Origin: Bacteroidota bacterium
Lineage (GTDB): Bacteria > Bacteroidota > Bacteroidia > M30B66
Direction: 5' to 3'
Assembly (NCBI GenBank): GCA_947460255.1
Contig: CANHIS010000012.1
Location: forward strand, 1-63,873
Length of the DNA: 63,873 nucleotides
Part shown: positions 1 through 63,873 of the stretch, piece by piece
How the letters are laid out: the number at the start of each line of letters is the position of its first letter
Position numbering within the stretch: the stretch's first letter is position 1
Notes under the pieces: model-generated
The model's database searches: none
Seen by the model: the letters and a program-made list of their open reading frames with translations, nothing else
What the model was told of the DNA's origin: nothing
Translations under genes and position numbers: made by a program

Positions 1-3000
1 AGCATTGAAGTAGATGCAAATCCAATCACACCCAACGCTGGGATTGACCAAACGATCTGCAACAACTCAACAACTTTAGCTGCAACTGCTGCAACCGGTG
101 GATCTTGGAGCGTTGTTTCCGGAACGGGGAATTTCGTGAATGCTTCATTGGCGAACACCAGTGTCACCGGACTATCAGTTGGACCAAACGTATTTCGTTG
201 GACTATTCCTGGAGGTGCCTGTGGAAGTGTTTTCGACGATGTTACCATCACCGTTCAAGCGCAACCAACAACAGCTTTGGCGGGAGATGATCAGACCATT
301 TGCGCCACTGTAACCACACTTAATGGCAATTTGCCAACAGTTGGAAATGGCGTGTGGACAGTCATTTCGGGAACTGGAACTTTCGCCAACGCAAACCTTG
401 CGAACACCTCTGTTTCTGGGTTATCCACAGGCTCCAACACTTTCAGATGGACAATCTCAAATGGCGTGTGTCCAACATCTAGCGATGAGGTTTCTGTAAT
501 AGTAGAAAACTCAAACATCAGTGTATCTGCTGGTGTTGACCAAAACATTTGTACACCGATCACAAACCTCAACGCTACAGCGGCACCAGGAGGTATTTGG
601 ACAGTTGTTTCTGGATCCGGGATTTTTGCAAATGCCAACCTAGAAAGCACAAGCGTTTCAGGTTTATCCTTGGGAGCAAATGTTTTTCGTTGGACAATCG
701 ATGGTGGAACTTGCTCTGATGTTAGTGATGACGTGACGATCACTGTGAATCCTGCGCCAACTTCCGCCTTGGCGGGTCAAGATCAAACGATTTGCGCAAC
801 TACGGCAACGCTCAATGGAAATTCTCCTATAGTTGGATCTGGAACATGGACAGTTGTTTCAGGAACGGCAGTTTTCAGCAATGCGAGTCAGCCCAATAGC
901 TCTGTTTCGGGACTTTCGGTTGGCCAAAATATCCTTCGTTGGAGCATAACCAATGGCGTTTGCACTCCATCAATTGATGAGGTGATCATTACTGTTCAAT
1001 CTTCACCAACAGTGGCATCCGCGGGCAGCGACCAAAATGTTTGTGGAAACTCGGTTCAGCTTTCAGCAAATACACCTGTTACAGGCGTTGGAAGCTGGAG
1101 TGTAGTGTCTGGATCTGGAACATTTACCAATGCATCTAACCCTCAAACACAAGTTACAGGCTTGGGCAATGGCACGAACGTTTTTCGTTGGACCATCACC
1201 AATGGTTTCTGTCAGCCAAGTATTGATGAAGTAAGCATCCAACGGTTTCAAAGTCCTTCTACGGCAGTTGCAGGATCAGATGCAACGGTTTGTAATACCG
1301 ATCAAACCTTGAGCGCAAACGTTCCAACAGTGGGAACTGGAACTTGGTCGGTAATCAGCGGTTCTGCAAACATTCTAGCGTCTAACAATCCCAACACATC
1401 CATCAGCGGGTTATCGCTTGGTCAGGTGGTTTTGCGATGGACTATCACCAATGGAACCTGTCCGGCTTCTACTGACGATATCGTATTTCAAGTTTTGGCA
1501 GCACCCGTATCCAATGCCGGAATTGATCAATCGGTTTGTGCTACATCCGCAACATTAAATGCATCCGCTGCTGGTGCAGGAAATACAGGTATTTGGACTT
1601 TGGTTAGTGGGAGCGGCGTCATTCAAAATGCCAACAATCCTAACACCACCGTGAGCAATCTCGGGCTTGGTGCCAACGTGTTTAAATGGACTGTTACAAA
1701 TGGTGCTTGTCCTGAAGCTTTTAGCCAAGTTACGATTACCCGAACCGCCGCTCCTTCACAAGCAGCAGCAGGAACTGATTTACAAACCTGTGCAACTTCT
1801 GCAATCTTAGCAGCTATTCCTCCAACTGTGGGCACTGGTTTTTGGACCGTTTTGGTGGGCGCTGGAATCATCGACAACCCATCTTCTGCAACTTCTGCAG
1901 TAAATGGATTAAGTCCGGGTTTGAATAGCTTAATTTGGACCGTTTCGAGCGGAGCTTGCCCTTCTACAAGCGATACTGTATCGATTCTAGTGGATCAAAA
2001 TCCAACATCCGCTAGTGCAGGCGGCGATCAACAAGTTTGTTCGACAGTGAGCAATTTCGAAGCAACTGCACCAACTGTAGGAACTGGCGTTTGGACTGTA
2101 ATTTCAGGAACAGGCACGATTGCACAAATCAATACTGCAAACAGTTCGGTGAGCAATTTGTCCATTGGTTCCAATGTGTTCCGATGGACCGTCACCAATG
2201 GAAGTTGCGTAACATTCGATGAAGTGACAATCACCAGATTTGTATCGCCAACCGTGGCATCTGCGGGATTGGATCAAACGATTTGTGCGGCTTCTGTTCA
2301 GTTAACAGGCAACAATCCAAGTGTTGGAACTGGCGTTTGGTCGATCATCACAGGATCTGGAACCATCGCTAACGCTGGATCTGCAAGCACCAATGTTTCG
2401 AATCTGGCTCCTGGAGCAAATGTTTTCCGCTGGACAATTAGCAACGGGGCATGTACAGCATCATCCGACGAGGTTACGATAATCAGGCAGCTTCCACCAT
2501 CTCCAGCGTTGGCAGGAAGCGATTCGGATATTTGTGGAAGCAATATAAATCTCAGCGCCACTGCACCCATTTCGGGCAATGGAATTTGGTCGCTTATCAG
2601 CGGTAGCGGAACAATTGCAAACCCTCAAAATGCGAGCACATCCGTGAGTGACTTGGGTGTTGGAGCAAACGTATTTCAATGGACAACTTTGAGTGGAAAT
2701 TGTCCTGCATCAACCGATCAGGTAACGATTACACGCTTTGAAAGTCCTTCAACGGCTGCAGCAGGAAGCGATATTACTGTGTGTGGAGATTCGGTCGTGC
2801 TGAACGCCGAGATTCCTTTGGTGGGTATCGGACAGTGGAGCATCATTGCTGGGAACGGTGATATTGTGAATCCTAACTCAGCAAATTCGGTGGTTGAGAA
2901 TATTCCAACTGGCTTGTTGTTTCTTAATTGGACTGTGAGCAACGGTGTTTGCTTGGCGAGTTCGGATCAAGTTATTGTGAATGCACAAACCCTCACAGTA

Positions 3001-4524
3001 ATTGCAGATGCAGGTCCTGACCAAGAGATTTGTGGAAATGTGGCAGAAATTAACGGGAGTGAAGCCGGAACCGCTAGTTCACTTTGGACATTCCTCAGTG
3101 GAGATGGCACATTCGATCAACCGCAATTCCCATCAGTGTTGGCATTTACATCCTTTAACGGACCTCAACAAATAGAATATTCAATCACCAATGGAGCTTG
3201 TGTGAGCCGAGATACGATGGTGCTCACTACTTGGCAAGCCTTGTCGCCCGTATTTGCAGGAGTTGATACCAGCTTGTGCGAAGACGCCTATGTGCTTGTT
3301 GGTTTGGCAGATGACGATTTTGCCAGTATAACTTGGAGCGCTGTAGGAGTTGAAATTGAATCGCCGAACAACGATACAACATCGGTGAGCGCTTTATTTC
3401 CGGGACAAAACATCTTCACATTTACGGCTTCAAACGGAACTTGTGCTACGCAATCAGATCAAGTAACCATTACCTACGCAGCACCATCTGAGCCTGCAAC
3501 CGTAATGGATGACGCCAATTTGTGCACCGACAGTTTGTTGATTTCTGCTACGCCCGATGGCGGACAATGGAGCATCTTAGGTGCATCTGGAACAATTACG
3601 AATCCAGATTTGAGCAATACCATCCTTACAGAAGTCTCCCTTGGAACCACTCAAGTGGTTTACGCAATCACCATCGGCAACTGTATTAGCAGTGATACTT
3701 TACAGATTGTGCGCAGCGAAAGTCCAGCATTTGCCGATGCAGGTCCAGATCAACAAATCTGCGGACAAGAAGCGATCCTCGATGGAAATAATCCAGATGT
3801 TGGTGTAGGAACCTGGATCTTTATCGACAATCCTGCAGAAATCAGCAGTTTGAATGATCCCAATGCAAGTCTGTTTGCCGAAGAACCCGGTTTGCGCGCG
3901 ATGGCATGGTCGATCACCAATAACTTCTGCACGGTAAGCGATACCGTTGAAATGATCTTCCTCGAAACACCTTTTGCGAACGGTGGACCGAACATCATCA
4001 CTTGCTTGAACGACACGGCATTCCTTCAAGCTGTGATTCCAGATTTCGGCAGTTCGTACTGGAACCTCATCACCGACAACGCAACAATCCAAGATCCTGA
4101 GTTCCAAAACACCGCCCTCCTGCCGGTTGAAACCGGCAACGCCTACCTCTGGTGGACCGTCTCAAACGGCGCTTGCCGAGATTCTGACCTGGTAGTAATC
4201 ACCATCCTCAGCCCCGACGACCCTGAATGTCTTTCCAACGAACCGGCAGTCTTTATCCCTGAAGGATTCTCGCCCAATGGTGATGGGAAATTCGATCAGT
4301 TTGTGATTACAGGTCCGTCGATAAAAGCAATTCGTTTACAGGTGTTCGACCGATGGGGAAATCTGATGTACGAAAACCAGAATTACCAAAATGATTGGAG
4401 TGGTGTAGCGAACCAAGGAAATGTGGTAAACGGCACACAATTGCCCGAAGGGACATATTATTATTTGGTAAACATTGAAGGCGAATCGGAAAGCCGACGA
4501 GGGTATTTCACCTTGTGGCGCTAA
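1..4524 (+). CDS. Giant secreted repeat protein with T9SS type B C-terminal domain (5' end outside window)
   Basis: The frame is open from base 1, so the N-terminus lies outside; about 1,507 residues are visible. They consist of about 17 diverged units of roughly 80 residues, each opening with an AGxDQxIC-like motif, followed by WxVxSGxGxF and FRWTxxNGxC. The last about 91 residues (from base 4249, FSPNGDG, then VFDRWGN and LPEGTYYY) match the gliding-motility-associated type B sorting domain of the type IX secretion system. Most units carry two Cys, one after DQxI and one in NGxC, which could form a disulfide per unit. The protein is probably exported by the T9SS and held on or released from the surface as an adhesin-like filament; that role is inferred. 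Its stop overlaps the stop of the convergent neighbour. Confidence 0.85.
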   Translation, partial: SIEVDANPITPNAGIDQTICNNSTTLAATAATGGSWSVVSGTGNFVNASLANTSVTGLSVGPNVFRWTIPGGACGSVFDDVTITVQAQPTTALAGDDQTICATVTTLNGNLPTVGNGVWTVISGTGTFANANLANTSVSGLSTGSNTFRWTISNGVCPTSSDEVSVIVENSNISVSAGVDQNICTPITNLNATAAPGGIWTVVSGSGIFANANLESTSVSGLSLGANVFRWTIDGGTCSDVSDDVTITVNPAPTSALAGQDQTICATTATLNGNSPIVGSGTWTVVSGTAVFSNASQPNSSVSGLSVGQNILRWSITNGVCTPSIDEVIITVQSSPTVASAGSDQNVCGNSVQLSANTPVTGVGSWSVVSGSGTFTNASNPQTQVTGLGNGTNVFRWTITNGFCQPSIDEVSIQRFQSPSTAVAGSDATVCNTDQTLSANVPTVGTGTWSVISGSANILASNNPNTSISGLSLGQVVLRWTITNGTCPASTDDIVFQVLAAPVSNAGIDQSVCATSATLNASAAGAGNTGIWTLVSGSGVIQNANNPNTTVSNLGLGANVFKWTVTNGACPEAFSQVTITRTAAPSQAAAGTDLQTCATSAILAAIPPTVGTGFWTVLVGAGIIDNPSSATSAVNGLSPGLNSLIWTVSSGACPSTSDTVSILVDQNPTSASAGGDQQVCSTVSNFEATAPTVGTGVWTVISGTGTIAQINTANSSVSNLSIGSNVFRWTVTNGSCVTFDEVTITRFVSPTVASAGLDQTICAASVQLTGNNPSVGTGVWSIITGSGTIANAGSASTNVSNLAPGANVFRWTISNGACTASSDEVTIIRQLPPSPALAGSDSDICGSNINLSATAPISGNGIWSLISGSGTIANPQNASTSVSDLGVGANVFQWTTLSGNCPASTDQVTITRFESPSTAAAGSDITVCGDSVVLNAEIPLVGIGQWSIIAGNGDIVNPNSANSVVENIPTGLLFLNWTVSNGVCLASSDQVIVNAQTLTVIADAGPDQEICGNVAEINGSEAGTASSLWTFLSGDGTFDQPQFPSVLAFTSFNGPQQIEYSITNGACVSRDTMVLTTWQALSPVFAGVDTSLCEDAYVLVGLADDDFASITWSAVGVEIESPNNDTTSVSALFPGQNIFTFTASNGTCATQSDQVTITYAAPSEPATVMDDANLCTDSLLISATPDGGQWSILGASGTITNPDLSNTILTEVSLGTTQVVYAITIGNCISSDTLQIVRSESPAFADAGPDQQICGQEAILDGNNPDVGVGTWIFIDNPAEISSLNDPNASLFAEEPGLRAMAWSITNNFCTVSDTVEMIFLETPFANGGPNIITCLNDTAFLQAVIPDFGSSYWNLITDNATIQDPEFQNTALLPVETGNAYLWWTVSNGACRDSDLVVITILSPDDPECLSNEPAVFIPEGFSPNGDGKFDQFVITGPSIKAIRLQVFDRWGNLMYENQNYQNDWSGVANQGNVVNGTQLPEGTYYYLVNIEGESESRRGYFTLWR
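31..4200 (+). repeat. About 17 tandem about 80-residue (about 246 bp) coding repeats
   Basis: The DQxIC-type motif recurs at roughly 246-base steps (near bases 49, 289, 538, 778, 1030 and onward). Early units are most alike; units near the 3' end (from about 3000) are more diverged, and one lacks a clean AGxDQ motif. This is internal duplication within one gene, not a mobile repeat. Confidence 0.8.
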
Positions 4525-5921
4525 GGCTTGATGGTATTATAAACCTCGTAGTAGATCCGACCTTTTTGCGCTTCGATCGTTATTGTATCAGTTCGGGCGA
4601 TGGCGTTATTCAATCGGTTTGCACGCAAAATCACCTTGTTTTTCCCCTCCTGAAGAGGAATTCTTAGATAGGAAATCGAAGAAGGCAGAGTTGCCCAGTA
4701 TCTTGTATCAGCTTGTTCGGTGATGGCATTGGCGATGCCCATAATCGCACCGGCATCCTTGTTTTCTTGTCGAATGGCATATTCGGTGGCCTTCTTGAGC
4801 GCTAAGCGCAGGATGGCAGTTCCCATTTCACGGGCAAATCGGTCGCTGAGGCTTTTGAAGGCGATGGCCTCGAGCGGTTGAGCAACTTCGAAAGATCGAG
4901 TAACGCCATTCACACTGGCTTGCGCTTGGGTGAACACTTTCGGACGACTGATATATTTCGGAAAAGCAACTTTGAAAACCCGCAAATTCGAGAGGTTCGT
5001 CACATCTTGATTGTTCATCCCAGAAACCGGGAAGGCGAAATTCAGTCCCAAACCAGCATTGTTAAACTGGATAAATCCAGCTTGCTGGGTAATCACAAAA
5101 TCGATCGACCATTGTTCCTTCACGGGGCCAAGACCATTTTGCCAAAAGATCACCGCTTCAGCAAACGGTTTGGTGCGGTTGAGTTGAGCGGAATCGAGTT
5201 TAAATTCTTTGCGGTAAAAATCCACTTCGTTTCTAAACCCTAAAATGGATGCAGTGCGCACAAGATCTTCCTTTAGCTGTGTAGGAACGTGGGTTTCAAA
5301 AAACGAAGCATAATCGGTATTGAAAATCTCGTAGGCGTTTCGATAAGCAATGAAGGCATTGTTGATGTCGCCAGCTCCTTCGTAAGTGAGTCCCATCAAG
5401 AGATGTCCAAACGCATCGTCTTTGTATTTGGGCTTGGTGGATGTTTTAAAATACATCTCCGACAAGCTGATGTTCATCCTCCGGCATTCCACCAAAGCAG
5501 ATTCGAAATTGCGTTGTTTTAAGAAAGCCAACGTGTGGAAGTAGTGCATCATCACCACTTCAAAATCTTCGGCTTTGTAAGGCTTCACATTGGCATTTAC
5601 GAGCAACGAAAGCGCATCATAGCCAAGCTGTTTGCGGTAGTCTTCAACCAACCGATCGGCTTTCATGAACCACTGCGAGCTTTCTTGCCATTTGCCTTGG
5701 TGAAAAGCCGCATAGCCGCGATTGAGGACGTACAACAACTTGTGCTTCTCCTTCTTCTTGCCTTTTTTGGAAGCTTCAAGTTGGTCTTCAGCAAGTGCAA
5801 ACTGCTCTTGTTGAACCAATTGAATATACTTCTGTTGCCGAACATGATACGGTCGACAAGCTTGGAGCGAAAGAAGGAAAAACAGACCTGCAACCCCGAA
5901 TAGTTTAGCTGACTTCAGCAT
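4521..5921 (-). CDS. COG3014-like lipoprotein with TPR-like helical region
   Basis: 466 residues. The N-terminus is a lipoprotein signal (hydrophobic stretch then LSLQAC, Cys about 22). The first half is helical and TPR-like (WQESSQWFMKADRL; GLTYEGAGDINNAFIAYRNAYEIF), and the second half looks beta-rich. The family is commonly found beside LpoB-type lipoproteins, and the next gene upstream is such a gene, 18 bases away, so the two probably share a transcript and an envelope role. The exact function is unknown. The stop codon overlaps the convergent repeat-protein stop in the four bases CTAA. Confidence 0.7.
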   Translation of the reverse strand: MLKSAKLFGVAGLFFLLSLQACRPYHVRQQKYIQLVQQEQFALAEDQLEASKKGKKKEKHKLLYVLNRGYAAFHQGKWQESSQWFMKADRLVEDYRKQLGYDALSLLVNANVKPYKAEDFEVVMMHYFHTLAFLKQRNFESALVECRRMNISLSEMYFKTSTKPKYKDDAFGHLLMGLTYEGAGDINNAFIAYRNAYEIFNTDYASFFETHVPTQLKEDLVRTASILGFRNEVDFYRKEFKLDSAQLNRTKPFAEAVIFWQNGLGPVKEQWSIDFVITQQAGFIQFNNAGLGLNFAFPVSGMNNQDVTNLSNLRVFKVAFPKYISRPKVFTQAQASVNGVTRSFEVAQPLEAIAFKSLSDRFAREMGTAILRLALKKATEYAIRQENKDAGAIMGIANAITEQADTRYWATLPSSISYLRIPLQEGKNKVILRANRLNNAIARTDTITIEAQKGRIYYEVYNTIKP

Positions 5922-5939
5922 CAGGAGCAGGTTCGAGAA

Positions 5940-6536
5940 TTAGTTTACGATGTACTTTTTGCCTTTGTAATCACCAATCCAAACGATTTCGTTGGTTTCG
6001 ATGTTGGTGAGTTCTAGATCTACCTGCCAAAAAGTGGTTTTCTCTTTTCCGTAGGAGTCAACAATCGATTTTACAGTGCCTTGCATGATGAAATCAGCGC
6101 CAATTTCACGACCAAATTTCTTCATGGTTTCTGCAGACGAAAAATCTTGTTGATCGGCACGTTCACCGCGAAGTTCATTTCGTTTCTCACCAGCAGTAAC
6201 AAGGCGAATCATGGTGCTTTTGATGAATGCCTTCTCCACATCCTTGGTGAAGATTTCGGTATCCATGTGCTCATGGCTGTTGTTTCTCACCAAGCCAACT
6301 ACAACAACAGGTTTCTGTTTTTGGGCGTTGCTAAAATTGCCCAACCAATCGCCGCCTAAAGCTTGCGAAACGAGACTTTCAGCGCAAAGACGAGCATCGG
6401 TTTCATTCCATCGGCCGCTGAGGTCGATCACTTTATTAGGCTCAACGCGGGTAACAGTTCTTTGTGAACAAGACGCTGCACCAGCAATTAATCCGGCAGC
6501 AAGTACAAAAGCAGTGGTATAACGGAGGATATTCAT
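5940..6536 (-). CDS. LpoB-like penicillin-binding protein activator lipoprotein
   Basis: 198 residues with a lipobox (GAASC, Cys about 23). The mature part contains LSGRWNETDARL, then VVVGLVRNNSHEHMDTEIF and GADFIMQGTVKSIVD, which match the LpoB/COG3417 family. In Escherichia coli LpoB is an outer-membrane lipoprotein that activates the peptidoglycan synthase PBP1B; whether the Bacteroidota members do the same is not shown by sequence. It sits between a COG3014-like lipoprotein and a small lipoprotein, 15-18 bases apart, which suggests one transcription unit. Confidence 0.75.
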   Translation of the reverse strand: MNILRYTTAFVLAAGLIAGAASCSQRTVTRVEPNKVIDLSGRWNETDARLCAESLVSQALGGDWLGNFSNAQKQKPVVVVGLVRNNSHEHMDTEIFTKDVEKAFIKSTMIRLVTAGEKRNELRGERADQQDFSSAETMKKFGREIGADFIMQGTVKSIVDSYGKEKTTFWQVDLELTNIETNEIVWIGDYKGKKYIVN

Positions 6537-6551
6537 GGGTTCGGAATTTAT

Positions 6552-6956
6552 TTATTTGGAGTAAGTTGCTTTAACAGATTCGGTGGCGGAACCATCATTG
6601 GCAGTGTAATTCAACACGAACGAGTTGCCCGCAAATGAGCCGGTTCCGGCGATGGAAATGCCTGTAACAGATTGATTAGTAATGGTGAGATTGCTGCTCG
6701 AAACAGAGGCCTTCACTGTGGCAGTATTGCCCAAGTTGAAGATGTTTGCAATCACAATTTGAGTGGTGTTTGCAGAGTCGAGCGTGATAGTAGATGGATA
6801 GGTTCCTGTTGCAACTCCTGCTGTTTCTTCTGAAACCGTCCAGTTGCCGGTGAATTTGGTTCGAGGATCTGTTTCTACTTCTGGCTCCTCTTCCTCGGCG
6901 CAGGAAACCATCGCCAAAGGCAATAACAATGCGATAAAGAATCGTGTAAATCTCAT
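6552..6956 (-). CDS. Small lipocalin-like lipoprotein
   Basis: 134 residues: signal peptide with lipobox (MVSC, Cys about 19), an acidic linker (AEEEEPEVETD), then a beta-rich domain beginning FTGNWTVSEET and containing repeated strand patterns (TITLDS, VTGISIAGTGSF, FVLNYTANDGS). This resembles the lipocalin-like or META-type small lipoproteins frequent in Bacteroidota. It is the first gene of the three-lipoprotein minus-strand group. No specific function can be assigned. Confidence 0.6.
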   Translation of the reverse strand: MRFTRFFIALLLPLAMVSCAEEEEPEVETDPRTKFTGNWTVSEETAGVATGTYPSTITLDSANTTQIVIANIFNLGNTATVKASVSSSNLTITNQSVTGISIAGTGSFAGNSFVLNYTANDGSATESVKATYSK

Positions 6957-7016
6957 ATTGATTGTAATTAATCTGAAAACTCAATTCCAGCCGGCGGCGC
7001 TTTGCAAGGAAAGTGC

Positions 7017-7024
7017 CAAAATTA
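7017..7024 (-). promoter_or_regulatory. Possible -7 element for the lipoprotein group
   Basis: Read on the minus strand the site is TAATTTTG, an exact fit to the Bacteroidota -7 consensus TAnnTTTG, about 60 bases before the small lipoprotein start. No TTTG is seen at the ideal -33 distance, so support is partial. Confidence 0.3.
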
Positions 7025-8533
7025 ATTGCCCCAACTTTCGGTAGTGAAATCGCTGAGCACTTCGGCTATTTTTCGGTCGTTGCTCAAACGAGGAACCTTG
7101 TTCTGACCACCCAGTTTTCCTTGTGATTTCATGTACTTCACAAAAGAATCCTTCTCCAAACTTCTGATAACCAACGGCTGCAGCACGTTCCCTTTGATCA
7201 GGTCTTTGTAATAGATGTTTCGGTCTTGAAGTGCTTTGTCGATTTTGTTGCGGAACCTTTCCGGATCGGATGGCTTCTGGTTGAACTCCACAAACCATTC
7301 ATGGTAAGGCAAGCCAGAATCAGGTGTTACTTGCGGCGCGACTGTAAACTCTACAATCTCCACATTCTCACCCAAGGATGCTTCCTTTAATGCCTGTTCA
7401 ACTTCTTCAGCGATAACGTGTTCGCCAAAGGCGGATGTGAAATGCTTGATGCGTCCACTTACAACAATTCGGTAAGGATTCTTGGAGACGAATTTCACCG
7501 TGTCGCCGATGTTGTATGCCCACAAACCTGCATTGTTGCTCAAGATTAAGGCATAATTCACACCGAGTTCCACTTCCTCCAAACTGAGGCGCGTTGGATT
7601 TTCATCAAAGAATGAATCTGCTGGGATGAATTCGTAGAAAATTCCTGAATCTAAAATCAACAACAAGCCTTCTGAAGGTTGTTTGTCTTGGTAAGCAAAG
7701 AAGCCTTCAGACGCAGGAAACAACTCCACAGAATCGATCTTTTTGCCAATCAGCTTTTCGAAGCGCGAACGATAAGGTTCATAGTTCACTCCACCATACA
7801 CAAACACCGAAAATTCTGGGAAGATTTCCTTGATGTCCTTCCCTCCCGTTTTTTCCTGCAGAATTTCAAAATACATCTGCACCCAAGAAGGAATCCCGCT
7901 GATCAGCGACATTGGTTTAGTGATCGTTTCATCCGCAATTTTGCGCACCTTGGTTTCCCAATCTTCAATACAATTCGTTTCGTTACTAGGAAGCTGGTTT
8001 CTGCGCAGATAGCCCGGAACGTGATGGTTCACAATGCCGCTTAGTCGCCCAAGTGGAATACCGCCAATTTCACTCAACACCGGACTTCCAGACAAGAAAA
8101 TCAAGTTGCCGTCAAGGAATTTCGAATTTCCACTTTCGTGGATGTACATCAACAGTGCATTGCGTGCAGAGTCGATGTGGTTGTGGATTGAATCGCTGGT
8201 GATGGGAATGTATTTCGTGCCCGAAGTGGTGCCCGACGTTTTGCAGAAATAAATTGGTTTGCCTGGCCAAAGGATGTCTTTCGCGCCCTTTGTTACTTGG
8301 TCGATGTAGGGACGAAATCCTTCGTAGTCGCGCACCGGAACGCGTTTCTTGAAATCTTCATAAGTATGGATTTGATCAAAACCGTGATCCTTCCCGAATT
8401 GCGTGTTTCGACCTTTACGGATCAATTCGTTAAACACATTGCGCTGGGTTTCGAACGGACGCATGCTCCATTTCTTCACCTGCGATGCAACCAACGATGC
8501 AATCGGCTTTGCCAGTATTGATTTAATTCCCAT
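7022..8533 (-). CDS. GH3 auxin-responsive promoter family protein (acyl-adenylating enzyme fold)
   Basis: 503 residues, the usual length for bacterial GH3-family proteins. The adenylate-forming signature SGTTSGTKYIPIT lies at about residues 100-112. Other family motifs are VFVYGGVNYEPY, ELFPASEGFFAYQD and YNIGDTVKFVS. Plant GH3 enzymes conjugate amino acids to jasmonate or auxin; the bacterial members form a widespread but uncharacterised group, common in Bacteroidota, so the substrate is unknown. It stands alone between the lipoprotein group and the M23 peptidase gene. Confidence 0.85.
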   Translation of the reverse strand: MGIKSILAKPIASLVASQVKKWSMRPFETQRNVFNELIRKGRNTQFGKDHGFDQIHTYEDFKKRVPVRDYEGFRPYIDQVTKGAKDILWPGKPIYFCKTSGTTSGTKYIPITSDSIHNHIDSARNALLMYIHESGNSKFLDGNLIFLSGSPVLSEIGGIPLGRLSGIVNHHVPGYLRRNQLPSNETNCIEDWETKVRKIADETITKPMSLISGIPSWVQMYFEILQEKTGGKDIKEIFPEFSVFVYGGVNYEPYRSRFEKLIGKKIDSVELFPASEGFFAYQDKQPSEGLLLILDSGIFYEFIPADSFFDENPTRLSLEEVELGVNYALILSNNAGLWAYNIGDTVKFVSKNPYRIVVSGRIKHFTSAFGEHVIAEEVEQALKEASLGENVEIVEFTVAPQVTPDSGLPYHEWFVEFNQKPSDPERFRNKIDKALQDRNIYYKDLIKGNVLQPLVIRSLEKDSFVKYMKSQGKLGGQNKVPRLSNDRKIAEVLSDFTTESWGN

Positions 8534-8543
8534 AATTCGGCTT

Positions 8544-8551
8544 CAAAAATA
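8544..8551 (-). promoter_or_regulatory. Possible -7 element upstream of the GH3 gene
   Basis: Minus-strand TATTTTTG fits TAnnTTTG, about 11 bases before the GH3 start codon. No well-placed -33 TTTG is present. Confidence 0.3.
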
Positions 8552-8646
8552 CTGTTTATCAGGATTTCAGAAGTAACCAATCTGCTTTTTGTTTGGGCAG
8601 AAATATTCCAACTCAAAAACGGTAATTTCCAACAAGTTGGGATGTA

Positions 8647-9534
8647 CTAAAACACCATCAATTCTTGTGGATCTACAGGATTTCCATCGAACCACAATTC
8701 AAAATGCAGGTGTGGAGAAGTACTCAACTCTCCTGAATTTCCAGTAATCGCAATGGCTTCACCAGCCTTCACGGTTTGACCTTCCTTCTTCAACAATACA
8801 GCATTGTGCTCATACACAGACACTAAGTTATTGGCATGTTGGATGTGGATCACATGCCCCGACTCGGAGGTCCAACCGGCAAAAATCACCGTTCCATCGA
8901 GTGTTGCCTTTACCGATTCGTTACGTGGAGCAACGATGTCTATCCCAAAATGTCGCTCCGCGGGATTGAAAACCGTGGTCAATTTCCCCTTCAATGGCGG
9001 GAAAAAATAATAGTTACTAATCTGACTCAACCGTGTATTCGACAATTGGGCGTTGATGTCGTACCGATCGGCTTCTTCCACTTCGTTGCGAAACTTGGCT
9101 TCTTGATCCGATGGCGTTAAGCGGACGTTTTGCGGCTGTGTTTTTTCACCACCACGGGCTGCGGGTTTGTCGTTTCGGGTATTTCCGGTGATAACCGTTC
9201 GGATATTCTCGAGCAGCAGCTTTTTCTCTGTAGCATCCTTTTCCAGCGAATCTACCTTCGAGGCCAACTCAATGAGGTTCCTGCGCATATTCACATCGCT
9301 CGAATAACCAGGAATATATTCCCGCAAAGGCGTGAAGGCGATTACCCAAGTGGTGATAAGAATCAACGCAATGGCAATGAGACCAATGGCAGTGAATAGA
9401 TTCAGCTGGGAAAGCTTCAAGGAATAACGTTCCTCGTAGGTTTCCTCGTTCATCACCACCAGTCGATACTTGAATCGAAGGTTTTGAAGGATGCGTTGAA
9501 TGGCTGTTTCTTTTTTCTTTTCCACCGGCGGCAA
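8647..9534 (-). CDS. M23 family metallopeptidase, membrane anchored
   Basis: 295 residues counted from a TTG. A GTG three codons further in (base 9525) would give a start MEKKKET and is equally plausible; no ATG lies near. A cytoplasmic basic head (FKYRLVVMNEETYEERYSLK) precedes one membrane segment (about 46-67), then a coiled linker, then the peptidase domain. Zinc ligands are visible as HFGID (H195, D199) and SPHLHFE (H275, H277). The family cleaves peptidoglycan cross-links or acts as a scaffold. The terminal PVDPQELM is typical. Divergent from holB. Confidence 0.85.
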   Translation of the reverse strand: MPPVEKKKETAIQRILQNLRFKYRLVVMNEETYEERYSLKLSQLNLFTAIGLIAIALILITTWVIAFTPLREYIPGYSSDVNMRRNLIELASKVDSLEKDATEKKLLLENIRTVITGNTRNDKPAARGGEKTQPQNVRLTPSDQEAKFRNEVEEADRYDINAQLSNTRLSQISNYYFFPPLKGKLTTVFNPAERHFGIDIVAPRNESVKATLDGTVIFAGWTSESGHVIHIQHANNLVSVYEHNAVLLKKEGQTVKAGEAIAITGNSGELSTSPHLHFELWFDGNPVDPQELMVF

Positions 9535-9593
9535 TTTCGGAATAAATCGGCAATCACACTGTAAAATAAAAACACACGGCGTTCGCGATCAAT

Positions 9594-9630
9594 CCCCTCT
9601 CGCCCGTGGAGAGAGGGTTAGGGAGAGAGG
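9594..9630. repeat. REP-like CCCCTCTC...GAGAGGG element
   Basis: An inverted repeat, CCCTCTC (9595-9601) and GAGAGGG (9611-9617), is followed by TTAGGGAGAGAGG. This pattern resembles the short palindromic intergenic repeats dispersed in many bacterial genomes. Only one copy is visible in this window. Confidence 0.45.
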
Positions 9631-9656
9631 TAAAATTTATTCCTTACCTTCGTCGC

Positions 9657-10802
9657 ATGCAGTTTAGCGCAGTAGTTGGCCACGAAGCCATCAAGAAAAA
9701 ATTAATCTCCAATGCCTCCGAAGGTCGAGTTGCACATACACGACTTTTTGCAGGACCTGAAGGATGTGGAGCCCTTCCGCTGGCTCTTGCCTATGTGCAA
9801 TACCTTGCCTGCGCAGCCCCCACTCCAAATGATTCCTGCGGGAAATGCTCGGCTTGCATCAAAATGGCCAAATTGATTCATCCCGATCTCCACTTGTCTT
9901 TTCCGATGATCAAGGAAAACACAAAAAGCAAAGGCGTTTCTAACGAATTGATCACCGAATTTCGCGATTGCTTATTGGTTAATCCATACATGGGTGTAGA
10001 CAATTGGCTCGATTACATCAACGCCGGCAACAAACAGCCGAAAATTTATGTTGAAGAAGCCTCCGAAATCATCCGCCAACTCAGCATGGTTTCTGTGGAA
10101 GATGGCTACAAGTTCTTCATCATTTGGCTGCCCGAATTCATGAATGTGGAAACGGCCAACCGTCTCCTAAAGTCGCTTGAAGAACCTTCTGATAAAACCC
10201 TCATTATTCTTGTTTCCGAAAAGCCTCAAGATTTGTTGAGCACCATTCTATCAAGAGCACAACTGCAAAAAATTGAAGCGTACTCGATAGAAGAATGTGC
10301 AGCGGTTATCCACAGCCTCGTTGAATCAACCAATGAAGCCGCTCGCAAGGTTTCTGAAATTGCCGAAGGAAACGTGTCGCTGGCGAAATGGCTGCTCGAA
10401 AACCAAGACGAATCCGACGAACAACTCGATCTCTTTCGAAATTGGATGCTCGCCTGTTACCAATACAACATCACCGAACTGATCAACCAAGCCGACAGCT
10501 TCCAAAAGAAGGGTCGCGAATGGCAGAAAGGCTTCCTCACTTACGGTTTGTTCATGATCCGACAAACGGTCTTGAAAAACCATCAGCCATCCCTGAACCG
10601 ACTAACCGACCAAGAAAACGGTTTCCTCGACAAATTTGCCCGCTTCTTCCATCCCGGCAACTACGCCGAAATCAGCACATACGTGAACGATGCTATTTTG
10701 CACATCGAACGAAATGGACACGGAAAGATCATCTTCTTCGATTGCTGCATCTTGATTTCAGACGTTTTTAGAAAAGAAAAATTCGCAAAAACGAATGCTT
10801 GA
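9657..10802 (+). CDS. holB: DNA polymerase III subunit delta'
   Basis: 381 residues from the ATG at 9657. The frame is open further upstream, but those codons run through the REP-like element and do not look like protein. The sequence starts MQFSAVVGHEAIKKKLI, a typical delta' opening. The Walker A position reads GPEGCGALPLAL, lacking the usual GKT, as expected for the non-hydrolysing delta' subunit. A four-Cys zinc module follows (CAAP, CGKCSAC). LLKSLEEPSDKTLIIL and the SRAQ motif match AAA+ clamp-loader subunits. It is the first gene of a holB-ricT-gldH arrangement often seen in Flavobacteriales. A TACCTTCG sequence lies just before the ATG, suggesting a very short leader. Confidence 0.88.
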   Translation: MQFSAVVGHEAIKKKLISNASEGRVAHTRLFAGPEGCGALPLALAYVQYLACAAPTPNDSCGKCSACIKMAKLIHPDLHLSFPMIKENTKSKGVSNELITEFRDCLLVNPYMGVDNWLDYINAGNKQPKIYVEEASEIIRQLSMVSVEDGYKFFIIWLPEFMNVETANRLLKSLEEPSDKTLIILVSEKPQDLLSTILSRAQLQKIEAYSIEECAAVIHSLVESTNEAARKVSEIAEGNVSLAKWLLENQDESDEQLDLFRNWMLACYQYNITELINQADSFQKKGREWQKGFLTYGLFMIRQTVLKNHQPSLNRLTDQENGFLDKFARFFHPGNYAEISTYVNDAILHIERNGHGKIIFFDCCILISDVFRKEKFAKTNA

Positions 10803-10845
10803 TTCGGCATCTGCAGGGGTCGGATTATTTTGAAGTTTTATTCTT

Positions 10846-10853
10846 TAGATTTG
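10846..10853 (+). promoter_or_regulatory. Possible -7 element of the ricT-gldH unit
   Basis: TAGATTTG fits TAnnTTTG exactly. A TTTG lies at 10829-10832, 13 bases upstream, shorter than the ideal spacing of about 19. The start of ricT is 77 bases downstream. Confidence 0.35.
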
Positions 10854-10930
10854 CGTGTCGGTTGATGCGTAAAACCAATCGCGTTTTCGTACCAGCATCA
10901 ACTGTTTACATATAGCGATCAAGAAATAGA

Positions 10931-12433
10931 ATGGGATGTAGTAGCTGCTCTTCCGGACGTGGTGGATTACCTGCCGGATGTAACAATAACGGGGCTTGTG
11001 GCGTAGGAGGATGTTCAAAATTACCGGTGTTCGACTGGTTGTCCAATATGGAACAACCCGCAGGAATGCCCGCTTGCGACATCGTAGAAGTACGTTTCAA
11101 AAACTCCCGAAAAGAATTCTTTAAAATTGGAGATGTTTCAGGACTTGCAGTTGGCGATGCCGTTGCTGTTGAAGCCTCTCCTGGACACGATCTCGGCATG
11201 GTTTCCATGACCGGAGAATTGGTGCGCCTTCAGATGAAAAAGCTTGGCGTTCAGTCTGATTCGAGCATCAAAGCCGTTTACCGAAAAGCACGTCCAACCG
11301 ATATCGAAAAATGGCAACAAGCCGTTGATCGGGAAAACCCTACCATGCTCCGCGCACGCGCCATGGCCACAGAACTGAAGCTCAACATGAAAATCAGCGA
11401 TGTGGAATACCAAGGCGATGGCACCAAAGCAATCTTCTATTACACCTCCGACGAACGCGTAGATTTTCGTGAACTCATTCGCCACTTGGCTGATGAATTC
11501 CGCATCCGTGTTGAGATGCGTCAGATTGGCTCTCGCCAGGAAAGTGCCCGCCTCGGCGGAATTGGATCCTGCGGCCGTGAACTTTGCTGCTCCACTTGGC
11601 TCCGCGATTTCAGATCGGTGAACACCAGTGCAGCACGTTACCAACAACTCTCTTTAAATCCACAGAAGCTTGCCGGCCAATGCGGAAAACTCAAATGCTG
11701 CCTCAACTACGAGCTTGATTCGTACTTGGATGCCATCAAGGATTTTCCAGAGTCGAACGTGAAACTCGAAACCTTGAAAGGCAATGCGGTACATCAAAAA
11801 ACCGACATCTTCAGAAGGGTCATGTTTTACGCCTATTTCGAAGATTTAGGCAACTTCATCGCGGTGCCAGTTCACCGGGTGAAGGAAATCATCGCCATGA
11901 ACAAAGCGGGTGAAAAACCCGAAGCCCTGCTCAGCAAAAAGGAAATTATCGAGGTTGAAAAAGATCCAGACTACGAAAATGTGGTTGGACAAGACAGCCT
12001 CACCCGTTTCGATGCGAGCAAGAAAAACAAGAAGAAGAAAAAGAAAAAGCCAGGTAGCCGTCCCGAAGGTGAAGTAAGTACTGCCACAACAGCAGAAAAT
12101 CGCCCTGTTCAACAACAGCGACCGCCACAAGCGCAACAGCAGCAAAGACCGCAGCAACAGCAACGTCCGCAGCAAAATCAGAATCGCCCACAGCCTCAGC
12201 AGCCTCGAGTGCAAGGTGAGAACAAACCTGATGCAAATAGGCCGCAAAATCGTCCACAACAACAACAGCAACAGCGTCCACCTCAACCACCTCGTCCTCA
12301 AAACCAAGGCGGTGCGCCCGAAAACAAACCGACTCCGCAACAAGGCAACAATCCCAACCGAAATCAAAATCGGAGAAACCGCCCGAATCGTCCACCGCAG
12401 AACCCCAATCCAAACAGTGAAAAGAAAGATTAA
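10931..12433 (+). CDS. ricT: RicT/YaaT family PSP1-domain protein with long Q/N/P/R-rich tail
   Basis: 500 residues. The N-terminus is Cys-rich (GCSSCSSG, GACGVGGC). The PSP1 core follows: EVRFKNSRKEFF, DAVAVEASPGHDLGMV, FYYTSDERVDFRELIRHLA. The cysteines of the family are present as CGRELCCSTWL and QCGKLKCCLNYE; in Bacillus RicT equivalent cysteines help bind an iron-sulfur cluster in a complex linked to RNA maturation. From about residue 360 the protein turns into Lys runs and then a low-complexity tail of Gln, Asn, Pro and Arg. The tail's length may differ between relatives. gldH begins inside the last codons of this gene. Confidence 0.85.
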   Translation: MGCSSCSSGRGGLPAGCNNNGACGVGGCSKLPVFDWLSNMEQPAGMPACDIVEVRFKNSRKEFFKIGDVSGLAVGDAVAVEASPGHDLGMVSMTGELVRLQMKKLGVQSDSSIKAVYRKARPTDIEKWQQAVDRENPTMLRARAMATELKLNMKISDVEYQGDGTKAIFYYTSDERVDFRELIRHLADEFRIRVEMRQIGSRQESARLGGIGSCGRELCCSTWLRDFRSVNTSAARYQQLSLNPQKLAGQCGKLKCCLNYELDSYLDAIKDFPESNVKLETLKGNAVHQKTDIFRRVMFYAYFEDLGNFIAVPVHRVKEIIAMNKAGEKPEALLSKKEIIEVEKDPDYENVVGQDSLTRFDASKKNKKKKKKKPGSRPEGEVSTATTAENRPVQQQRPPQAQQQQRPQQQQRPQQNQNRPQPQQPRVQGENKPDANRPQNRPQQQQQQRPPQPPRPQNQGGAPENKPTPQQGNNPNRNQNRRNRPNRPPQNPNPNSEKKD

Positions 12434-12896
12434 TCTCCTGATTTTAAGTTTGTTTGCGGTCCTCGTAATGAGCAGCTGCGACCAAACGCGCGTGTTTGAA
12501 GACAACATTGCCATCGAAAACAATGTGTGGAAATCTACTGCTCCAGTAACTTTCGCGGTCGACATCGCCGATACCACATCCGGAAATAACTTTTACCTCA
12601 ACATCCGCCATGCAGAAGGCTACCAATACAGCAACCTGTATGTGTTTATGAAAACGAAATTCCCGAACGGAAAAACAGCGCAAGACACCGTCGAACTTGT
12701 ACTTCAAGATCCAAATGGGAAGTGGACAGGCTCCGGATTAGGCGATATCTGGGACAGCCAAATCATGTTCAAACGCAACCTTCGTTTCCCCTTGAAAGGG
12801 AAATATGAATTCAGCGTGTACCAAGCCATGCAAACACCCGAACTCCCAATGATTATGGAAGTGGGCATGCGCATCGAAAAATATCAGCCCGAATAA
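12417..12896 (+). CDS. gldH: Gliding motility lipoprotein GldH
   Basis: 159 residues from the GTG at 12417, which lies 17 bases before the end of ricT. This start is chosen because it opens a proper lipoprotein signal: KRKINLLILSLFAVLVMSSC, lipid-modified Cys at 21. The mature part (DQTRVFEDNIAIENNVW, FYLNIRHAEGYQYSNLYVF, GSGLGDIWDSQIMFKRN, PLKGKYEFSVYQAMQ) matches GldH, a lipoprotein needed for gliding in Flavobacterium johnsoniae. The ricT-gldH order is conserved in Flavobacteriales. Translation is probably coupled to ricT. The penicillin-binding-protein gene that often follows elsewhere is absent here. Confidence 0.85.
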   Translation: MKRKINLLILSLFAVLVMSSCDQTRVFEDNIAIENNVWKSTAPVTFAVDIADTTSGNNFYLNIRHAEGYQYSNLYVFMKTKFPNGKTAQDTVELVLQDPNGKWTGSGLGDIWDSQIMFKRNLRFPLKGKYEFSVYQAMQTPELPMIMEVGMRIEKYQPE

Positions 12897-12902
12897 TCTA
12901 GC

Positions 12903-13937
12903 TTAACCTTTTACTTGCCAAGTGTTTGTGCCGCGAAGAAGCGCATCCAGATCTCCTGGGCCTTTCGCTGCAATGGCATCTTCAAGCTGCTGATTCAATG
13001 CCGTTTCGTAAGTAAAACGGTTTTCCGCGTAAAACACTCCAAATGGTCTTGGGAAATGTGGGCCATGTTTAGGATCGTCGAAGAAGCGTGTTAAAATTCC
13101 CGCTTTCACACGATCGGTTTCATCGTGAATCCAAAGATCATTCGCAGAAACATCATTCAACGATACCACTCTTGGCGTGAAGCCATCAATCACAATCCCT
13201 TTGTCTTTTTGTGCACCGAAAACCAATGGCTGTCCGTGCTCGATAAACAAGGTTTCATCTGCCTTGCTCGACTTCTCGGTGAATACCTCAAATGCACCAT
13301 CGTTAAATACGTTGCAGTTTTGGTAGATTTCCACCAACGACGAGCCTTTGTGAGCGTTTGCACGCTTCAATATGGTTCTTAAGTGAATTGGATCGCGGTC
13401 CATCGAGCGCGCCACAAATGTTCCATCAGCACCCAACACCAAAGCCAGCGGATTGAACGGGTGATCCACTGATCCCATTGGGGTTGATTTGGTCACTTTT
13501 CCAAGCTCCGACGTAGGAGAATACTGACCTTTCGTAAGTCCGTAAATCTCATTGTTGAACAACAAAATGTTCACGTCGATATTGCGGCGAAGCAAATGGA
13601 TGAAGTGATTTCCACCGATCGACAGAGAATCTCCATCACCAGTAATAATCCAAACGCTGAGTTCTGGACGTGAAATCTTCAAGCCAGAAGCAATTGCAGT
13701 TGCTCTTCCGTGGATGGAGTGCATCCCGTAGGTTTCCATGTAATATGGGAAACGCGACGAACAACCGATGCCCGAAATAAAGACAATCTCTTCACGCTTC
13801 AATCCCAATTCAGGAACAACTGTTTGAACTTGCTTCAGAATTGAATAATCGCCACAGCCGGGACACCAGCGTACTTCCTGGTCTGTAACCAGATCTTTTG
13901 CTGTAAATACAGGAATATCGTTAACAACCGTGCTCAT
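12903..13937 (-). CDS. korB: 2-oxoacid:ferredoxin oxidoreductase, beta subunit
   Basis: 344 residues. It carries the thiamine-pyrophosphate-binding beta-subunit signatures: WCPGCGDYS at about 24-32, [22 protein letters not shown], and [15 protein letters not shown] followed by [16 protein letters not shown]. With KorA it decarboxylates a 2-oxoacid (2-oxoglutarate is the usual substrate in Bacteroidota) to the acyl-CoA with reduction of ferredoxin, substituting for the NAD-linked complex in the TCA cycle. It begins 2 bases after korA ends, so the two are co-translated. The substrate assignment is from family, not from a specific residue. Confidence 0.9.
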
Positions 13938-13939
13938 GG

Positions 13940-15781
13940 TTAGGCGAGTGTTTTAATTTTTTCGAGCAACTCCGTTGATGTGAACGGAATGCCTTTAATC
14001 TTGTTAAATCCTTCTGCAGGAACGAGGTATTTGTCGCGAAGCAAACGAACCAATTGCCCATTGTTCATCTCCGGAACCAACACATGATCATATTGCTTCA
14101 TCAATTCACCCAAGTTTTTCGGGAATGGATTCATGTAACGAATGTGCGCATGTGCAACGCTGTATCCATCTTCTAGTGCAGCCTTCACAGCTGTTTTGAT
14201 TGCTCCATAAGTTGAACCCCAGCCAACAACCAACAACTTTCCTTTGGACGGACCTTGATCAATTTGCTGATCAGGGATAAAATCGGCGATGCGCTCTACT
14301 TTTTCAGCACGTAACTTCACCATAAACTCGTGGTTGTCTGGATCGTAACTGATGTTTCCAGTATCGTGTTCCTTCTCCAATCCACCAATTCGGTGTTCAA
14401 GACCTTTAACGCCAGGAACCGCCCATTTACGCGCCAATTTTTCATCGCGTTTGTAAGGCAAAAACTTCTCTCCTTCTGGCAATGCTTCCGCAAAAACTGC
14501 CTTGATCGGCTTCAAATCGGCCGAAACAGGATACTCCCAAGGTTCTGCACCGTTAGCTAAATAACCATCGCTGAGGAAAAATACTGGAGTGCTGTGTTCT
14601 ACGGCGATTCTGCACGCTTCGTACACTGCATAGAAACAATCGCCAGGACTTTGAGCCGCAATCACAGGAAGTGGAGCTTCTCCATTTCTTCCATAAATCG
14701 CTTGAAGCAAATCCGCTTGTTCGGTTTTGGTTGGCAAACCGGTTGATGGACCACCACGCTGAACATTGATGATCACCAAAGGCAATTCAAGCATGATCGC
14801 CAATCCGATCGCTTCAGTTTTTAATGCGATGCCCGGACCAGAAGAAGTGGTGATTGCAAGAGAACCACCAAATGCGGCTCCTATTGCCGAAGTAATAGCT
14901 GCTATTTCATCCTCTGCTTGGAAGGTACGAACACCGAAATTCTTGTGTCGTGATAATTCGTGCAGGATGTCGGAAGCTGGTGTAATAGGATAAGAGCCTA
15001 AGAAAAGCGGCAATCCTGATTTTTGTGCAGCAGCAATCAAACCGTAGGCAGTTGCTGGATTTCCGTTGATATTCCGGTAGTTTCCAGGAGCAATCTGTGC
15101 CGCTTTGATTTCCACGCGCTGCATGAAAGTCTCGCTCGTTTCACCGTAGTGGTAACCCGCTTTGAGGGTCTTCACGTTAGCTTCAACGATTTCTGGACGC
15201 TTACCGAACTTCTGCTCGATAAATTTAATCGTCGTTTCAAGAGATCGATTGTAGATCCAATAGATGAATCCCAACACGAACATGTTTTTCGTACGGTCGA
15301 TTTCCTTTGTGCCCAAGCCGCTACCTTCGAGTGTGGCTTTGGTCATCTTGGTAACATCGATTTTGAACAGCCTGAAAGCATCCAAGCTGCCGTCTTCAAT
15401 CGGGTTAACGCCATCAGGATATTTCGCCAATCGAAGATTTTTGGCATCGAAGCCTTCTGTGTTCGCAATGATGATTCCACCGGCTTTCAGTTGCTTCAAG
15501 TTGGCTTTCAAAGCAGCGGCATTCATCACCACAAGCATATCGCAATGATCGCCAGGCGTGTAAATTTCGGTGCTACCAAATTTTATCTGAAATCCTGAAA
15601 CCCCCGCAAGCGTGCCTTGTGGGGCACGGATCTCTGCAGGGAAATTCGGAAATGTACTAAGGTCGTTCCCGTGAAGGGCGGCTGTATTGGTGAACTGATC
15701 ACCTGTAAGTTGAATCCCGTCGCCGGAATCGCCTGCGAACAGAATCGTGGCTTCCGTGGCGTGGAGGGTTGTGTTTTCCAT
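13940..15781 (-). CDS. korA: 2-oxoacid:ferredoxin oxidoreductase, fused gamma-alpha subunit
   Basis: 613 residues from the ATG at 15781. The frame continues 34 codons upstream, but those residues are hydrophobic and unlike the family, and a promoter-like site lies within them. The gamma domain comes first ([37 protein letters not shown]), followed by the alpha pyrimidine-binding part ([50 protein letters not shown]) and a C-terminal domain with [14 protein letters not shown]. This fusion is the usual architecture for Kor enzymes of Bacteroidota. Confidence 0.9.
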
Positions 15782-15816
15782 CTTGAAAAGAACAGCAAAC
15801 GCTGCAAAAAGTTGGG

Positions 15817-15824
15817 CAAAGGTA
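15817..15824 (-). promoter_or_regulatory. Possible -7 element of korAB
   Basis: Minus-strand TACCTTTG fits TAnnTTTG, placing transcription start about 30 bases before the korA ATG at 15781. This supports the shorter korA start. No -33 TTTG is evident. Confidence 0.35.
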
Positions 15825-16011
15825 AAGAGAAAATTCACCACACCATAGATTTCTGCCAAATCCTTCGCGTATCTCATTGCCAAAGAGATTTTTTATCTGC
15901 CTCAACATTGCTCCAATCCTTATCTGAGCTAAACAAACACGATGAAATTCCGTTCCCTGATAGAAATTTATCCTACTTTTCAAGCTTTAATTTTTAGCAC
16001 TCCCCTACCCT

Positions 16012-16989
16012 ATGGAATATCGCCGTTTGGGCCGTTCTGGCCTTAAAGTTTCTGCCCTTTCTCTTGGTTCTTGGCTTACGTTCGGCAAGCAAATCTCTGA
16101 TGATGTTGCTGAAGATCTTATGATTACCGCCTACGACAGCGGAATTAATTTCTTCGACAATGCAGAAATCTACGCCCGAGGAAAGAGTGAAATCGTGATG
16201 GGGAACATCCTCAAAAAAGTACAATGGAACCGTCAAACCTACGTGGTATCTAGCAAGCTTTTCTGGGGAGGCGACAAACCAAACCAAACCGGATTGTCGA
16301 GAAAACACATCATGGAAGGTTGTGAAGCTGCGTTGAAACGTTTCCAATTGGATTATTTAGACCTGTTGTTCTGCCATCGTCCAGATCCTGAAACGCCTAT
16401 CGAGGAAACCGTCTGGGCCATGAACGATTTGATTCGCCAAGGAAAAATCTTGTACTGGGGAACTTCCGAGTGGAGCGCTCAAGAAATCACGGAAGCCTTT
16501 TCTATTGCACGCCGCGAGCATCTCATTCCACCAACCATGGAGCAACCACAGTACAACATGCTTCACCGTTATCGCTTCGAGTTAGAGTACAAGCGCGTAT
16601 TCGATGAACTTGGCTATGGCTCAACTATTTGGTCGCCATTGGCTTCTGGAATCCTGTCGGGGAAATACAACAATGGCTTCCCAACCGATACACGTTTAGG
16701 CATCGACGGTCTCGAGTGGCTCAAAGAAAAAGTGCTCACCGAATCGAATCTCGACAAAACCAGAAAGCTGGAAAAACTAGCCAAAGACGCGGGCATCAGT
16801 TTGCCTCAATTGGCGATTGCTTGGTGCTTGAAAAATCCACATGTGAGCACGGTAATTTTGGGTGCTTCGAAGAAAAATCACCTGCTCGACAACATTCAAT
16901 CTTTGGAGAAAATTCACTTAATCACACCAGAACTCAACCAAGAAATAGAGTTAATTCTCGACAATAAGCCGGTTTTAGCGGGTTTTTAG
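16012..16989 (+). CDS. Aldo/keto reductase, potassium-channel beta-subunit-like group
   Basis: 325 residues, full length. Catalytic tetrad positions are visible: the Asp/Tyr in INFFDNAEIYARGKSE, the Lys in VSSKLFWGG and the His in DLLFCHRPD. The opening MEYRRLGRSGLKVSALSLGSW and the NADPH-binding end (STVILGASKKNHLLDNI) are typical of the AKR6/Kv-beta-like group (bacterial YghZ relatives). It reduces aldehydes or ketones with NADPH; the physiological substrate is unknown. It is monocistronic, with a gap carrying REP-like repeats downstream. Confidence 0.88.
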   Translation: MEYRRLGRSGLKVSALSLGSWLTFGKQISDDVAEDLMITAYDSGINFFDNAEIYARGKSEIVMGNILKKVQWNRQTYVVSSKLFWGGDKPNQTGLSRKHIMEGCEAALKRFQLDYLDLLFCHRPDPETPIEETVWAMNDLIRQGKILYWGTSEWSAQEITEAFSIARREHLIPPTMEQPQYNMLHRYRFELEYKRVFDELGYGSTIWSPLASGILSGKYNNGFPTDTRLGIDGLEWLKEKVLTESNLDKTRKLEKLAKDAGISLPQLAIAWCLKNPHVSTVILGASKKNHLLDNIQSLEKIHLITPELNQEIELILDNKPVLAGF

Positions 16990-17048
16990 CTAAAAGTTAT
17001 CACGCAGCTTTTGGTCTTATGTCCATGCAACACAAGACTCATGACACG

Positions 17049-17117
17049 CAGTCCCGGACTTACATTCATTCAGCCCCGGACTTATGACAGGCAGCCCCAG
17101 ACTTAAGTCCGGGGTTA
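17049..17117. repeat. REP-like cluster: three CAGCCCCGGACTTA units and one inverted copy
   Basis: Units lie at 17049-17062, 17071-17084 and 17092-17105, spaced 22 and 21 bases; each is a variant of CAGCCCCGGACTTA. An inverted partial copy (AGTCCGGGGTTA, 17106-17117) directly follows the third, giving the near-palindrome CCCCAGACTTAAGTCCGGGG. The cluster sits between the aldo/keto reductase and the lysyl-oxidase-like gene. Confidence 0.65.
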
Positions 17118-17118
17118 C

Positions 17119-17145
17119 TTGATTAAATAAATTTCAGTAGCTTTG
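17119..17145 (+). promoter_or_regulatory. Probable promoter of the lysyl-oxidase-like gene
   Basis: TTG (17119-17121), 16 bases, then TAGCTTTG (17138-17145), which fits the -7 consensus TAnnTTTG. The predicted transcript start is about 40 bases before the TTG start codon at 17192. The promoter directly abuts the REP-like cluster. Confidence 0.45.
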
Positions 17146-17191
17146 ATTTTCAAATCATTGCATTTCAATTTTACACTTAACCATCCTTCGT

Positions 17192-19579
17192 TTGAAAACA
17201 TCTCTACTTAAGATTTGTCTGATTTTATTGGGCTTTTCGATGCCTTATTGGGCTTCTGCTCAATGTCCATCTGGAGAGCTTTCCGTTCAGGTAATCATCA
17301 ATCCTGACCAATATCCTCAAGAAACTTCTTGGACTTTGTCATCTGGAAGCACGCAATTGGCTGCAGGAACTTCATCTGGAGCATCCCTTTGTGTTGCGCC
17401 ACAGAACTGCCTTACTTTCCAAATCAACGACTCTGCAGGTGACGGAATCTGCTGCCAATATGGAAACGGTTCCTATTACATCGTGCTTGATGGCGACACA
17501 GTTGCTTTTGGCGGAAACTTCGGCGCTGGACAAACAGTTCAGTTTAATTGCCCTCCGGGACAAGATTGCAACTCTGCCCTCAACGTTATTCCTGGTCAAT
17601 ACTCTGCTCCAGCACGTAATACTTGGTACGAATTTACACCCGATTCAACGGGGATGTATTTCATCTCCACTTGTGGAAACAATACCTGTGATACCAAAAT
17701 CTGGGTGTACGACCATTGCGCAGGATTGCTCGTAACGAACTCAAACGAAGGAACCATTTACTACGACGACAACAGCGGTGGATGCGGTAACCAAGCCCGA
17801 GTAAACGCTTTGATGGAAGCTGGCGTAACTTACTACATCCGCATTGGCGACGTATCTTCAAGCTGTGAAGGAGAAATCAATTGGTCTCTCACTTACAACG
17901 GCCCTGTTGCAGGATGTATGGATCCGACAGCTTGTAACTTCAACCCAATCGCTACGGTTGATGGTGTTTGTTACTACGAAGGAAATCCACTTTGCCCAGA
18001 AGGTCGTCCTGACTTGATCGTGTTAGAAAACACCATCAAAACTTCAATTTATCTTTCAACTATCAATGCATCTAATTGTCAGGTGGTTGAAGGATGTCTA
18101 ACCGGGTTTGGACAACGCGATATCATTCGTTTCACGACGCACATTAAAAACATCGGAACCGCCGATTATTACATCGGTTCTCCTACAGCACAACCAACTC
18201 AGTTTTCTTGGGGCAATTGCCACGGACACTGGCATTACGAAGGTTATGCTGAATACATTATGTACGATCAACAAGGTCAAGCAATTCCGGTTGGTTTCAA
18301 GAACGGTTTCTGCGTACTCGATCTTGAATGCGGAGATGGTGGAAATGCGCAGTATGGTTGCGCCAACATGGGTATTTCCCGTCAATGCGGGGATATTTAT
18401 GGATCTGGTCTCGATTGTCAGTGGATGGACATTACAGAAATCGACACCGGTCGTTATACCATGGTCGTTCGTGTTAACTGGGACAATGCAGCAGATGCGC
18501 TTGGGCGCGTTGAACTTTCCCATGCTAACAACTGGGCGCAGGTTTGCGTTTACCTTGGAAGAGATGCCAATGGAAACCGAACTATTGAGGTGTTAGACGA
18601 TTGCCCAGCATACACTGATTGTGCAGGTGAAGTATTTGGCTCTTCGCAGCTTGATTGTGAAGGAAATTGCGCAGGAACGCGCATCATGGGCGATCTCAAC
18701 GTGAATGGTTATCAAGATATGAACGATTCACATAATTATGTAGATGAAATCTTAGGCAACGACATTCTTCCAACGGCTTGTAACGACATCAATCAAGACA
18801 ACAGAATTACAGTGTACGATGCTGCATTGATTTCGAGCTGTGTAAATTATGGAATAACGCATCAGCATCCAGGCAATACACCACACGACCACTGCAATTT
18901 CCCTGGAGGATCGCTAAACCCTGCAGATACGGTTACTCTTGAAATTATGAATGTTGATTTCAGCGAAAAATTCGTCGACATTGGAATTACCAACCCTTCA
19001 ACTCGTGTTACGGCATACGAATTTGAGCTCAGCGGTGTTCATATTTGGGATGTAGAAAACTTAGCAGATCCTGTTGAATATCCTATCCAGCCTGAGTTTG
19101 TTTTAGGTGGAAACAAAGTGATCGGTATTTCATATCAAGATTCTATGATCCGCAAGTATTACGAACCAACGCCAATTGTTCGTGTGCATTATTACGAGCT
19201 AACAAATGACACCATTTGCATCAAAAAGATTGTAGATGTTGTAAGCGCAATGATGACAACTACAACTACAGTTATCGGCGGAGAATGTTGGGAATATGAT
19301 GTTACAGGAATGATGAATTACGACAAGCAGAATTACTTTGCTTTGATTCCAAATCCGGCTTCAACAGAAGTAAACATCGATTTAAATTTGTTCGAAACAC
19401 TCGACGCTACAGTGAATTTGATGAATGCTCAAGGTCAAGTGATTTTTACAAAACAACTTCAACAAGTTGACAAGGATCGCATCACTTTCCCAACAAGCGA
19501 TCTTGCAAGTGGAATTTACATGGTTAATCTGATTACCGAAAAAGGCTTAATCACTAAGAAGCTAGTGATCAATAACTAA
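17192..19579 (+). CDS. Secreted lysyl-oxidase-like protein with T9SS type A sorting domain
   Basis: 795 residues from a TTG, chosen because it opens a signal peptide (cut after ASA, residue 23). Order of parts: beta-rich domains (about 24-250), a Cys-knot GCMDPTACNFNP motif (about 248), a lysyl-oxidase domain (about 275-460), a dockerin-like pair of calcium loops (GDLNVNGYQDMND at 500; NDINQDNRITVYD), then a T9SS sorting domain (about 715-795, PNPAS to KKLVINN). In the oxidase domain the copper ligands are H344, H346 and H348 (NCHGHWHYEGY). K370 (GFKNGFC) and Y403 (CGDIYGSGLDCQW) align by motif with human LOX K320 and Y355, which form the quinone cofactor. It may oxidise protein lysines or amines outside the cell; activity is inferred. 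Confidence 0.85.
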   Translation: MKTSLLKICLILLGFSMPYWASAQCPSGELSVQVIINPDQYPQETSWTLSSGSTQLAAGTSSGASLCVAPQNCLTFQINDSAGDGICCQYGNGSYYIVLDGDTVAFGGNFGAGQTVQFNCPPGQDCNSALNVIPGQYSAPARNTWYEFTPDSTGMYFISTCGNNTCDTKIWVYDHCAGLLVTNSNEGTIYYDDNSGGCGNQARVNALMEAGVTYYIRIGDVSSSCEGEINWSLTYNGPVAGCMDPTACNFNPIATVDGVCYYEGNPLCPEGRPDLIVLENTIKTSIYLSTINASNCQVVEGCLTGFGQRDIIRFTTHIKNIGTADYYIGSPTAQPTQFSWGNCHGHWHYEGYAEYIMYDQQGQAIPVGFKNGFCVLDLECGDGGNAQYGCANMGISRQCGDIYGSGLDCQWMDITEIDTGRYTMVVRVNWDNAADALGRVELSHANNWAQVCVYLGRDANGNRTIEVLDDCPAYTDCAGEVFGSSQLDCEGNCAGTRIMGDLNVNGYQDMNDSHNYVDEILGNDILPTACNDINQDNRITVYDAALISSCVNYGITHQHPGNTPHDHCNFPGGSLNPADTVTLEIMNVDFSEKFVDIGITNPSTRVTAYEFELSGVHIWDVENLADPVEYPIQPEFVLGGNKVIGISYQDSMIRKYYEPTPIVRVHYYELTNDTICIKKIVDVVSAMMTTTTTVIGGECWEYDVTGMMNYDKQNYFALIPNPASTEVNIDLNLFETLDATVNLMNAQGQVIFTKQLQQVDKDRITFPTSDLASGIYMVNLITEKGLITKKLVINN

Positions 19580-19599
19580 AATATTTAGCTAAAATAAAA

Positions 19600-19637
19600 A
19601 AGCCCGCAGATGTCAAACATCTGCGGGCTTTTTTATT
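19600..19637 (+). terminator. Rho-independent terminator after the lysyl-oxidase-like gene
   Basis: A perfect 12-bp stem, AGCCCGCAGATG (19601-19612) with CATCTGCGGGCT (19618-19629), with a 5-base loop, followed by a run of T. Flanking A and T runs extend the stem. Confidence 0.9.
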
Positions 19638-19708
19638 TCAATTCGTTCCAACAAAACTTTCTAAACGGTCTTTTAAGAACATGCACTTAATGTCTCCATT
19701 CTTCAAAA

Positions 19709-19741
19709 CAAAAGCTCTGAAAGCCTAGGTCCTCAGAGCTT
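19709..19741 (-). terminator. Probable terminator of the kbl-barrel unit
   Basis: Inverted repeat AAGCTCTGA (19712-19720) and TCAGAGCTT (19733-19741). On the minus strand it is followed by a T-rich stretch (TTGTTTTG) just beyond the outer-membrane barrel gene. Confidence 0.5.
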
Positions 19742-19762
19742 CAAAATCAATTTCAATAAATT

Positions 19763-20497
19763 TTATTGCTTCTTCTTTTTGCTAACCACTTTTCCAAAAG
19801 AAACAGCAAAAAGCTGACTACTATCTGTGGTGAAATTGAGGTCTTGTCCGCTAACATTAATCCCTTGACGTGCATTGGCCTTCAAGAAATCCATGAGATA
19901 ATACTTAACGCGGATATAGCTTCCTCTACCAAAATTTAGTTCAACAAAAACACTTGGATTAAATCCGTTGAGGCGACTTGAGAACCATTCAGAAGTTTTG
20001 TTTTGCTTGTCTCCCCTGCCCTCTCCAACAAAAACCTTTTGTTTGAAGTGAAACATGTACTCTGCTTCTCCGCCCAAGGCAAAATAAGACTTCTTGCCCA
20101 TGTTGCCGATTTTGAAAGCCAACGGCACTGAAATGCTGTATGCACGATGCTTTACACGAATTGTATCGTTCAAATTATTAATCATTCCAATATTCCTAAG
20201 TCCTAAGCCTGTGTACATTCCAAATCCGCTAGAGAAATTGTAGTGTAATTGCTGAGTAAAATGAAAAAATGCCGAAAAACGTGGAACAGGCGAAGCCGCT
20301 TTGTCAGAGATTAAAATTTGGTCTCCTCCAAGTGGGTTGGGCGCATAGATTTTGGCGTTCCCAAGATTTCCCATGGATAGGATAAACTCTGAAGCAGTGG
20401 CCATATAGCTCTTTTTGTATTCCGTTTTTTCCTCTCCAACTTGAGCAAAAAGTCCGATGTTTAAAAGAATAGCAAGTGTGGTAAGTTTGATTTTCAT
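19763..20497 (-). CDS. Outer-membrane beta-barrel protein (PorT-like fold)
   Basis: 244 residues with a signal peptide (MKIKLTTLAILLNIGLFAQ). The mature part alternates amphipathic strands typical of the eight-strand barrels of Bacteroidota (FSSGFGMYTGLGLRN, AYSISVPLAFKIGN, YFALGGEAEYMFHFK, SVFVELNFGRGSYIRVKYYL) and ends near a final aromatic strand (LFAVSFGKVV) before a basic tail. Substrate or partner is unknown. It follows kbl by 16 bases and probably shares its transcript, with no obvious functional tie. Confidence 0.65.
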   Translation of the reverse strand: MKIKLTTLAILLNIGLFAQVGEEKTEYKKSYMATASEFILSMGNLGNAKIYAPNPLGGDQILISDKAASPVPRFSAFFHFTQQLHYNFSSGFGMYTGLGLRNIGMINNLNDTIRVKHRAYSISVPLAFKIGNMGKKSYFALGGEAEYMFHFKQKVFVGEGRGDKQNKTSEWFSSRLNGFNPSVFVELNFGRGSYIRVKYYLMDFLKANARQGINVSGQDLNFTTDSSQLFAVSFGKVVSKKKKQ

Positions 20498-20513
20498 AGA
20501 TACAGCTTTTAGT

Positions 20514-21704
20514 TTATTGAATCACTCCTAATTCTCGACCCACTTTGGTAAATGCGGCAATGGCTTTGTCGAGATGATGTCTTTCATGCGCTGCAGAAAT
20601 CTGAACACGAATTCTTGCTTGGCCTTTAGGAACAACTGGGTAATAGAATCCAATCACATAAATGCCCTCTTCGAGAAGCTTCTCCGAAAACACCTGACTC
20701 AACCTGGCATCGTAAAGCATAACCGGACAAATTGGATGAATTCCATCTTTGATATCGAATCCTGCAGCTTTCATTTTTTCTCTGAAATAAGCTGTGTTTT
20801 CCATCAATTTATCGCGGAGTTCAGTTGTTGAACTGAGCAAATCCATCACGGCTATGCCGGCACCAACAATCGAAGGCGCCAATGAATTTGAAAACAAGTA
20901 AGGCCTGGAACGCTGACGAAGCATGTCGATGATTTCCTTTTTTCCAGATGTAAATCCACCCATTGCGCCACCAAGCGCCTTACCAAGGGTTCCTGTGATA
21001 ATGTCGATTTTACCCATTACGCCACAGTGTTCTGCTGTTCCTCTACCTGTTTTACCTAGAAAACCTGTTGAATGACAATCATCAACCATGATCAAAGCGT
21101 TGTGTTTTTCGGCGAGCTCAACGATTTTATCCAACTGAGCAATGTAGCCATCCATCGAAAAAACGCCGTCGGTAACGATAATTCTAAATCTCTGAGCTTG
21201 CGATTCGATCAACTTTGCCTCTAAATCGGCCATGTTGTTGTTCTCATAGCGATAACGAACTGCCTTACACAAACGAACGCCATCAATAATCGACGCGTGG
21301 TTAAGGGAGTCAGAAATGATCGCGTCTTCAGCGCCAAACAATGGCTCAAACACGCCTCCGTTGGCATCAAAAGCCGCAGCGTATAGAATCGTGTCTTCGG
21401 TTCCTAAAAAGTCTGAAATCTTTTTCTCAAGCTCTTTGTGAATATCTTGTGTTCCACAAATAAAGCGCACGCTACTCATTCCAAAACCATGTGTTTCAAG
21501 GGTTTTGTGAGCAGCATCAATTACTGCAGAATGCGATGATAGCCCGAGGTAATTGTTTGCGCAAAAATTAAGCACCTCTTGACCTCCGCTCACTTTAATG
21601 TCGGCACCTTGAGGGTTGATAATGATTCTTTCTTTTTTGAAAAGTCCTGCCTGGTCTATCGCGGTTAGCTCATCTTGCAGAAATTTTTGAAATTCTCCGT
21701 ACAT
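20514..21704 (-). CDS. kbl: Glycine C-acetyltransferase (2-amino-3-ketobutyrate CoA ligase)
   Basis: 396 residues, the normal length of the family. The PLP lysine lies in GTLGKALGG (K242), the substrate/PLP loop is [11 protein letters not shown] (about 207-217), and [12 protein letters not shown] and [15 protein letters not shown] are typical. It splits 2-amino-3-oxobutyrate with CoA into glycine and acetyl-CoA, the second step of threonine breakdown after threonine dehydrogenase, which is not in this window. Serine palmitoyltransferase and KBL belong to the same alpha-oxoamine synthase family; the motif [10 protein letters not shown] and overall length favour KBL. Confidence 0.88.
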
Positions 21705-21728
21705 ATCATGCTGTTAAATGGAACGAAT

Positions 21729-21736
21729 CAAAGATA
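21729..21736 (-). promoter_or_regulatory. Possible -7 element of kbl
   Basis: Minus-strand TATCTTTG fits TAnnTTTG and lies 25 bases before the kbl start codon. A -33 TTTG is not evident. Confidence 0.4.
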
Positions 21737-21793
21737 TAGGAAATCATATCCGCATTGATTCATCCTCCTAAACCAGCAAAATTTATTTCAATT

Positions 21794-22333
21794 CTAATTT
21801 CCCATCCACGAGGAATACATCCAAACAAGTTTCTCTTGTTCACGGATGTAATCACTCATCAATGCATTAGTCCCTTCATCATCAGCAACATCCGACAAGT
21901 CGAGCAAAACACGTTGCTTGGTGATCAAAACTTTAAATGCATCTAATATGGCTTGAATTGCTTTCTTTCCTTCGCTAACATTTTTGGTTGGCTTAACGAC
22001 GGCTGTCGCCAAATAATCGTCATAACCATGCAGCGGAATGTGCCCTAAAGTGAGGATTCGTTCAGCCACCTCATCGATCTTTAAGACCAAATTATTGTAG
22101 AGCTCCTCGAATTTCAAGTGGAGCTCAAAGAATTTCTCTCCCTTAATATTCCAATGGAAACCTCTTACGTTCATATAAAATATCTGATAATTTGCGAGAA
22201 GATCATTTAACTTTTCGGCTAATTCTGAACTTTGGGTGTGATCTAATCCTATGGATGTTACCTTTTTAGCAACCGTTCTTCTAGCTGTTGCCTTGATGGT
22301 ACTTTTTGCTGTTGTTGATTTTTTCGTTGCCAT
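21794..22333 (-). CDS. dps: Dps family ferritin-like DNA-protection protein
   Basis: 179 residues. A Lys/Thr/Ala-rich head of about 25 residues (MATKKSTTAKSTIKATARR) precedes the four-helix Dps core. Ferroxidase-site residues are in place: H60 (RGFHWNIKG), H72, D87 and E91 (LHLKFEELY...IDEVAERI). Dps dodecamers oxidise and store iron and, where they have a basic tail, bind DNA in starved or oxidatively stressed cells. The basic head here is consistent with DNA binding. Confidence 0.88.
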   Translation of the reverse strand: MATKKSTTAKSTIKATARRTVAKKVTSIGLDHTQSSELAEKLNDLLANYQIFYMNVRGFHWNIKGEKFFELHLKFEELYNNLVLKIDEVAERILTLGHIPLHGYDDYLATAVVKPTKNVSEGKKAIQAILDAFKVLITKQRVLLDLSDVADDEGTNALMSDYIREQEKLVWMYSSWMGN

Positions 22334-22353
22334 TTTATGCTATTTATATTCAT

Positions 22354-22361
22354 CAAATTTA
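22354..22361 (-). promoter_or_regulatory. Possible -7 element of dps
   Basis: Minus-strand TAAATTTG fits TAnnTTTG, 21 bases upstream of the dps start codon. No clear -33 element. Confidence 0.4.
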
Positions 22362-22529
22362 GAAAGTTAATCGATCTTAAAAGGTAACCAATGTCACACT
22401 TGATCAGCATTACCGAAAATTTAACATCTCAGAAACACTTAAGAATCGATCAGAAATCAAACAATCATGCTTTCAGGATGTTTCAAACAAAGGAAATGGC
22501 TATTTTTGCCGCGCCAAAAACAAGCAATC

Positions 22530-23708
22530 ATGAGTAAAGACAGGTTCCAAGGTCACGATTATTATCAAATTGATGACCTGCTCACCGACGAGCAAAAACT
22601 CATCCGCGATACTGTGCGGGCATGGGTAAAACAAGAAGTTACACCAATCATCGAAGATCACGCACAACGTGCAGTATTCCCGAAACACCTCTTGAAAGGA
22701 CTTGCTGAAATTGGTGCATTTGGCCCTTACATTCCAGTAGAATATGGAGGTCAAGGTCTAGATCAAATCACTTATGGATTAATCATGCAAGAAATTGAAC
22801 GAGGTGATAGTGGTATCCGCTCCACGGCTTCCGTTCAAAGCTCTTTGGTGATGTATCCAATCTATAAATACGGTTCTGAAGAACAACGCCGTAAATATTT
22901 ACCCAAACTAGCAACAGGCGAATTGATGGGATGCTTTGGTTTAACTGAGCCAGATTCTGGATCAGATCCTGGAAGCATGATCACCAACATCAAAGACAAA
23001 GGAGATCACTACTTGTTGAATGGTGCAAAAATGTGGATTTCAAATGCCCCATTTGCAGATATCGCAGTCGTTTGGGCTAAAAATGACGAAGGTAGGATCC
23101 GTGGGATCATCGTGGAACGCGGAATGGAAGGTTTCACAACACCTGAAACACACGATAAATGGTCGCTTCGTGCTTCTGCCACAGGCGAACTTGTTTTCGA
23201 CAACGTACGTGTTCCGAAAGAAAACTTGTTGCCGAATGTTGAAGGCTTGAAAGGTCCGCTAGGATGTTTGAATTCTGCACGTTACGGTATCGCATGGGGC
23301 GTAATTGGAGCTGCTATGGATTGCTACGATTCTGCATTGCGTTACTCAAAGGAAAGAGTTCAGTTCGGAAAGCCAATCGCAGCATTTCAACTTCAGCAAA
23401 AGAAACTTGCCGAAATGATTACCGAAATCACAAAAGCACAATTGCTATGTTGGAGATTGGGCGTCCTCAGAAATGAAGACCGTGCCACTGCAGCGCAGAT
23501 CTCAATGGCAAAGCGTAACAACGTAAACATGGCGCTCGAAATCGCAAGGGAAGCACGCCAAATTCATGGAGGAATGGGCATCACGGGCGAATACCCGATC
23601 ATGCGCCACATGATGAACCTCGAATCTGTAGTTACTTATGAGGGCACTCACGACATTCACTTATTGATTACTGGAATGGATATCACAGGGGAAAACGCCT
23701 TCAAATAA
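22530..23708 (+). CDS. gcdH: Acyl-CoA dehydrogenase, glutaryl-CoA dehydrogenase type
   Basis: 392 residues from the ATG at 22530 (MSKDRFQGHDYYQIDDLL); the 21 codons upstream look non-coding. Flavin and substrate motifs: CFGLTEPDSGSDPGSM, KMWISNAPFADIAVVWA, SARYGIAWGVIGAAMDCY, RQIHGGMGITGEYPI. The catalytic base is E371 in TYEGTHDIH. These features fit glutaryl-CoA dehydrogenase (glutaryl-CoA to crotonyl-CoA, lysine and tryptophan catabolism) better than the straight-chain enzymes. Electrons pass to ETF. It has its own terminator at 23731. Confidence 0.85.
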   Translation: MSKDRFQGHDYYQIDDLLTDEQKLIRDTVRAWVKQEVTPIIEDHAQRAVFPKHLLKGLAEIGAFGPYIPVEYGGQGLDQITYGLIMQEIERGDSGIRSTASVQSSLVMYPIYKYGSEEQRRKYLPKLATGELMGCFGLTEPDSGSDPGSMITNIKDKGDHYLLNGAKMWISNAPFADIAVVWAKNDEGRIRGIIVERGMEGFTTPETHDKWSLRASATGELVFDNVRVPKENLLPNVEGLKGPLGCLNSARYGIAWGVIGAAMDCYDSALRYSKERVQFGKPIAAFQLQQKKLAEMITEITKAQLLCWRLGVLRNEDRATAAQISMAKRNNVNMALEIAREARQIHGGMGITGEYPIMRHMMNLESVVTYEGTHDIHLLITGMDITGENAFK

Positions 23709-23730
23709 ATCTCAAAAGTTTCTTCAAGAA

Positions 23731-23759
23731 AACCCGGTCAAATCGTCCGGGTTTTTTTA
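23731..23759 (+). terminator. Rho-independent terminator after gcdH
   Basis: AACCCGG (23731-23737) pairs with CCGGGTT (23746-23752) across an 8-base loop and is followed by a run of T. Confidence 0.85.
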
Positions 23760-23769
23760 TTCTTGTACT

Positions 23770-24111
23770 ATGGTAACGATATATGGAATTAAGAACTGCA
23801 ACACCATGCAGAAAGCTTTCGATGCATTGCTTGAAAACGGTGTTGAATACGAATTCCACGATTATAAAAAATCAGGAATCTCAGAAGAGAAGATCAAAAC
23901 TTGGTTTGCAAAAGAAAACCGCGAGCGCTTTATCAACAAACAAGGACTCACGTGGAAAAAACTTCCACAAGAAGTGCGCGACAATATTGGCGACGATAAC
24001 AATGCGATTTCAGTTATGGCAAATAATACGAGCTTAATTCGTCGCCCAATTATTGAAACCCCAAAGGGACTTATCATCGGCTTTGATGAAGAAGCCATCC
24101 GACAACTTTAA
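23770..24111 (+). CDS. ArsC/Spx-family thioredoxin-fold protein (YffB-like)
   Basis: 113 residues, the family's normal length. It starts MVTIYGIKNCNTMQKAFDALLENG, with a single N-terminal Cys (C10), then EFHDYKKSGI and the cis-Pro-like RRPIIETPKGLIIGFDEE. This matches the YffB branch of the ArsC/Spx family. It is unlikely to be a true arsenate reductase, because no arsenic genes are nearby and the Cys context is YffB-like; a role in thiol chemistry is inferred. It begins 10 bases after a terminator and leads a run of tightly spaced genes to 28236. Confidence 0.8.
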   Translation: MVTIYGIKNCNTMQKAFDALLENGVEYEFHDYKKSGISEEKIKTWFAKENRERFINKQGLTWKKLPQEVRDNIGDDNNAISVMANNTSLIRRPIIETPKGLIIGFDEEAIRQL

Positions 24112-24128
24112 CAAAGCGGACTTCTACG

Positions 24129-26438
24129 ATGAAGAATTTCCTCGAGACATTAAAGAGGTTCTTGCAGGATAATGGTCCAGTTTTACTGATTTCTACAGCC
24201 CTAATTTTATACTATTACGGGCCATTTTTAATTCATCCCCAAAGCTTTTTATTCAATGGCTCTGGTGATGGGTTAAAGAATTACTATACATACGTTTGGT
24301 ATATTCAGAATAACGCCTTCTCGACAGAGTTTTCAGGCATGAATTATCCTTATGGGGAACACTTGCTTTACACTGATTGCCATCCACTGCCCGTATTTCT
24401 CCTAAAATTACTGAGCTTCATCCATCCAATTTTTGCTGAAAACTGCATCGGGATATTGAATGTGGCTCTTTTGATTTCTCCGATTCTTGCTGCAGTTGTT
24501 CTATATAGAATATTTCGCAATCTTCAAATCGATCAACCGCTTGCAACAGCTTCGGCGGTGGGATTGATGATGCTATCTCCACAAACATTTCGTTTAACAG
24601 GCCACCTTGCCTTGTCCTACAGCTTCTGCATTCCAATTAGCATTTACCTGATTCAAAAATATTTCCAAAACCAAACATCAAGAAAATACATAATTCTGCT
24701 TTTTACCAATACTCTGTTTTGGTTTACAATTCATGCCTACTTGGGGATGATGTCTTTAATCCTATCAGCTGCAATTGGAGTATTTATGATGTTCCACAAA
24801 GAACAAAGACTCAATGGAATCAAATTGTTTTCCGCTGGATCATTCGCCTTTATCGCTTTTTATGTTTTTCTTATTCTAACCGATAACCACGTTGGCAGAA
24901 CAAATAATCCTTGGGGAATTTATGAACTTCATGCATCGTTCTCATCGATTTTCTTGCCCAAAAGAGGCCCAATTTCTGAATTAATTAAACACTTATTCCC
25001 AAGCATTGATCCTTCTATTGAAGGAATATCATACATCGGGATCATTTCTCTATTTGTTTCGATAATCCTTTCATTTCAATTTATTTATTACAAAATAAAA
25101 TTCAGAAATGAAAAAACACACACAATAATTAATCATCCCTTATTAAGATATTTAACTTGGATAGGCGTTTCTTGCTTGATGTTTTCTATGTTGTTTCCTT
25201 TCTGGTGGAAATTAGAAAAGCTCCTCGAGTATTTCACATTTATCAAACAATTCAGAGCCATTGGCCGATTTTCATGGTTGTTTTATTTTATCATCGGAAT
25301 TGTTGCAACTTATAAAATGCAGCAATATTCAGACAGAAAAAATCATCCTAAAATAGTTTCGAAATTCCTAATACCATTGATTTTTCTATCGATACCTGTT
25401 TGGGAAAGCAAAGATTATCATTTAGAAATTCAGCAAAATGCAAGAAAGTATATAAACATATTTGATTTTCATCAGTTGTCAGATGAAATTAAAAATAATT
25501 TAAAATCAATCAATTCAAAAAATTACCAGGCAATTATTCCTCTTCCTTACTACTATATTGGTTCAGACAATTATGGAAAAACAGCAAACGATAGTATATA
25601 TAAACTTTCAAAAACACTTTCGTTTCATTTAAATATGCCAATCATGGCGTCATTTCTTAGTAGAACAAGCATTTCGGACAGTAAAAAGATGATGCAAATA
25701 ACCGGGCTTGGCTTATATCCAAAAAAACTTAAAAACGACATTATTGACATAAGGCCATTTTTATTGCTTGTAAATAAAACAGGCGTCACAAATGAAGAAT
25801 TAAATATTATAAAACGCTCCAAATTACTAATTCAGTCAACCACATTTTCGCTTTATGAAATAACGAAAAGCGCATTGTTCCATGACGATAGAAATGAAAC
25901 ATGGAATAATGCAATACAACTTAATGAAAGCTTAGCAAATTCAGATGAAGTGATCTATGAAAACTTCGAAAACTGCAGTTTTTCTGGTTTATTAAGTAAT
26001 GCATCAAAACAAATAAATGGCGGCATTTACACCGTTTTACACTCTATCAACAAAGGGCATTTTCAAAAAGACCAAGAATACATTCTTAGCATGTGGATGA
26101 ACAATGCGGGAAAAAATTCTGGTCAGGATCAACTTTCTGGCTACTGCTTCATAGAAAAGAACTACATCAATAAAAAGACTTGGATTACAGGCGCCATTTC
26201 TCCGAATCAAAGCACTAATATTTTCGGAGATTGGTCTTTTGTAGAAATTCATTTTTGGGGTCAAGAACCTAGTGCCTCTTATGATATCATGTTTAAAAGA
26301 GATGGCTACATTAATCATCCGATAGAAATTGATCATTTGTTGATTCGCCCAGCGAATAAAGACTACCGAAATATTTTTATTTGGAAAAATGACTCTATCA
26401 TGCATTATAATGGCCATTTAATTGTAAAACCCAATTAA
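24129..26438 (+). CDS. Large multi-pass membrane protein, probable GT-C type glycosyltransferase with C-terminal beta domain
   Basis: 769 residues. The N-terminal about 440 residues hold about 10 or more membrane helices. The first periplasmic loop carries an acidic motif (SGDGLKNYYTYVWYI) and later YPYGEHLLYTDCHPLP, in the position where GT-C glycosyltransferases keep their catalytic Asp. From about residue 440 the protein is soluble, and the last about 150 residues (FENCSFSGLL, YILSMWMNNAG, WSFVEIHFWG, IDHLLIRP) look like a jelly-roll carbohydrate-binding fold. It probably moves sugars from a lipid carrier on the outer face of the inner membrane; substrate unknown. The gene is visibly AT-richer than the flanks. 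Confidence 0.6.
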   Translation: MKNFLETLKRFLQDNGPVLLISTALILYYYGPFLIHPQSFLFNGSGDGLKNYYTYVWYIQNNAFSTEFSGMNYPYGEHLLYTDCHPLPVFLLKLLSFIHPIFAENCIGILNVALLISPILAAVVLYRIFRNLQIDQPLATASAVGLMMLSPQTFRLTGHLALSYSFCIPISIYLIQKYFQNQTSRKYIILLFTNTLFWFTIHAYLGMMSLILSAAIGVFMMFHKEQRLNGIKLFSAGSFAFIAFYVFLILTDNHVGRTNNPWGIYELHASFSSIFLPKRGPISELIKHLFPSIDPSIEGISYIGIISLFVSIILSFQFIYYKIKFRNEKTHTIINHPLLRYLTWIGVSCLMFSMLFPFWWKLEKLLEYFTFIKQFRAIGRFSWLFYFIIGIVATYKMQQYSDRKNHPKIVSKFLIPLIFLSIPVWESKDYHLEIQQNARKYINIFDFHQLSDEIKNNLKSINSKNYQAIIPLPYYYIGSDNYGKTANDSIYKLSKTLSFHLNMPIMASFLSRTSISDSKKMMQITGLGLYPKKLKNDIIDIRPFLLLVNKTGVTNEELNIIKRSKLLIQSTTFSLYEITKSALFHDDRNETWNNAIQLNESLANSDEVIYENFENCSFSGLLSNASKQINGGIYTVLHSINKGHFQKDQEYILSMWMNNAGKNSGQDQLSGYCFIEKNYINKKTWITGAISPNQSTNIFGDWSFVEIHFWGQEPSASYDIMFKRDGYINHPIEIDHLLIRPANKDYRNIFIWKNDSIMHYNGHLIVKPN

Positions 26439-26440
26439 CG

Positions 26441-26740
26441 ATGGAAAAAGATCAAATCATGAATGCTGCAATTCAAGTAGTTCCCTTGGAAAAAACGAAA
26501 GTTGCAATGGAAATAGTAGATAGATCTATTGAAATCATTCAAAAAAGCGGATTGAATTATTCCGTTTCTCCGTTCGAAACTAGTGTTGATGGCACTTGGG
26601 AGCAAATTAATTCGCTTTTGAATGATTTGAAAAATCAATTGAGAAACGAGCCGATTGAGGACGCGTTGATTAATATTAAGTTTCAAATTTCAAATGGGAA
26701 AAGCACAGTAGGGGAGGATAAAACTAAAAAATTCAAATAA
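26441..26740 (+). CDS. Thiamine-binding-type MTH1187/YkoF family protein
   Basis: 99 residues. NAAIQVVPLEKTKVAMEIVDRSIEIIQKSGLNYSVSPFETSVDGTWEQI is the signature stretch of the MTH1187/UPF0045 group (ferredoxin-like fold), some of whose members bind thiamine or hydroxymethylpyrimidine. It is separated from the membrane glycosyltransferase genes on both sides by only two bases, so it is translated with them, though no functional link to sugar transfer is known. The C-terminal Lys-rich tail (VGEDKTKKFK) is ordinary. Confidence 0.75.
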   Translation: MEKDQIMNAAIQVVPLEKTKVAMEIVDRSIEIIQKSGLNYSVSPFETSVDGTWEQINSLLNDLKNQLRNEPIEDALINIKFQISNGKSTVGEDKTKKFK

Positions 26741-26742
26741 TT

Positions 26743-28236
26743 ATGATTTTAATTCGCTGGTGGAAGTCATTAAGTCGAGAAGAAAGGCCTTTTTGGGTAT
26801 TTGGATTTCTAATGCACATTCTAGCCTTCTTTTACTGTACAGGTTATCAGCATGGTGATGAGCATTTTCAAATCTTGGAATTTGCTGGATACAAATTAAA
26901 TCTCTGCACTTACGAAAGCTTGGCATGGGAATATCCTGCACAAATGCGACCTGGTTTTCAACCATTTATAGCGTTCTGTTTTGGAAAACTTAGCCTTTTA
27001 TTCTTTGGAAAAATCGATCCTTTTTGGATATCTGATATTTTGAGATTTTTATCGCTAATTCTTGGATTCATTTCAATAATTGCCATTAGAAAATTAGCCA
27101 ACATACTTTTTCAAAATACCAGTCAACATATTTTGATTTCTTTTCTTTTAAATTTTCTTTGGTTCTTACCCTTCCTACATGCAAGATATTCCTCTGAAAA
27201 TTGGTCAGGAATATTCATGATATATGCTTTGTTTTTCATGTTTCATCGTGGAACATCAATACAATCTGCTGGAATTAAATCTCTCGTTTTTTCAGGAATA
27301 TGCTGGGGGCTAGCGTTTGAATCTCGTTTTCAAATCGGCATCGTTGCTATGGCGTTGTTTGTTTGGTTACTCTATTACCAGCGAAACAATATAAAATATT
27401 CATTACCCATAATTGCAGGTGGCTGTGCCATTTTATTACTCTCTGTTTTTATAGACTTTTGGCTATATAATACTTTGACATTTCCTCCTCTTAATTATTT
27501 CCGTGAAACAATGTTGAAATCCGAAGACATGTTCGGCGTTTCTCCTTGGTACGACTACATTATTCAAAGCCAGAATTGGTTCGGTTTTCCATTCGGAATA
27601 TTATTAATTGGACTGTGTATAATTGCAATAATAAAGCTTAAGAAAAGTCAATTCTTTTGGTTGTTTTTTTCGTTTGTTTTCCTTCACAGCTTAATAGGTC
27701 ACAAAGAAATTCGTTTTCTATTTCCAGTGTTTTATTTATTACCAATTATAATCGTTCAAATGATTCCCGAGAGTTGGCTTAATAAACAATTGGATTATTA
27801 TTCAGATACATTAAAAAAAGGGTTAATTGTTGTATTTCTTGTTTCCATGGGAATTAAATCAATTGCCACGAGCATTTCTTATGCTTCACCAGATTTAAAT
27901 ACATTCAGGAAATTAAATGATCTGTCTAACGAAAATGGAAAGATTACTGTGTATTGTCCTTACGACATCGGCTATGTTATGGCACATTACTATGAATTCA
28001 GATTCTTTAGAAATGAAAACATTTCCATGCGCTTTTATCACAACACCGAACAACTAAAAGCTCAAAATCCGCGTGCTAAAAACGAATATATTTTGGTCTG
28101 GGATCATTTCACAAATTGGCCAATAGATCAAGGCGCTAATTGTGTTTATAATTCAATTTCAGATTATCAAAAATCCTATATTTTGAGGTCTAGTTTATGG
28201 AATAGAGACGAATATTCTATTTATTCTTTTAATTAA
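26743..28236 (+). CDS. GT22-like mannosyltransferase (ALG9/PIG-B type membrane glycosyltransferase)
   Basis: 497 residues with about 10 membrane helices. The first outer loop reads YQHGDEHFQILEFAGYKL, close to the HPDEhfQ motif of GT22 (the eukaryotic ALG9, ALG12 and PIG-B group), followed by WEYPAQMRPGFQPFI, the equivalent of their TWEW...RS/P stretch. GT22 enzymes add mannose from a polyprenyl-phosphate donor; in Bacteroidota the acceptor is not established. It is the last gene of the tightly packed AT-rich run and ends before a convergent DUF4442 gene. Confidence 0.75.
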   Translation: MILIRWWKSLSREERPFWVFGFLMHILAFFYCTGYQHGDEHFQILEFAGYKLNLCTYESLAWEYPAQMRPGFQPFIAFCFGKLSLLFFGKIDPFWISDILRFLSLILGFISIIAIRKLANILFQNTSQHILISFLLNFLWFLPFLHARYSSENWSGIFMIYALFFMFHRGTSIQSAGIKSLVFSGICWGLAFESRFQIGIVAMALFVWLLYYQRNNIKYSLPIIAGGCAILLLSVFIDFWLYNTLTFPPLNYFRETMLKSEDMFGVSPWYDYIIQSQNWFGFPFGILLIGLCIIAIIKLKKSQFFWLFFSFVFLHSLIGHKEIRFLFPVFYLLPIIIVQMIPESWLNKQLDYYSDTLKKGLIVVFLVSMGIKSIATSISYASPDLNTFRKLNDLSNENGKITVYCPYDIGYVMAHYYEFRFFRNENISMRFYHNTEQLKAQNPRAKNEYILVWDHFTNWPIDQGANCVYNSISDYQKSYILRSSLWNRDEYSIYSFN

Positions 28237-28257
28237 AATTCGCCTTTTAACAATTGG

Positions 28258-28716
28258 CTACACCGAAAGTTTTTTCTTCAATGATATTGTGCTTCGAACA
28301 AATGCAACTGTCTCATTTTTATTGTTCAAAATCGCCGTTTCATGAACCATTTCTGCCTTGCCTCTTTCCTCTAATTGTGCATTAACTATTTTAATATCGT
28401 CGTCTGAAATTTCGAACAATAATCGCAAATCTGAATTTGCTGGTTTGAGGTATTGTATTTCTGCGCGTTTAAGCCATGCCTCACAACTCACTCCTTTCAT
28501 TTTAAAAATCTGCCAATACATCAATGCATGAAAAGGGTCGGCTGCTGAAAAAATAGTTCCTCCGAAAATCGATTTCTGAAGATTTCGATTCAACAAGGAT
28601 TTCTTCACACGAACTTCTACCAGTTTATAGTCACTGCTGATTCGCTTCACTGAAATTCTGTTAACAAGGAGCGGAGGATACAAATTCATCAACCATTTTG
28701 CTTTCCAAACACGCAT
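28258..28716 (-). CDS. DUF4442 hot-dog fold protein
   Basis: 152 residues. The sequence VKRISSDYKLVEVRVKKSLLNRN, FGGTIFSAADPFHALMYW and ALLNNKNETVAFVRSTISLK-like stretches match the DUF4442/YiiD C-terminal group of hot-dog thioesterase-like proteins. No experimentally defined substrate for this branch; acyl-thioester hydrolysis is a reasonable guess. It is convergent with the GT22 gene and separated from the methyltransferase by a structured, GC-richer gap. Confidence 0.7.
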   Translation of the reverse strand: MRVWKAKWLMNLYPPLLVNRISVKRISSDYKLVEVRVKKSLLNRNLQKSIFGGTIFSAADPFHALMYWQIFKMKGVSCEAWLKRAEIQYLKPANSDLRLLFEISDDDIKIVNAQLEERGKAEMVHETAILNNKNETVAFVRSTISLKKKLSV

Positions 28717-28720
28717 ATCT

Positions 28721-28835
28721 CAGTCTTTACAAGGGTTTGATGGTCGCCGTTTCTAGGTCGCGTTAAATTGCGCGAAAGCGCGGTCCGAATGCAATTACCC
28801 CAAATGCGGGTCGCTCGCGCTTAAATCGACTAAAA
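28721..28835. other. GC-richer intergenic stretch with hairpin potential
   Basis: The gap between the DUF4442 and methyltransferase genes is unlike its AT-rich surroundings. It contains GCGC-GAAA-GCGC (28770-28781), a stem capped by a GNRA-type loop, and two similar blocks, TCGCGTTAAATTG and TCGCGCTTAAATCG. There is no open reading frame and no match I recognise to a known RNA class. Confidence 0.35.
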
Positions 28836-28840
28836 ATGGC

Positions 28841-29716
28841 CTATTTTTTAAAAACGTAAATTTGGCTTGACCATTTATCGTCTCCCGCTGCCAAATTTGA
28901 CTTCAATCCACTCCATACGGCAGAGAAAAGTCTCGGCGAGCCGTTTTTGTATTTTTCGCTCAACATCGAAACATAAAACGAATCCAATTTCATAGGTAAT
29001 GTTCTCTCGAGCACAAAACCATGTTTGTTGAATAGTGTTCGGATCGATTTTGGACTAAAGTGCCACAAATGTCTTGGCACATCGTAAGCTGCCCAATATT
29101 TCCCATAACGATTTGCGTCTCCAGAAGTATAGTTTGGAACGGCAACGAATAACCTTCCGCTATTGTCCAGAAGGTTCTTTAATTCCTGAATCCTTTCATT
29201 CAAATCTGGAACATGCTCCAACACATGCCACATGGTTATTGCAGAAAACTTTTGCGCTTCCCACGTCTTCAATTGGTCTTCTTCATGCACCAAAATCCCA
29301 TGGTTCTTTTGTACAAAACTCCTCGCGTCTTGGTCTGGTTCAACACCATCCACCATCAAATCCTTTTGTGCGCAAAAGCTTAAAAACGCCCCAGTTCCAC
29401 AACCAACATCCAACAAACCTTTGCTTTTTGCGTAGTTCTTTACAAGGGCATACTTGCTTCTCATAGTAAAGCTTCTCGCAACTTTGTACAACTTATTTAC
29501 AATTCCTGCTGAGCTGTCGCTGTGCGAAATGTAGGTATCAGACTTATAATACTCGCCTAGATCTTTGTTTTCTGGTCGTGGATCTGTTAGCACAAATTCG
29601 CAGGATTTACATTGCACGATCTCAAACTCCTGATGAGAAACAGTGTAATCTTTGCAAATAAGAAGGGGTTCGAATTCGGTTCCGGAGCAAACCGGACAAT
29701 TAGAAATTTTGTACAT
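28841..29716 (-). CDS. Class I SAM-dependent methyltransferase with N-terminal Cys motifs
   Basis: 291 residues from the ATG at 29716 (MYKISNCPVCSG). A longer frame from a TTG would encode MFHVER, but those codons are simply the parS-like site. An N-terminal zinc-finger-like module (CPVC...CKSC) precedes the methyltransferase core: motif I LLDVGCGTGAFLSF, then VDGVEPD and MWHVLEHVPDL. The C-terminal region (VPRHLWHFSPKSI) is typical of the COG2227-like, UbiG-related group in Bacteroidota. Substrate unknown. It lies directly after mnmG. Confidence 0.8.
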   Translation of the reverse strand: MYKISNCPVCSGTEFEPLLICKDYTVSHQEFEIVQCKSCEFVLTDPRPENKDLGEYYKSDTYISHSDSSAGIVNKLYKVARSFTMRSKYALVKNYAKSKGLLDVGCGTGAFLSFCAQKDLMVDGVEPDQDARSFVQKNHGILVHEEDQLKTWEAQKFSAITMWHVLEHVPDLNERIQELKNLLDNSGRLFVAVPNYTSGDANRYGKYWAAYDVPRHLWHFSPKSIRTLFNKHGFVLERTLPMKLDSFYVSMLSEKYKNGSPRLFSAVWSGLKSNLAAGDDKWSSQIYVFKK

Positions 29717-29717
29717 G

Positions 29718-29733
29718 CGTTCCACGTGAAACA
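29718..29733. other. parS-like ParB-binding site between mnmG and the methyltransferase gene
   Basis: CGTTCCACGTGAAACA differs from the parS consensus TGTTNCACGTGAAACA only at the first base. It lies in the 18-base gap between the two genes. A second, exact site lies 1.9 kb away at the other end of mnmG. Confidence 0.75.
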
Positions 29734-29734
29734 A

Positions 29735-31603
29735 TCAACGGCCAAGATAAACCATCAACACAGAAATATCAGCTGGCGACACTCCGCTAATACGCGATGC
29801 TTGTCCGATATTACTTGGTTTGATAGCTGATAATTTTTGACGCGCTTCAGTTGATAATGATTTTAAAGCGGTATAATCGAAGTTTGAATGCAATTCAATA
29901 TGTTCCAGACGGCTTAACTTATCTGCGACCTCCTGTTCCTTTTTGATGTATCCTTCGTATTTCATTTGAATTTCTGCTAAGGATAAGTCTTCATCATCAA
30001 TCATTCTTTCTGAAAAATATGCTTGAAGTGAAGGCATAGCATTCTTCATATGAATCAAGGAAACCTGAGGCCGTGCAACGATACCAGCAAACTTGACTTT
30101 TTGAGTAACACCTGGCGACAATTGAGCTTCTAAGTAAGGATTCACTTCTGAAGGATCTGCACTAGAGTTCTTCAAGTATTTAACTACATCATGGACTTTA
30201 ATATACTTTTCCCTTACTGCCTCCAAACGTTCTTTCTTAGCCAATCCTATGTTGTAGGAACGCTCAGTTAATCGAAAATCAGCGTTGTCTTGGCGTAACA
30301 AGATCCGATATTCAGCTCTTGAGGTGAACATCCGATAGGGCTCTTCTGTTCCTTTTGTTACCAAATCGTCGATCAACACTCCAATATAGGCTTCCGACCT
30401 CGACAAGATAAAAGGAGCTTCTCCACGAATCTTTAAATGCGCATTAATTCCAGCCATCAAACCTTGACCAGCAGCCTCTTCATAACCGGTAGTTCCATTA
30501 ATCTGCCCAGCAAAATAAAGGTTCTCAATTAATTTGGTTTCTAAGGTTAATTGAAGTTGTTCGGGCGGAAAGTAATCGTACTCGATCGCATAACCTGGAC
30601 GAAACATTTTTACGTTTTCAAAACCAGCTACTTTTCTCAATGCCTCAAACTGTATCTCTTCTGGCAGAGATGTTGAAAATCCGTTTACGTACACTTCAAC
30701 AGTATTCCATCCTTCAGGCTCTACGAAAAGCTGATGTCTTTCCTTGTCAGCAAAACGATCAATCTTATCTTCGATAGATGGACAATATCTTGGCCCGAGA
30801 CCTTGAATACGACCGCTAAACATCGGGCTTTTATCAAATCCTTTTCGCAAAGTATCGTGAACCTCACCAGAGGTATAGGTCATCCAACATGGAAGTTGCT
30901 TTGAGAGTAGGGGAGTGTCGGTATATGAAAACTTCCCAGGGTTTACATCACCCGGCTGAATTTCCATCTTAGAATAGTCCAGAGACCTACCATCCAATCT
31001 TGGTGGAGTGCCTGTCTTCATTCTTCCTGATTGGAAACCTAAATCAACCAACTGTTCAGTAATTCCTGTTGCTGCTCTTTCAGCAGCACGCCCGCCTCCA
31101 AAATTCTTTTCACCAATATGAATGAGCCCATTAAGGAAAGTGCCGTTGGTTAAAACAACAGCCTTTGCTCTAATTTCAATACCTAATCCAACCTTAACTC
31201 CGGTAACTTTATTCCCTTGAATGATCAAGCCAGATACCATATCTTGGAAAAAATCGAGGTTCGAAATACCCTCTAAAGTAATTCTCCATTCTTCAGTAAA
31301 TCGATTTCTGTCGTTCTGTGCGCGTGGACTCCACATCGCTGGTCCCTTCGATAAATTCAGCATTTTGAATTGGATCGCAGATTTATCAGAGACAATGCCT
31401 GAATAACCTCCAAGCGCATCGATTTCCCGAACAATTTGCCCTTTGGCAATACCGCCCATCGCTGGATTACAAGACATTTGTCCAATGGTCATCATGTTCA
31501 TCGTTACCAACAGCACAGATGATCCCATATTCGCAGCAGCGGCAGCAGCTTCGCAACCAGCATGCCCAGCGCCAACAACAATTACATCATATTCTTTGAA
31601 CAT
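29735..31603 (-). CDS. mnmG: tRNA uridine-5-carboxymethylaminomethyl modification enzyme, large subunit
   Basis: 622 residues, normal length. The FAD-binding [10 protein letters not shown] lies at 11-20; [46 protein letters not shown] and [18 protein letters not shown] are hallmark motifs. With MnmE it installs the cmnm5 group on wobble uridines of certain tRNAs, using FAD, NADH and a folate one-carbon donor. It is bracketed by parS-like sites and lies 61 bases downstream of ybeY in the same direction. Very confident. Confidence 0.97.
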
Positions 31604-31609
31604 ATTTTG

Positions 31610-31625
31610 TGTTCCACGTGAAACA
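31610..31625. other. parS site (exact consensus) upstream of mnmG
   Basis: TGTTCCACGTGAAACA matches the ParB-binding parS consensus at all positions and is a 16-base imperfect palindrome. It lies 6 bases before the mnmG start codon, so ParB bound here would also sit over the mnmG translation or transcription start region. Confidence 0.85.
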
Positions 31626-31664
31626 ATTCACCGTTATTAATCTGCAAAAGTAATCAAGATGTGC

Positions 31665-32096
31665 TTATAAATTAAGCATAAGCAATGGTCGCATTTCCAA
31701 TGCTTTATCTTCTGCTAAACGCATAGCGTTTTCTTCTTGCTTAGACTTGTCTTTGTAGCCACAAAGATGCAGAACACCATGGATAATCACGCGATGTATT
31801 TCATCTAACAGTCTAACTTCCATCAACTTAGCATTATCCTTGATGCGATCGATGCTGATATACATTTCGCCTGCAACTTTATCAATTTCGCTATAGTCGA
31901 ACGTGATTATATCGGTATAATAATCATGTTCAAGGTACTCTTTATTCATATTGAGCAGGAAGTCGTCGCTGCAAAATATAAAAACGAGATCGCCCGTCTG
32001 TTTAAATTCAGACCGGGCGACCTCCTTGATCCAACTGCGGATCAGTAGCTTATGTTGAAGACGAAAAGAAACGTCTTGTAGATGAAAAGTGATCAG
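31665..32096 (-). CDS. ybeY: Endoribonuclease YbeY, rRNA maturation factor, with a non-ATG start
   Basis: 143 residues when read from the CTG at 32096. Starting at the first ATG (31949) would leave only 94 residues and drop conserved N-terminal sequence. The upstream residues (ITFHLQDVSF, SWIKEVARSE, LVFIFCSDDFLL) fit the YbeY N-terminus, and the product then has the family's usual length. No ATG, GTG or TTG is available in frame; CTG gives the expected MI-x-F opening, with ATC the next codon. The zinc motif is HGVLHLCGYKD, the usual Bacteroidota form. The frame is the same as the preceding ATPase gene, whose TAA ends 3 bases before the CTG. Confidence 0.85.
   Translation of the reverse strand: MITFHLQDVSFRLQHKLLIRSWIKEVARSEFKQTGDLVFIFCSDDFLLNMNKEYLEHDYYTDIITFDYSEIDKVAGEMYISIDRIKDNAKLMEVRLLDEIHRVIIHGVLHLCGYKDKSKQEENAMRLAEDKALEMRPLLMLNL
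31990..32020. repeat. Hairpin inside the 5' part of ybeY
   Basis: TCGCCCGTCTG (31990-32000) pairs with CAGACCGGGCGA (32009-32020) with a single bulged base around an 8-base AT loop. It lies in coding sequence about 75-105 bases after the proposed CTG start. No T run follows on either strand, so it is not a normal terminator. Confidence 0.6.
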
Positions 32097-32099
32097 TGC

Positions 32100-32516
32100 T
32101 TATTGATTTACGATTCTAAAGTAAAGTTCAACACGCTTTCCTTCGTTCTCGAAACGAATATCGTCGGTAAGTTTGCGCATTAAAAAAACGCCTCTTCCAT
32201 TCGGACTTTCAATATTTTCTGGATCTGTTGGATCAGGCAATGTTTCAGGATTGTATCCACGACCTTCGTCTTCAATGATGAAGCAAAGGTTGTTTTCTTT
32301 TGTTTCATAATGAAAACGAACGTCCTTTTCAGGATTTAATCGATTTCCATGAAAAATCGCATTTGAAACAGCTTCGGTAACGGCGATGAGGATGTTTCCA
32401 TAATTCTCGTCTCCGATATTATAGAATTCGCAGATCTCATCTACGTATTTGCCAACAAGGGCGATGTTCTCTTTCACAGAGGGAAAACTTACAGATCGGG
32501 TCTCGGTTATCATCAT
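32100..32516 (-). CDS. RsbW-type GHKL ATP-binding protein (anti-sigma factor kinase-like)
   Basis: 138 residues. The HATPase boxes are visible: N box AVTEAVSNAIFHGN, G1 box IIEDEGRGYNP and G2 box GRGVFLMRKLTDDI. These resemble the RsbW/SpoIIAB-like serine-kinase and anti-sigma group. The partner sigma factor or anti-anti-sigma protein is not adjacent. It lies between a DUF4175 gene (11 bases upstream) and ybeY (same frame, next). Function in the cell is unknown, but this order is common in Flavobacteriales. Confidence 0.8.
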   Translation of the reverse strand: MMITETRSVSFPSVKENIALVGKYVDEICEFYNIGDENYGNILIAVTEAVSNAIFHGNRLNPEKDVRFHYETKENNLCFIIEDEGRGYNPETLPDPTDPENIESPNGRGVFLMRKLTDDIRFENEGKRVELYFRIVNQ

Positions 32517-32527
32517 GCGTTGAAGAC

Positions 32528-35500
32528 TTAATTGACGGTGTTAAAGTAGTCCTTTACGAGGTTTTTGTAAAAGGGTTTCAATGAAGGAGGTAAAGTTTTT
32601 AATAATTCTGCCTCTTGGTTCATTAGTTTGTTGTACTGATTAAACTCAAGAATGTTACGTCTGTAGTCAGTTTTATTTTCGTTTGATTCTCTTTTTGTGT
32701 CTAACTCTCGTTCTCGCTCAGCTTTTTCTGCCTCTAGTAACTTGGTAAGGATTTCTTGCTGACGCTTCATTGTTTCCAAACTTAAGTTCTTATTTACAAT
32801 TTCGGTTTCTGTTTGCTCCATTTTATTCAAAATGTTTCTCAGATTCCCCGCATTGCCTCCATCGCCTTCCTTAATCATTTCATTCATCATCTTCTGAAGC
32901 TGATTTCTCAAAGCCTCCTGCTGAGCCGCCATTTTCGCCAGCTGCTCACTGCCTTGCTTACCCTGCTTTCCTTGACCTGGCTTATTCATTCCGTCTTTCA
33001 TTTGCTGCATCTGCTCATTTAGCTGTTGCTGAAGTTGACGCATGGTGCTCATAGAAGGTTTTCCCTGCCCAGGTTTTTTATTGTTACCCGGTTTTTTGCA
33101 GGAACCGTTGCCCTGCTTCTGCTGCTGTTGCTGAGCTGCCAGTTGTTTCTGCATTTGGTCGGAAACCTCAGAAAGCATCAAGGCTAGATTATTTACTGAA
33201 GTCATTGCGGATTGCTGCCTTGATGCAGCTTGACCAACCTGTCGTTCAGCTAGAAACTCAACAGTTTTGTCTAGTTCATTGTTAATCTTGCTGATTTCGC
33301 GATTAATGAAAGATTCTAGCTCGGCCACACGCTTACTCAACGCAAACAATGAATCCTCAATCGCAACTGCATTGTCTTTCAGGCGCTTTTGCTCTGCGGT
33401 GATGCCAGTAAACAATGGATTAGATGGATTGGTTTTTTGTAATTGCTTCATCAATTTTTCTTGATCGAACGACAACTGCAAAAGGTTTTCTAGTATTTCG
33501 CGAATTTTTGCAACATCTTCTTCCAAGCTCTCCCCTTCTGAAGCAGCCATGTCTTGTTGCATTTTATCCTTCATTTGCTGCATTTTACCAGCCGCACTTT
33601 TCTGCGATTTCGAAGCTTTTGATCCCTTTTTCTGTTGCAGCTCTTGCGATGAATTCTGCATATCTTGCTCTATATCTTGCTCCTGCTTATCACTATCTCC
33701 CAGATTCATAGGTTCTTCGAGTTCACTATTTTTCTTTTCGAGCTGATCCATTTCTTTTCTAAAATCCTCGAATTCCTTATTCAGTTGATCTTGTTCCTTC
33801 TTTATCTCTTGTTCATCAGCCTTTTTTTGTTCAGATTTCTCTGAGAGTTCTTCCTGCTTCTTCTGCATTTGATCGAGCTTATCGATTGCTGCATTCATTT
33901 TCTGCTCTAACTCTAATTGCTTAAAAAGTTCCAAAGATCGATCGAGTTCTTTCTCAATGTCTTTGTTGTCTTGCTTCATTTTTTCAACTGCATCACGAAG
34001 TTTCTCCTTGTCGAGATTCTTCATCAACTCCTCTAATTGCTTCAGTTTTTCTTTCATCTCTTCACTTAAAATTTGCTCGAAAAGATTTTCTAACTGTTTT
34101 TGCTTTTCTAAAATATTCTCATCACTCTGGCGGAGTTCCTCTTTTTGCTGGTTGTTTAGCTGATTCTCATTCTTAATGTTCTCGATTTGCTGCTGCAGTT
34201 GTTGTTGCTTATCGATAAGTTCCTGAGCTTTTTTCTTGTCTTGCCAGCTCAATTCTTTCTTTTCCATCATTCGCTTGGTAAGGTCATCTAAGTCTTTTTG
34301 CAGTTGCTTAGCGTCTTTGATGGTTTCTTTAAGATCGGTTTTCAGATTGGTATTCTTGTCCTCTTGTTGTTTGTAAATCTCATCTAGTGTAGGCGCTTTA
34401 AAAATCTTTCTATTGGAACGAGCAGATTTTGCACCATTGATTCCATCATTGTCCCACACTTCAAACCAATACTCCACTTCTTCTCCTGGATTGAGCTGGA
34501 GATCAGAAAAATTCATCGTCCAGAAAAATACATTCTTTACAAAATTCCTGTTGAAAGGGATATCTGTTGATTTCTGAAGAATTACTTCTTCTCCGCTTTT
34601 TCTAACAAATGAAAACTTCAATGCAGAAAATCCATAATCGTCTTCCATATCTCCTTTGAAGTAAACAACCGAGGCAGCAATGGAATCGGATTTTTCTTCC
34701 ACAATTACATTCGGATATTCATCAGTAATTACCGACACTGCATATTCAACTTGGTCTTTTCCTTGTAAAAACTGATTGGAAGTTCTGATTCTGTATCTAT
34801 TGTCTTTCTTGAATACTGAACTAAATGCAAACTGTCCGCGGCCAGCGTTTTCAGCATTAATAACCGAATCTTGAAATGCTAACTGAAGTTTTTCTGTATT
34901 AGCAGTATTTAACTTCCATGTAACTTTCGTGCCCGCTGGTATGTTCAAATCTCCAGCGTTGCTAATCACTTCGTCTTTTTTTCCAGTGTATGTTGGATAA
35001 TCTAAAGCAACACTAAAGCCGTTCAGCACAGGATTTGGCAAAGCTTTCAATTCATAAGGCTTCGAATAAAATCCATCAGCATAAAATCGAAATGAAATAT
35101 CACGCTGTACATTTTTAAAAGTGTAACTGAAGTTAAGTTTATCTGCTTTGTTTAGTCTGAATTTATTTCCATCAATATCTAGAAAAACCTGATCTGGAAT
35201 TTCAGCTCCAGAGGTTTTTACTTGAAGTTCAAAATCTTGTTGGGCTGGAGTTTCTAATTTTCCATTGGTAATTGAAAAACTAAAAGGGGCAACAGGATCA
35301 AATACTTGGTCGTAAGCAATAATTCGTCTAGAACTTTCTGTTAACAAAGATGGGATCCAAAGAAGAAGCACGGCAATTACTCCAATCGGAATCATTGCAA
35401 AACGTGCGTACTTTAAATTCTGCTTAAGATCTACTGCTGAAGTAAATGAAACAGGCTTTAACTCGATAATCCTTTGATCAATGCTTGCCAGTATAAGCTC

Positions 35501-35881
35501 TTCATTGAAACTCTTTTTATCTAATTGTTGATGAAGTTGGAGGGTATTGATCAGCTTATCCTTCACATCAGTAAAATGCAAACCAATAATTTGCGCAGCA
35601 GTTTCATGTGAAATAACCTTCCCTAGTTTTAATAATCCAGCCAAAGGTTGAAAAATGAATTTGACCAAGATGCCCAAGGAAAGCAACACAAAAGAGTAAA
35701 AAAGAATTGCCCTACCTATTGTATTTAACTCTCCAAAATATTCAACCAGTGCAGAAAGCAGATAAAAAGCTGCTACCGCTCCAACGGTGTAAATAGCACC
35801 GCGGATTAGTTGATTTTTGTAATACTTACGAATAAACTCATCCAGTTTTGCAATCAAAACCGAATACGTAGAACTCCTCAT
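32528..35881 (-). CDS. DUF4175 family membrane protein with very long coiled coil
   Basis: 1,117 residues. Two or three membrane segments lie in the first about 190 residues (IYTVGAVAAFYLLSALVEYF; AILFYSFVLLSLGILVKFIF; IPIGVIAVLLLWIPSLL). A beta-rich periplasmic section follows (about 190-500), then an extreme Glu/Lys/Gln coiled coil (about 510-800), a second helical block, and a Gln/Lys/Met-rich tail. The family is widespread in Bacteroidota and uncharacterised. It is first in the run DUF4175-ATPase-ybeY-mnmG. Confidence 0.75.
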   Translation of the reverse strand: MRSSTYSVLIAKLDEFIRKYYKNQLIRGAIYTVGAVAAFYLLSALVEYFGELNTIGRAILFYSFVLLSLGILVKFIFQPLAGLLKLGKVISHETAAQIIGLHFTDVKDKLINTLQLHQQLDKKSFNEELILASIDQRIIELKPVSFTSAVDLKQNLKYARFAMIPIGVIAVLLLWIPSLLTESSRRIIAYDQVFDPVAPFSFSITNGKLETPAQQDFELQVKTSGAEIPDQVFLDIDGNKFRLNKADKLNFSYTFKNVQRDISFRFYADGFYSKPYELKALPNPVLNGFSVALDYPTYTGKKDEVISNAGDLNIPAGTKVTWKLNTANTEKLQLAFQDSVINAENAGRGQFAFSSVFKKDNRYRIRTSNQFLQGKDQVEYAVSVITDEYPNVIVEEKSDSIAASVVYFKGDMEDDYGFSALKFSFVRKSGEEVILQKSTDIPFNRNFVKNVFFWTMNFSDLQLNPGEEVEYWFEVWDNDGINGAKSARSNRKIFKAPTLDEIYKQQEDKNTNLKTDLKETIKDAKQLQKDLDDLTKRMMEKKELSWQDKKKAQELIDKQQQLQQQIENIKNENQLNNQQKEELRQSDENILEKQKQLENLFEQILSEEMKEKLKQLEELMKNLDKEKLRDAVEKMKQDNKDIEKELDRSLELFKQLELEQKMNAAIDKLDQMQKKQEELSEKSEQKKADEQEIKKEQDQLNKEFEDFRKEMDQLEKKNSELEEPMNLGDSDKQEQDIEQDMQNSSQELQQKKGSKASKSQKSAAGKMQQMKDKMQQDMAASEGESLEEDVAKIREILENLLQLSFDQEKLMKQLQKTNPSNPLFTGITAEQKRLKDNAVAIEDSLFALSKRVAELESFINREISKINNELDKTVEFLAERQVGQAASRQQSAMTSVNNLALMLSEVSDQMQKQLAAQQQQQKQGNGSCKKPGNNKKPGQGKPSMSTMRQLQQQLNEQMQQMKDGMNKPGQGKQGKQGSEQLAKMAAQQEALRNQLQKMMNEMIKEGDGGNAGNLRNILNKMEQTETEIVNKNLSLETMKRQQEILTKLLEAEKAERERELDTKRESNENKTDYRRNILEFNQYNKLMNQEAELLKTLPPSLKPFYKNLVKDYFNTVN

Positions 35882-35952
35882 CTATATATAGTATGTTACC
35901 AACAACGAAAATACGCTGTTTTTGATACATCTAAACTGTTAAAAAAGTTCAA

Positions 35953-36381
35953 TCAACAACCAATCTTTTCAACCCTTCGCTGATGGCGGCCACCTTCGAA
36001 TTCTGTTTTCAAAAAAGCTGACGTGATTTCAAAAGCATCTTCTGTTGAAATGAAGCGCGCAGGTAGACACAATACATTCGCGTTGTTGTGTTGGCGAGCT
36101 AGTTCTGCAATCTCTACTTTCCAACAAATTGCTGCTCTAATTCCTTGGTGTTTATTTGCTGCCATAGCTACACCGTTCGCACTTCCACAAATTAAAATTC
36201 CCAATTCAGCAACACCTGTTTCAACTTGAGTGGCTAAAGGATGCGCAACATCAGGATAATCCATACTCTCTAAAGAGTAGGTTCCAAGATCTTCAAAAGA
36301 AATTCCTTGTTGGGTTAAAAATGGAAGTAGAAATGCTTTAAGTTCGAAGCCGGCATGATCGGCAGCAATAGCGATTTTCAT
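35953..36381 (-). CDS. rpiB: Ribose-5-phosphate isomerase B
   Basis: 142 residues, full length. Family motifs: IAADHAGFELK at 4-14, DYPDVAHPLA, and the catalytic-Cys region ILICGSANGVAMAANKHQGIRAA. Interconverts ribulose-5-phosphate and ribose-5-phosphate in the pentose phosphate pathway. A related family, LacA/LacB, acts on galactose-6-phosphate, but the absence of tagatose genes makes RpiB the better call. Divergent from nadA, with a 498-base AT-rich gap between them. Confidence 0.92.
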   Translation of the reverse strand: MKIAIAADHAGFELKAFLLPFLTQQGISFEDLGTYSLESMDYPDVAHPLATQVETGVAELGILICGSANGVAMAANKHQGIRAAICWKVEIAELARQHNNANVLCLPARFISTEDAFEITSAFLKTEFEGGRHQRRVEKIGC

Positions 36382-36879
36382 GAAAATTTGGGATTTAGAA
36401 ACTCCTTAAGTGAAAATGATTAACCCTGCAAATTTTGTCAACTTTTTCGAGTCCTGAAAATCAGGCACTCACAAATAATTTTACACACATTATTCTTGTT
36501 AACAAATGTTAATCAGTATGCAAAAGTAGCAGTAAAGTTTTCTTGATTTACCAGATTAAATTGTGCCTTATAAAGTTCAAGCATATCAGTCAAGTAAATT
36601 CTGTAACAGAAGGTAAGCATTCTGATAACATTCTCTTAACAGAAATAAGCAATCAACTACTGAAGTAGTTTTCATCTGAAAACCTTTTCAGCACTTTGTT
36701 AATAAGGTTAGATAATTATGTAAATCAAAGTCTTAATCAAAAAGTAACTGTTAATTTTGTGTTCGCAAACGTAGGATTCAATCAATTGCAAAAAGAGCGT
36801 CAAGTTTTTTCACACAGTACTAACACGCTTATTAAATCCTATATTTTCTTTTAAACCTTTTTTAAAAAAGTATTTATAT
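36382..36879. other. AT-rich 498-base intergenic region between rpiB and nadA
   Basis: There is no open reading frame and no RNA gene that I can recognise. It holds several short palindromes: CTACTGAAGTAG (36657-36668) and CTGAAAACCTTTTCAG (36676-36691), a TTGTTAACAAATGTTAA stretch near 36497, and a TAnnTTTG element before nadA. No clear cluster of DnaA boxes was seen. Confidence 0.6.
36752..36759 (+). promoter_or_regulatory. Possible -7 element of nadA
   Basis: TAATTTTG fits TAnnTTTG, about 120 bases upstream of the nadA start. The expected -33 TTTG is not present, so the call is tentative. A long leader would result. Confidence 0.35.
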
Positions 36880-37854
36880 ATGTTGCAATCCGTTGCAAGT
36901 CTTCGAAGCGAAACTGCAGGTCTTGACCTCTTCGAGGAAATCGATCGGCTGAAGAAAGAAAAAAACGCCATTGTTCTGGCGCATTACTACCAAGATTCTG
37001 ATATTCAAGATATTGCAGACTATATTGGTGATAGTCTTGGATTGTCGCAACAGGCGGCTTCCACAAACGCCGATATGATCGTTTTTGCAGGAGTACACTT
37101 CATGGCCGAAACTGCAAAAATTCTTTGCCCTCAAAAAAAGGTAGTTATTCCAGATCTCCGTGCAGGTTGTTCGTTGGCCGATAGCTGTCCTCCTGATCGT
37201 TTTAAAGCCTTTTGTGACGCTCATCCAGATCATATAGTGATTTCATATATCAATTGCACTGCTGCCATTAAAGCACTTACCGATATTGTTTGTACTTCCT
37301 CTAATGCAGTGCAGATTGTAAATAGTTTGCCTGCGGATACAAAAATCATTTTCGCACCTGACAAAAATCTCGGGCGATATGTAATCCAGCAAACAGGAAG
37401 AAACATGGTGTTGTGGGATGGAGCTTGTATGGTGCACGAAATTTTTTCAAGAGAAAAGATTGTGAAGCTTAAAGAGCGACATCCTGATGCTTTAGTTATT
37501 GCGCATCCAGAATGTGAAACGCCCGTTCTGGAATTAGCCGATTTTATTGGTTCAACCACTGCACTTTTAAATTTCTCTAAAAGCAATCCGGGAAATATTT
37601 TTATTGTTGCCACCGAAAGTGGAATTTTGCACCAAATGGTGAAGGACTCACCTCACAAAACTTTCATTCCTGCACCACCCGAAAATAACTGCGCGTGTAA
37701 CGATTGTCCTCACATGAAACTCAATACGTTGGAAAAAATATATCTATGCATGAAAAATGAAGAACCTTCAATAAACGTTGAAGAATCTGTTAGAATTCCT
37801 GCAGAGAAATCCATTCGTAGAATGTTAGATATATCCGAAAAACTTGGACTTTGA
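36880..37854 (+). CDS. nadA: Quinolinate synthase
   Basis: 324 residues. [29 protein letters not shown] is the typical opening of the core, and the three cluster-binding cysteines are found in [10 protein letters not shown], and in the C-terminal [10 protein letters not shown], with a further GACMVH motif. It condenses iminoaspartate with dihydroxyacetone phosphate to quinolinate in NAD synthesis, using a [4Fe-4S] cluster. nadB and nadC are not in this window. The M16 peptidase gene follows after 20 bases. Confidence 0.93.
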
Positions 37855-37874
37855 TCAATAAACTGGAAATAGAC

Positions 37875-40799
37875 ATGAAGAAATTGTTGTTTGTAATACT
37901 TGCAGTGTTTACGCTACAAGCAAGTGCTCAAGTGGGAAAAGTGCTAAAAGATTCCACTTCTGGATACTTGTACGAAACTGTTGAAGGTGATCCTTTAAAA
38001 ACGAGAAAATATGTGCTAAAAAACGGTTTATCTGTTTTGATGACTGTAAACAGAACTGCTCCAAAAATTTACACTTGTATTGCAATCAAAGCTGGTAGTA
38101 AACACGATCCAAAAAACAATACAGGATTAGCCCATTATCTCGAACATATGCTCTTTAAAGGCACTGATAAATTTGGTACTAGGCAATATGAAAGAGAAAA
38201 AGTTGTGCTTGAACAAATTGCGCAGCTTTATGAAGATTACAATGTTGTTAAAGATGAAAAGAAGAGAAAACGGATTTATCGAGAAATTGATTCGCTTTCT
38301 GGAGTAGCTGCAAAAATGGCCATTCCAAATGAATACGATAAAATGATGCAGCACATTGGTGCCAAAGGTACCAATGCATACACATCGTTTGATGAAACAG
38401 TTTATATCAATGAAATTCCGTCTAATCAAGTTGATGCGTGGTTAAAAATAGAAGCAGAGCGTTTTAGAAACCCTGTATTGCGTTTATTTCATACAGAATT
38501 GGAAGCTGTTTATGAAGAAAAAAATATTTCTCTTGATTCGGATTTTGACAGAGTGTTTGAAACATTGATGGCCTCCTTGTTTAAGAAACATAGCTATGGA
38601 ACACAAACAACGATAGGAACCATAGAGCATTTAAAAAATCCTTCATTAAAAGCTATTCAGGAATATTTCGACCGTTATTATGTTCCAAACAACATGGGAA
38701 TCGTCTTAGCTGGAAATTTTGATCCCGACGACATGATAAAAAAGGTAGATGATGCCTTTAAATCATACGAATTCAAACCTGTGAAACCAATTCGTTTTCA
38801 AGAAGAAGTGGCAGATACTTCAGCGGAAATAATTAAAATCAATGGACTTCAAGAGCCTAGTGTTTTTGTAGGATATCGTTTACCTCGAGCAACCAATGAA
38901 AATTTAGCCTATCTAACTGCTGTTCGAGAACTTTTATTGAATGAAAATGCAGGATTGTTTCAACAGAATCTTACAAAAAAACAAAAACTACTCAGTGCCG
39001 ATGGTGATTTGCTTTTGATGCACGATTATTCTCTTTTACTTTTTATGGGAGAACCTGCTAATAATCAGTCTTTGGAAGAAGTAAAATCGTTATTGGTTTC
39101 ACAAATCGATTCATTGAAAAAAGGAAAATTTGACGATAAATCACTGAAGTCAATTCTGCTGAATTTAGAAAATAACGAGGTGAAGGAAATGGAATCAAAT
39201 TCAGGAAGGGCATTTAATCTTGTGAATTTGTTTGTAAAAGATTTATCTCTTTCGGATGCAGTTTTGAGCAAAGAGAAACTTCGGAAAATAAGCAAGAGTG
39301 ATCTTGTGTTGTTTGTAAGAAACAATTTTAACAAGGATTTTGCTGTAGTAATGAAGGAACAAGTAGCCGAGCTTCCAACAGAAAAAATTACTAAGCCTGA
39401 AATCACACCGATAGAAGTTAATCGTAAGGACAATTCTCGCTTTGCAAAAGACATTTATGACGATGTTATCAAGCCAATTAAACCCCAATTTTTAGACTTT
39501 AACAAAGACATTTCTAAGTCTGAATTTATGTCTGGTATTGAATTACTTCAAGTTAAAAACAAGGAAAATCAATTGTTTAAACTGCGCTACACTTTTGAAA
39601 TGGGCAGATTAAATAACTTGAAACTTCCATTGGCATTGGAACTTTTGAAATTGTCGGGAACTTCCAACCTTACTCCCGAAGGCGTTGGGATCGAGTTTTT
39701 TAATTTGGCGTGCGATTTTACAGCTTATGCAGGTGATCGTGTTACAATCATCGAAATTAGTGGTCCAGAGCAATCACTCGAACGCGCATTATCAACAGTT
39801 GAGCATATTTTATCGAAGGTTAAACCAAATGAAAAGGTTCTTGAACAATTGGTTTCAGATCAGTTGAAATCTAGAGAAAATGCCAAATTTAGCCAGCAAG
39901 CAATTCGAAAAGCATTGAATGATTTTGCCTTGTATGGAGAAGACAATCCAACGCGTTATGCTTTGTCTAACAAGCAATTAAAGAAAATTTCAGTGGAAGA
40001 ATTAACTGGAATTATCAACAGCTTAACCAGCTTTAAACATACAATTTCCTATTACGGAATATTGGAAGAGGCCGAAGTGAAACGTTTGTTAACAAAGTAT
40101 CACAAACCGGCATCCCCAGTTATTTTGGATGTTCCTGTTTTAAAGCAGTTTGCAATCAAAGACCAAAAGAAAAAGCAAGTGTATTTTACGGATTTCAACA
40201 TGGTTCAAGCGGAAATTTCTTGGATGGCAAAACATGCAGGTTTAGACACAAATAAATTAGCAAATTCTGCATTATTTAATGAATATTTCGGAGGAGGTAT
40301 GTCGTCTGTTGTTTTCCAAGAAATTCGAGAATCAAAAGCATTGGCATACTCGAGCTACGGATATTTCAGGTTTCCACAGTTTCTAGATCAACCATCAATG
40401 GCTGGAGCATATATTGGAACACAAGCTGATAAACTTGATTCTGCAATGTTGGCAATGAACAATTTAATTTTGAAAATGCCCGAATCAGAAAGTTTATTCA
40501 ATGCATCATTGTCGGCGCTGAAAAGTCAGATTTCATCAGATAGAACAATGCCTGGAGATTTTGCCGCCACTTATCTTTCAGCCAAGCGACAAGGATTAAA
40601 TATTGATTCTAGAAAAATCATTTATCCAGTGCTAAATAATCTAACGCTCAAAGATGTGAGCGATTTTCATACAAGCACTTTCGCCCAAGGAAAGTTCGTT
40701 GTTACAGTTGTTGGATCTTCCAAAAGAATTCCAAAGAAAACTTTGGAAAAATATGGTGAAGTGAAAGTGCTTAAATCAAAGAAAATCTTCGGTTATTAA
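37875..40799 (+). CDS. Secreted M16 family zinc peptidase (two-lobed)
   Basis: 974 residues from the ATG at 37875, which opens a signal peptide (MKKLLFVILAVFTLQASAQ); the longer frame from a TTG overlapping nadA's stop does not. The inverted zinc motif HYLEH lies at H87, E90, H91, with the downstream Glu in ELEAVYEEKNI. A second M16 lobe (from about 560) lacks the motif and probably only forms the closing half of the chamber, ending with FGGGMSSVVFQEIRESKALAYSS, a typical R/Y-motif region. Substrates are likely short unstructured peptides in the periplasm. It starts a run with the MORN and NlpC/P60 genes. Confidence 0.88.
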   Translation: MKKLLFVILAVFTLQASAQVGKVLKDSTSGYLYETVEGDPLKTRKYVLKNGLSVLMTVNRTAPKIYTCIAIKAGSKHDPKNNTGLAHYLEHMLFKGTDKFGTRQYEREKVVLEQIAQLYEDYNVVKDEKKRKRIYREIDSLSGVAAKMAIPNEYDKMMQHIGAKGTNAYTSFDETVYINEIPSNQVDAWLKIEAERFRNPVLRLFHTELEAVYEEKNISLDSDFDRVFETLMASLFKKHSYGTQTTIGTIEHLKNPSLKAIQEYFDRYYVPNNMGIVLAGNFDPDDMIKKVDDAFKSYEFKPVKPIRFQEEVADTSAEIIKINGLQEPSVFVGYRLPRATNENLAYLTAVRELLLNENAGLFQQNLTKKQKLLSADGDLLLMHDYSLLLFMGEPANNQSLEEVKSLLVSQIDSLKKGKFDDKSLKSILLNLENNEVKEMESNSGRAFNLVNLFVKDLSLSDAVLSKEKLRKISKSDLVLFVRNNFNKDFAVVMKEQVAELPTEKITKPEITPIEVNRKDNSRFAKDIYDDVIKPIKPQFLDFNKDISKSEFMSGIELLQVKNKENQLFKLRYTFEMGRLNNLKLPLALELLKLSGTSNLTPEGVGIEFFNLACDFTAYAGDRVTIIEISGPEQSLERALSTVEHILSKVKPNEKVLEQLVSDQLKSRENAKFSQQAIRKALNDFALYGEDNPTRYALSNKQLKKISVEELTGIINSLTSFKHTISYYGILEEAEVKRLLTKYHKPASPVILDVPVLKQFAIKDQKKKQVYFTDFNMVQAEISWMAKHAGLDTNKLANSALFNEYFGGGMSSVVFQEIRESKALAYSSYGYFRFPQFLDQPSMAGAYIGTQADKLDSAMLAMNNLILKMPESESLFNASLSALKSQISSDRTMPGDFAATYLSAKRQGLNIDSRKIIYPVLNNLTLKDVSDFHTSTFAQGKFVVTVVGSSKRIPKKTLEKYGEVKVLKSKKIFGY

Positions 40800-40803
40800 C
40801 AAG

Positions 40804-42363
40804 ATGGATAGGCTTTTCCTGCTTTTTGCAATCTTTTTTGCAGTTCAATTAACAGCGCAGGATAGTCTTGTTCAAAACGGGTATGTAACACTTAAATTCC
40901 CCGGAGGGAAAAGGTCTGGAGAAGGTTTGATGAAAGACGGCAAACCAGAAGGATTGTGGAAAGCCTTCTATGAATCTGGTGCCATTAAATCTGAAGGCTT
41001 CAAAAAGAATGGAATTTCAGACAGTTTGTGGAAATTCTACAACGAAGACGGGCTTATCAAGACAACTATAGAGTACAAAAACGGAAAAAAATTCGGGCTA
41101 CGCCGTGATTATTCTGCAGATGGTAATCTCGTAACTGAAGAAACGTTCGAAAATGATTTTAAATCAGGGAAATCTACCAGATTTTACAAGAATAAAAATC
41201 CACAAACAATCATTCTTTTTGTTGAAGGAAAAGAAGAGGGCAGAGGCGTCGAATTTGATTCTTTAGGTCTTGTGATCAATTTGTTCGATTACAAGAAAGG
41301 TGTTTTGATTAGTAGAAAAATTGTGAATCGCACCGATAAACAAAACAGAAAAACAGGTGTTTGGGTTGACTTATTTCCCGATTTTACAATTAAGCAAGAA
41401 GTAACCTATCAGAGCGGTTTAAAGAATGGGTATTTAAAATCGTACGATAAACGAGGAAACTTAATCCTTGTTGAACGTTATGTTGACGATGTTTTACAGC
41501 AAGAGGCTGAAGACGCAAAACCACCTGAGATCCGAAAATCTTATTCGCCAAACGGGATGGTAAAACGCATCGGCCCCATCACGCTAGACGGAAAATTAAC
41601 GGGTCAACAATTGTTTTTCGACGATAAAGGGAAGCCAGCAACAGCAGAATATTGGTCGAATGGAATCTTGATTGCATCGGGAACGTTAGATTCAATCTAT
41701 AGAAAACAAGGCCATTGGAAGGAATTTTATCCAAGCAAAGAGCTTAAGTCTGAAGGAGATTATCTTGATGATCAACGAAATGGTTCCTGGACGTTTTTTT
41801 ATGCCAATGGAAAAACCGAACAAAAAGGGAACTTCAAAAAAGGAAAACCCGATGGTAAATGGCTTTGGTACTATGAAAGTGGAAAAGTGCTTCGCGAAGA
41901 AAATTATCGTTCAGGCAAGGAAGATGGAATAATGTTCGAATTATCGGAATCGGGCGATACTCTTGCATCGGGGGAATATTTGGAAGGGGATCGAGAAGGA
42001 GCTTGGATGTTCAAACAAGGAGAACAAACAATTCGAGGGAAATTTGTTGCTGGATTAATGGATGGAGAATGGAAACACACATTTCCAGGCGGCAACACAG
42101 CATTTATTGGAAGCTTTCGCAATGGAAAGGCAGAAGGAAAGCACCAAGCATTTCGATCTACTGGAAAATTGTATTGGGAAGGAAAATATATTGACGGAAA
42201 GCGGGTGGGCTTTTGGAGAAGTTACGACACAGATGGCATGTTGTACCTTACTGTTGAATACCGCGACGGTGTTGAAATAGGGTACGATGGCGTAAAAATA
42301 AAACCTGATTTTGAGCCAGCAGATTATGAGTATTTATTGCAAGAGAGCACGATCAAGTTTTAA
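40804..42363 (+). CDS. Secreted MORN-repeat protein
   Basis: 519 residues with a signal peptide (MDRLFLLFAIFFAVQLTAQ). About 16 MORN_2-type repeats fill the protein, with patterns such as DGKPEGLWKAFYESGAIKSEG and KKGKPDGKWLWYYESGKVLRE. This type, sometimes annotated as YwqK-like, is common in Bacteroidota; its function is unknown. The repeats form extended beta-sheets that bind proteins or membranes in other systems. Its 3' end overlaps the NlpC/P60 gene by 38 bases. Confidence 0.8.
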   Translation: MDRLFLLFAIFFAVQLTAQDSLVQNGYVTLKFPGGKRSGEGLMKDGKPEGLWKAFYESGAIKSEGFKKNGISDSLWKFYNEDGLIKTTIEYKNGKKFGLRRDYSADGNLVTEETFENDFKSGKSTRFYKNKNPQTIILFVEGKEEGRGVEFDSLGLVINLFDYKKGVLISRKIVNRTDKQNRKTGVWVDLFPDFTIKQEVTYQSGLKNGYLKSYDKRGNLILVERYVDDVLQQEAEDAKPPEIRKSYSPNGMVKRIGPITLDGKLTGQQLFFDDKGKPATAEYWSNGILIASGTLDSIYRKQGHWKEFYPSKELKSEGDYLDDQRNGSWTFFYANGKTEQKGNFKKGKPDGKWLWYYESGKVLREENYRSGKEDGIMFELSESGDTLASGEYLEGDREGAWMFKQGEQTIRGKFVAGLMDGEWKHTFPGGNTAFIGSFRNGKAEGKHQAFRSTGKLYWEGKYIDGKRVGFWRSYDTDGMLYLTVEYRDGVEIGYDGVKIKPDFEPADYEYLLQESTIKF

Positions 42364-42877
42364 TGTAGCTGTTTGGGTTTTTCTTGGCTTTACAGTGTTT
42401 ATCGGAAGCTGTAAGAACGCTAGAAACCCAAAGAAGAAAACCGAAACCCACGAAAATTCGGCTTTGCAAGGCCTGGAGAAAAAGCTGGGTGTTTCGATTC
42501 CCTCAGGCTCAAATAGAGCATATTATGAAGAAATTGCCTCATGGTTAGGCTCGCCTTACAAATATGGCGGAAAGGAAAAGTCAGGAACAGATTGCTCAGG
42601 ATTTGTATTGGTTGTTTACCAGCGCGTTTTTAAAATTATGCTTGATCATCAATCATCCAAGCAGAAAGAAAAATCGAGGGAGTTAAAAGAATCAGGATTA
42701 AAAGAAGGCGACTTGTACTTTTTCAAGTTCGACGGAAAAAAAATTTCCCATGTGGGAATGCATGTAGCTCCAGATTATTTCATACACGCATCCACCAAGC
42801 GAGGCGTAATTGTAAGTAAGCTTTCGGAACCTTATTACAAAAATGCTTTTGCTGGATTTGGAACATACAGATACTAG
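42326..42877 (+). CDS. NlpC/P60 family peptidase lipoprotein
   Basis: 183 residues from the ATG at 42326, 38 bases inside the MORN gene. This start gives a lipoprotein signal (VFLGFTVFIGSC, Cys 29). Catalytic residues: C90 in SGTDCSGFV, H142 in KISHVGMHV and H154 in FIHAS. The family cleaves peptidoglycan stem peptides (gamma-D-Glu-DAP type). The overlap with the upstream gene suggests translational coupling. The stop overlaps the convergent neighbour's stop in CTAG. Confidence 0.85.
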   Translation: MSIYCKRARSSFNVAVWVFLGFTVFIGSCKNARNPKKKTETHENSALQGLEKKLGVSIPSGSNRAYYEEIASWLGSPYKYGGKEKSGTDCSGFVLVVYQRVFKIMLDHQSSKQKEKSRELKESGLKEGDLYFFKFDGKKISHVGMHVAPDYFIHASTKRGVIVSKLSEPYYKNAFAGFGTYRY

Positions 42878-43473
42878 AAATTGTCGATTATATCGGGCGA
42901 ATCATCCTTGGTGATTGGATAGTAAACTTCAAGTGCTTTTGCTCGTTTATCTTGAATTTGATTGAAAACATTGTAGGCAAGAAGCCCAATACAGCCTAAC
43001 AAAGAGAGCCAATATCCATAAACGAAATGAAGAGTAAAATTCATGTAACCAAGCATTTCGGCTCCAGCTCCTCCCGAACCGATTTTTTTCTCCCAACCAC
43101 TTGTGTAAATAACGTACATTAACAACAGAGAAAGCACGGCGACTCCGGCAACAATGGCGCTCATCCAAGGCTTTTGCAAAACAGGAACAAACTGAAAAGC
43201 AATACCTACGATCATCAAAAACAAAGTGATGAGTCCGAAAACATCAGGCTTTCGGTTATTGCTATCTAAGGCCGATTGCATTTTGTTGTCTTCGCCCATC
43301 ATGCCGCCCATTCCGCCAAAAAGATCCTCGTTGGTATCAAATTTTAGATTGAGTGCCATGGCCATTCCCGATGCATGGACAACTTCCTGATTATTACATC
43401 TTACTTCCATGAATGGAAGGAAAAACAACAGAATTACAACTGTAAATAGTCCGGAGTTGATGTATTTGCGCAT
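42874..43473 (-). CDS. Hypothetical membrane protein with Gly/Met-rich loop
   Basis: 199 residues. About four membrane segments: INSGLFTVVILLFFLPFMEV, VFGLITLFLMIVGIAFQFV, MSAIVAGVAVLSLLLMYVIY and LHFVYGYWLSLLGCIGLLAY. A periplasmic loop after the first helix carries GGMGGMMGEDNKM. I do not recognise a family or function. It is convergent with the NlpC/P60 gene and stands alone on the minus strand. Confidence 0.6.
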   Translation of the reverse strand: MRKYINSGLFTVVILLFFLPFMEVRCNNQEVVHASGMAMALNLKFDTNEDLFGGMGGMMGEDNKMQSALDSNNRKPDVFGLITLFLMIVGIAFQFVPVLQKPWMSAIVAGVAVLSLLLMYVIYTSGWEKKIGSGGAGAEMLGYMNFTLHFVYGYWLSLLGCIGLLAYNVFNQIQDKRAKALEVYYPITKDDSPDIIDNF

Positions 43474-43598
43474 GGGTTGGTAAAACTAAAGATGGCCGAA
43501 AGTATGAAAAACCACACAAATCGGTTCAATAATTTCACCGGCTTTGTTTATTTCTTTTTTGAGATGCGGTGTCTTTTTTAAGCATCTTTGGCCCGGCT

Positions 43599-44222
43599 AT
43601 GAAAGAGAAATATGCCTCTGTTCTTTCTCGTTATCTGCCCGAACCGGCAATAGAGCAGATTGTTGAATGGATCATCCAATATGGCTTTCATTTAACAATC
43701 ACACGCGACCGTTCTACAAAGCTTGGTGATTTCCGACCTATTCGAGGAAAAACCCGAGGACACAAGATTTCTATCAATTTCAATCTTAATCCTTATGCGT
43801 TTTTGATCACTTTAGTGCACGAAATTGCGCATCTCACTAATTGGAACCAATTTGGCAGTCGAGTAAAACCGCACGGGAAAGAATGGAAGGTTCACTATGC
43901 ACTTCACATGAAACCATTTCTTCGGGAAGACATCTTTCCTCAAGAGATGCTTGAAACATTGCAAGCTTATATGGACAATCCTGCGGCGAGCAGTTGTGGA
44001 GATCCTGATTTGATGAAGAAGCTTCGGCTTTACGACGACGGAGATCCAGCAATTTTCCTTGAAGAGCTTCCAGAAAACACGCTGTTCAGATTGCGATCTG
44101 GAAGGATTTTCAAGAAAGGCCCAAGGCAAAGAAAAAACTTCAAGTGTGAGGAAGTGGACACGCGAAAAGTATATCTCGTTCATCCGTTAGCGGAAGTGGA
44201 AATACTCACAAATGCCGAATAA
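43599..44222 (+). CDS. SprT-like zinc metalloprotein
   Basis: 207 residues from the ATG at 43599; a GTG 10 codons earlier (43569) is an alternative. The zinc-binding HExxH motif is LVHEIAHLTNW (H74, E75, H78), with a later H in KPHGKEWKVHYALH, as in the SprT/Spartan-like fold. The C-terminal half lacks the zinc-ribbon four-Cys set of eukaryotic Spartan. Bacterial SprT-like proteins are thought to act in DNA-protein transactions but are uncharacterised. It stands before an aminotransferase gene. Confidence 0.75.
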   Translation: MKEKYASVLSRYLPEPAIEQIVEWIIQYGFHLTITRDRSTKLGDFRPIRGKTRGHKISINFNLNPYAFLITLVHEIAHLTNWNQFGSRVKPHGKEWKVHYALHMKPFLREDIFPQEMLETLQAYMDNPAASSCGDPDLMKKLRLYDDGDPAIFLEELPENTLFRLRSGRIFKKGPRQRKNFKCEEVDTRKVYLVHPLAEVEILTNAE

Positions 44223-44256
44223 AAGTATTGTTAATTTGCATTGATAAAGTTGCACC

Positions 44257-45531
44257 ATGTTTGAAGAAGTATTACATCCTGTTTCTCAAATGGCAGAATC
44301 ATTACAAGGTTCTGAAATAATTCGTCTGGCAGGCGAAATCAATGAGAAAATCAAGAATGGAGAAAAAATTTGGAATTTCACCATCGGAGATTTCGACCCG
44401 GCGATTTTCCCAATCCCGGAATTGCTTCTTAACGAGATTATTGATGCATACAAGGCGGGTCATACGAACTATCCAGCAGCAAATGGAATCCTGCCTTTGC
44501 GCCAAGAAATTGCAGCATTCATTTCCAAAAACCAAGGTCTCGATTATGATGCAGAGGCATACTTGGTTGCTGGAGGTGCTCGCCCTTTGATTTATGCACT
44601 GTTTCAAACGATTGTAGATCCAGGCGAAAAGGTCCTTTTTCCTGTGCCTTCATGGAACAATAACCATTACACACATCTATCGCATGCCAATCAAGTGATG
44701 ATTGAGGCTAGTCCGGAGAATAACTTCATGCCCACTGCCGAAGAGCTTCGACCACATTTAGCTGATGCGACACTTTTGGCATTGTGTTCACCGCTTAACC
44801 CAACAGGAACGACCTTCACCAAGGAAGGACTTCGTGAGATTGCACAACTGGTATTGGAAGAAAATCTTCGTCGCGCACCAGGAAGGAAGCCGCTGTATTT
44901 AATGTACGATCAAATTTATTGGACATTGACCTATGGTGAAACCACACACGAGGATCCTGTAAGTTTAGTACCTGAACTTCGGCCCTATACAATTTTTATT
45001 GATGGATTGTCGAAAGCATTTGCAGCCACCGGTGTTCGTGTTGGTTGGGCATTTGGCCCACATCACATTATCGATAAGATGAAAAGTATACTTGGGCATG
45101 TCGGTGCTTGGGCGCCCAAGGCTGAACAAGTTGCAACCGCCGCATATTTTAAGGATGTTGAGAAAGTGCAAACGTTTATTCACAAACTCAGAGAGAGGCT
45201 TAAGCGAAGGCTGGATGCTTTTTATAATGGGTTCATTCAGCTTAAATCAGAAGGCTTTTCTGTAGATGCAGTAGCCCCACAAGCCGCATTGTATTTAACG
45301 GTTAAAATTGACCTGCGCGGAAAATACACAGAATCTGGAAAGTTGCTCGAAACCACATCCGATGTAACTCAATATGTGCTAGACAAAGCAGGAGTTGCCA
45401 TTGTTCCATTTTATGCATTTGGCGCATCACGCGACTCTAGCTGGTACAGGTTGTCTGTTGGAACCTGCAAAACAGAATCTATTCCTAGCGTTTTCGAAAG
45501 TTTAAAAATGGCACTAAGCGTTTTGCGTTAA
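44257..45531 (+). CDS. Class I/II pyridoxal-phosphate aminotransferase
   Basis: 424 residues. The PLP lysine is K253 in DGLSKAFAATGVRVGW, preceded by LMYDQIYWTLTYG and the NPTGTTF motif (about residue 187). GDFDPAIFPIPELLLNEI is typical of the aspartate/aromatic aminotransferase branch. The exact amino acid is not determined by sequence; aspartate or methionine-salvage type are both possible. The start ATG at 44257 lies after a GTTAATTTG stretch. manC follows 16 bases downstream. Confidence 0.85.
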   Translation: MFEEVLHPVSQMAESLQGSEIIRLAGEINEKIKNGEKIWNFTIGDFDPAIFPIPELLLNEIIDAYKAGHTNYPAANGILPLRQEIAAFISKNQGLDYDAEAYLVAGGARPLIYALFQTIVDPGEKVLFPVPSWNNNHYTHLSHANQVMIEASPENNFMPTAEELRPHLADATLLALCSPLNPTGTTFTKEGLREIAQLVLEENLRRAPGRKPLYLMYDQIYWTLTYGETTHEDPVSLVPELRPYTIFIDGLSKAFAATGVRVGWAFGPHHIIDKMKSILGHVGAWAPKAEQVATAAYFKDVEKVQTFIHKLRERLKRRLDAFYNGFIQLKSEGFSVDAVAPQAALYLTVKIDLRGKYTESGKLLETTSDVTQYVLDKAGVAIVPFYAFGASRDSSWYRLSVGTCKTESIPSVFESLKMALSVLR

Positions 45532-45547
45532 GTGCCCAACCCAAAAG

Positions 45548-46639
45548 ATGAATAAACAAAACAAAAATCTCTACTGTGTTATTATGGCAGGAGGCGTGGG
45601 AACACGTTTTTGGCCTGTAAGTAGACAACAGCGACCAAAGCAGTTTCTTGATATACTTGGAACAGGTAGAACCTTGTTGCAACAAACATTTGATCGGTTT
45701 GTAAAGATTATGCCAGAGGAAAATATCCTCATTGTCACTAACAAAAGTTACAGAGCGCTGGTTTCTGAACAACTGCCAGGGATTTTGGATCATCAAGTAC
45801 TTTTAGAGCCTTCGCGCAGAAATACAGCTCCTTGTATTGCATACGCATTGAGTAAAATCGGCAGCAAAAATCCAGATGCTAATGTTGTTGTTGCGCCTTC
45901 GGACCACCTGATTTTAAAGGAAGACGCTTTTTTAGAACAAGTAATGAAAGGTTTTTTGTTTTCTGAAAACAACGCAGCTATCGTAACGCTAGGCATTCGG
46001 CCATCTCGTCCCGATACTGGCTATGGATATATTCAATACATCCAAGAAGACAGCAACAGTGAAGTGAGTAAGGTGAAAACATTTACCGAAAAGCCCAACG
46101 CTGAATTAGCCAAATCGTTTTTAAATTCTGGTGAATTTTTGTGGAATTCTGGTCTTTTCATCACCACATCGAAAGTGATGTTGCATGCGTTTCAAAAGTA
46201 CTTGCCCGACATGTACCAGGTGTTCCAAGACGGCGCGTCGAACTATTATACCGAAAAGGAAGCATCATTTCTTGAGCTCGCTTATGCGCAATGCACTAAT
46301 ATTTCGATAGATTATGGAATTATCGAGAAAGCCGACAATGTTTACGTGATTCCCTCAGAATTTGGATGGAGCGATTTAGGGACATGGGGCTCTCTTTACG
46401 AAAACTCTGTCCGCGACCCGAATGATAATGCCGTGGTGGGCCGGAAAACGATGCTGTACGACTCAAAGAACTGCATCATAAACATGCCTAATGACAAATT
46501 GGTTGTTCTTCATGGCCTAGATGGGTATATTGTAGTTGAATCGGACGGGATTTTACTCATTTGCAAAAAAGACAGTGAGCAAGAAATCCGCCAGATGGTT
46601 AGCAATGTGAAAGCTCAGCGAGGTGAAGAATATATTTAA
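45548..46639 (+). CDS. manC: Mannose-1-phosphate guanylyltransferase
   Basis: 363 residues, the length of the nucleotidyltransferase domain without the C-terminal isomerase part. The signature MAGGVGTRFWPVSRQQRPKQFL lies at about 14-35, with FTEKP and GIIEKADNVYVIP downstream. It makes GDP-mannose from mannose-1-phosphate and GTP for surface sugars; the GT22-like gene elsewhere in this window would use mannose from such a pool by way of a lipid carrier. The gene ends before a shared, convergent terminator. Confidence 0.9.
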   Translation: MNKQNKNLYCVIMAGGVGTRFWPVSRQQRPKQFLDILGTGRTLLQQTFDRFVKIMPEENILIVTNKSYRALVSEQLPGILDHQVLLEPSRRNTAPCIAYALSKIGSKNPDANVVVAPSDHLILKEDAFLEQVMKGFLFSENNAAIVTLGIRPSRPDTGYGYIQYIQEDSNSEVSKVKTFTEKPNAELAKSFLNSGEFLWNSGLFITTSKVMLHAFQKYLPDMYQVFQDGASNYYTEKEASFLELAYAQCTNISIDYGIIEKADNVYVIPSEFGWSDLGTWGSLYENSVRDPNDNAVVGRKTMLYDSKNCIINMPNDKLVVLHGLDGYIVVESDGILLICKKDSEQEIRQMVSNVKAQRGEEYI

Positions 46640-46706
46640 ACCCGTTAGCGAAGGTTGGTCTAATGGTTAGACTAAGTCTTTACAAAATTCGTTAACGTAT
46701 AAAAAT

Positions 46707-46739
46707 GAAAAAGCCCGGACGGTTTGTCTGGGCTTTTTC
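46707..46739. terminator. Bidirectional terminator between manC and gldN
   Basis: AAAAGCCCGGAC pairs with GTCTGGGCTTTT around GGTTT, with one G-T pair, flanked by A and T runs on both sides. It can stop transcription from manC (plus) and from the gld operon (minus). Confidence 0.85.
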
Positions 46740-46777
46740 ATGTAAGCGTGGAGGTTAAACAATCTAGTGAATTATCG

Positions 46778-47620
46778 TTAGAAGTCCCAAAGATCGTGCT
46801 CGAAAGTAATGATCTCGTCCTTAATTCTGTTTGATTCTAAAAGCGCATCCATTCCTTTTTTGTATTCGTTGATGGAGCGATCATAAACGTTTTCTTCTTT
46901 GATGATGTAGCTGCTAAACTGGCGCTTCCAAAAAATATCGTCGAACGATCTTCTTTCTTGAGGATTTTGACGGTTAAACACATCATACTTCGCGAATTCT
47001 TTTCTTGCTTCAGGGAAGTAAACCCAGAACAAAGGCTGATCTCCTTTTTCTTTGTCTTCTTGCTCATACATCGGACAAATTCCGAGAATACGAACATCCA
47101 AAACAGAGCGTTGGCGATCGAAGAACCACTCTTCTTTAATTAAGAACTTTTTCACACGGTTTGGAGAAAACGACTCCGTTACAATGATGGTAGTATCTAC
47201 TGAAGGATCCATCATACTAGGAATTACCTTTTCGTAACTCTTTTCCGTCATCTTTTTCACCTCAGAAGGTGTAACTTCTTGAGAAAAATCATCAACGGCG
47301 CCGCTGTAAACACGAAGAGAAACCTCTTCTGTAACAGACTTGTAGATAACGTTGGTTAAGCTTCTCAATCCATTTACATCGTTTCCGAGTGGATAGTAAA
47401 GAGGAAGGTTGATTTTTTCTCTGAGGTCAATGATTCGCCAAACTCTTCTCTTCCACATTACATCAGCCTCACGGATGGGTGTATAAGGAATCGGTTTTCT
47501 GTTTTGGATATGCACAGTTTTAATGATGCCATCCTGTACCTTATCGTCGAGTACAGACTGAGCGTCGATGCCCGTCAATGCAGCAACAAGAAGCACTACT
47601 GATAAAATAAGGCGTTTCAT
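46778..47620 (-). CDS. gldN: Gliding motility/T9SS protein GldN (PorN)
   Basis: 280 residues with a signal peptide (MKRLILSVVLLVAALTGIDAQ). Family motifs: VMWKRRVWRIIDLREKINLPL, then the C-terminal IFWKRQFSSYIIKEENVYDRSI. GldN forms, with GldK, the outer-membrane ring of the type IX secretion machine. It is the last gene of the porP-gldKLMN operon and ends at a bidirectional terminator. No gldO paralogue is visible. Confidence 0.93.
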   Translation of the reverse strand: MKRLILSVVLLVAALTGIDAQSVLDDKVQDGIIKTVHIQNRKPIPYTPIREADVMWKRRVWRIIDLREKINLPLYYPLGNDVNGLRSLTNVIYKSVTEEVSLRVYSGAVDDFSQEVTPSEVKKMTEKSYEKVIPSMMDPSVDTTIIVTESFSPNRVKKFLIKEEWFFDRQRSVLDVRILGICPMYEQEDKEKGDQPLFWVYFPEARKEFAKYDVFNRQNPQERRSFDDIFWKRQFSSYIIKEENVYDRSINEYKKGMDALLESNRIKDEIITFEHDLWDF

Positions 47621-47641
47621 GATTTCAGATTTTTGAAAAGA

Positions 47642-49222
47642 TTACTTGATCTTGAAAGAAGCATTAAGCGTACGGGTTGATCCGTCTGGGCCTTTTGCCT
47701 TAATATCGGAGAAGAAGATACGCGCACCTGGTTTAACTTGATTCAATAGCGCTGTTACCGCACCATCGAATTTATTACCATTAACCAAGGCTGTTTTGTA
47801 CATACCTCCGATATTGGCTCCAAATTCAAAAGAGATAACTGAGAAGTTCGCAGAAAAGTCGAAGTTTTCAAGAACAGTAGAGATGTAGCCCGCAGACTTC
47901 AACTCGCCAATTGAAATAGACTCTCCACTTCTTTTTCCAAGCAACATTGGCGTTGGATCGGGAATTCTCTTAATTCTGAATTCTGTAGCCCCCATAGAGG
48001 TTGTTCCTTTGCCATCAAGTTTTTTAACGCTAACAGGAACTGTACATTTTGAACCAGCGGATACTTTTGCAATAAAGTCGCCTCCTTTAACTCGAGTGAG
48101 TGAACCTGTTGCTCCAGCAAGACTTGCTTCAATTTTATCTGGAGCAGAACCAGCAACAGAAATTGAAACTGGATTGTCTACACCGATGTAGAACACATTC
48201 ATTTTTGTAGGAGAAACTACAGCGTTTGGTTTTACTGCAGTGTAGGCGTACTCAATTTCTGAAGTTTCATCAACACCTTTTGCGTTTTTAAACTTTACAG
48301 AAGCCTTAACTTTTTGTTCTCCTTCTGCGTTTGGACGAGCTTTGAAAACAACAAAACCATTTTCATCCACTTCAGTAATTGTTCTTCCATTCACCGATAC
48401 ATCAGGAATAGACGACGTGTTTAGTGCTGCGACAAAGATCTTTGCAGTAAACTCATCACCAATGGCCACAACATTTGCCGAAGGAACCATTTGGGCTGCG
48501 AGTTTATCAACTTTGATTGTTTCTGCACCGATTGACTTCAAGAGCTCATTAAGAACAGTTCCTTCTGCGTTTCTAATCTCCGTTTGAAGTTGTGTAAGTA
48601 CGGTGATTTGAGCAGCAATCGGCAAGTGATAGAACTTTTGAGTTTCCCATGTTTCAACTGCAGTGCCCTTTCTTGCTGGGTCATCGGTGTTAAGACCAAG
48701 ACTTGTTGTTTTACGAATATCTTCTCTTAGAACGCTCAATAAATCTTTTTTAATTTGAATTATTTTGTTCTTTAGATCAGTCGCCTTTCCTTTCGCACCA
48801 ACTGTTCCATCTCCGCACATAATACGCGTAGAGTTGTCGTATTTATCCTTATTTTGAACAACGTTTAAGCTATCAAGGATCTTTACTGCCTGGTCTTTCG
48901 TGATTTGATCTTCAGCAATGATAAGCTCGGTTTTAAGCTCATCAATATATTTGTGAAGCTCATCAGACCATTTTCTAACTTTTTTAGAATTGTCAACTGC
49001 TTCTTTAGCACGAACAGGGTCGCCAACTAGCGCTTTGTCTAACGATTTGTATAGAAGCGCGTTATTGGTTGTGAAATTTTTGTCTGTTTGTTCAAGGCCA
49101 CTGTTTACAACTACAAATGCATCGAGGATTTCCTTAGATACGTTCAACGCTAAAAGCGCTGTAAGTACCAAGTACATCATGCCGATCATTTTCTGCCTCG
49201 GGGTTTCTTTACCACCTGCCAT
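47642..49222 (-). CDS. gldM: Gliding motility/T9SS motor protein GldM (PorM)
   Basis: 526 residues. The N-terminus MAGGKETPRQKMIGMMYLVLTALLALNVSKEILDAF is the hallmark single membrane helix of GldM. The periplasmic part is a series of beta-rich domains (INKGRKV-type stretches; MNVFYIGVDNPVSI). GldM spans the periplasm and, with GldL in the inner membrane, forms the proton-driven motor that powers T9SS export and gliding. It sits 36 bases downstream of gldL. Confidence 0.95.
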   Translation of the reverse strand: MAGGKETPRQKMIGMMYLVLTALLALNVSKEILDAFVVVNSGLEQTDKNFTTNNALLYKSLDKALVGDPVRAKEAVDNSKKVRKWSDELHKYIDELKTELIIAEDQITKDQAVKILDSLNVVQNKDKYDNSTRIMCGDGTVGAKGKATDLKNKIIQIKKDLLSVLREDIRKTTSLGLNTDDPARKGTAVETWETQKFYHLPIAAQITVLTQLQTEIRNAEGTVLNELLKSIGAETIKVDKLAAQMVPSANVVAIGDEFTAKIFVAALNTSSIPDVSVNGRTITEVDENGFVVFKARPNAEGEQKVKASVKFKNAKGVDETSEIEYAYTAVKPNAVVSPTKMNVFYIGVDNPVSISVAGSAPDKIEASLAGATGSLTRVKGGDFIAKVSAGSKCTVPVSVKKLDGKGTTSMGATEFRIKRIPDPTPMLLGKRSGESISIGELKSAGYISTVLENFDFSANFSVISFEFGANIGGMYKTALVNGNKFDGAVTALLNQVKPGARIFFSDIKAKGPDGSTRTLNASFKIK

Positions 49223-49258
49223 ATCTTATGTCTTTTAGTTTTGGGGTTGGAAAAGAAA

Positions 49259-50077
49259 TTAACGATTGGTGTTCATGGCAGTTAACATATTGCCATAGAT
49301 CGTGTTTAAAGAGGTCAAGTTGGTTGTAAGTGTTGACATTTCTTCTTTGTATTTCTTAGTATCAGAAACAGAGTCTTGAAGATTTGACATCAACGATTCA
49401 ATACCATCGTAGAACGATTTTGTAGCTTGTGTATGTTGTTCTGCACCACGAAGTTGCAATTCGTAAACCGAGTTTAATTCAGAAAGGTTTTTAGATACCT
49501 TTTGCAATTGCTCTCCATAAGAAGCCCCATCTGAATTCGTTAAAGTAATACTGTCTAGCGATTCTGAAGCCTTCAAATAATGATCAGCAAGCGTACCAAC
49601 GCGATCAGACGCAGTTTTGATATTTGATACGTATTCATTTGTTGCAACAGACGCATCGGTGATATCAGCAAGTTTTGAAGTGTTATCAGAAAGAGCTTTA
49701 AATGAATTACCAAGGCTTTCAAGAAGTTCTGGGCCAATTTTCGCATCTTCAAGCATTTTATCTAATTGCTGTGATACACCATCTGAATTCCCGGCCTTAA
49801 CTGCTTTTTTATCATGACCATGTCCGGCGCCAGCGTCATCATGCATACCTGCAAGTTCAGGGTAAACAAGCGACCAATCTGGATCTTCGTGTGGTTTTTC
49901 AAATGCAGAAATGAAGAAGATAGCTGCTTCTGTAAGAAGACCCACCATAAGCATTTCATTTGCAAATGGCCAGTGAAGAATTTTAAAGAGAGCTCCTACG
50001 ATTACGATTGCGGCACCGATCCCGTAGACCATGCCCATTAGTCTTTTTCCTTTTTTCGTTGCAAGAAAATTCGCCAT
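49259..50077 (-). CDS. gldL: Gliding motility/T9SS motor protein GldL (PorL)
   Basis: 272 residues. Two membrane helices at the N-terminus (GMVYGIGAAIVIVGALFKIL; EMLMVGLLTEAAIFFISAFEKP) match GldL. The intramembrane glutamate needed for proton-driven rotation is probably E50, in LLTEAAIFF. The C-terminal cytoplasmic part is a coiled coil. With GldM this forms the T9SS motor. The gap from gldK (50078-50165) contains a hairpin, CGTTC/GAACG at 50132-50148. Confidence 0.95.
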   Translation of the reverse strand: MANFLATKKGKRLMGMVYGIGAAIVIVGALFKILHWPFANEMLMVGLLTEAAIFFISAFEKPHEDPDWSLVYPELAGMHDDAGAGHGHDKKAVKAGNSDGVSQQLDKMLEDAKIGPELLESLGNSFKALSDNTSKLADITDASVATNEYVSNIKTASDRVGTLADHYLKASESLDSITLTNSDGASYGEQLQKVSKNLSELNSVYELQLRGAEQHTQATKSFYDGIESLMSNLQDSVSDTKKYKEEMSTLTTNLTSLNTIYGNMLTAMNTNR

Positions 50078-50131
50078 TTTGTTTTGATGTTAAGTGTGTG
50101 TGTAAGTGTAAAGGTGATTGGTTTCAATAAA

Positions 50132-50148
50132 CGTTCATCAGACGAACG
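50132..50148. repeat. Short inverted repeat in the gldK-gldL gap
   Basis: CGTTC (50132-50136) and GAACG (50144-50148) with a 7-base loop lie between gldK and gldL on the minus-strand transcript. It could affect mRNA processing or relative expression. No T run follows, so it is not a clear terminator. Confidence 0.35.
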
Positions 50149-50165
50149 ATGATTCGGATTGAAAA

Positions 50166-51494
50166 TTATTCGGCAATATCGTTTTTATCACGTCCGATGT
50201 ATGATATAGCACAACGGAATCCTATGTAGCATTTCGCTGTATCTTGATATTCGTAAGTTCGGGTTCCTGTTTGAAGGAAGTAAGAAACATCTTTCCAAGA
50301 ACCTCCTCGAATAACCTTTCTTTTTAAAGCAATAGGATCTGAGTCTTTTGCTTCATAAGTGTAATCTGGGCTATTATCGTGTGAGAAGTTATAAGCAGAC
50401 TCATCATAAGCATTGCTAGTCCATTCTGCAACGTTACCTGCCATGCAGTAAAGTCCGTATCCGTTAGGATTGTAAGAGTCGGCTCTTAAAGTCGTTAAAC
50501 CGCCATCATCAATATAGTTACCGCGTAAAGGCTTGAAATTTGCCAAGAAACAACCAACACTGTTTCTGATGTAAGGACCACCCCAAGGGTATGGACTGAG
50601 ATCTAAACCACCGCGAGAAGCGTATTCCCATTCAGATTCTGTTGGTAGGCGATAGTTTTGCTCATAAGAATCTTCGTTGCTAAACAAGTAACCGTTTCTC
50701 AAATTGGTTCTCCAGATACTGAATGCACGTGCCTGTTTCCAAGTAACACCAACAACGGGATAGTCATCATATCCTGGATGCCAGAAATACATGTTTGTTA
50801 GTGGTTCGTTGTATGCATATGTGAAGTCATGAATCCAAGCAAGTGTGTCAGGATAAACATTCACAGTCTCTTTGATAATAAACTTTGAACGATCTTTTAA
50901 TCCTTGCGCACGATTTCCTCGGCGTGCAGCTGCTTGATAGTCGATCCACCAAAAGTCATAGTTAAACTTACGTGTATCGAATTCCTTTCTTCCATAGAAG
51001 CGTTCGTTTTCAGGCAGGAACATTGGCTCAAGTGCTTCGCGCACTTCTTCGTCGTCCATGTCGTATTTCAAACTTTCTTCCCAATTTAATATTGGAACAG
51101 GATAATCTTGTTCGAATTCATCTGTTGTAATCAACCAGGTTTCTTCATCAACCTCTCCAAGGAATCTGCGAGCAATTGAATCTCTCACCCAATTAACAAA
51201 CTGGCGGTATTCGTTATTTGTGATCTCTGTTTGGTCCATGTAATAGGCCGGCAAAGACACTGTTTTGCTTTGAGCTGTGACACCGAATGTCACATCTTGA
51301 TCACTTGGACCCATGTTGAAACTACCCATAGGAATGTAAACCATTCCAAAAGGATCTTCTTGAAACCAGTTCTTGCGATCTTGAACACCGGTTAGGTAAC
51401 CGTTGCCATCGTTTCCGCAACTACTGAGTAGCATTGTCGCTCCTACGCTCAGGCAGAAGATCTTAAATGCACCACTCTTCATTTGATTGGTCAT
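50166..51494 (-). CDS. gldK: Gliding motility/T9SS lipoprotein GldK (PorK)
   Basis: 442 residues with a lipobox (MLLSSC, Cys 26). The rest is a formylglycine-generating-enzyme/sulfatase-modifying fold: MVYIPMGSFNMGPSDQDV, MDQTEITNNEYRQFV, RLPTESEWEYASRGG, YCMAGNVAEWTSNAY and VIRGGSWKD. GldK is anchored in the outer membrane and pairs with GldN in the T9SS ring. It is the second gene of the operon, after porP. Confidence 0.95.
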   Translation of the reverse strand: MTNQMKSGAFKIFCLSVGATMLLSSCGNDGNGYLTGVQDRKNWFQEDPFGMVYIPMGSFNMGPSDQDVTFGVTAQSKTVSLPAYYMDQTEITNNEYRQFVNWVRDSIARRFLGEVDEETWLITTDEFEQDYPVPILNWEESLKYDMDDEEVREALEPMFLPENERFYGRKEFDTRKFNYDFWWIDYQAAARRGNRAQGLKDRSKFIIKETVNVYPDTLAWIHDFTYAYNEPLTNMYFWHPGYDDYPVVGVTWKQARAFSIWRTNLRNGYLFSNEDSYEQNYRLPTESEWEYASRGGLDLSPYPWGGPYIRNSVGCFLANFKPLRGNYIDDGGLTTLRADSYNPNGYGLYCMAGNVAEWTSNAYDESAYNFSHDNSPDYTYEAKDSDPIALKRKVIRGGSWKDVSYFLQTGTRTYEYQDTAKCYIGFRCAISYIGRDKNDIAE

Positions 51495-51601
51495 AACGTT
51501 CAGGGTTTCTTAAGATTGTAACGTAAATACTGAAAACAATCGTTGGGGCCTGTTTTAGGTTGTATTAACGAAAGGAAGTAAGACTCAGTTACAGACAAAA
51601 A

Positions 51602-52513
51602 TTACAGATATCTTACGTTTCTGTAAATCTGACGGGGCTTATCAATTTTAATCTTCATGCAGTAGTTAAGCATGATTTCCAGCGTCCCGTTGTTATACGG
51701 ATTTAACTTGGATGTGTTTACATCGTAGGCTAGACCAACTTGTAGGTCTTTCCATACATTACCTCCAACCATTACAACCATAGCATCTTGCAATCTGTAG
51801 GAAATACCGCCAAAATAACGGCTCTTGTACTTAACGTTGCAGTTGATGTCTAATTGTGTGGTTGCTGCATTTTTAACAAATACTGAAGGAGTAAGAACGA
51901 AATCGGGATTTGGCAGTTGAATATTGTATCCCGCCATTAAATAAAGATGACGACGAGATTTGTATTCATACAAGTCCATATTGAACGTCGATTGTGGTAA
52001 ATGTGTTGTTGACAACCCAACATAAAAATCAGGTGTTGTATAATATGCACCAAGGCCGAGATCAAAAACTGTAGCAGAAACTTGCTTATCAGGAATGGCT
52101 TGATCTCCTGATTGTAATGGATTAAGCCCTTGGTTGAGGGTTTTGCTCATGATGCCTAAATCTAATCCACCACCAAGAATACCGCCACCTAATTTATAAT
52201 GGTAAGAATAAGCAAGTTTGGCAAAAACAGTGTTTTCAACGCCAATTTGATCGCTCATAATAGAAAGACCAACGCCCCCATTTAGTGCTTTAACAGGAGC
52301 ATCCAGATTAAGGACAAATGTTCTTGGTGCGCCTTCAAAGCCCATCCACTGACTTCTTCCTAAAACAGTTCCGCAAATTGAACCTGTTGTTCCTGCATAG
52401 CCAGCATTAACGGCCATGCGATTGAACATATTCATACTGAACTGAGGGTCTTGCTGAGCATTCGCAGAGAATGCCAGAGAGAGCAGGGCGGCAACGGTAA
52501 ACCGTATTTTCAT
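51602..52513 (-). CDS. porP: PorP/SprF family T9SS outer-membrane protein
   Basis: 303 residues with a signal peptide (MKIRFTVAALLSLAFSANAQ), followed by QDPQFSMNMFNRMAVNAGYAG, the standard opening of the PorP/SprF family (TIGR03519 type). Alternating strands continue to the end (LHYKFGG-like; SGLNQ; NSTKLNPYNNGTLEIMLNY). Members help secrete or anchor specific T9SS cargo. It starts the operon that continues with gldKLMN, so this copy is probably part of the core machine rather than a cargo-specific partner. Confidence 0.9.
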   Translation of the reverse strand: MKIRFTVAALLSLAFSANAQQDPQFSMNMFNRMAVNAGYAGTTGSICGTVLGRSQWMGFEGAPRTFVLNLDAPVKALNGGVGLSIMSDQIGVENTVFAKLAYSYHYKLGGGILGGGLDLGIMSKTLNQGLNPLQSGDQAIPDKQVSATVFDLGLGAYYTTPDFYVGLSTTHLPQSTFNMDLYEYKSRRHLYLMAGYNIQLPNPDFVLTPSVFVKNAATTQLDINCNVKYKSRYFGGISYRLQDAMVVMVGGNVWKDLQVGLAYDVNTSKLNPYNNGTLEIMLNYCMKIKIDKPRQIYRNVRYL

Positions 52514-52655
52514 TTATGTGTAATTGAAGCGGTTTTATTCTATTAGGGAGGCTAAAATACGTAAATAAATTTCGGATCTACAACTAAAATTGTGAATAAA
52601 CGGTTAATAATTTATTCCCCTCAGCAACTTGTTGTCTGATTATCAACAAGATAAA

Positions 52656-53783
52656 TTAAGACAATTTTTGGTAAGTGTTCCACCAAGTGTCTGGAATTTC
52701 GCCTTTCATAGCTTGTTGATAGTCTTCGTAATTACAGGGAACCATATGGTATCGAATCGGCTTTCCATGGCTTCTGTTGTGCGATGGCACATTCATCCAC
52801 CACCTGCCATTGCGATTGTTCTTGAAGAAAACCAATTCCTCTTCAACTTCTGTGGAACTTACCTTGTATATCGTGTACTCGTTTTCGTTCCCAACTTTAC
52901 CATCAGATGTTCTGTTCGACAATCCCTCAATAAAATGCCAGATCAGTTGAGCCAAAAGTTGTGGTGTGATTGAATCTAACATGCTGCTGTTCCAGCCGCA
53001 AAGCAAGCCAGAACTTACTTTATTGCTCAATCCAGCATAACGAATAATCTGACAAGCCTCTTCGGCATACAGGCCATTGGGTCCAGATTTAAATGCTCCT
53101 GGGCAGTCGGAAGCACGAATTGAAGAGACATCGAAACTGAAAAAATCAGCATTTCTCAAAATAGGCTCAGTACTGCCGATTTTGTTTCGAATTTGTCCGA
53201 GCCTCAACAAATCAAAGTGAAAATCTTGCAAGGCATTAATCTGATTGGTGTTCGACAGGTACTGTTGAAACCCCATCAAAGAATAGTTAAAGAGGTAGTT
53301 GGGCGTATGACCAATAATGTGCGTCAACCAATTTTCTTCTCCACATAAATCGTTATGCTCGCCTAGGTCTGGTTTTTCATCAACAGATACAAAGTTGACA
53401 GTGTCTTCTCGTAAACAATAGATTTTGTAAAGTTGATAAGACGTAGATTGTTCTGGTGAAAATACAAATGGAATTGAGCCAAATTCTTTGATGCGCAATA
53501 GCACCTCTCCAAGTTCCTCATTAGTACCAACATAATGACCGATATCGGCAATCTTTGTTCGGTTTTCTGGGAAATACAGCTTGTAAAAAGCCAAACGAAT
53601 CTCAAATAAATGTGCATCATCTCCAGGTTCACAAACAGAAAGCAGAACAACTTGAGGAAAATCGCTGCCTATAAAGTGATCGGCAGAATAAATCTCAATC
53701 TGTGCACCTATTGTATGTTGATGCCAGTCGTTGGCTTTTAGCTCTAAGAGTTGCTGTTGGTCGAAGTATTGCAGCAGATTCAT
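52656..53783 (-). CDS. Arginase-fold protein with degenerate metal site (annotated as formimidoylglutamase in relatives)
   Basis: 375 residues. The overall fold is arginase-like: VVLLSVCEPG, LAFYKLYFPENRTKIADIGHYVGT, and the C-terminal FFSFDVSSIRASDCPGAF. The metal ligands are eroded: the GGDHS position reads SPEQS (109-113), DAHxD reads DEKPD (135-139), and SFDVDxxDP reads SFDVSSI (216-222), so His101, His126 and Asp234 of human arginase have no equivalents. It probably is not a working hydrolase. It lies between topA (11 bases upstream) and porP, a placement seen in many Flavobacteriales. Confidence 0.75.
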   Translation of the reverse strand: MNLLQYFDQQQLLELKANDWHQHTIGAQIEIYSADHFIGSDFPQVVLLSVCEPGDDAHLFEIRLAFYKLYFPENRTKIADIGHYVGTNEELGEVLLRIKEFGSIPFVFSPEQSTSYQLYKIYCLREDTVNFVSVDEKPDLGEHNDLCGEENWLTHIIGHTPNYLFNYSLMGFQQYLSNTNQINALQDFHFDLLRLGQIRNKIGSTEPILRNADFFSFDVSSIRASDCPGAFKSGPNGLYAEEACQIIRYAGLSNKVSSGLLCGWNSSMLDSITPQLLAQLIWHFIEGLSNRTSDGKVGNENEYTIYKVSSTEVEEELVFFKNNRNGRWWMNVPSHNRSHGKPIRYHMVPCNYEDYQQAMKGEIPDTWWNTYQKLS

Positions 53784-53794
53784 TTAATCGTCCG

Positions 53795-56167
53795 TTATTT
53801 CTTTTTAGCAGCGCTGCGTGGTGGCTTTCTTGTTGGTTTGGCCGTTCCTGCAGCCGCAATTATTTTCTCACAATCTTCAAGTGTTAAAACCTGCGGATCT
53901 TGGTCTTTCGGAATTTTATAATTGTCTTTTCCTTTAGTTATGTAAGGTCCAAATCGACCATTAAGCACGGATATTACTGGATCGGTATCGAACTTAGAAA
54001 TTACCTTTTTTGCATCGGCCTCTCTTTTATTTTGAATGATTTCAACCGAGCGCTCGCTGGTGATTGTCATCGGATCATCTTCTTTTCCAAGAGAATAGAA
54101 AGCACTATTGTGACGAATGTAAGGGCCAAAACGGCCAATACCAATCACCATCTCATATTCTTCGAAAGCACCAACACTTCTAGGAAGTTTAAACAGATCC
54201 AAAGCTTCTTCAAGCGTAATGGTTTCTAAACGCATGCCCTTACGAAGATTCGCAAATTTTTTATCCTCGTCTTCGCTTTCTCCTATTTGTGCCAATGGGC
54301 CATAACGACCAATTCGAACATATACATTTCTTCCTTGAACGGGCTCTGTACCAAGCAATCTAGAGCCTGTTGCTCTTTCCGATTCTTCTAAAGTTTTGTT
54401 TACATTAATATGAAACGGCTTGTAAAAAGAATCGATCATCATCGACCAATTTTTTAAGCCTTCGGCAATCTCATCAAACTCTTTTTCAACCTTCGCAGTG
54501 AAGTGATAATCAAGAATTTGATCAAAATGTTCGGTCAGAAAATCATTCACTACTGATCCAATATCTGTTGGAAAAAGCTTATTCTTCTCAGCGCCAGTAA
54601 TTTCCGACTTCACCTCATCACGAATTTGATGATTTTTCAACGTCAAAACATCATACATCCTTTTGGTTCCATCGCGATCTTCCTTCAGTACATAGTTCCT
54701 TTTCTGGATTGTTGAAATTGTTGGCGCGTATGTAGAAGGTCGGCCGATGCCAAGTTCTTCGAGTTTCTTTACCAGTGAAGCTTCCGTGTAGCGAGGGGGG
54801 GAAGATGCGAATTTCTGTGTGGCTGTTAGTTCTTGAAGCGCAGCTGGTTGTCCCGATTCTACAGCTGGCAACAATCCTGAATCTTCAGACTCTTCAATAC
54901 TTACATCTCCATCATCTTTAGATTCAGAGTACACACGCAAGAAACCATCGAAAATGATTACTTCGCCTTGTGCTTCAAGTTGTTCTGGTGTTCCCGAGAT
55001 ATTGATTTTGATGACTGTTTTTTCTAATTCCGCATCTGCCATTTGACTGGTGATGGTTCTTTTCCAAATCAGTTCGTAAAGTTTTTTTTCTTGGTTATCT
55101 CCTCCAGCGCTGAGGTTTTCCATATAAGTTGGACGAATGGCCTCGTGTGCTTCTTGTGCGCCCTTGCTCTTGTTGGCAAATTTTCTTTGCTTGTGATAGC
55201 GCGGTCCGAATTGAGAATCGATTTGTGCTTTTGTTGCATCAAGGGCTGTTTCGGAAAGATTCACACTATCTGTTCTCATGTAGGTGATCTTTCCTGCTTC
55301 GTATAGTTTCTGAGCTAAAACCATAGTTTGGCTAACAGAATATCCGAGTTTACGAGACGCCTCCTGCTGTAAGGTGGATGTTGTGAATGGCGCCGATGGA
55401 GTGCGCTTGGCCGGCTTTTTTTCAATGCTTCCAATCGAAAAACTTGCATTTTGACAAGTTTGCAGGAACGCTTCTGCTTCTGCCCTTGTTGCTAATTTCT
55501 TTGGAAGAACAGCCTTGATTATATGTCTTTTTCCTCCTTGCTCAACTTCAAGAAGCGCTACAACGCGGAAGGAAGACTCAGATTTAAAGTTTTGTACTTC
55601 ACGTTCTCTTTCAACCAACAAGCGTACAGCAACAGATTGAACACGACCAGCCGATAGAGACGGCTTAACCTTCTTCCATAAAACGGGCGAAAGTTCATAA
55701 CCAACCAAGCGATCCAAAACACGACGTGCCTGTTGTGCATCAACTAGATTTGTGTCTATCTGACGAGGCGTTTCAATGGCTTTTAAAATGGCCGGCTTGG
55801 TAATTTCGTGAAATACGATCCTTCTGGTTTTCTCAACAGGCAAATTTAGTTCATCGAAAATGTGCCAAGAAATTGCTTCTCCTTCACGGTCCTCATCGGA
55901 AGCGAGCCAAACAACTTCTGCTTTACTCGACAATCTTCTGAGCTCCTCTACCAAATCCTTCTTGTCTGGTGGAACTGTATATTGCGGCTTGTAGCCATTT
56001 TCGATATCGATGCATAGGTCCGACTTGTTCAAATCGCGGATATGGCCATAGCTCGATTTCACGAGATAGTCGCTTCCGAGGTAGCCTTCAATGGTTTTGG
56101 CTTTCGCCGGTGACTCAACAATTACCAGGTTTCTGGGTGATGTTGCAGTTTCAGATTTTTTTGCCAT
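53795..56167 (-). CDS. topA: DNA topoisomerase I
   Basis: 790 residues from the ATG at 56167 (MAKKSETAT); 11 further codons upstream are not needed. The Toprim acidic motif DEDREGE lies at about 91-97 and the catalytic Tyr is Y296 in ITYMRTDS. The zinc-finger C-terminus of E. coli TopA is replaced by GRFGPYI-type repeats (Topo C-terminal repeats), ending in a Lys/Pro/Arg tail. It relaxes negative supercoils. First gene of the minus-strand run ahead of the arginase-like gene. Confidence 0.95.
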
Positions 56168-56252
56168 GATGCTATCGAGGTATTGGTTGATTGGCGGCAA
56201 AGAAAAACAAACTATTCGACCGATTCCAAATTTATCTTTGTATTAATATGTA

Positions 56253-56270
56253 TTGATGCTAAAGCATCAA
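56253..56270. repeat. Palindrome TTGATGC-TAAA-GCATCAA
   Basis: A perfect 7-bp stem with a 4-base loop in the topA-miaB gap, followed by A and T runs. It could be a regulatory site or a weak terminator for upstream plus-strand transcription. Confidence 0.45.
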
Positions 56271-56305
56271 AAATTTTTTCAACAGCAATACCCCGCCTGT
56301 GCCAT

Positions 56306-56336
56306 TTTGTCAGACCACCACAAATGCTTACTTTTG
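56306..56336 (+). promoter_or_regulatory. Promoter of the miaB gene run
   Basis: TTTG (56306-56309), 19 bases, then TACTTTTG (56329-56336), a textbook fit to the Bacteroidota promoter TTTG-N19-TAnnTTTG. It puts the transcript start about 14 bases before the miaB ATG at 56357 and argues against any longer reading of the gene. A second TATCTTTG at 56233-56240 lacks a -33 partner. Confidence 0.65.
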
Positions 56337-56356
56337 CGGCCTCCTACAAGATCAGC

Positions 56357-57820
56357 ATGTTAGAAAATACAGAAAAAGTTATCGATGAAACCCGCCAAGG
56401 GGAAGCTTTTCCAGAAAATGCTCCGGGTGGAATATCTGGTCAGCGCAAGTTGTTTCTCGAAAGCTATGGTTGCCAGATGAATTTTGCCGACAGTGAAGTT
56501 GTTGCTTCTATTTTGAAAAACGAAGGATTTGTTACAACTAAAAATCTTGATGAAGCCGATGTAATTCTTGTAAATACTTGCGCAATACGCGAAAATGCAG
56601 AACAAAAAGTTAGAAAAAGGCTTACCGAGTTTAACCGAGTAAAGAAAAACAATCCAGATACAGTGATTGGGATTTTAGGCTGCATGGCTGAAAGGCTCAA
56701 GTCTAAATTACTTGAAGAAGAAAAGCTAGTTGACATCGTTGTTGGGCCTGATGCATATCGCGATCTTCCTGTTTTGCTTCGTACAGCAGAAGATGGTCAA
56801 AAGGCAATCAATGTATTGCTTTCTAAAGAAGAGACATATGCCGACATCACTCCTGTTCGTTTGGGCAGCAATGGAATAAGTGCATTTGTTTCAATCACAA
56901 GAGGGTGCGACAACATGTGTTCTTTTTGTGTTGTGCCTTTTACTCGAGGAAGAGAAAGGAGCCGTGATCCGGAAACCATCCTCAATGAAGCGAAAGATCT
57001 TTGGGAAAAAGGGTATCGTGAAATCACATTGTTGGGACAAAACGTTGACTCGTATCTCTATTCTGGCGGTGGATTGAAGAAGGAGATCTACTCTCGTGAA
57101 GAGCTCGACAAGGCTGTAAACTTTGCACAATTGCTCGAAATGGTTGCCTTGGCCGTACCGAAGATGAGGATACGTTTTTCTACTTCACATCCGAAAGACA
57201 TGACAGATGCGGTGTTGGAAACAATGGCGAAATATGACAACATTTGTAATTACATCCATCTTCCTGTTCAATCGGGCAATTCTCGCGTTCTAGAAATGAT
57301 GAATCGTGGATATTCTAGAGAGTGGTATCTCGGGCGAGTTGAATCTATCCGCAGAATTATTCCTACTTGTGGAATCTCAACAGACATCATTACTGGATTT
57401 TGCTCCGAAACTGAAGATGAACATCAGGACACTTTAAGTTTGATGAATGAAGTGAAGTATGACTTTGCTTATATGTTCTTTTATTCGGAACGCCCTAAAA
57501 CATTGGCAGAAAGAAAGTACAAAGACGACATTCCTGAAGACGTTAAACTTCGTCGTTTAAATGAAGTAATTGCAGTACAAAATCGATTGTCGAGAGAAAG
57601 CAATGCTAAAGACGTTGGAAAAGTTTTCGAGGTTTTAATTGAAAGCACGTCAAAGCGCTCAACGGAAGACTTTTCAGGGCGAAATTCTCAAAATAAGGTA
57701 GTTGTTTTCCCAAGAGAAAATTATCAACCAGGCGACATTGTTGAAGTGCAAATTGAGTCGAGCACATCTGCAACATTAATTGGAAAAGCTGTTCGTTTGA
57801 TTCAAGCCTATAATTCCTAA
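56357..57820 (+). CDS. miaB: tRNA 2-methylthio-N6-isopentenyladenosine methylthiotransferase
   Basis: 487 residues from the ATG at 56357. The frame is open 58 codons further upstream, but the promoter lies in between. N-terminal cluster cysteines: [24 protein letters not shown]. The radical-SAM cysteines C184, C188, C191 are in [19 protein letters not shown] domain forms the C-terminus (NKVVVFP...PGDIVEVQI). It adds the methylthio group to i6A37 in tRNAs. It is followed 5 bases later by a sigma-54-type activator gene. Confidence 0.95.
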
Positions 57821-57825
57821 GTAGA

Positions 57826-59082
57826 ATGAATTTACCGGACATCAAAAACAGATTCGGAATTATTGGAACGTCTCCAACGCTCGATCGAGCAATCGATACA
57901 GCATGGAGAGTTGCTCCTACCGATTTAACGGTATTAATTACGGGTGAAAGTGGAACCGGAAAAGAAGTTTTTTCGAAACTCATCCACAGCTATTCTACAA
58001 GAAAACATGGCAGTTTCATCGCTGTAAACTGCGGTGCAATTCCAGAAGGGACTATCGATTCGGAGCTTTTTGGCCACGAGAAAGGATCGTTTACAGGAGC
58101 CAATGAAGCCCGAAAAGGATATTTCGAAGTAGCCAATGGGGGAACTATTTTTTTAGATGAGGTTGCTGAGTTGCCTCTTCAAACACAGGTTCGGTTACTG
58201 CGTGTTTTGGAAAGCGGCGAATTCATCAAAGTAGGTGCATCCAAAGTGCTTAAAACCGATGTGAGAATTGTTGCTGCTACAAACGTAAACATCCCTGAAG
58301 CGATTTCGAAAGGCCGTTTCCGCGAGGATTTATATTACCGCTTAAATACAGTACCGATTGTCATTCCCGCGCTTCGCGAAAGAGGAAACGACATTGCGTT
58401 GTTGTTCAGAAAATTCGCCTCGGATTTTGCTGAAAAGTACCGTATGCCGGCTATTCGCCTCGATGATCAAGCCACGCAGCTCTTAATGAGTTACCGTTGG
58501 CCCGGCAATGTGCGGCAATTGAAAAATGTTACGGAGCAAATTTCAATTATAGAGAACGAGCGTCAAGTTCCTACCGATACCTTGATGCGTTACTTGCCTG
58601 GCCAGCCTGGAAGTATGTTACCAGCCGTGTCGCGTCAAGATCAAACTGCAGAATTCTCCGAAAGAGAAATCTTGTACAAGGTATTGTTCGACATGAAACG
58701 CGACATGATGGAAATGAAGAAAATCATGGCCGAATTGATGAAAGGACAGCCTGCTGATGCCCATTTTAGAGAAGACAACGCTCAGTTTTTTAGTCAGATA
58801 CAGCAGGAACTTCAGCAAAACCAAATGTTTTCACCTCAAGTTGTGAATCCAACACCTGTTGTGGCCAATCCTGTTCCATATATTACTCCTGTAAACAGCA
58901 CAACACTTACAGATCACGAGGAGGTAGAAGAGGAAAGTTTATCGCTAGAGGATCGTGAAAAAGAGCTTATTATAAAGGCATTGGAGAAATACCGCGGACG
59001 CAGAAAAAACGCATCCAAAGAACTAGGCATTTCTGAAAGAACGCTTTACCGAAAAATAAAGGAATACGGAATTACGCTTTAA
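57826..59082 (+). CDS. Sigma-54-dependent transcriptional activator without receiver domain
   Basis: 418 residues. The AAA+ domain begins almost at once: Walker A GESGTGKE (40-47), GSFTGA (87-92, the sigma-54 contact loop, with Ser for the usual Ala/Thr), Walker B TIFLDEVAEL and the sensor LNTVPIVIPALRERGNDI. A linker with a Met-rich helix (MKRDMMEMKKIMAELMKG) separates it from a C-terminal Fis-type HTH (KYRGRRKNASKELGISERTLYRKIKEYGI). No N-terminal sensor or receiver domain exists. Its targets cannot be read from here. It is co-oriented with lptE and secG. Confidence 0.85.
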   Translation: MNLPDIKNRFGIIGTSPTLDRAIDTAWRVAPTDLTVLITGESGTGKEVFSKLIHSYSTRKHGSFIAVNCGAIPEGTIDSELFGHEKGSFTGANEARKGYFEVANGGTIFLDEVAELPLQTQVRLLRVLESGEFIKVGASKVLKTDVRIVAATNVNIPEAISKGRFREDLYYRLNTVPIVIPALRERGNDIALLFRKFASDFAEKYRMPAIRLDDQATQLLMSYRWPGNVRQLKNVTEQISIIENERQVPTDTLMRYLPGQPGSMLPAVSRQDQTAEFSEREILYKVLFDMKRDMMEMKKIMAELMKGQPADAHFREDNAQFFSQIQQELQQNQMFSPQVVNPTPVVANPVPYITPVNSTTLTDHEEVEEESLSLEDREKELIIKALEKYRGRRKNASKELGISERTLYRKIKEYGITL

Positions 59083-59088
59083 GCAGTG

Positions 59089-59577
59089 ATGAAAAAGATC
59101 CTGATTTTATTGATGATAACGATTGTTGTTGCTTCATGCAGAATTTCGCTGAACGCGGGAGATGCAGGGAATGCAAAATCTATCAGCGTAGCGTTTTTCC
59201 CAAACAATGCCAGTTTAGTGCAGCCGACCTTAAGTCAGTCGTTCACAGAAGACCTTAGAAATTTTTTCCAAACGCAGAGCCCATTAGAACTCACTGCAAA
59301 AAATGGAGATCTAAGAATTGAAGGCGCAATTACAGATTATCGAGTTTCGCCGGTAGGAATAGGAAGCAATACGGCCGCATCGAACCGTTTGACAATTACG
59401 GTAAACGTAACATTTACCAACACATTGGATTCGGAAAAAGATTTTGAGCAGAGTTTTTCCCGATTCGCCGATTTTCCTGCAAGTTCGAACTTGGTATCGA
59501 TAGAAACCGATTTGATTCGAGAGATCAACCAACAATTGGCGCAAGATATTTTCAATAAGGCATTGATTAATTGGTAA
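59089..59577 (+). CDS. lptE: LptE-like lipopolysaccharide assembly lipoprotein
   Basis: 162 residues from the ATG at 59089; a GTG one codon earlier is possible. Lipobox IVVASC (Cys 17). The mature part (ISVAFFPNNASLVQPTLSQSFTEDLRNFF, GDLRIEGAITDYRVSPVG) matches the LptE family. LptE plugs the LptD barrel and is needed to place LPS in the outer membrane. It overlaps the next gene by one base (TAATG). Confidence 0.8.
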   Translation: MKKILILLMITIVVASCRISLNAGDAGNAKSISVAFFPNNASLVQPTLSQSFTEDLRNFFQTQSPLELTAKNGDLRIEGAITDYRVSPVGIGSNTAASNRLTITVNVTFTNTLDSEKDFEQSFSRFADFPASSNLVSIETDLIREINQQLAQDIFNKALINW

Positions 59578-60500
59578 TGAATCGGACCGATTTTTTAGAG
59601 CGAGCAGCCAACTATGCAAATGTTTCTGCCACCGATATTGCAGGATTGCAAGAGGTGATTGCTCGTTATCCGTATTTCCAGCCTGCGCGGGCATTGTTGG
59701 TTCGTGCCATGAAGCATACTGATGATATTTCGTATCAAGAAGAATTAAAAGATGCGGCGCTGCACGCTGGAGATAGAAGACATTTAAGAATGATTGTGGA
59801 AGGTGTAATTGTTCCAAAAAACCATGAGGAAAGGATTCTTGAAAAACAGCTATCCGTTTCTTTGGAACCAGCACCAGGTTTTAACTTTGACGAAAAGCTT
59901 GAAACTACCGAGAATATTTCATCGAACGAGGAATTACAATTAGAAGTCATTGAAAATCCTGAGCCTTCGGCGGAAGTTCGTCTTGAAGAGTTGATCGAAC
60001 AGCCCCCAATTTTGAAGGATGCCGAAATCTTAAGTCAGATTTTAGATTATCCTATTATAGAAGAGACTCCAGAAAAAGACGTTCAACCAATTCCTTCTGC
60101 ACCCAAAGCAATTGCGGAGCCCGAGAAGTTGAGTTTTACTGAATGGCTAAAACGCAGTAAAGTTAATCATCCTGCGGAGCCAATCCCTGCTAAAGAAAAT
60201 CTCAAAGAAGCACCAGAAGTAAAGCCTAATGCGGTTGAAGAAACTTTAATTAGTAAGTTTATTGAAACCGACCCACGGATTTCTCCACCCACAAAAGCAG
60301 CGTTTTTCTCTCCGGTAGACATGGCAAGGAAAAGTGTTGAAGACCGCGACGATGTTGTCTCGGAAACATTGGCGAAAATTTATGCCGCACAAGGAGATGT
60401 TCAGCGAGCAATTCGGATCTACAATAAATTAAGTTTGTTATATCCCGAAAAAAACAGTTACTTTGCCGCCCTTATTGAAACCTTGGAAAACCCTTCCTAA
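59577..60500 (+). CDS. Conserved hypothetical protein with TPR-like C-terminus
   Basis: 307 residues from the ATG at 59577. The N-terminal part is helical (FLERAANYANV; LQEVIARYPYFQPARALLVRAMKH). The middle is a long Glu/Pro-rich region that looks disordered. The end (SETLAKIYAAQGDVQRAIRIYNKLSLLYPEK) is a TPR-like helix pair. No signal peptide, so it is probably cytoplasmic. I do not recognise a characterised family. The lptE-this gene-secG order suggests an envelope role. Confidence 0.65.
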   Translation: MNRTDFLERAANYANVSATDIAGLQEVIARYPYFQPARALLVRAMKHTDDISYQEELKDAALHAGDRRHLRMIVEGVIVPKNHEERILEKQLSVSLEPAPGFNFDEKLETTENISSNEELQLEVIENPEPSAEVRLEELIEQPPILKDAEILSQILDYPIIEETPEKDVQPIPSAPKAIAEPEKLSFTEWLKRSKVNHPAEPIPAKENLKEAPEVKPNAVEETLISKFIETDPRISPPTKAAFFSPVDMARKSVEDRDDVVSETLAKIYAAQGDVQRAIRIYNKLSLLYPEKNSYFAALIETLENPS

Positions 60501-60506
60501 CACGTT

Positions 60507-60854
60507 ATGTCGTACATTGTATCCATACTCATTTTAATTACCTGCATTCTTTTAGTGCTGATCGTATTGGTTCAGAATTCAAAAGGAGGAGGTCTTTCAT
60601 CTTCATTTGCATCGAGCAATCAAGTAATGGGCGTTAGAAAAACAACCGATTTTCTTGAGAAGGCAACTTGGACACTGGCTGGCGTTCTTATCGTTTTGTG
60701 CCTCGCGTCTACAGCAATCAGCACACAGGGCTCTGGAGATGTAAAAGAAACTATTTCAACGAAAAAAGCTGAAGAAGGCGGCGCGGCACCTGCTGCTCCA
60801 ACGCCGGCTCCAACATCAACACCAGCGCCGACTCCTGCACCGACGGGAAACTAA
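60507..60854 (+). CDS. secG: Protein-export membrane protein SecG
   Basis: 115 residues. Two membrane helices ([29 protein letters not shown] and [20 protein letters not shown]) with the cytoplasmic [22 protein letters not shown] loop are diagnostic. The C-terminal Ala/Pro/Thr-rich tail is normal variation. It is the third subunit of the SecYEG translocon. A terminator follows. Confidence 0.92.
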
Positions 60855-60880
60855 GTTTTTGTGCTTTAAAAAACATTTTG

Positions 60881-60912
60881 CGCCAGACTGTCAGTACAGT
60901 CTGGCGTTTTTG
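60881..60912 (+). terminator. Rho-independent terminator after secG
   Basis: CGCCAGACTG (60881-60890) pairs perfectly with CAGTCTGGCG (60897-60906) across a 6-base loop, followed by TTTTTG. It separates the miaB-secG run from groESL. Confidence 0.9.
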
Positions 60913-60921
60913 TTTTTACAC

Positions 60922-60936
60922 GTCAGATCTTCTGAC
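60922..60936. promoter_or_regulatory. Possible operator upstream of groES
   Basis: GTCAGA-TCT-TCTGAC is a perfect inverted repeat 95 bases upstream of the groES ATG, just past the secG terminator. It is not the CIRCE element of HrcA (TTAGCACTC-N9-GAGTGCTAA), which I do not find here. Its factor is unknown. Confidence 0.4.
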
Positions 60937-61030
60937 AAAAAATGCTTCAATGCAGCAAATTGGACTGCTGGCATATTAATCGCTAATCGGTTGCGCGAAA
61001 CAATTTGTTTAACACTAAAACACAAGCCAT

Positions 61031-61309
61031 ATGTCAGATGTAACAATTCGTCCTCTTCAGGATCGGGTTCTTGTTGAAGCTGCTGCCGCAGAAGAAAAGA
61101 CGGCAGGAGGAATTATCATTCCAGATACTGCGAAAGAAAAACCACAACGTGGAAGAATCGTAGCTGTTGGAAACGGTAAAGTTGATGAGCCACTAACGGT
61201 AAAAGTTGGAGATGAAGTGCTTTACGGAAAATACGCAGGTACTGAAATTTCCTTCGAGAACAAGGAGTATTTAATCATGCGCGAATCAGACATTTTCGCG
61301 ATTCTTTAA
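61031..61309 (+). CDS. groES: Co-chaperonin GroES
   Basis: 92 residues, full length. [42 protein letters not shown] and the mobile-loop GGI form the standard signature; [14 protein letters not shown] follows. GroES caps GroEL during ATP-driven folding. groEL follows after 26 bases in one transcript. Confidence 0.97.
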
Positions 61310-61323
61310 TTCACAAAACATAA

Positions 61324-62970
<1,647 letters not shown>

Positions 62971-62986
62971 TCATCGCAAATTGAAT

Positions 62987-63022
62987 AAAAAGCCCCTGAA
63001 TCTTACTTCAGGGGCTTTTTTC
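62987..63022 (+). terminator. Rho-independent terminator after groEL
   Basis: AAAAAGCCCCTGAA (62987-63000) pairs with TTCAGGGGCTTTTT (63007-63020) around TCTTAC, followed by further T. Confidence 0.92.
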
Positions 63023-63088
63023 GTTTATTTAGTGTTAAAAGAAAAGTGCATCAGACCTTCTTTTTTTGTAGGTTAGCAAAACCCCTCT

Positions 63089-63850
63089 ATGCGCGTTTTT
63101 ATCCTCCTTTATATTTTCCTTTCAGGATGTGCTGCTGCGACCGCTCAAACAGTGCACATTGGCGGAGGTTTGTCTTATTATAACAACTATCTCTTCAACA
63201 AGGAAGTTGAGTTCGAAGGCCAAGATACCGTTTATGTTTTTTCAGGTGCAATGGGTGGAGGTTTAATGGGCGCCTTTTACTTTGATTACGGTGGATATTA
63301 TTATCGAAAGATGTTTGGCATCAAGACCGAACTAAATTTTTCGAGGATTGGACAATCATACAAGGTTTTTCCAGGCGGCGGATCAGCAAATCCGAATGTG
63401 TTTTATCGCTTTCGAACCAAATTGGATTATATCGACGTTCCGTTGCTTTTTAACTTTTGCCCAACACACCACCAAGGTTTCACATTAGATGTTGGCCCGC
63501 AGATATCATTCCTTCGAAATGCCAATGTAATTGCCGAGGAAAGCAGGGTAGACAATCCCAATTATCCCATCTTAACAAAGCAAGACTTTCGTCCAATAAC
63601 ATACTCTGCTTTAATTGGAATTGGATGTTTTTACAATTTCACAGAATCATTTGCCATGGTTGGCACTTTTAGAACTGGTTACACTTTTTCTGATGCCAGA
63701 GTAAATCGTACTGAACTCCAAGAATATTCACCTACAAATCGTTTTTGGGCGGGTGCTCATATAATGTGCATCTATAAGTTAAATAAGTATTACTCCGACA
63801 AAAACCGAGGATACAAATACTACCTTAAAAGGTTAAAGAAAAACGGATGA
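63089..63850 (+). CDS. Outer-membrane beta-barrel protein (PorT family-like)
   Basis: 253 residues. A signal peptide (MRVFILLYIFLSGCAAATAQ) precedes VHIGGGLSYYNNY and alternating strands (GIKTELNFSRIGQSYKVF, TKLDYIDVPLLFNF, FTLDVGPQISFLRN, SALIGIGCFYNFTESF, AHIMCIYKLN). This resembles the outer-membrane beta-barrels of the PorT/OMP_b-brl_2 group. Substrate unknown. The signal also contains a Cys (SGC), but the downstream TAQ cleavage site is the better fit. Its stop overlaps the next start (ATGA). Confidence 0.65.
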   Translation: MRVFILLYIFLSGCAAATAQTVHIGGGLSYYNNYLFNKEVEFEGQDTVYVFSGAMGGGLMGAFYFDYGGYYYRKMFGIKTELNFSRIGQSYKVFPGGGSANPNVFYRFRTKLDYIDVPLLFNFCPTHHQGFTLDVGPQISFLRNANVIAEESRVDNPNYPILTKQDFRPITYSALIGIGCFYNFTESFAMVGTFRTGYTFSDARVNRTELQEYSPTNRFWAGAHIMCIYKLNKYYSDKNRGYKYYLKRLKKNG

Positions 63851-63873
63851 TTGCTTGTATCGCTGGAGCCTCG
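63847..63873 (+). CDS. 5' end of a gene with a Rossmann-like start (truncated by the window)
   Basis: An ATG at 63847 overlaps the stop of the barrel gene (ATGA) and opens a frame reading MIACIAGAS to the window edge. This is the beta1-GxS/GxxG beginning of NAD(P)-binding Rossmann enzymes. Only nine residues are visible, so the identity remains open. Confidence 0.45.

Follow-up and report, generated by a model that had tools for sequence, protein, structure and literature searches.

The gene and its product

The window, a stretch of 63,873 nucleotides from the genome of an uncultivated Bacteroidota bacterium, contains a complete open reading frame (ORF) whose product is a genuine member of the lysyl oxidase (LOX) family (Table 1). 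The ORF opens with TTG, and an in-frame ATG is absent between this codon and the preceding stop. When the whole window is translated in all six frames, the motif CHxHxH occurs only here. The gene is solitary: the nearest ORF upstream, aldo/keto reductase-like, ends some 200 bases away, and a comparison of homologue loci found no operon or conserved neighbour partner of LOX across lineages beyond the ordinary synteny of close relatives. Contamination or eukaryotic DNA was considered as the source of the gene and rejected, because genomes from three genera of the bacterial family share the gene order around LOX.

Two features of the surroundings deserve mention in their own right. The intergenic region upstream of the gene (17048-17117) holds imperfect repeats of approximately GCAGYCCCRGACTTA. 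On the other side, a convergent ORF encoding a secreted protein (19763-20497, minus strand) adjoins LOX and is kept beside it in eight loci of the family, some of which represent the same genomes twice; its product is possibly an outer-membrane barrel.

Table 1. Features of the LOX gene, its product and its 3' flank (positions in the window)
Feature	Residues	Positions	Strand	Basis
Lysyl oxidase with predicted T9SS export, complete ORF, TTG start	795 aa	17192..19579	+	ORF list, Pfam, NCBIfam
Signal-peptide-like N terminus, cleavage likely after ASA	1-23	17192..17260	+	Sequence; hydrophobic helix 2-20 in model
N-terminal Cys-containing beta-sandwich, no Pfam family	24-120	17261..17551	+	Pfam scan, homologues, model
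Second beta-sandwich with Cys motif GCMDPTACNFNP, conserved in family, no Pfam family	121-270	17552..18001	+	Homologues, model
Lysyl oxidase catalytic domain	271-471	18002..18604	+	Pfam (305-450); LOXL2 alignment; Foldseek
Copper triad H344-x-H346-x-H348 in NCHGHWH	344-348	18221..18235	+	93/93 homologues
LTQ lysine K370 in GFKNGFC (= LOXL2 K653, LOX K320)	370	18299..18301	+	93/93 homologues; LOXL2 alignment
LTQ tyrosine Y403 in CGDIYGSGLDCQW (= LOXL2 Y689, LOX Y355)	403	18398..18400	+	93/93 homologues
Dockerin-like pair of calcium loops	498-556	18683..18859	+	Loop spacing; homologues; Pfam Dockerin_1 below cut-off
Beta-sandwich resembling cohesin/FN3 module	570-705	18899..19306	+	Model strands; 2w1n among Foldseek matches of full-length model
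Type A T9SS C-terminal sorting domain	719-794	19346..19573	+	PF18962, TIGR04183; 46/53 homologues
Intrinsic-terminator-like hairpin GCCCGCAGATGT-caa-ACATCTGCGGGC and T run, after LOX stop		19602..19635	+	Direct reading of sequence

The protein is modular, and its layout along residues 1-795 is common to nearly all of 93 non-redundant homologues. A Sec signal peptide is suggested by the typical sequence and by the helix at residues 2-20 of the model. A Pfam scan of residues 24-270 matched no family; stretches similar to the first of the two beta-sandwiches in this region occur on Vibrio and Persicobacter replicons. Behind the catalytic domain, the calcium-loop positions 501/503/505/512 and 532/534/536/543 follow the canonical dockerin spacing. 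The profile for dockerin type I (PF00404, Dockerin_1) scores 12 bits against a cut-off of 22.9, which is below threshold despite the canonical loops, so that "dockerin-like", the term chosen in an earlier sequence-only reading of this DNA, is a description of the right strength.

Family membership and cofactor residues

Sequence and predicted structure agree in placing residues 271-471 in the LOX family. The Pfam scan matched PF01186 (Lysyl_oxidase) over residues 305-450 with 111 bits (E 6.6e-32), and since the cut-off is 20.4, the match lies far beyond chance. Among structures in the PDB, the sole relative that sequence search retrieved for the catalytic region is human LOXL2 (5ZE3), at E 1.3e-20 with the single protein as query and at 2e-34 with the family profile. 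AlphaFold, given alignments of homologues, produced models with a mean pLDDT of 87 and a pTM of 0.67 for the full-length protein, and 89.2 and 0.83 for the catalytic domain. Both models retrieved the two 5ZE3 chains as their top Foldseek matches; the domain model superposes on them with E 1.2e-14 and 1.7e-14 (the latter at an rmsd of 3.3 A), TM scores of 0.67-0.69 by query length and rmsd values of 3.3-3.7 A. Of the checks that had been proposed, the profile search bears out the LOX assignment and the structural overlay bears out the fold. Neither copper amine oxidases of the TPQ type nor LodA-type lysine oxidases appeared in the Pfam and NCBIfam scans at E <= 1.

The catalytic residues had been named from the letters of the sequence, and that assignment stands in full. 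The positions given for the ORF are exact, as are the residue numbers, including those of the three copper histidines, and K370 and Y403, 33 residues apart, align with the residues that form the lysine tyrosylquinone (LTQ) of LOXL2. All five positions are invariant among the 93 Bacteroidota homologues. A long distance between K370 and Y403 in a model had been put forward as grounds for rejecting the assignment. This distance is not diagnostic and is unsafe as a refutation, because the LTQ lysine and tyrosine lie 16.6 A apart in the LOXL2 precursor crystal structure and yet LTQ forms (PMC9180022, PMC9694262).

The resemblance to LOXL2 extends to the cysteines of its disulfides. LOXL2 contains the pairs C573-C625, C579-C695, C657-C673, C663-C685 and C732-C746 (PMC9180022). 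In the alignment, which covers 172 residues at 32.6% identity, C296, C302, C343, C374, C380, C390, C399 and C409 occupy the first eight LOXL2 cysteine positions (C573, C579, C625, C657, C663, C673, C685 and C695), so that all eight comparable cysteines are shared. Seven of them are invariant among the homologues, and C380 is present in 91 of 93. C452 and C471, beyond the end of the LOXL2 alignment, are likely the equivalents of its last pair (C732-C746).

The two proteins differ elsewhere. In place of the N-terminal SRCR domains of LOXL2, the window protein has unannotated beta-sandwiches, and it carries additional dockerin-like, beta-sandwich and T9SS modules. Furthermore, G341 and F369 stand where LOXL2 has H623 and H652, so that both accessory histidines are absent. 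The LOXL2 mutants H623Q and H652Q keep 21% and 39% of kcat/Km, respectively (PMC9694262). By analogy with these impaired mutants, the activity of the window protein may be reduced, but not necessarily abolished.

Relatives within and beyond the phylum

Loci encoding relatives were collected by scanning GTDB genome contigs with the patterns [NV]CH[GN]H[WTS]HY and [AVI]G[FH]KNGFC, which yielded 370 stretches. The 80 best of the 370 were retained, and almost all of these 80 lie in records titled Bacteroidota (Flavobacteriales, Saprospiraceae and others; mostly metagenome-assembled genomes, MAGs). Because the patterns defined the scan, each locus has one pattern motif by construction. Y403, however, is in neither pattern and is still invariant, and the members from the own family, found by HMM and hence free of pattern bias, keep all five residues too. 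The multi-domain form of LOX with predicted T9SS export is widespread in aquatic Bacteroidota, and a member is encoded by the cultured Phaeodactylibacter luteus KCTC 42180 (locus L095). Of the ten genomes of the order that were compared (own included), all from one family, nine carry LOX and one (G006) does not. In an even sample of the phylum, LOX is found in 4 of 395 genomes, own included, and two of these four have a different, cysteine-poor LOX. The family is also carried by MAG records (L029, L035, L038, L053 and others) whose titles name "Chitinophaga pinensis" or "Chryseobacterium gleum"; these species titles look unreliable.

A second LOX of this genome lies on contig C3 (59385-59843; L002:616-2955) and is a protein of 779 residues with the same architecture. 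This paralogue has the motifs GHKNGFC and CYDVYG, keeps the same catalytic residues and retains the histidine before the LTQ lysine; in a tree of 38 rows it branches as a separate clade within the family. Its conservation bears on whether the LOX domain might be catalytically silent, with fold and motifs kept as a binding or structural module. Loss of the two accessory histidines would fit such a role, but the three copper ligands are invariant, together with K370 and Y403, in 93 homologues of several lineages, Y403 even outside the search patterns, and the paralogue keeps the same residues, all of which makes a silent domain very unlikely.

Prokaryotic LOX proteins as such are not new. Grau-Bove et al. 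reported LOX with conserved copper and LTQ residues in Bacteroidetes in 2015 (PMC4448552), and the existence of the family in this phylum has therefore been public since then. Their survey describes most prokaryotic LOX as single-domain proteins; the bacterial LOX described there share family and phylum with the window protein, and its accessible sections mention neither T9SS export nor the conserved multi-domain architecture. No precedent for a T9SS-exported LOX was found in the open-licence literature, where a text search returned a single unrelated review, and an earlier mention elsewhere is possible. The multi-domain subfamily with the T9SS tail therefore appears undescribed so far. The one characterised archaeal enzyme, HTU-LOX of Haloterrigena turkmenica, likewise has the copper and LTQ residues; refolded with copper, it shows activity, and it is sensitive to 3-aminopropionitrile (PMC6452851). 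By its description, however, it is set apart from the modular, T9SS-exported build of the window protein.

The LOX proteins of Gemmatirosa and Streptomyces clavuligerus (L127, L128) keep the copper triad and the LTQ lysine and tyrosine. A second, cysteine-poor LOX type was also observed in other Bacteroidota families (L016, L017), again with the copper histidines, lysine and tyrosine kept. All four are without most of the conserved cysteines and are 20-34% identical to the window domain. The 38-row tree separates these four sequences from a group of LOXL2 and the T9SS type, with weak support (89/75) and long branches. An origin of animal LOX from the T9SS-type subfamily was considered on this basis; with that support, those branches and a small outgroup sample, the case is too weak to claim. 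The subfamily, which is large and conserved in its modular build and combines cysteines of the animal type with predicted surface export, bears on the origin of the enzyme that cross-links animal connective tissue.

Predicted export, probable activity and candidate substrates

Export by the type IX secretion system (T9SS) is suggested by the C terminus. The tail matches PF18962 with 52.7 bits at residues 720-793 and TIGR04183 with 49.6 bits, and a recognised T9SS tail is present in 46 of 53 homologues scanned. The genome encodes the PorU sortase (NF033707, 1343 bits on contig C53), and its cargo proteins with type A tails number at least 142. The type A sorting domain and the presence of a T9SS had both been noted by the sequence-only reading; the sorting domain is confirmed, and PorU fits a T9SS.

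The reading we favour, with a probability of about 0.6, is that the protein is a surface amine oxidase of the LOX family, dependent on copper and LTQ, exported by the T9SS and acting on extracellular lysines. The signal peptide would take the protein into the periplasm and presumably be cleaved; there, the protein would fold with the conserved LOX disulfides, copper would be loaded at H344/H346/H348, and, as in other members of the family, a copper-driven reaction would make LTQ from K370 and Y403. The type IX system would then export the protein, with PorU removing the tail, and the mature protein would stay on, or leave, the cell surface. There, the epsilon-amino groups of accessible lysines, and probably primary amines of other kinds, would be oxidised to aldehydes with release of ammonia and H2O2, and the aldehydes would cross-link or modify extracellular protein.

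That protein lysine rather than small amines is oxidised is suggested by analogy with the family. An active secreted amine oxidase could instead serve nutrient acquisition or produce H2O2 from small primary amines, without modifying protein. HTU-LOX accepts a wide range of amines, for example taurine, glycine, cadaverine and some antibiotics (PMC6452851), and across lineages no substrate-like neighbour gene recurs beside LOX. Nonetheless, the HTU-LOX data all come from another, simpler subfamily, and the large conserved beta-sandwich and dockerin-like modules better fit binding to a surface or polymer; oxidation of small amines is accordingly judged somewhat unlikely. If LOX cross-links or modifies extracellular protein, as the favoured reading proposes, bacteria would gain a further means of building or altering a matrix, one that is oxidative and works through aldehydes. 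The function of bacterial LOX has been a standing question since 2015, and the T9SS subfamily makes it testable in the cultured P. luteus.

Animal LOX acts on collagen, and PF01391 was searched for that reason. In the own genome, 56 PF01391 matches are spread over at least nine ORFs, and the LOX protein might cross-link such collagen-like (Gly-X-Y) surface proteins of the bacterium, as its animal relatives do collagen. Outside the order, 19 of 50 LOX-positive genomes encode collagen-like proteins over the cut-off, against 60 of 395 genomes of the phylum sample (Fisher p 0.0003), two sets that differ in taxonomy and completeness. Bacterial collagen-like proteins were also raised by Grau-Bove et al. 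in a discussion of bacterial LOX function (PMC4448552). However, the 3893 Gly-X-Y triplets of six LOX-positive genomes (882 of them from the own genome) contain no lysine at all, whereas six of nine LOX-negative genomes do have lysine in such stretches (290 in 2262). Moreover, about half of the LOX-positive genomes are without a collagen-like protein, and the LOX-negative G006 of the same family has many. Lysine-free repeats and patchy co-occurrence therefore disfavour collagen-like proteins as the LOX substrate, unless flanking domains are the target, and render this role highly improbable. The repeat ORFs of the own genome (at least nine, of Gly-X-Y or Gly-Ser/Thr type) include L116-L122 on contigs C195, C160, C27, C106, C81, C11 and C45; some are adjacent and alike.

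The lysine content of T9SS cargo was then compared, in an analysis devised after the collagen repeats had been seen. Cargo was taken as the sequence before the tail, picked by tail score. In a first sample of best tail matches, median cargo lysine was 1.85% in LOX-positive and 3.27% in LOX-negative genomes (p 0.0003). At the genome level (10 vs 10 genomes with four to seven cargo proteins each, L209-L316, overlapping the first sample in genomes), the medians of genome means were 1.66% and 3.21% (p 0.0017, kinship ignored), the LOX-positive genomes being mostly MAGs with larger T9SS cargo sets. Lysine in other ORFs is equal (6.97% vs 7.08%), and GC is similar. Among the 20 residues, none shifts more in cargo than lysine (0.47-fold), and arginine drops less (0.72-fold). 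We offer as an exploratory hypothesis, confounded by phylogeny and lifestyle, that T9SS cargo contains roughly half as much lysine in LOX-positive as in LOX-negative genomes. The further proposal that LOX-bearing Bacteroidota oxidise lysines of their own surface and have purged lysine from T9SS cargo, leaving few as cross-link sites or none as self-protection, is doubtful; if true, a bacterial enzyme that modifies protein outside the cell would have left its imprint across the proteome. Within the family, cargo lysine is 3.9% in the LOX-negative G006 vs 2.2% and 1.2% in two LOX-positive relatives.
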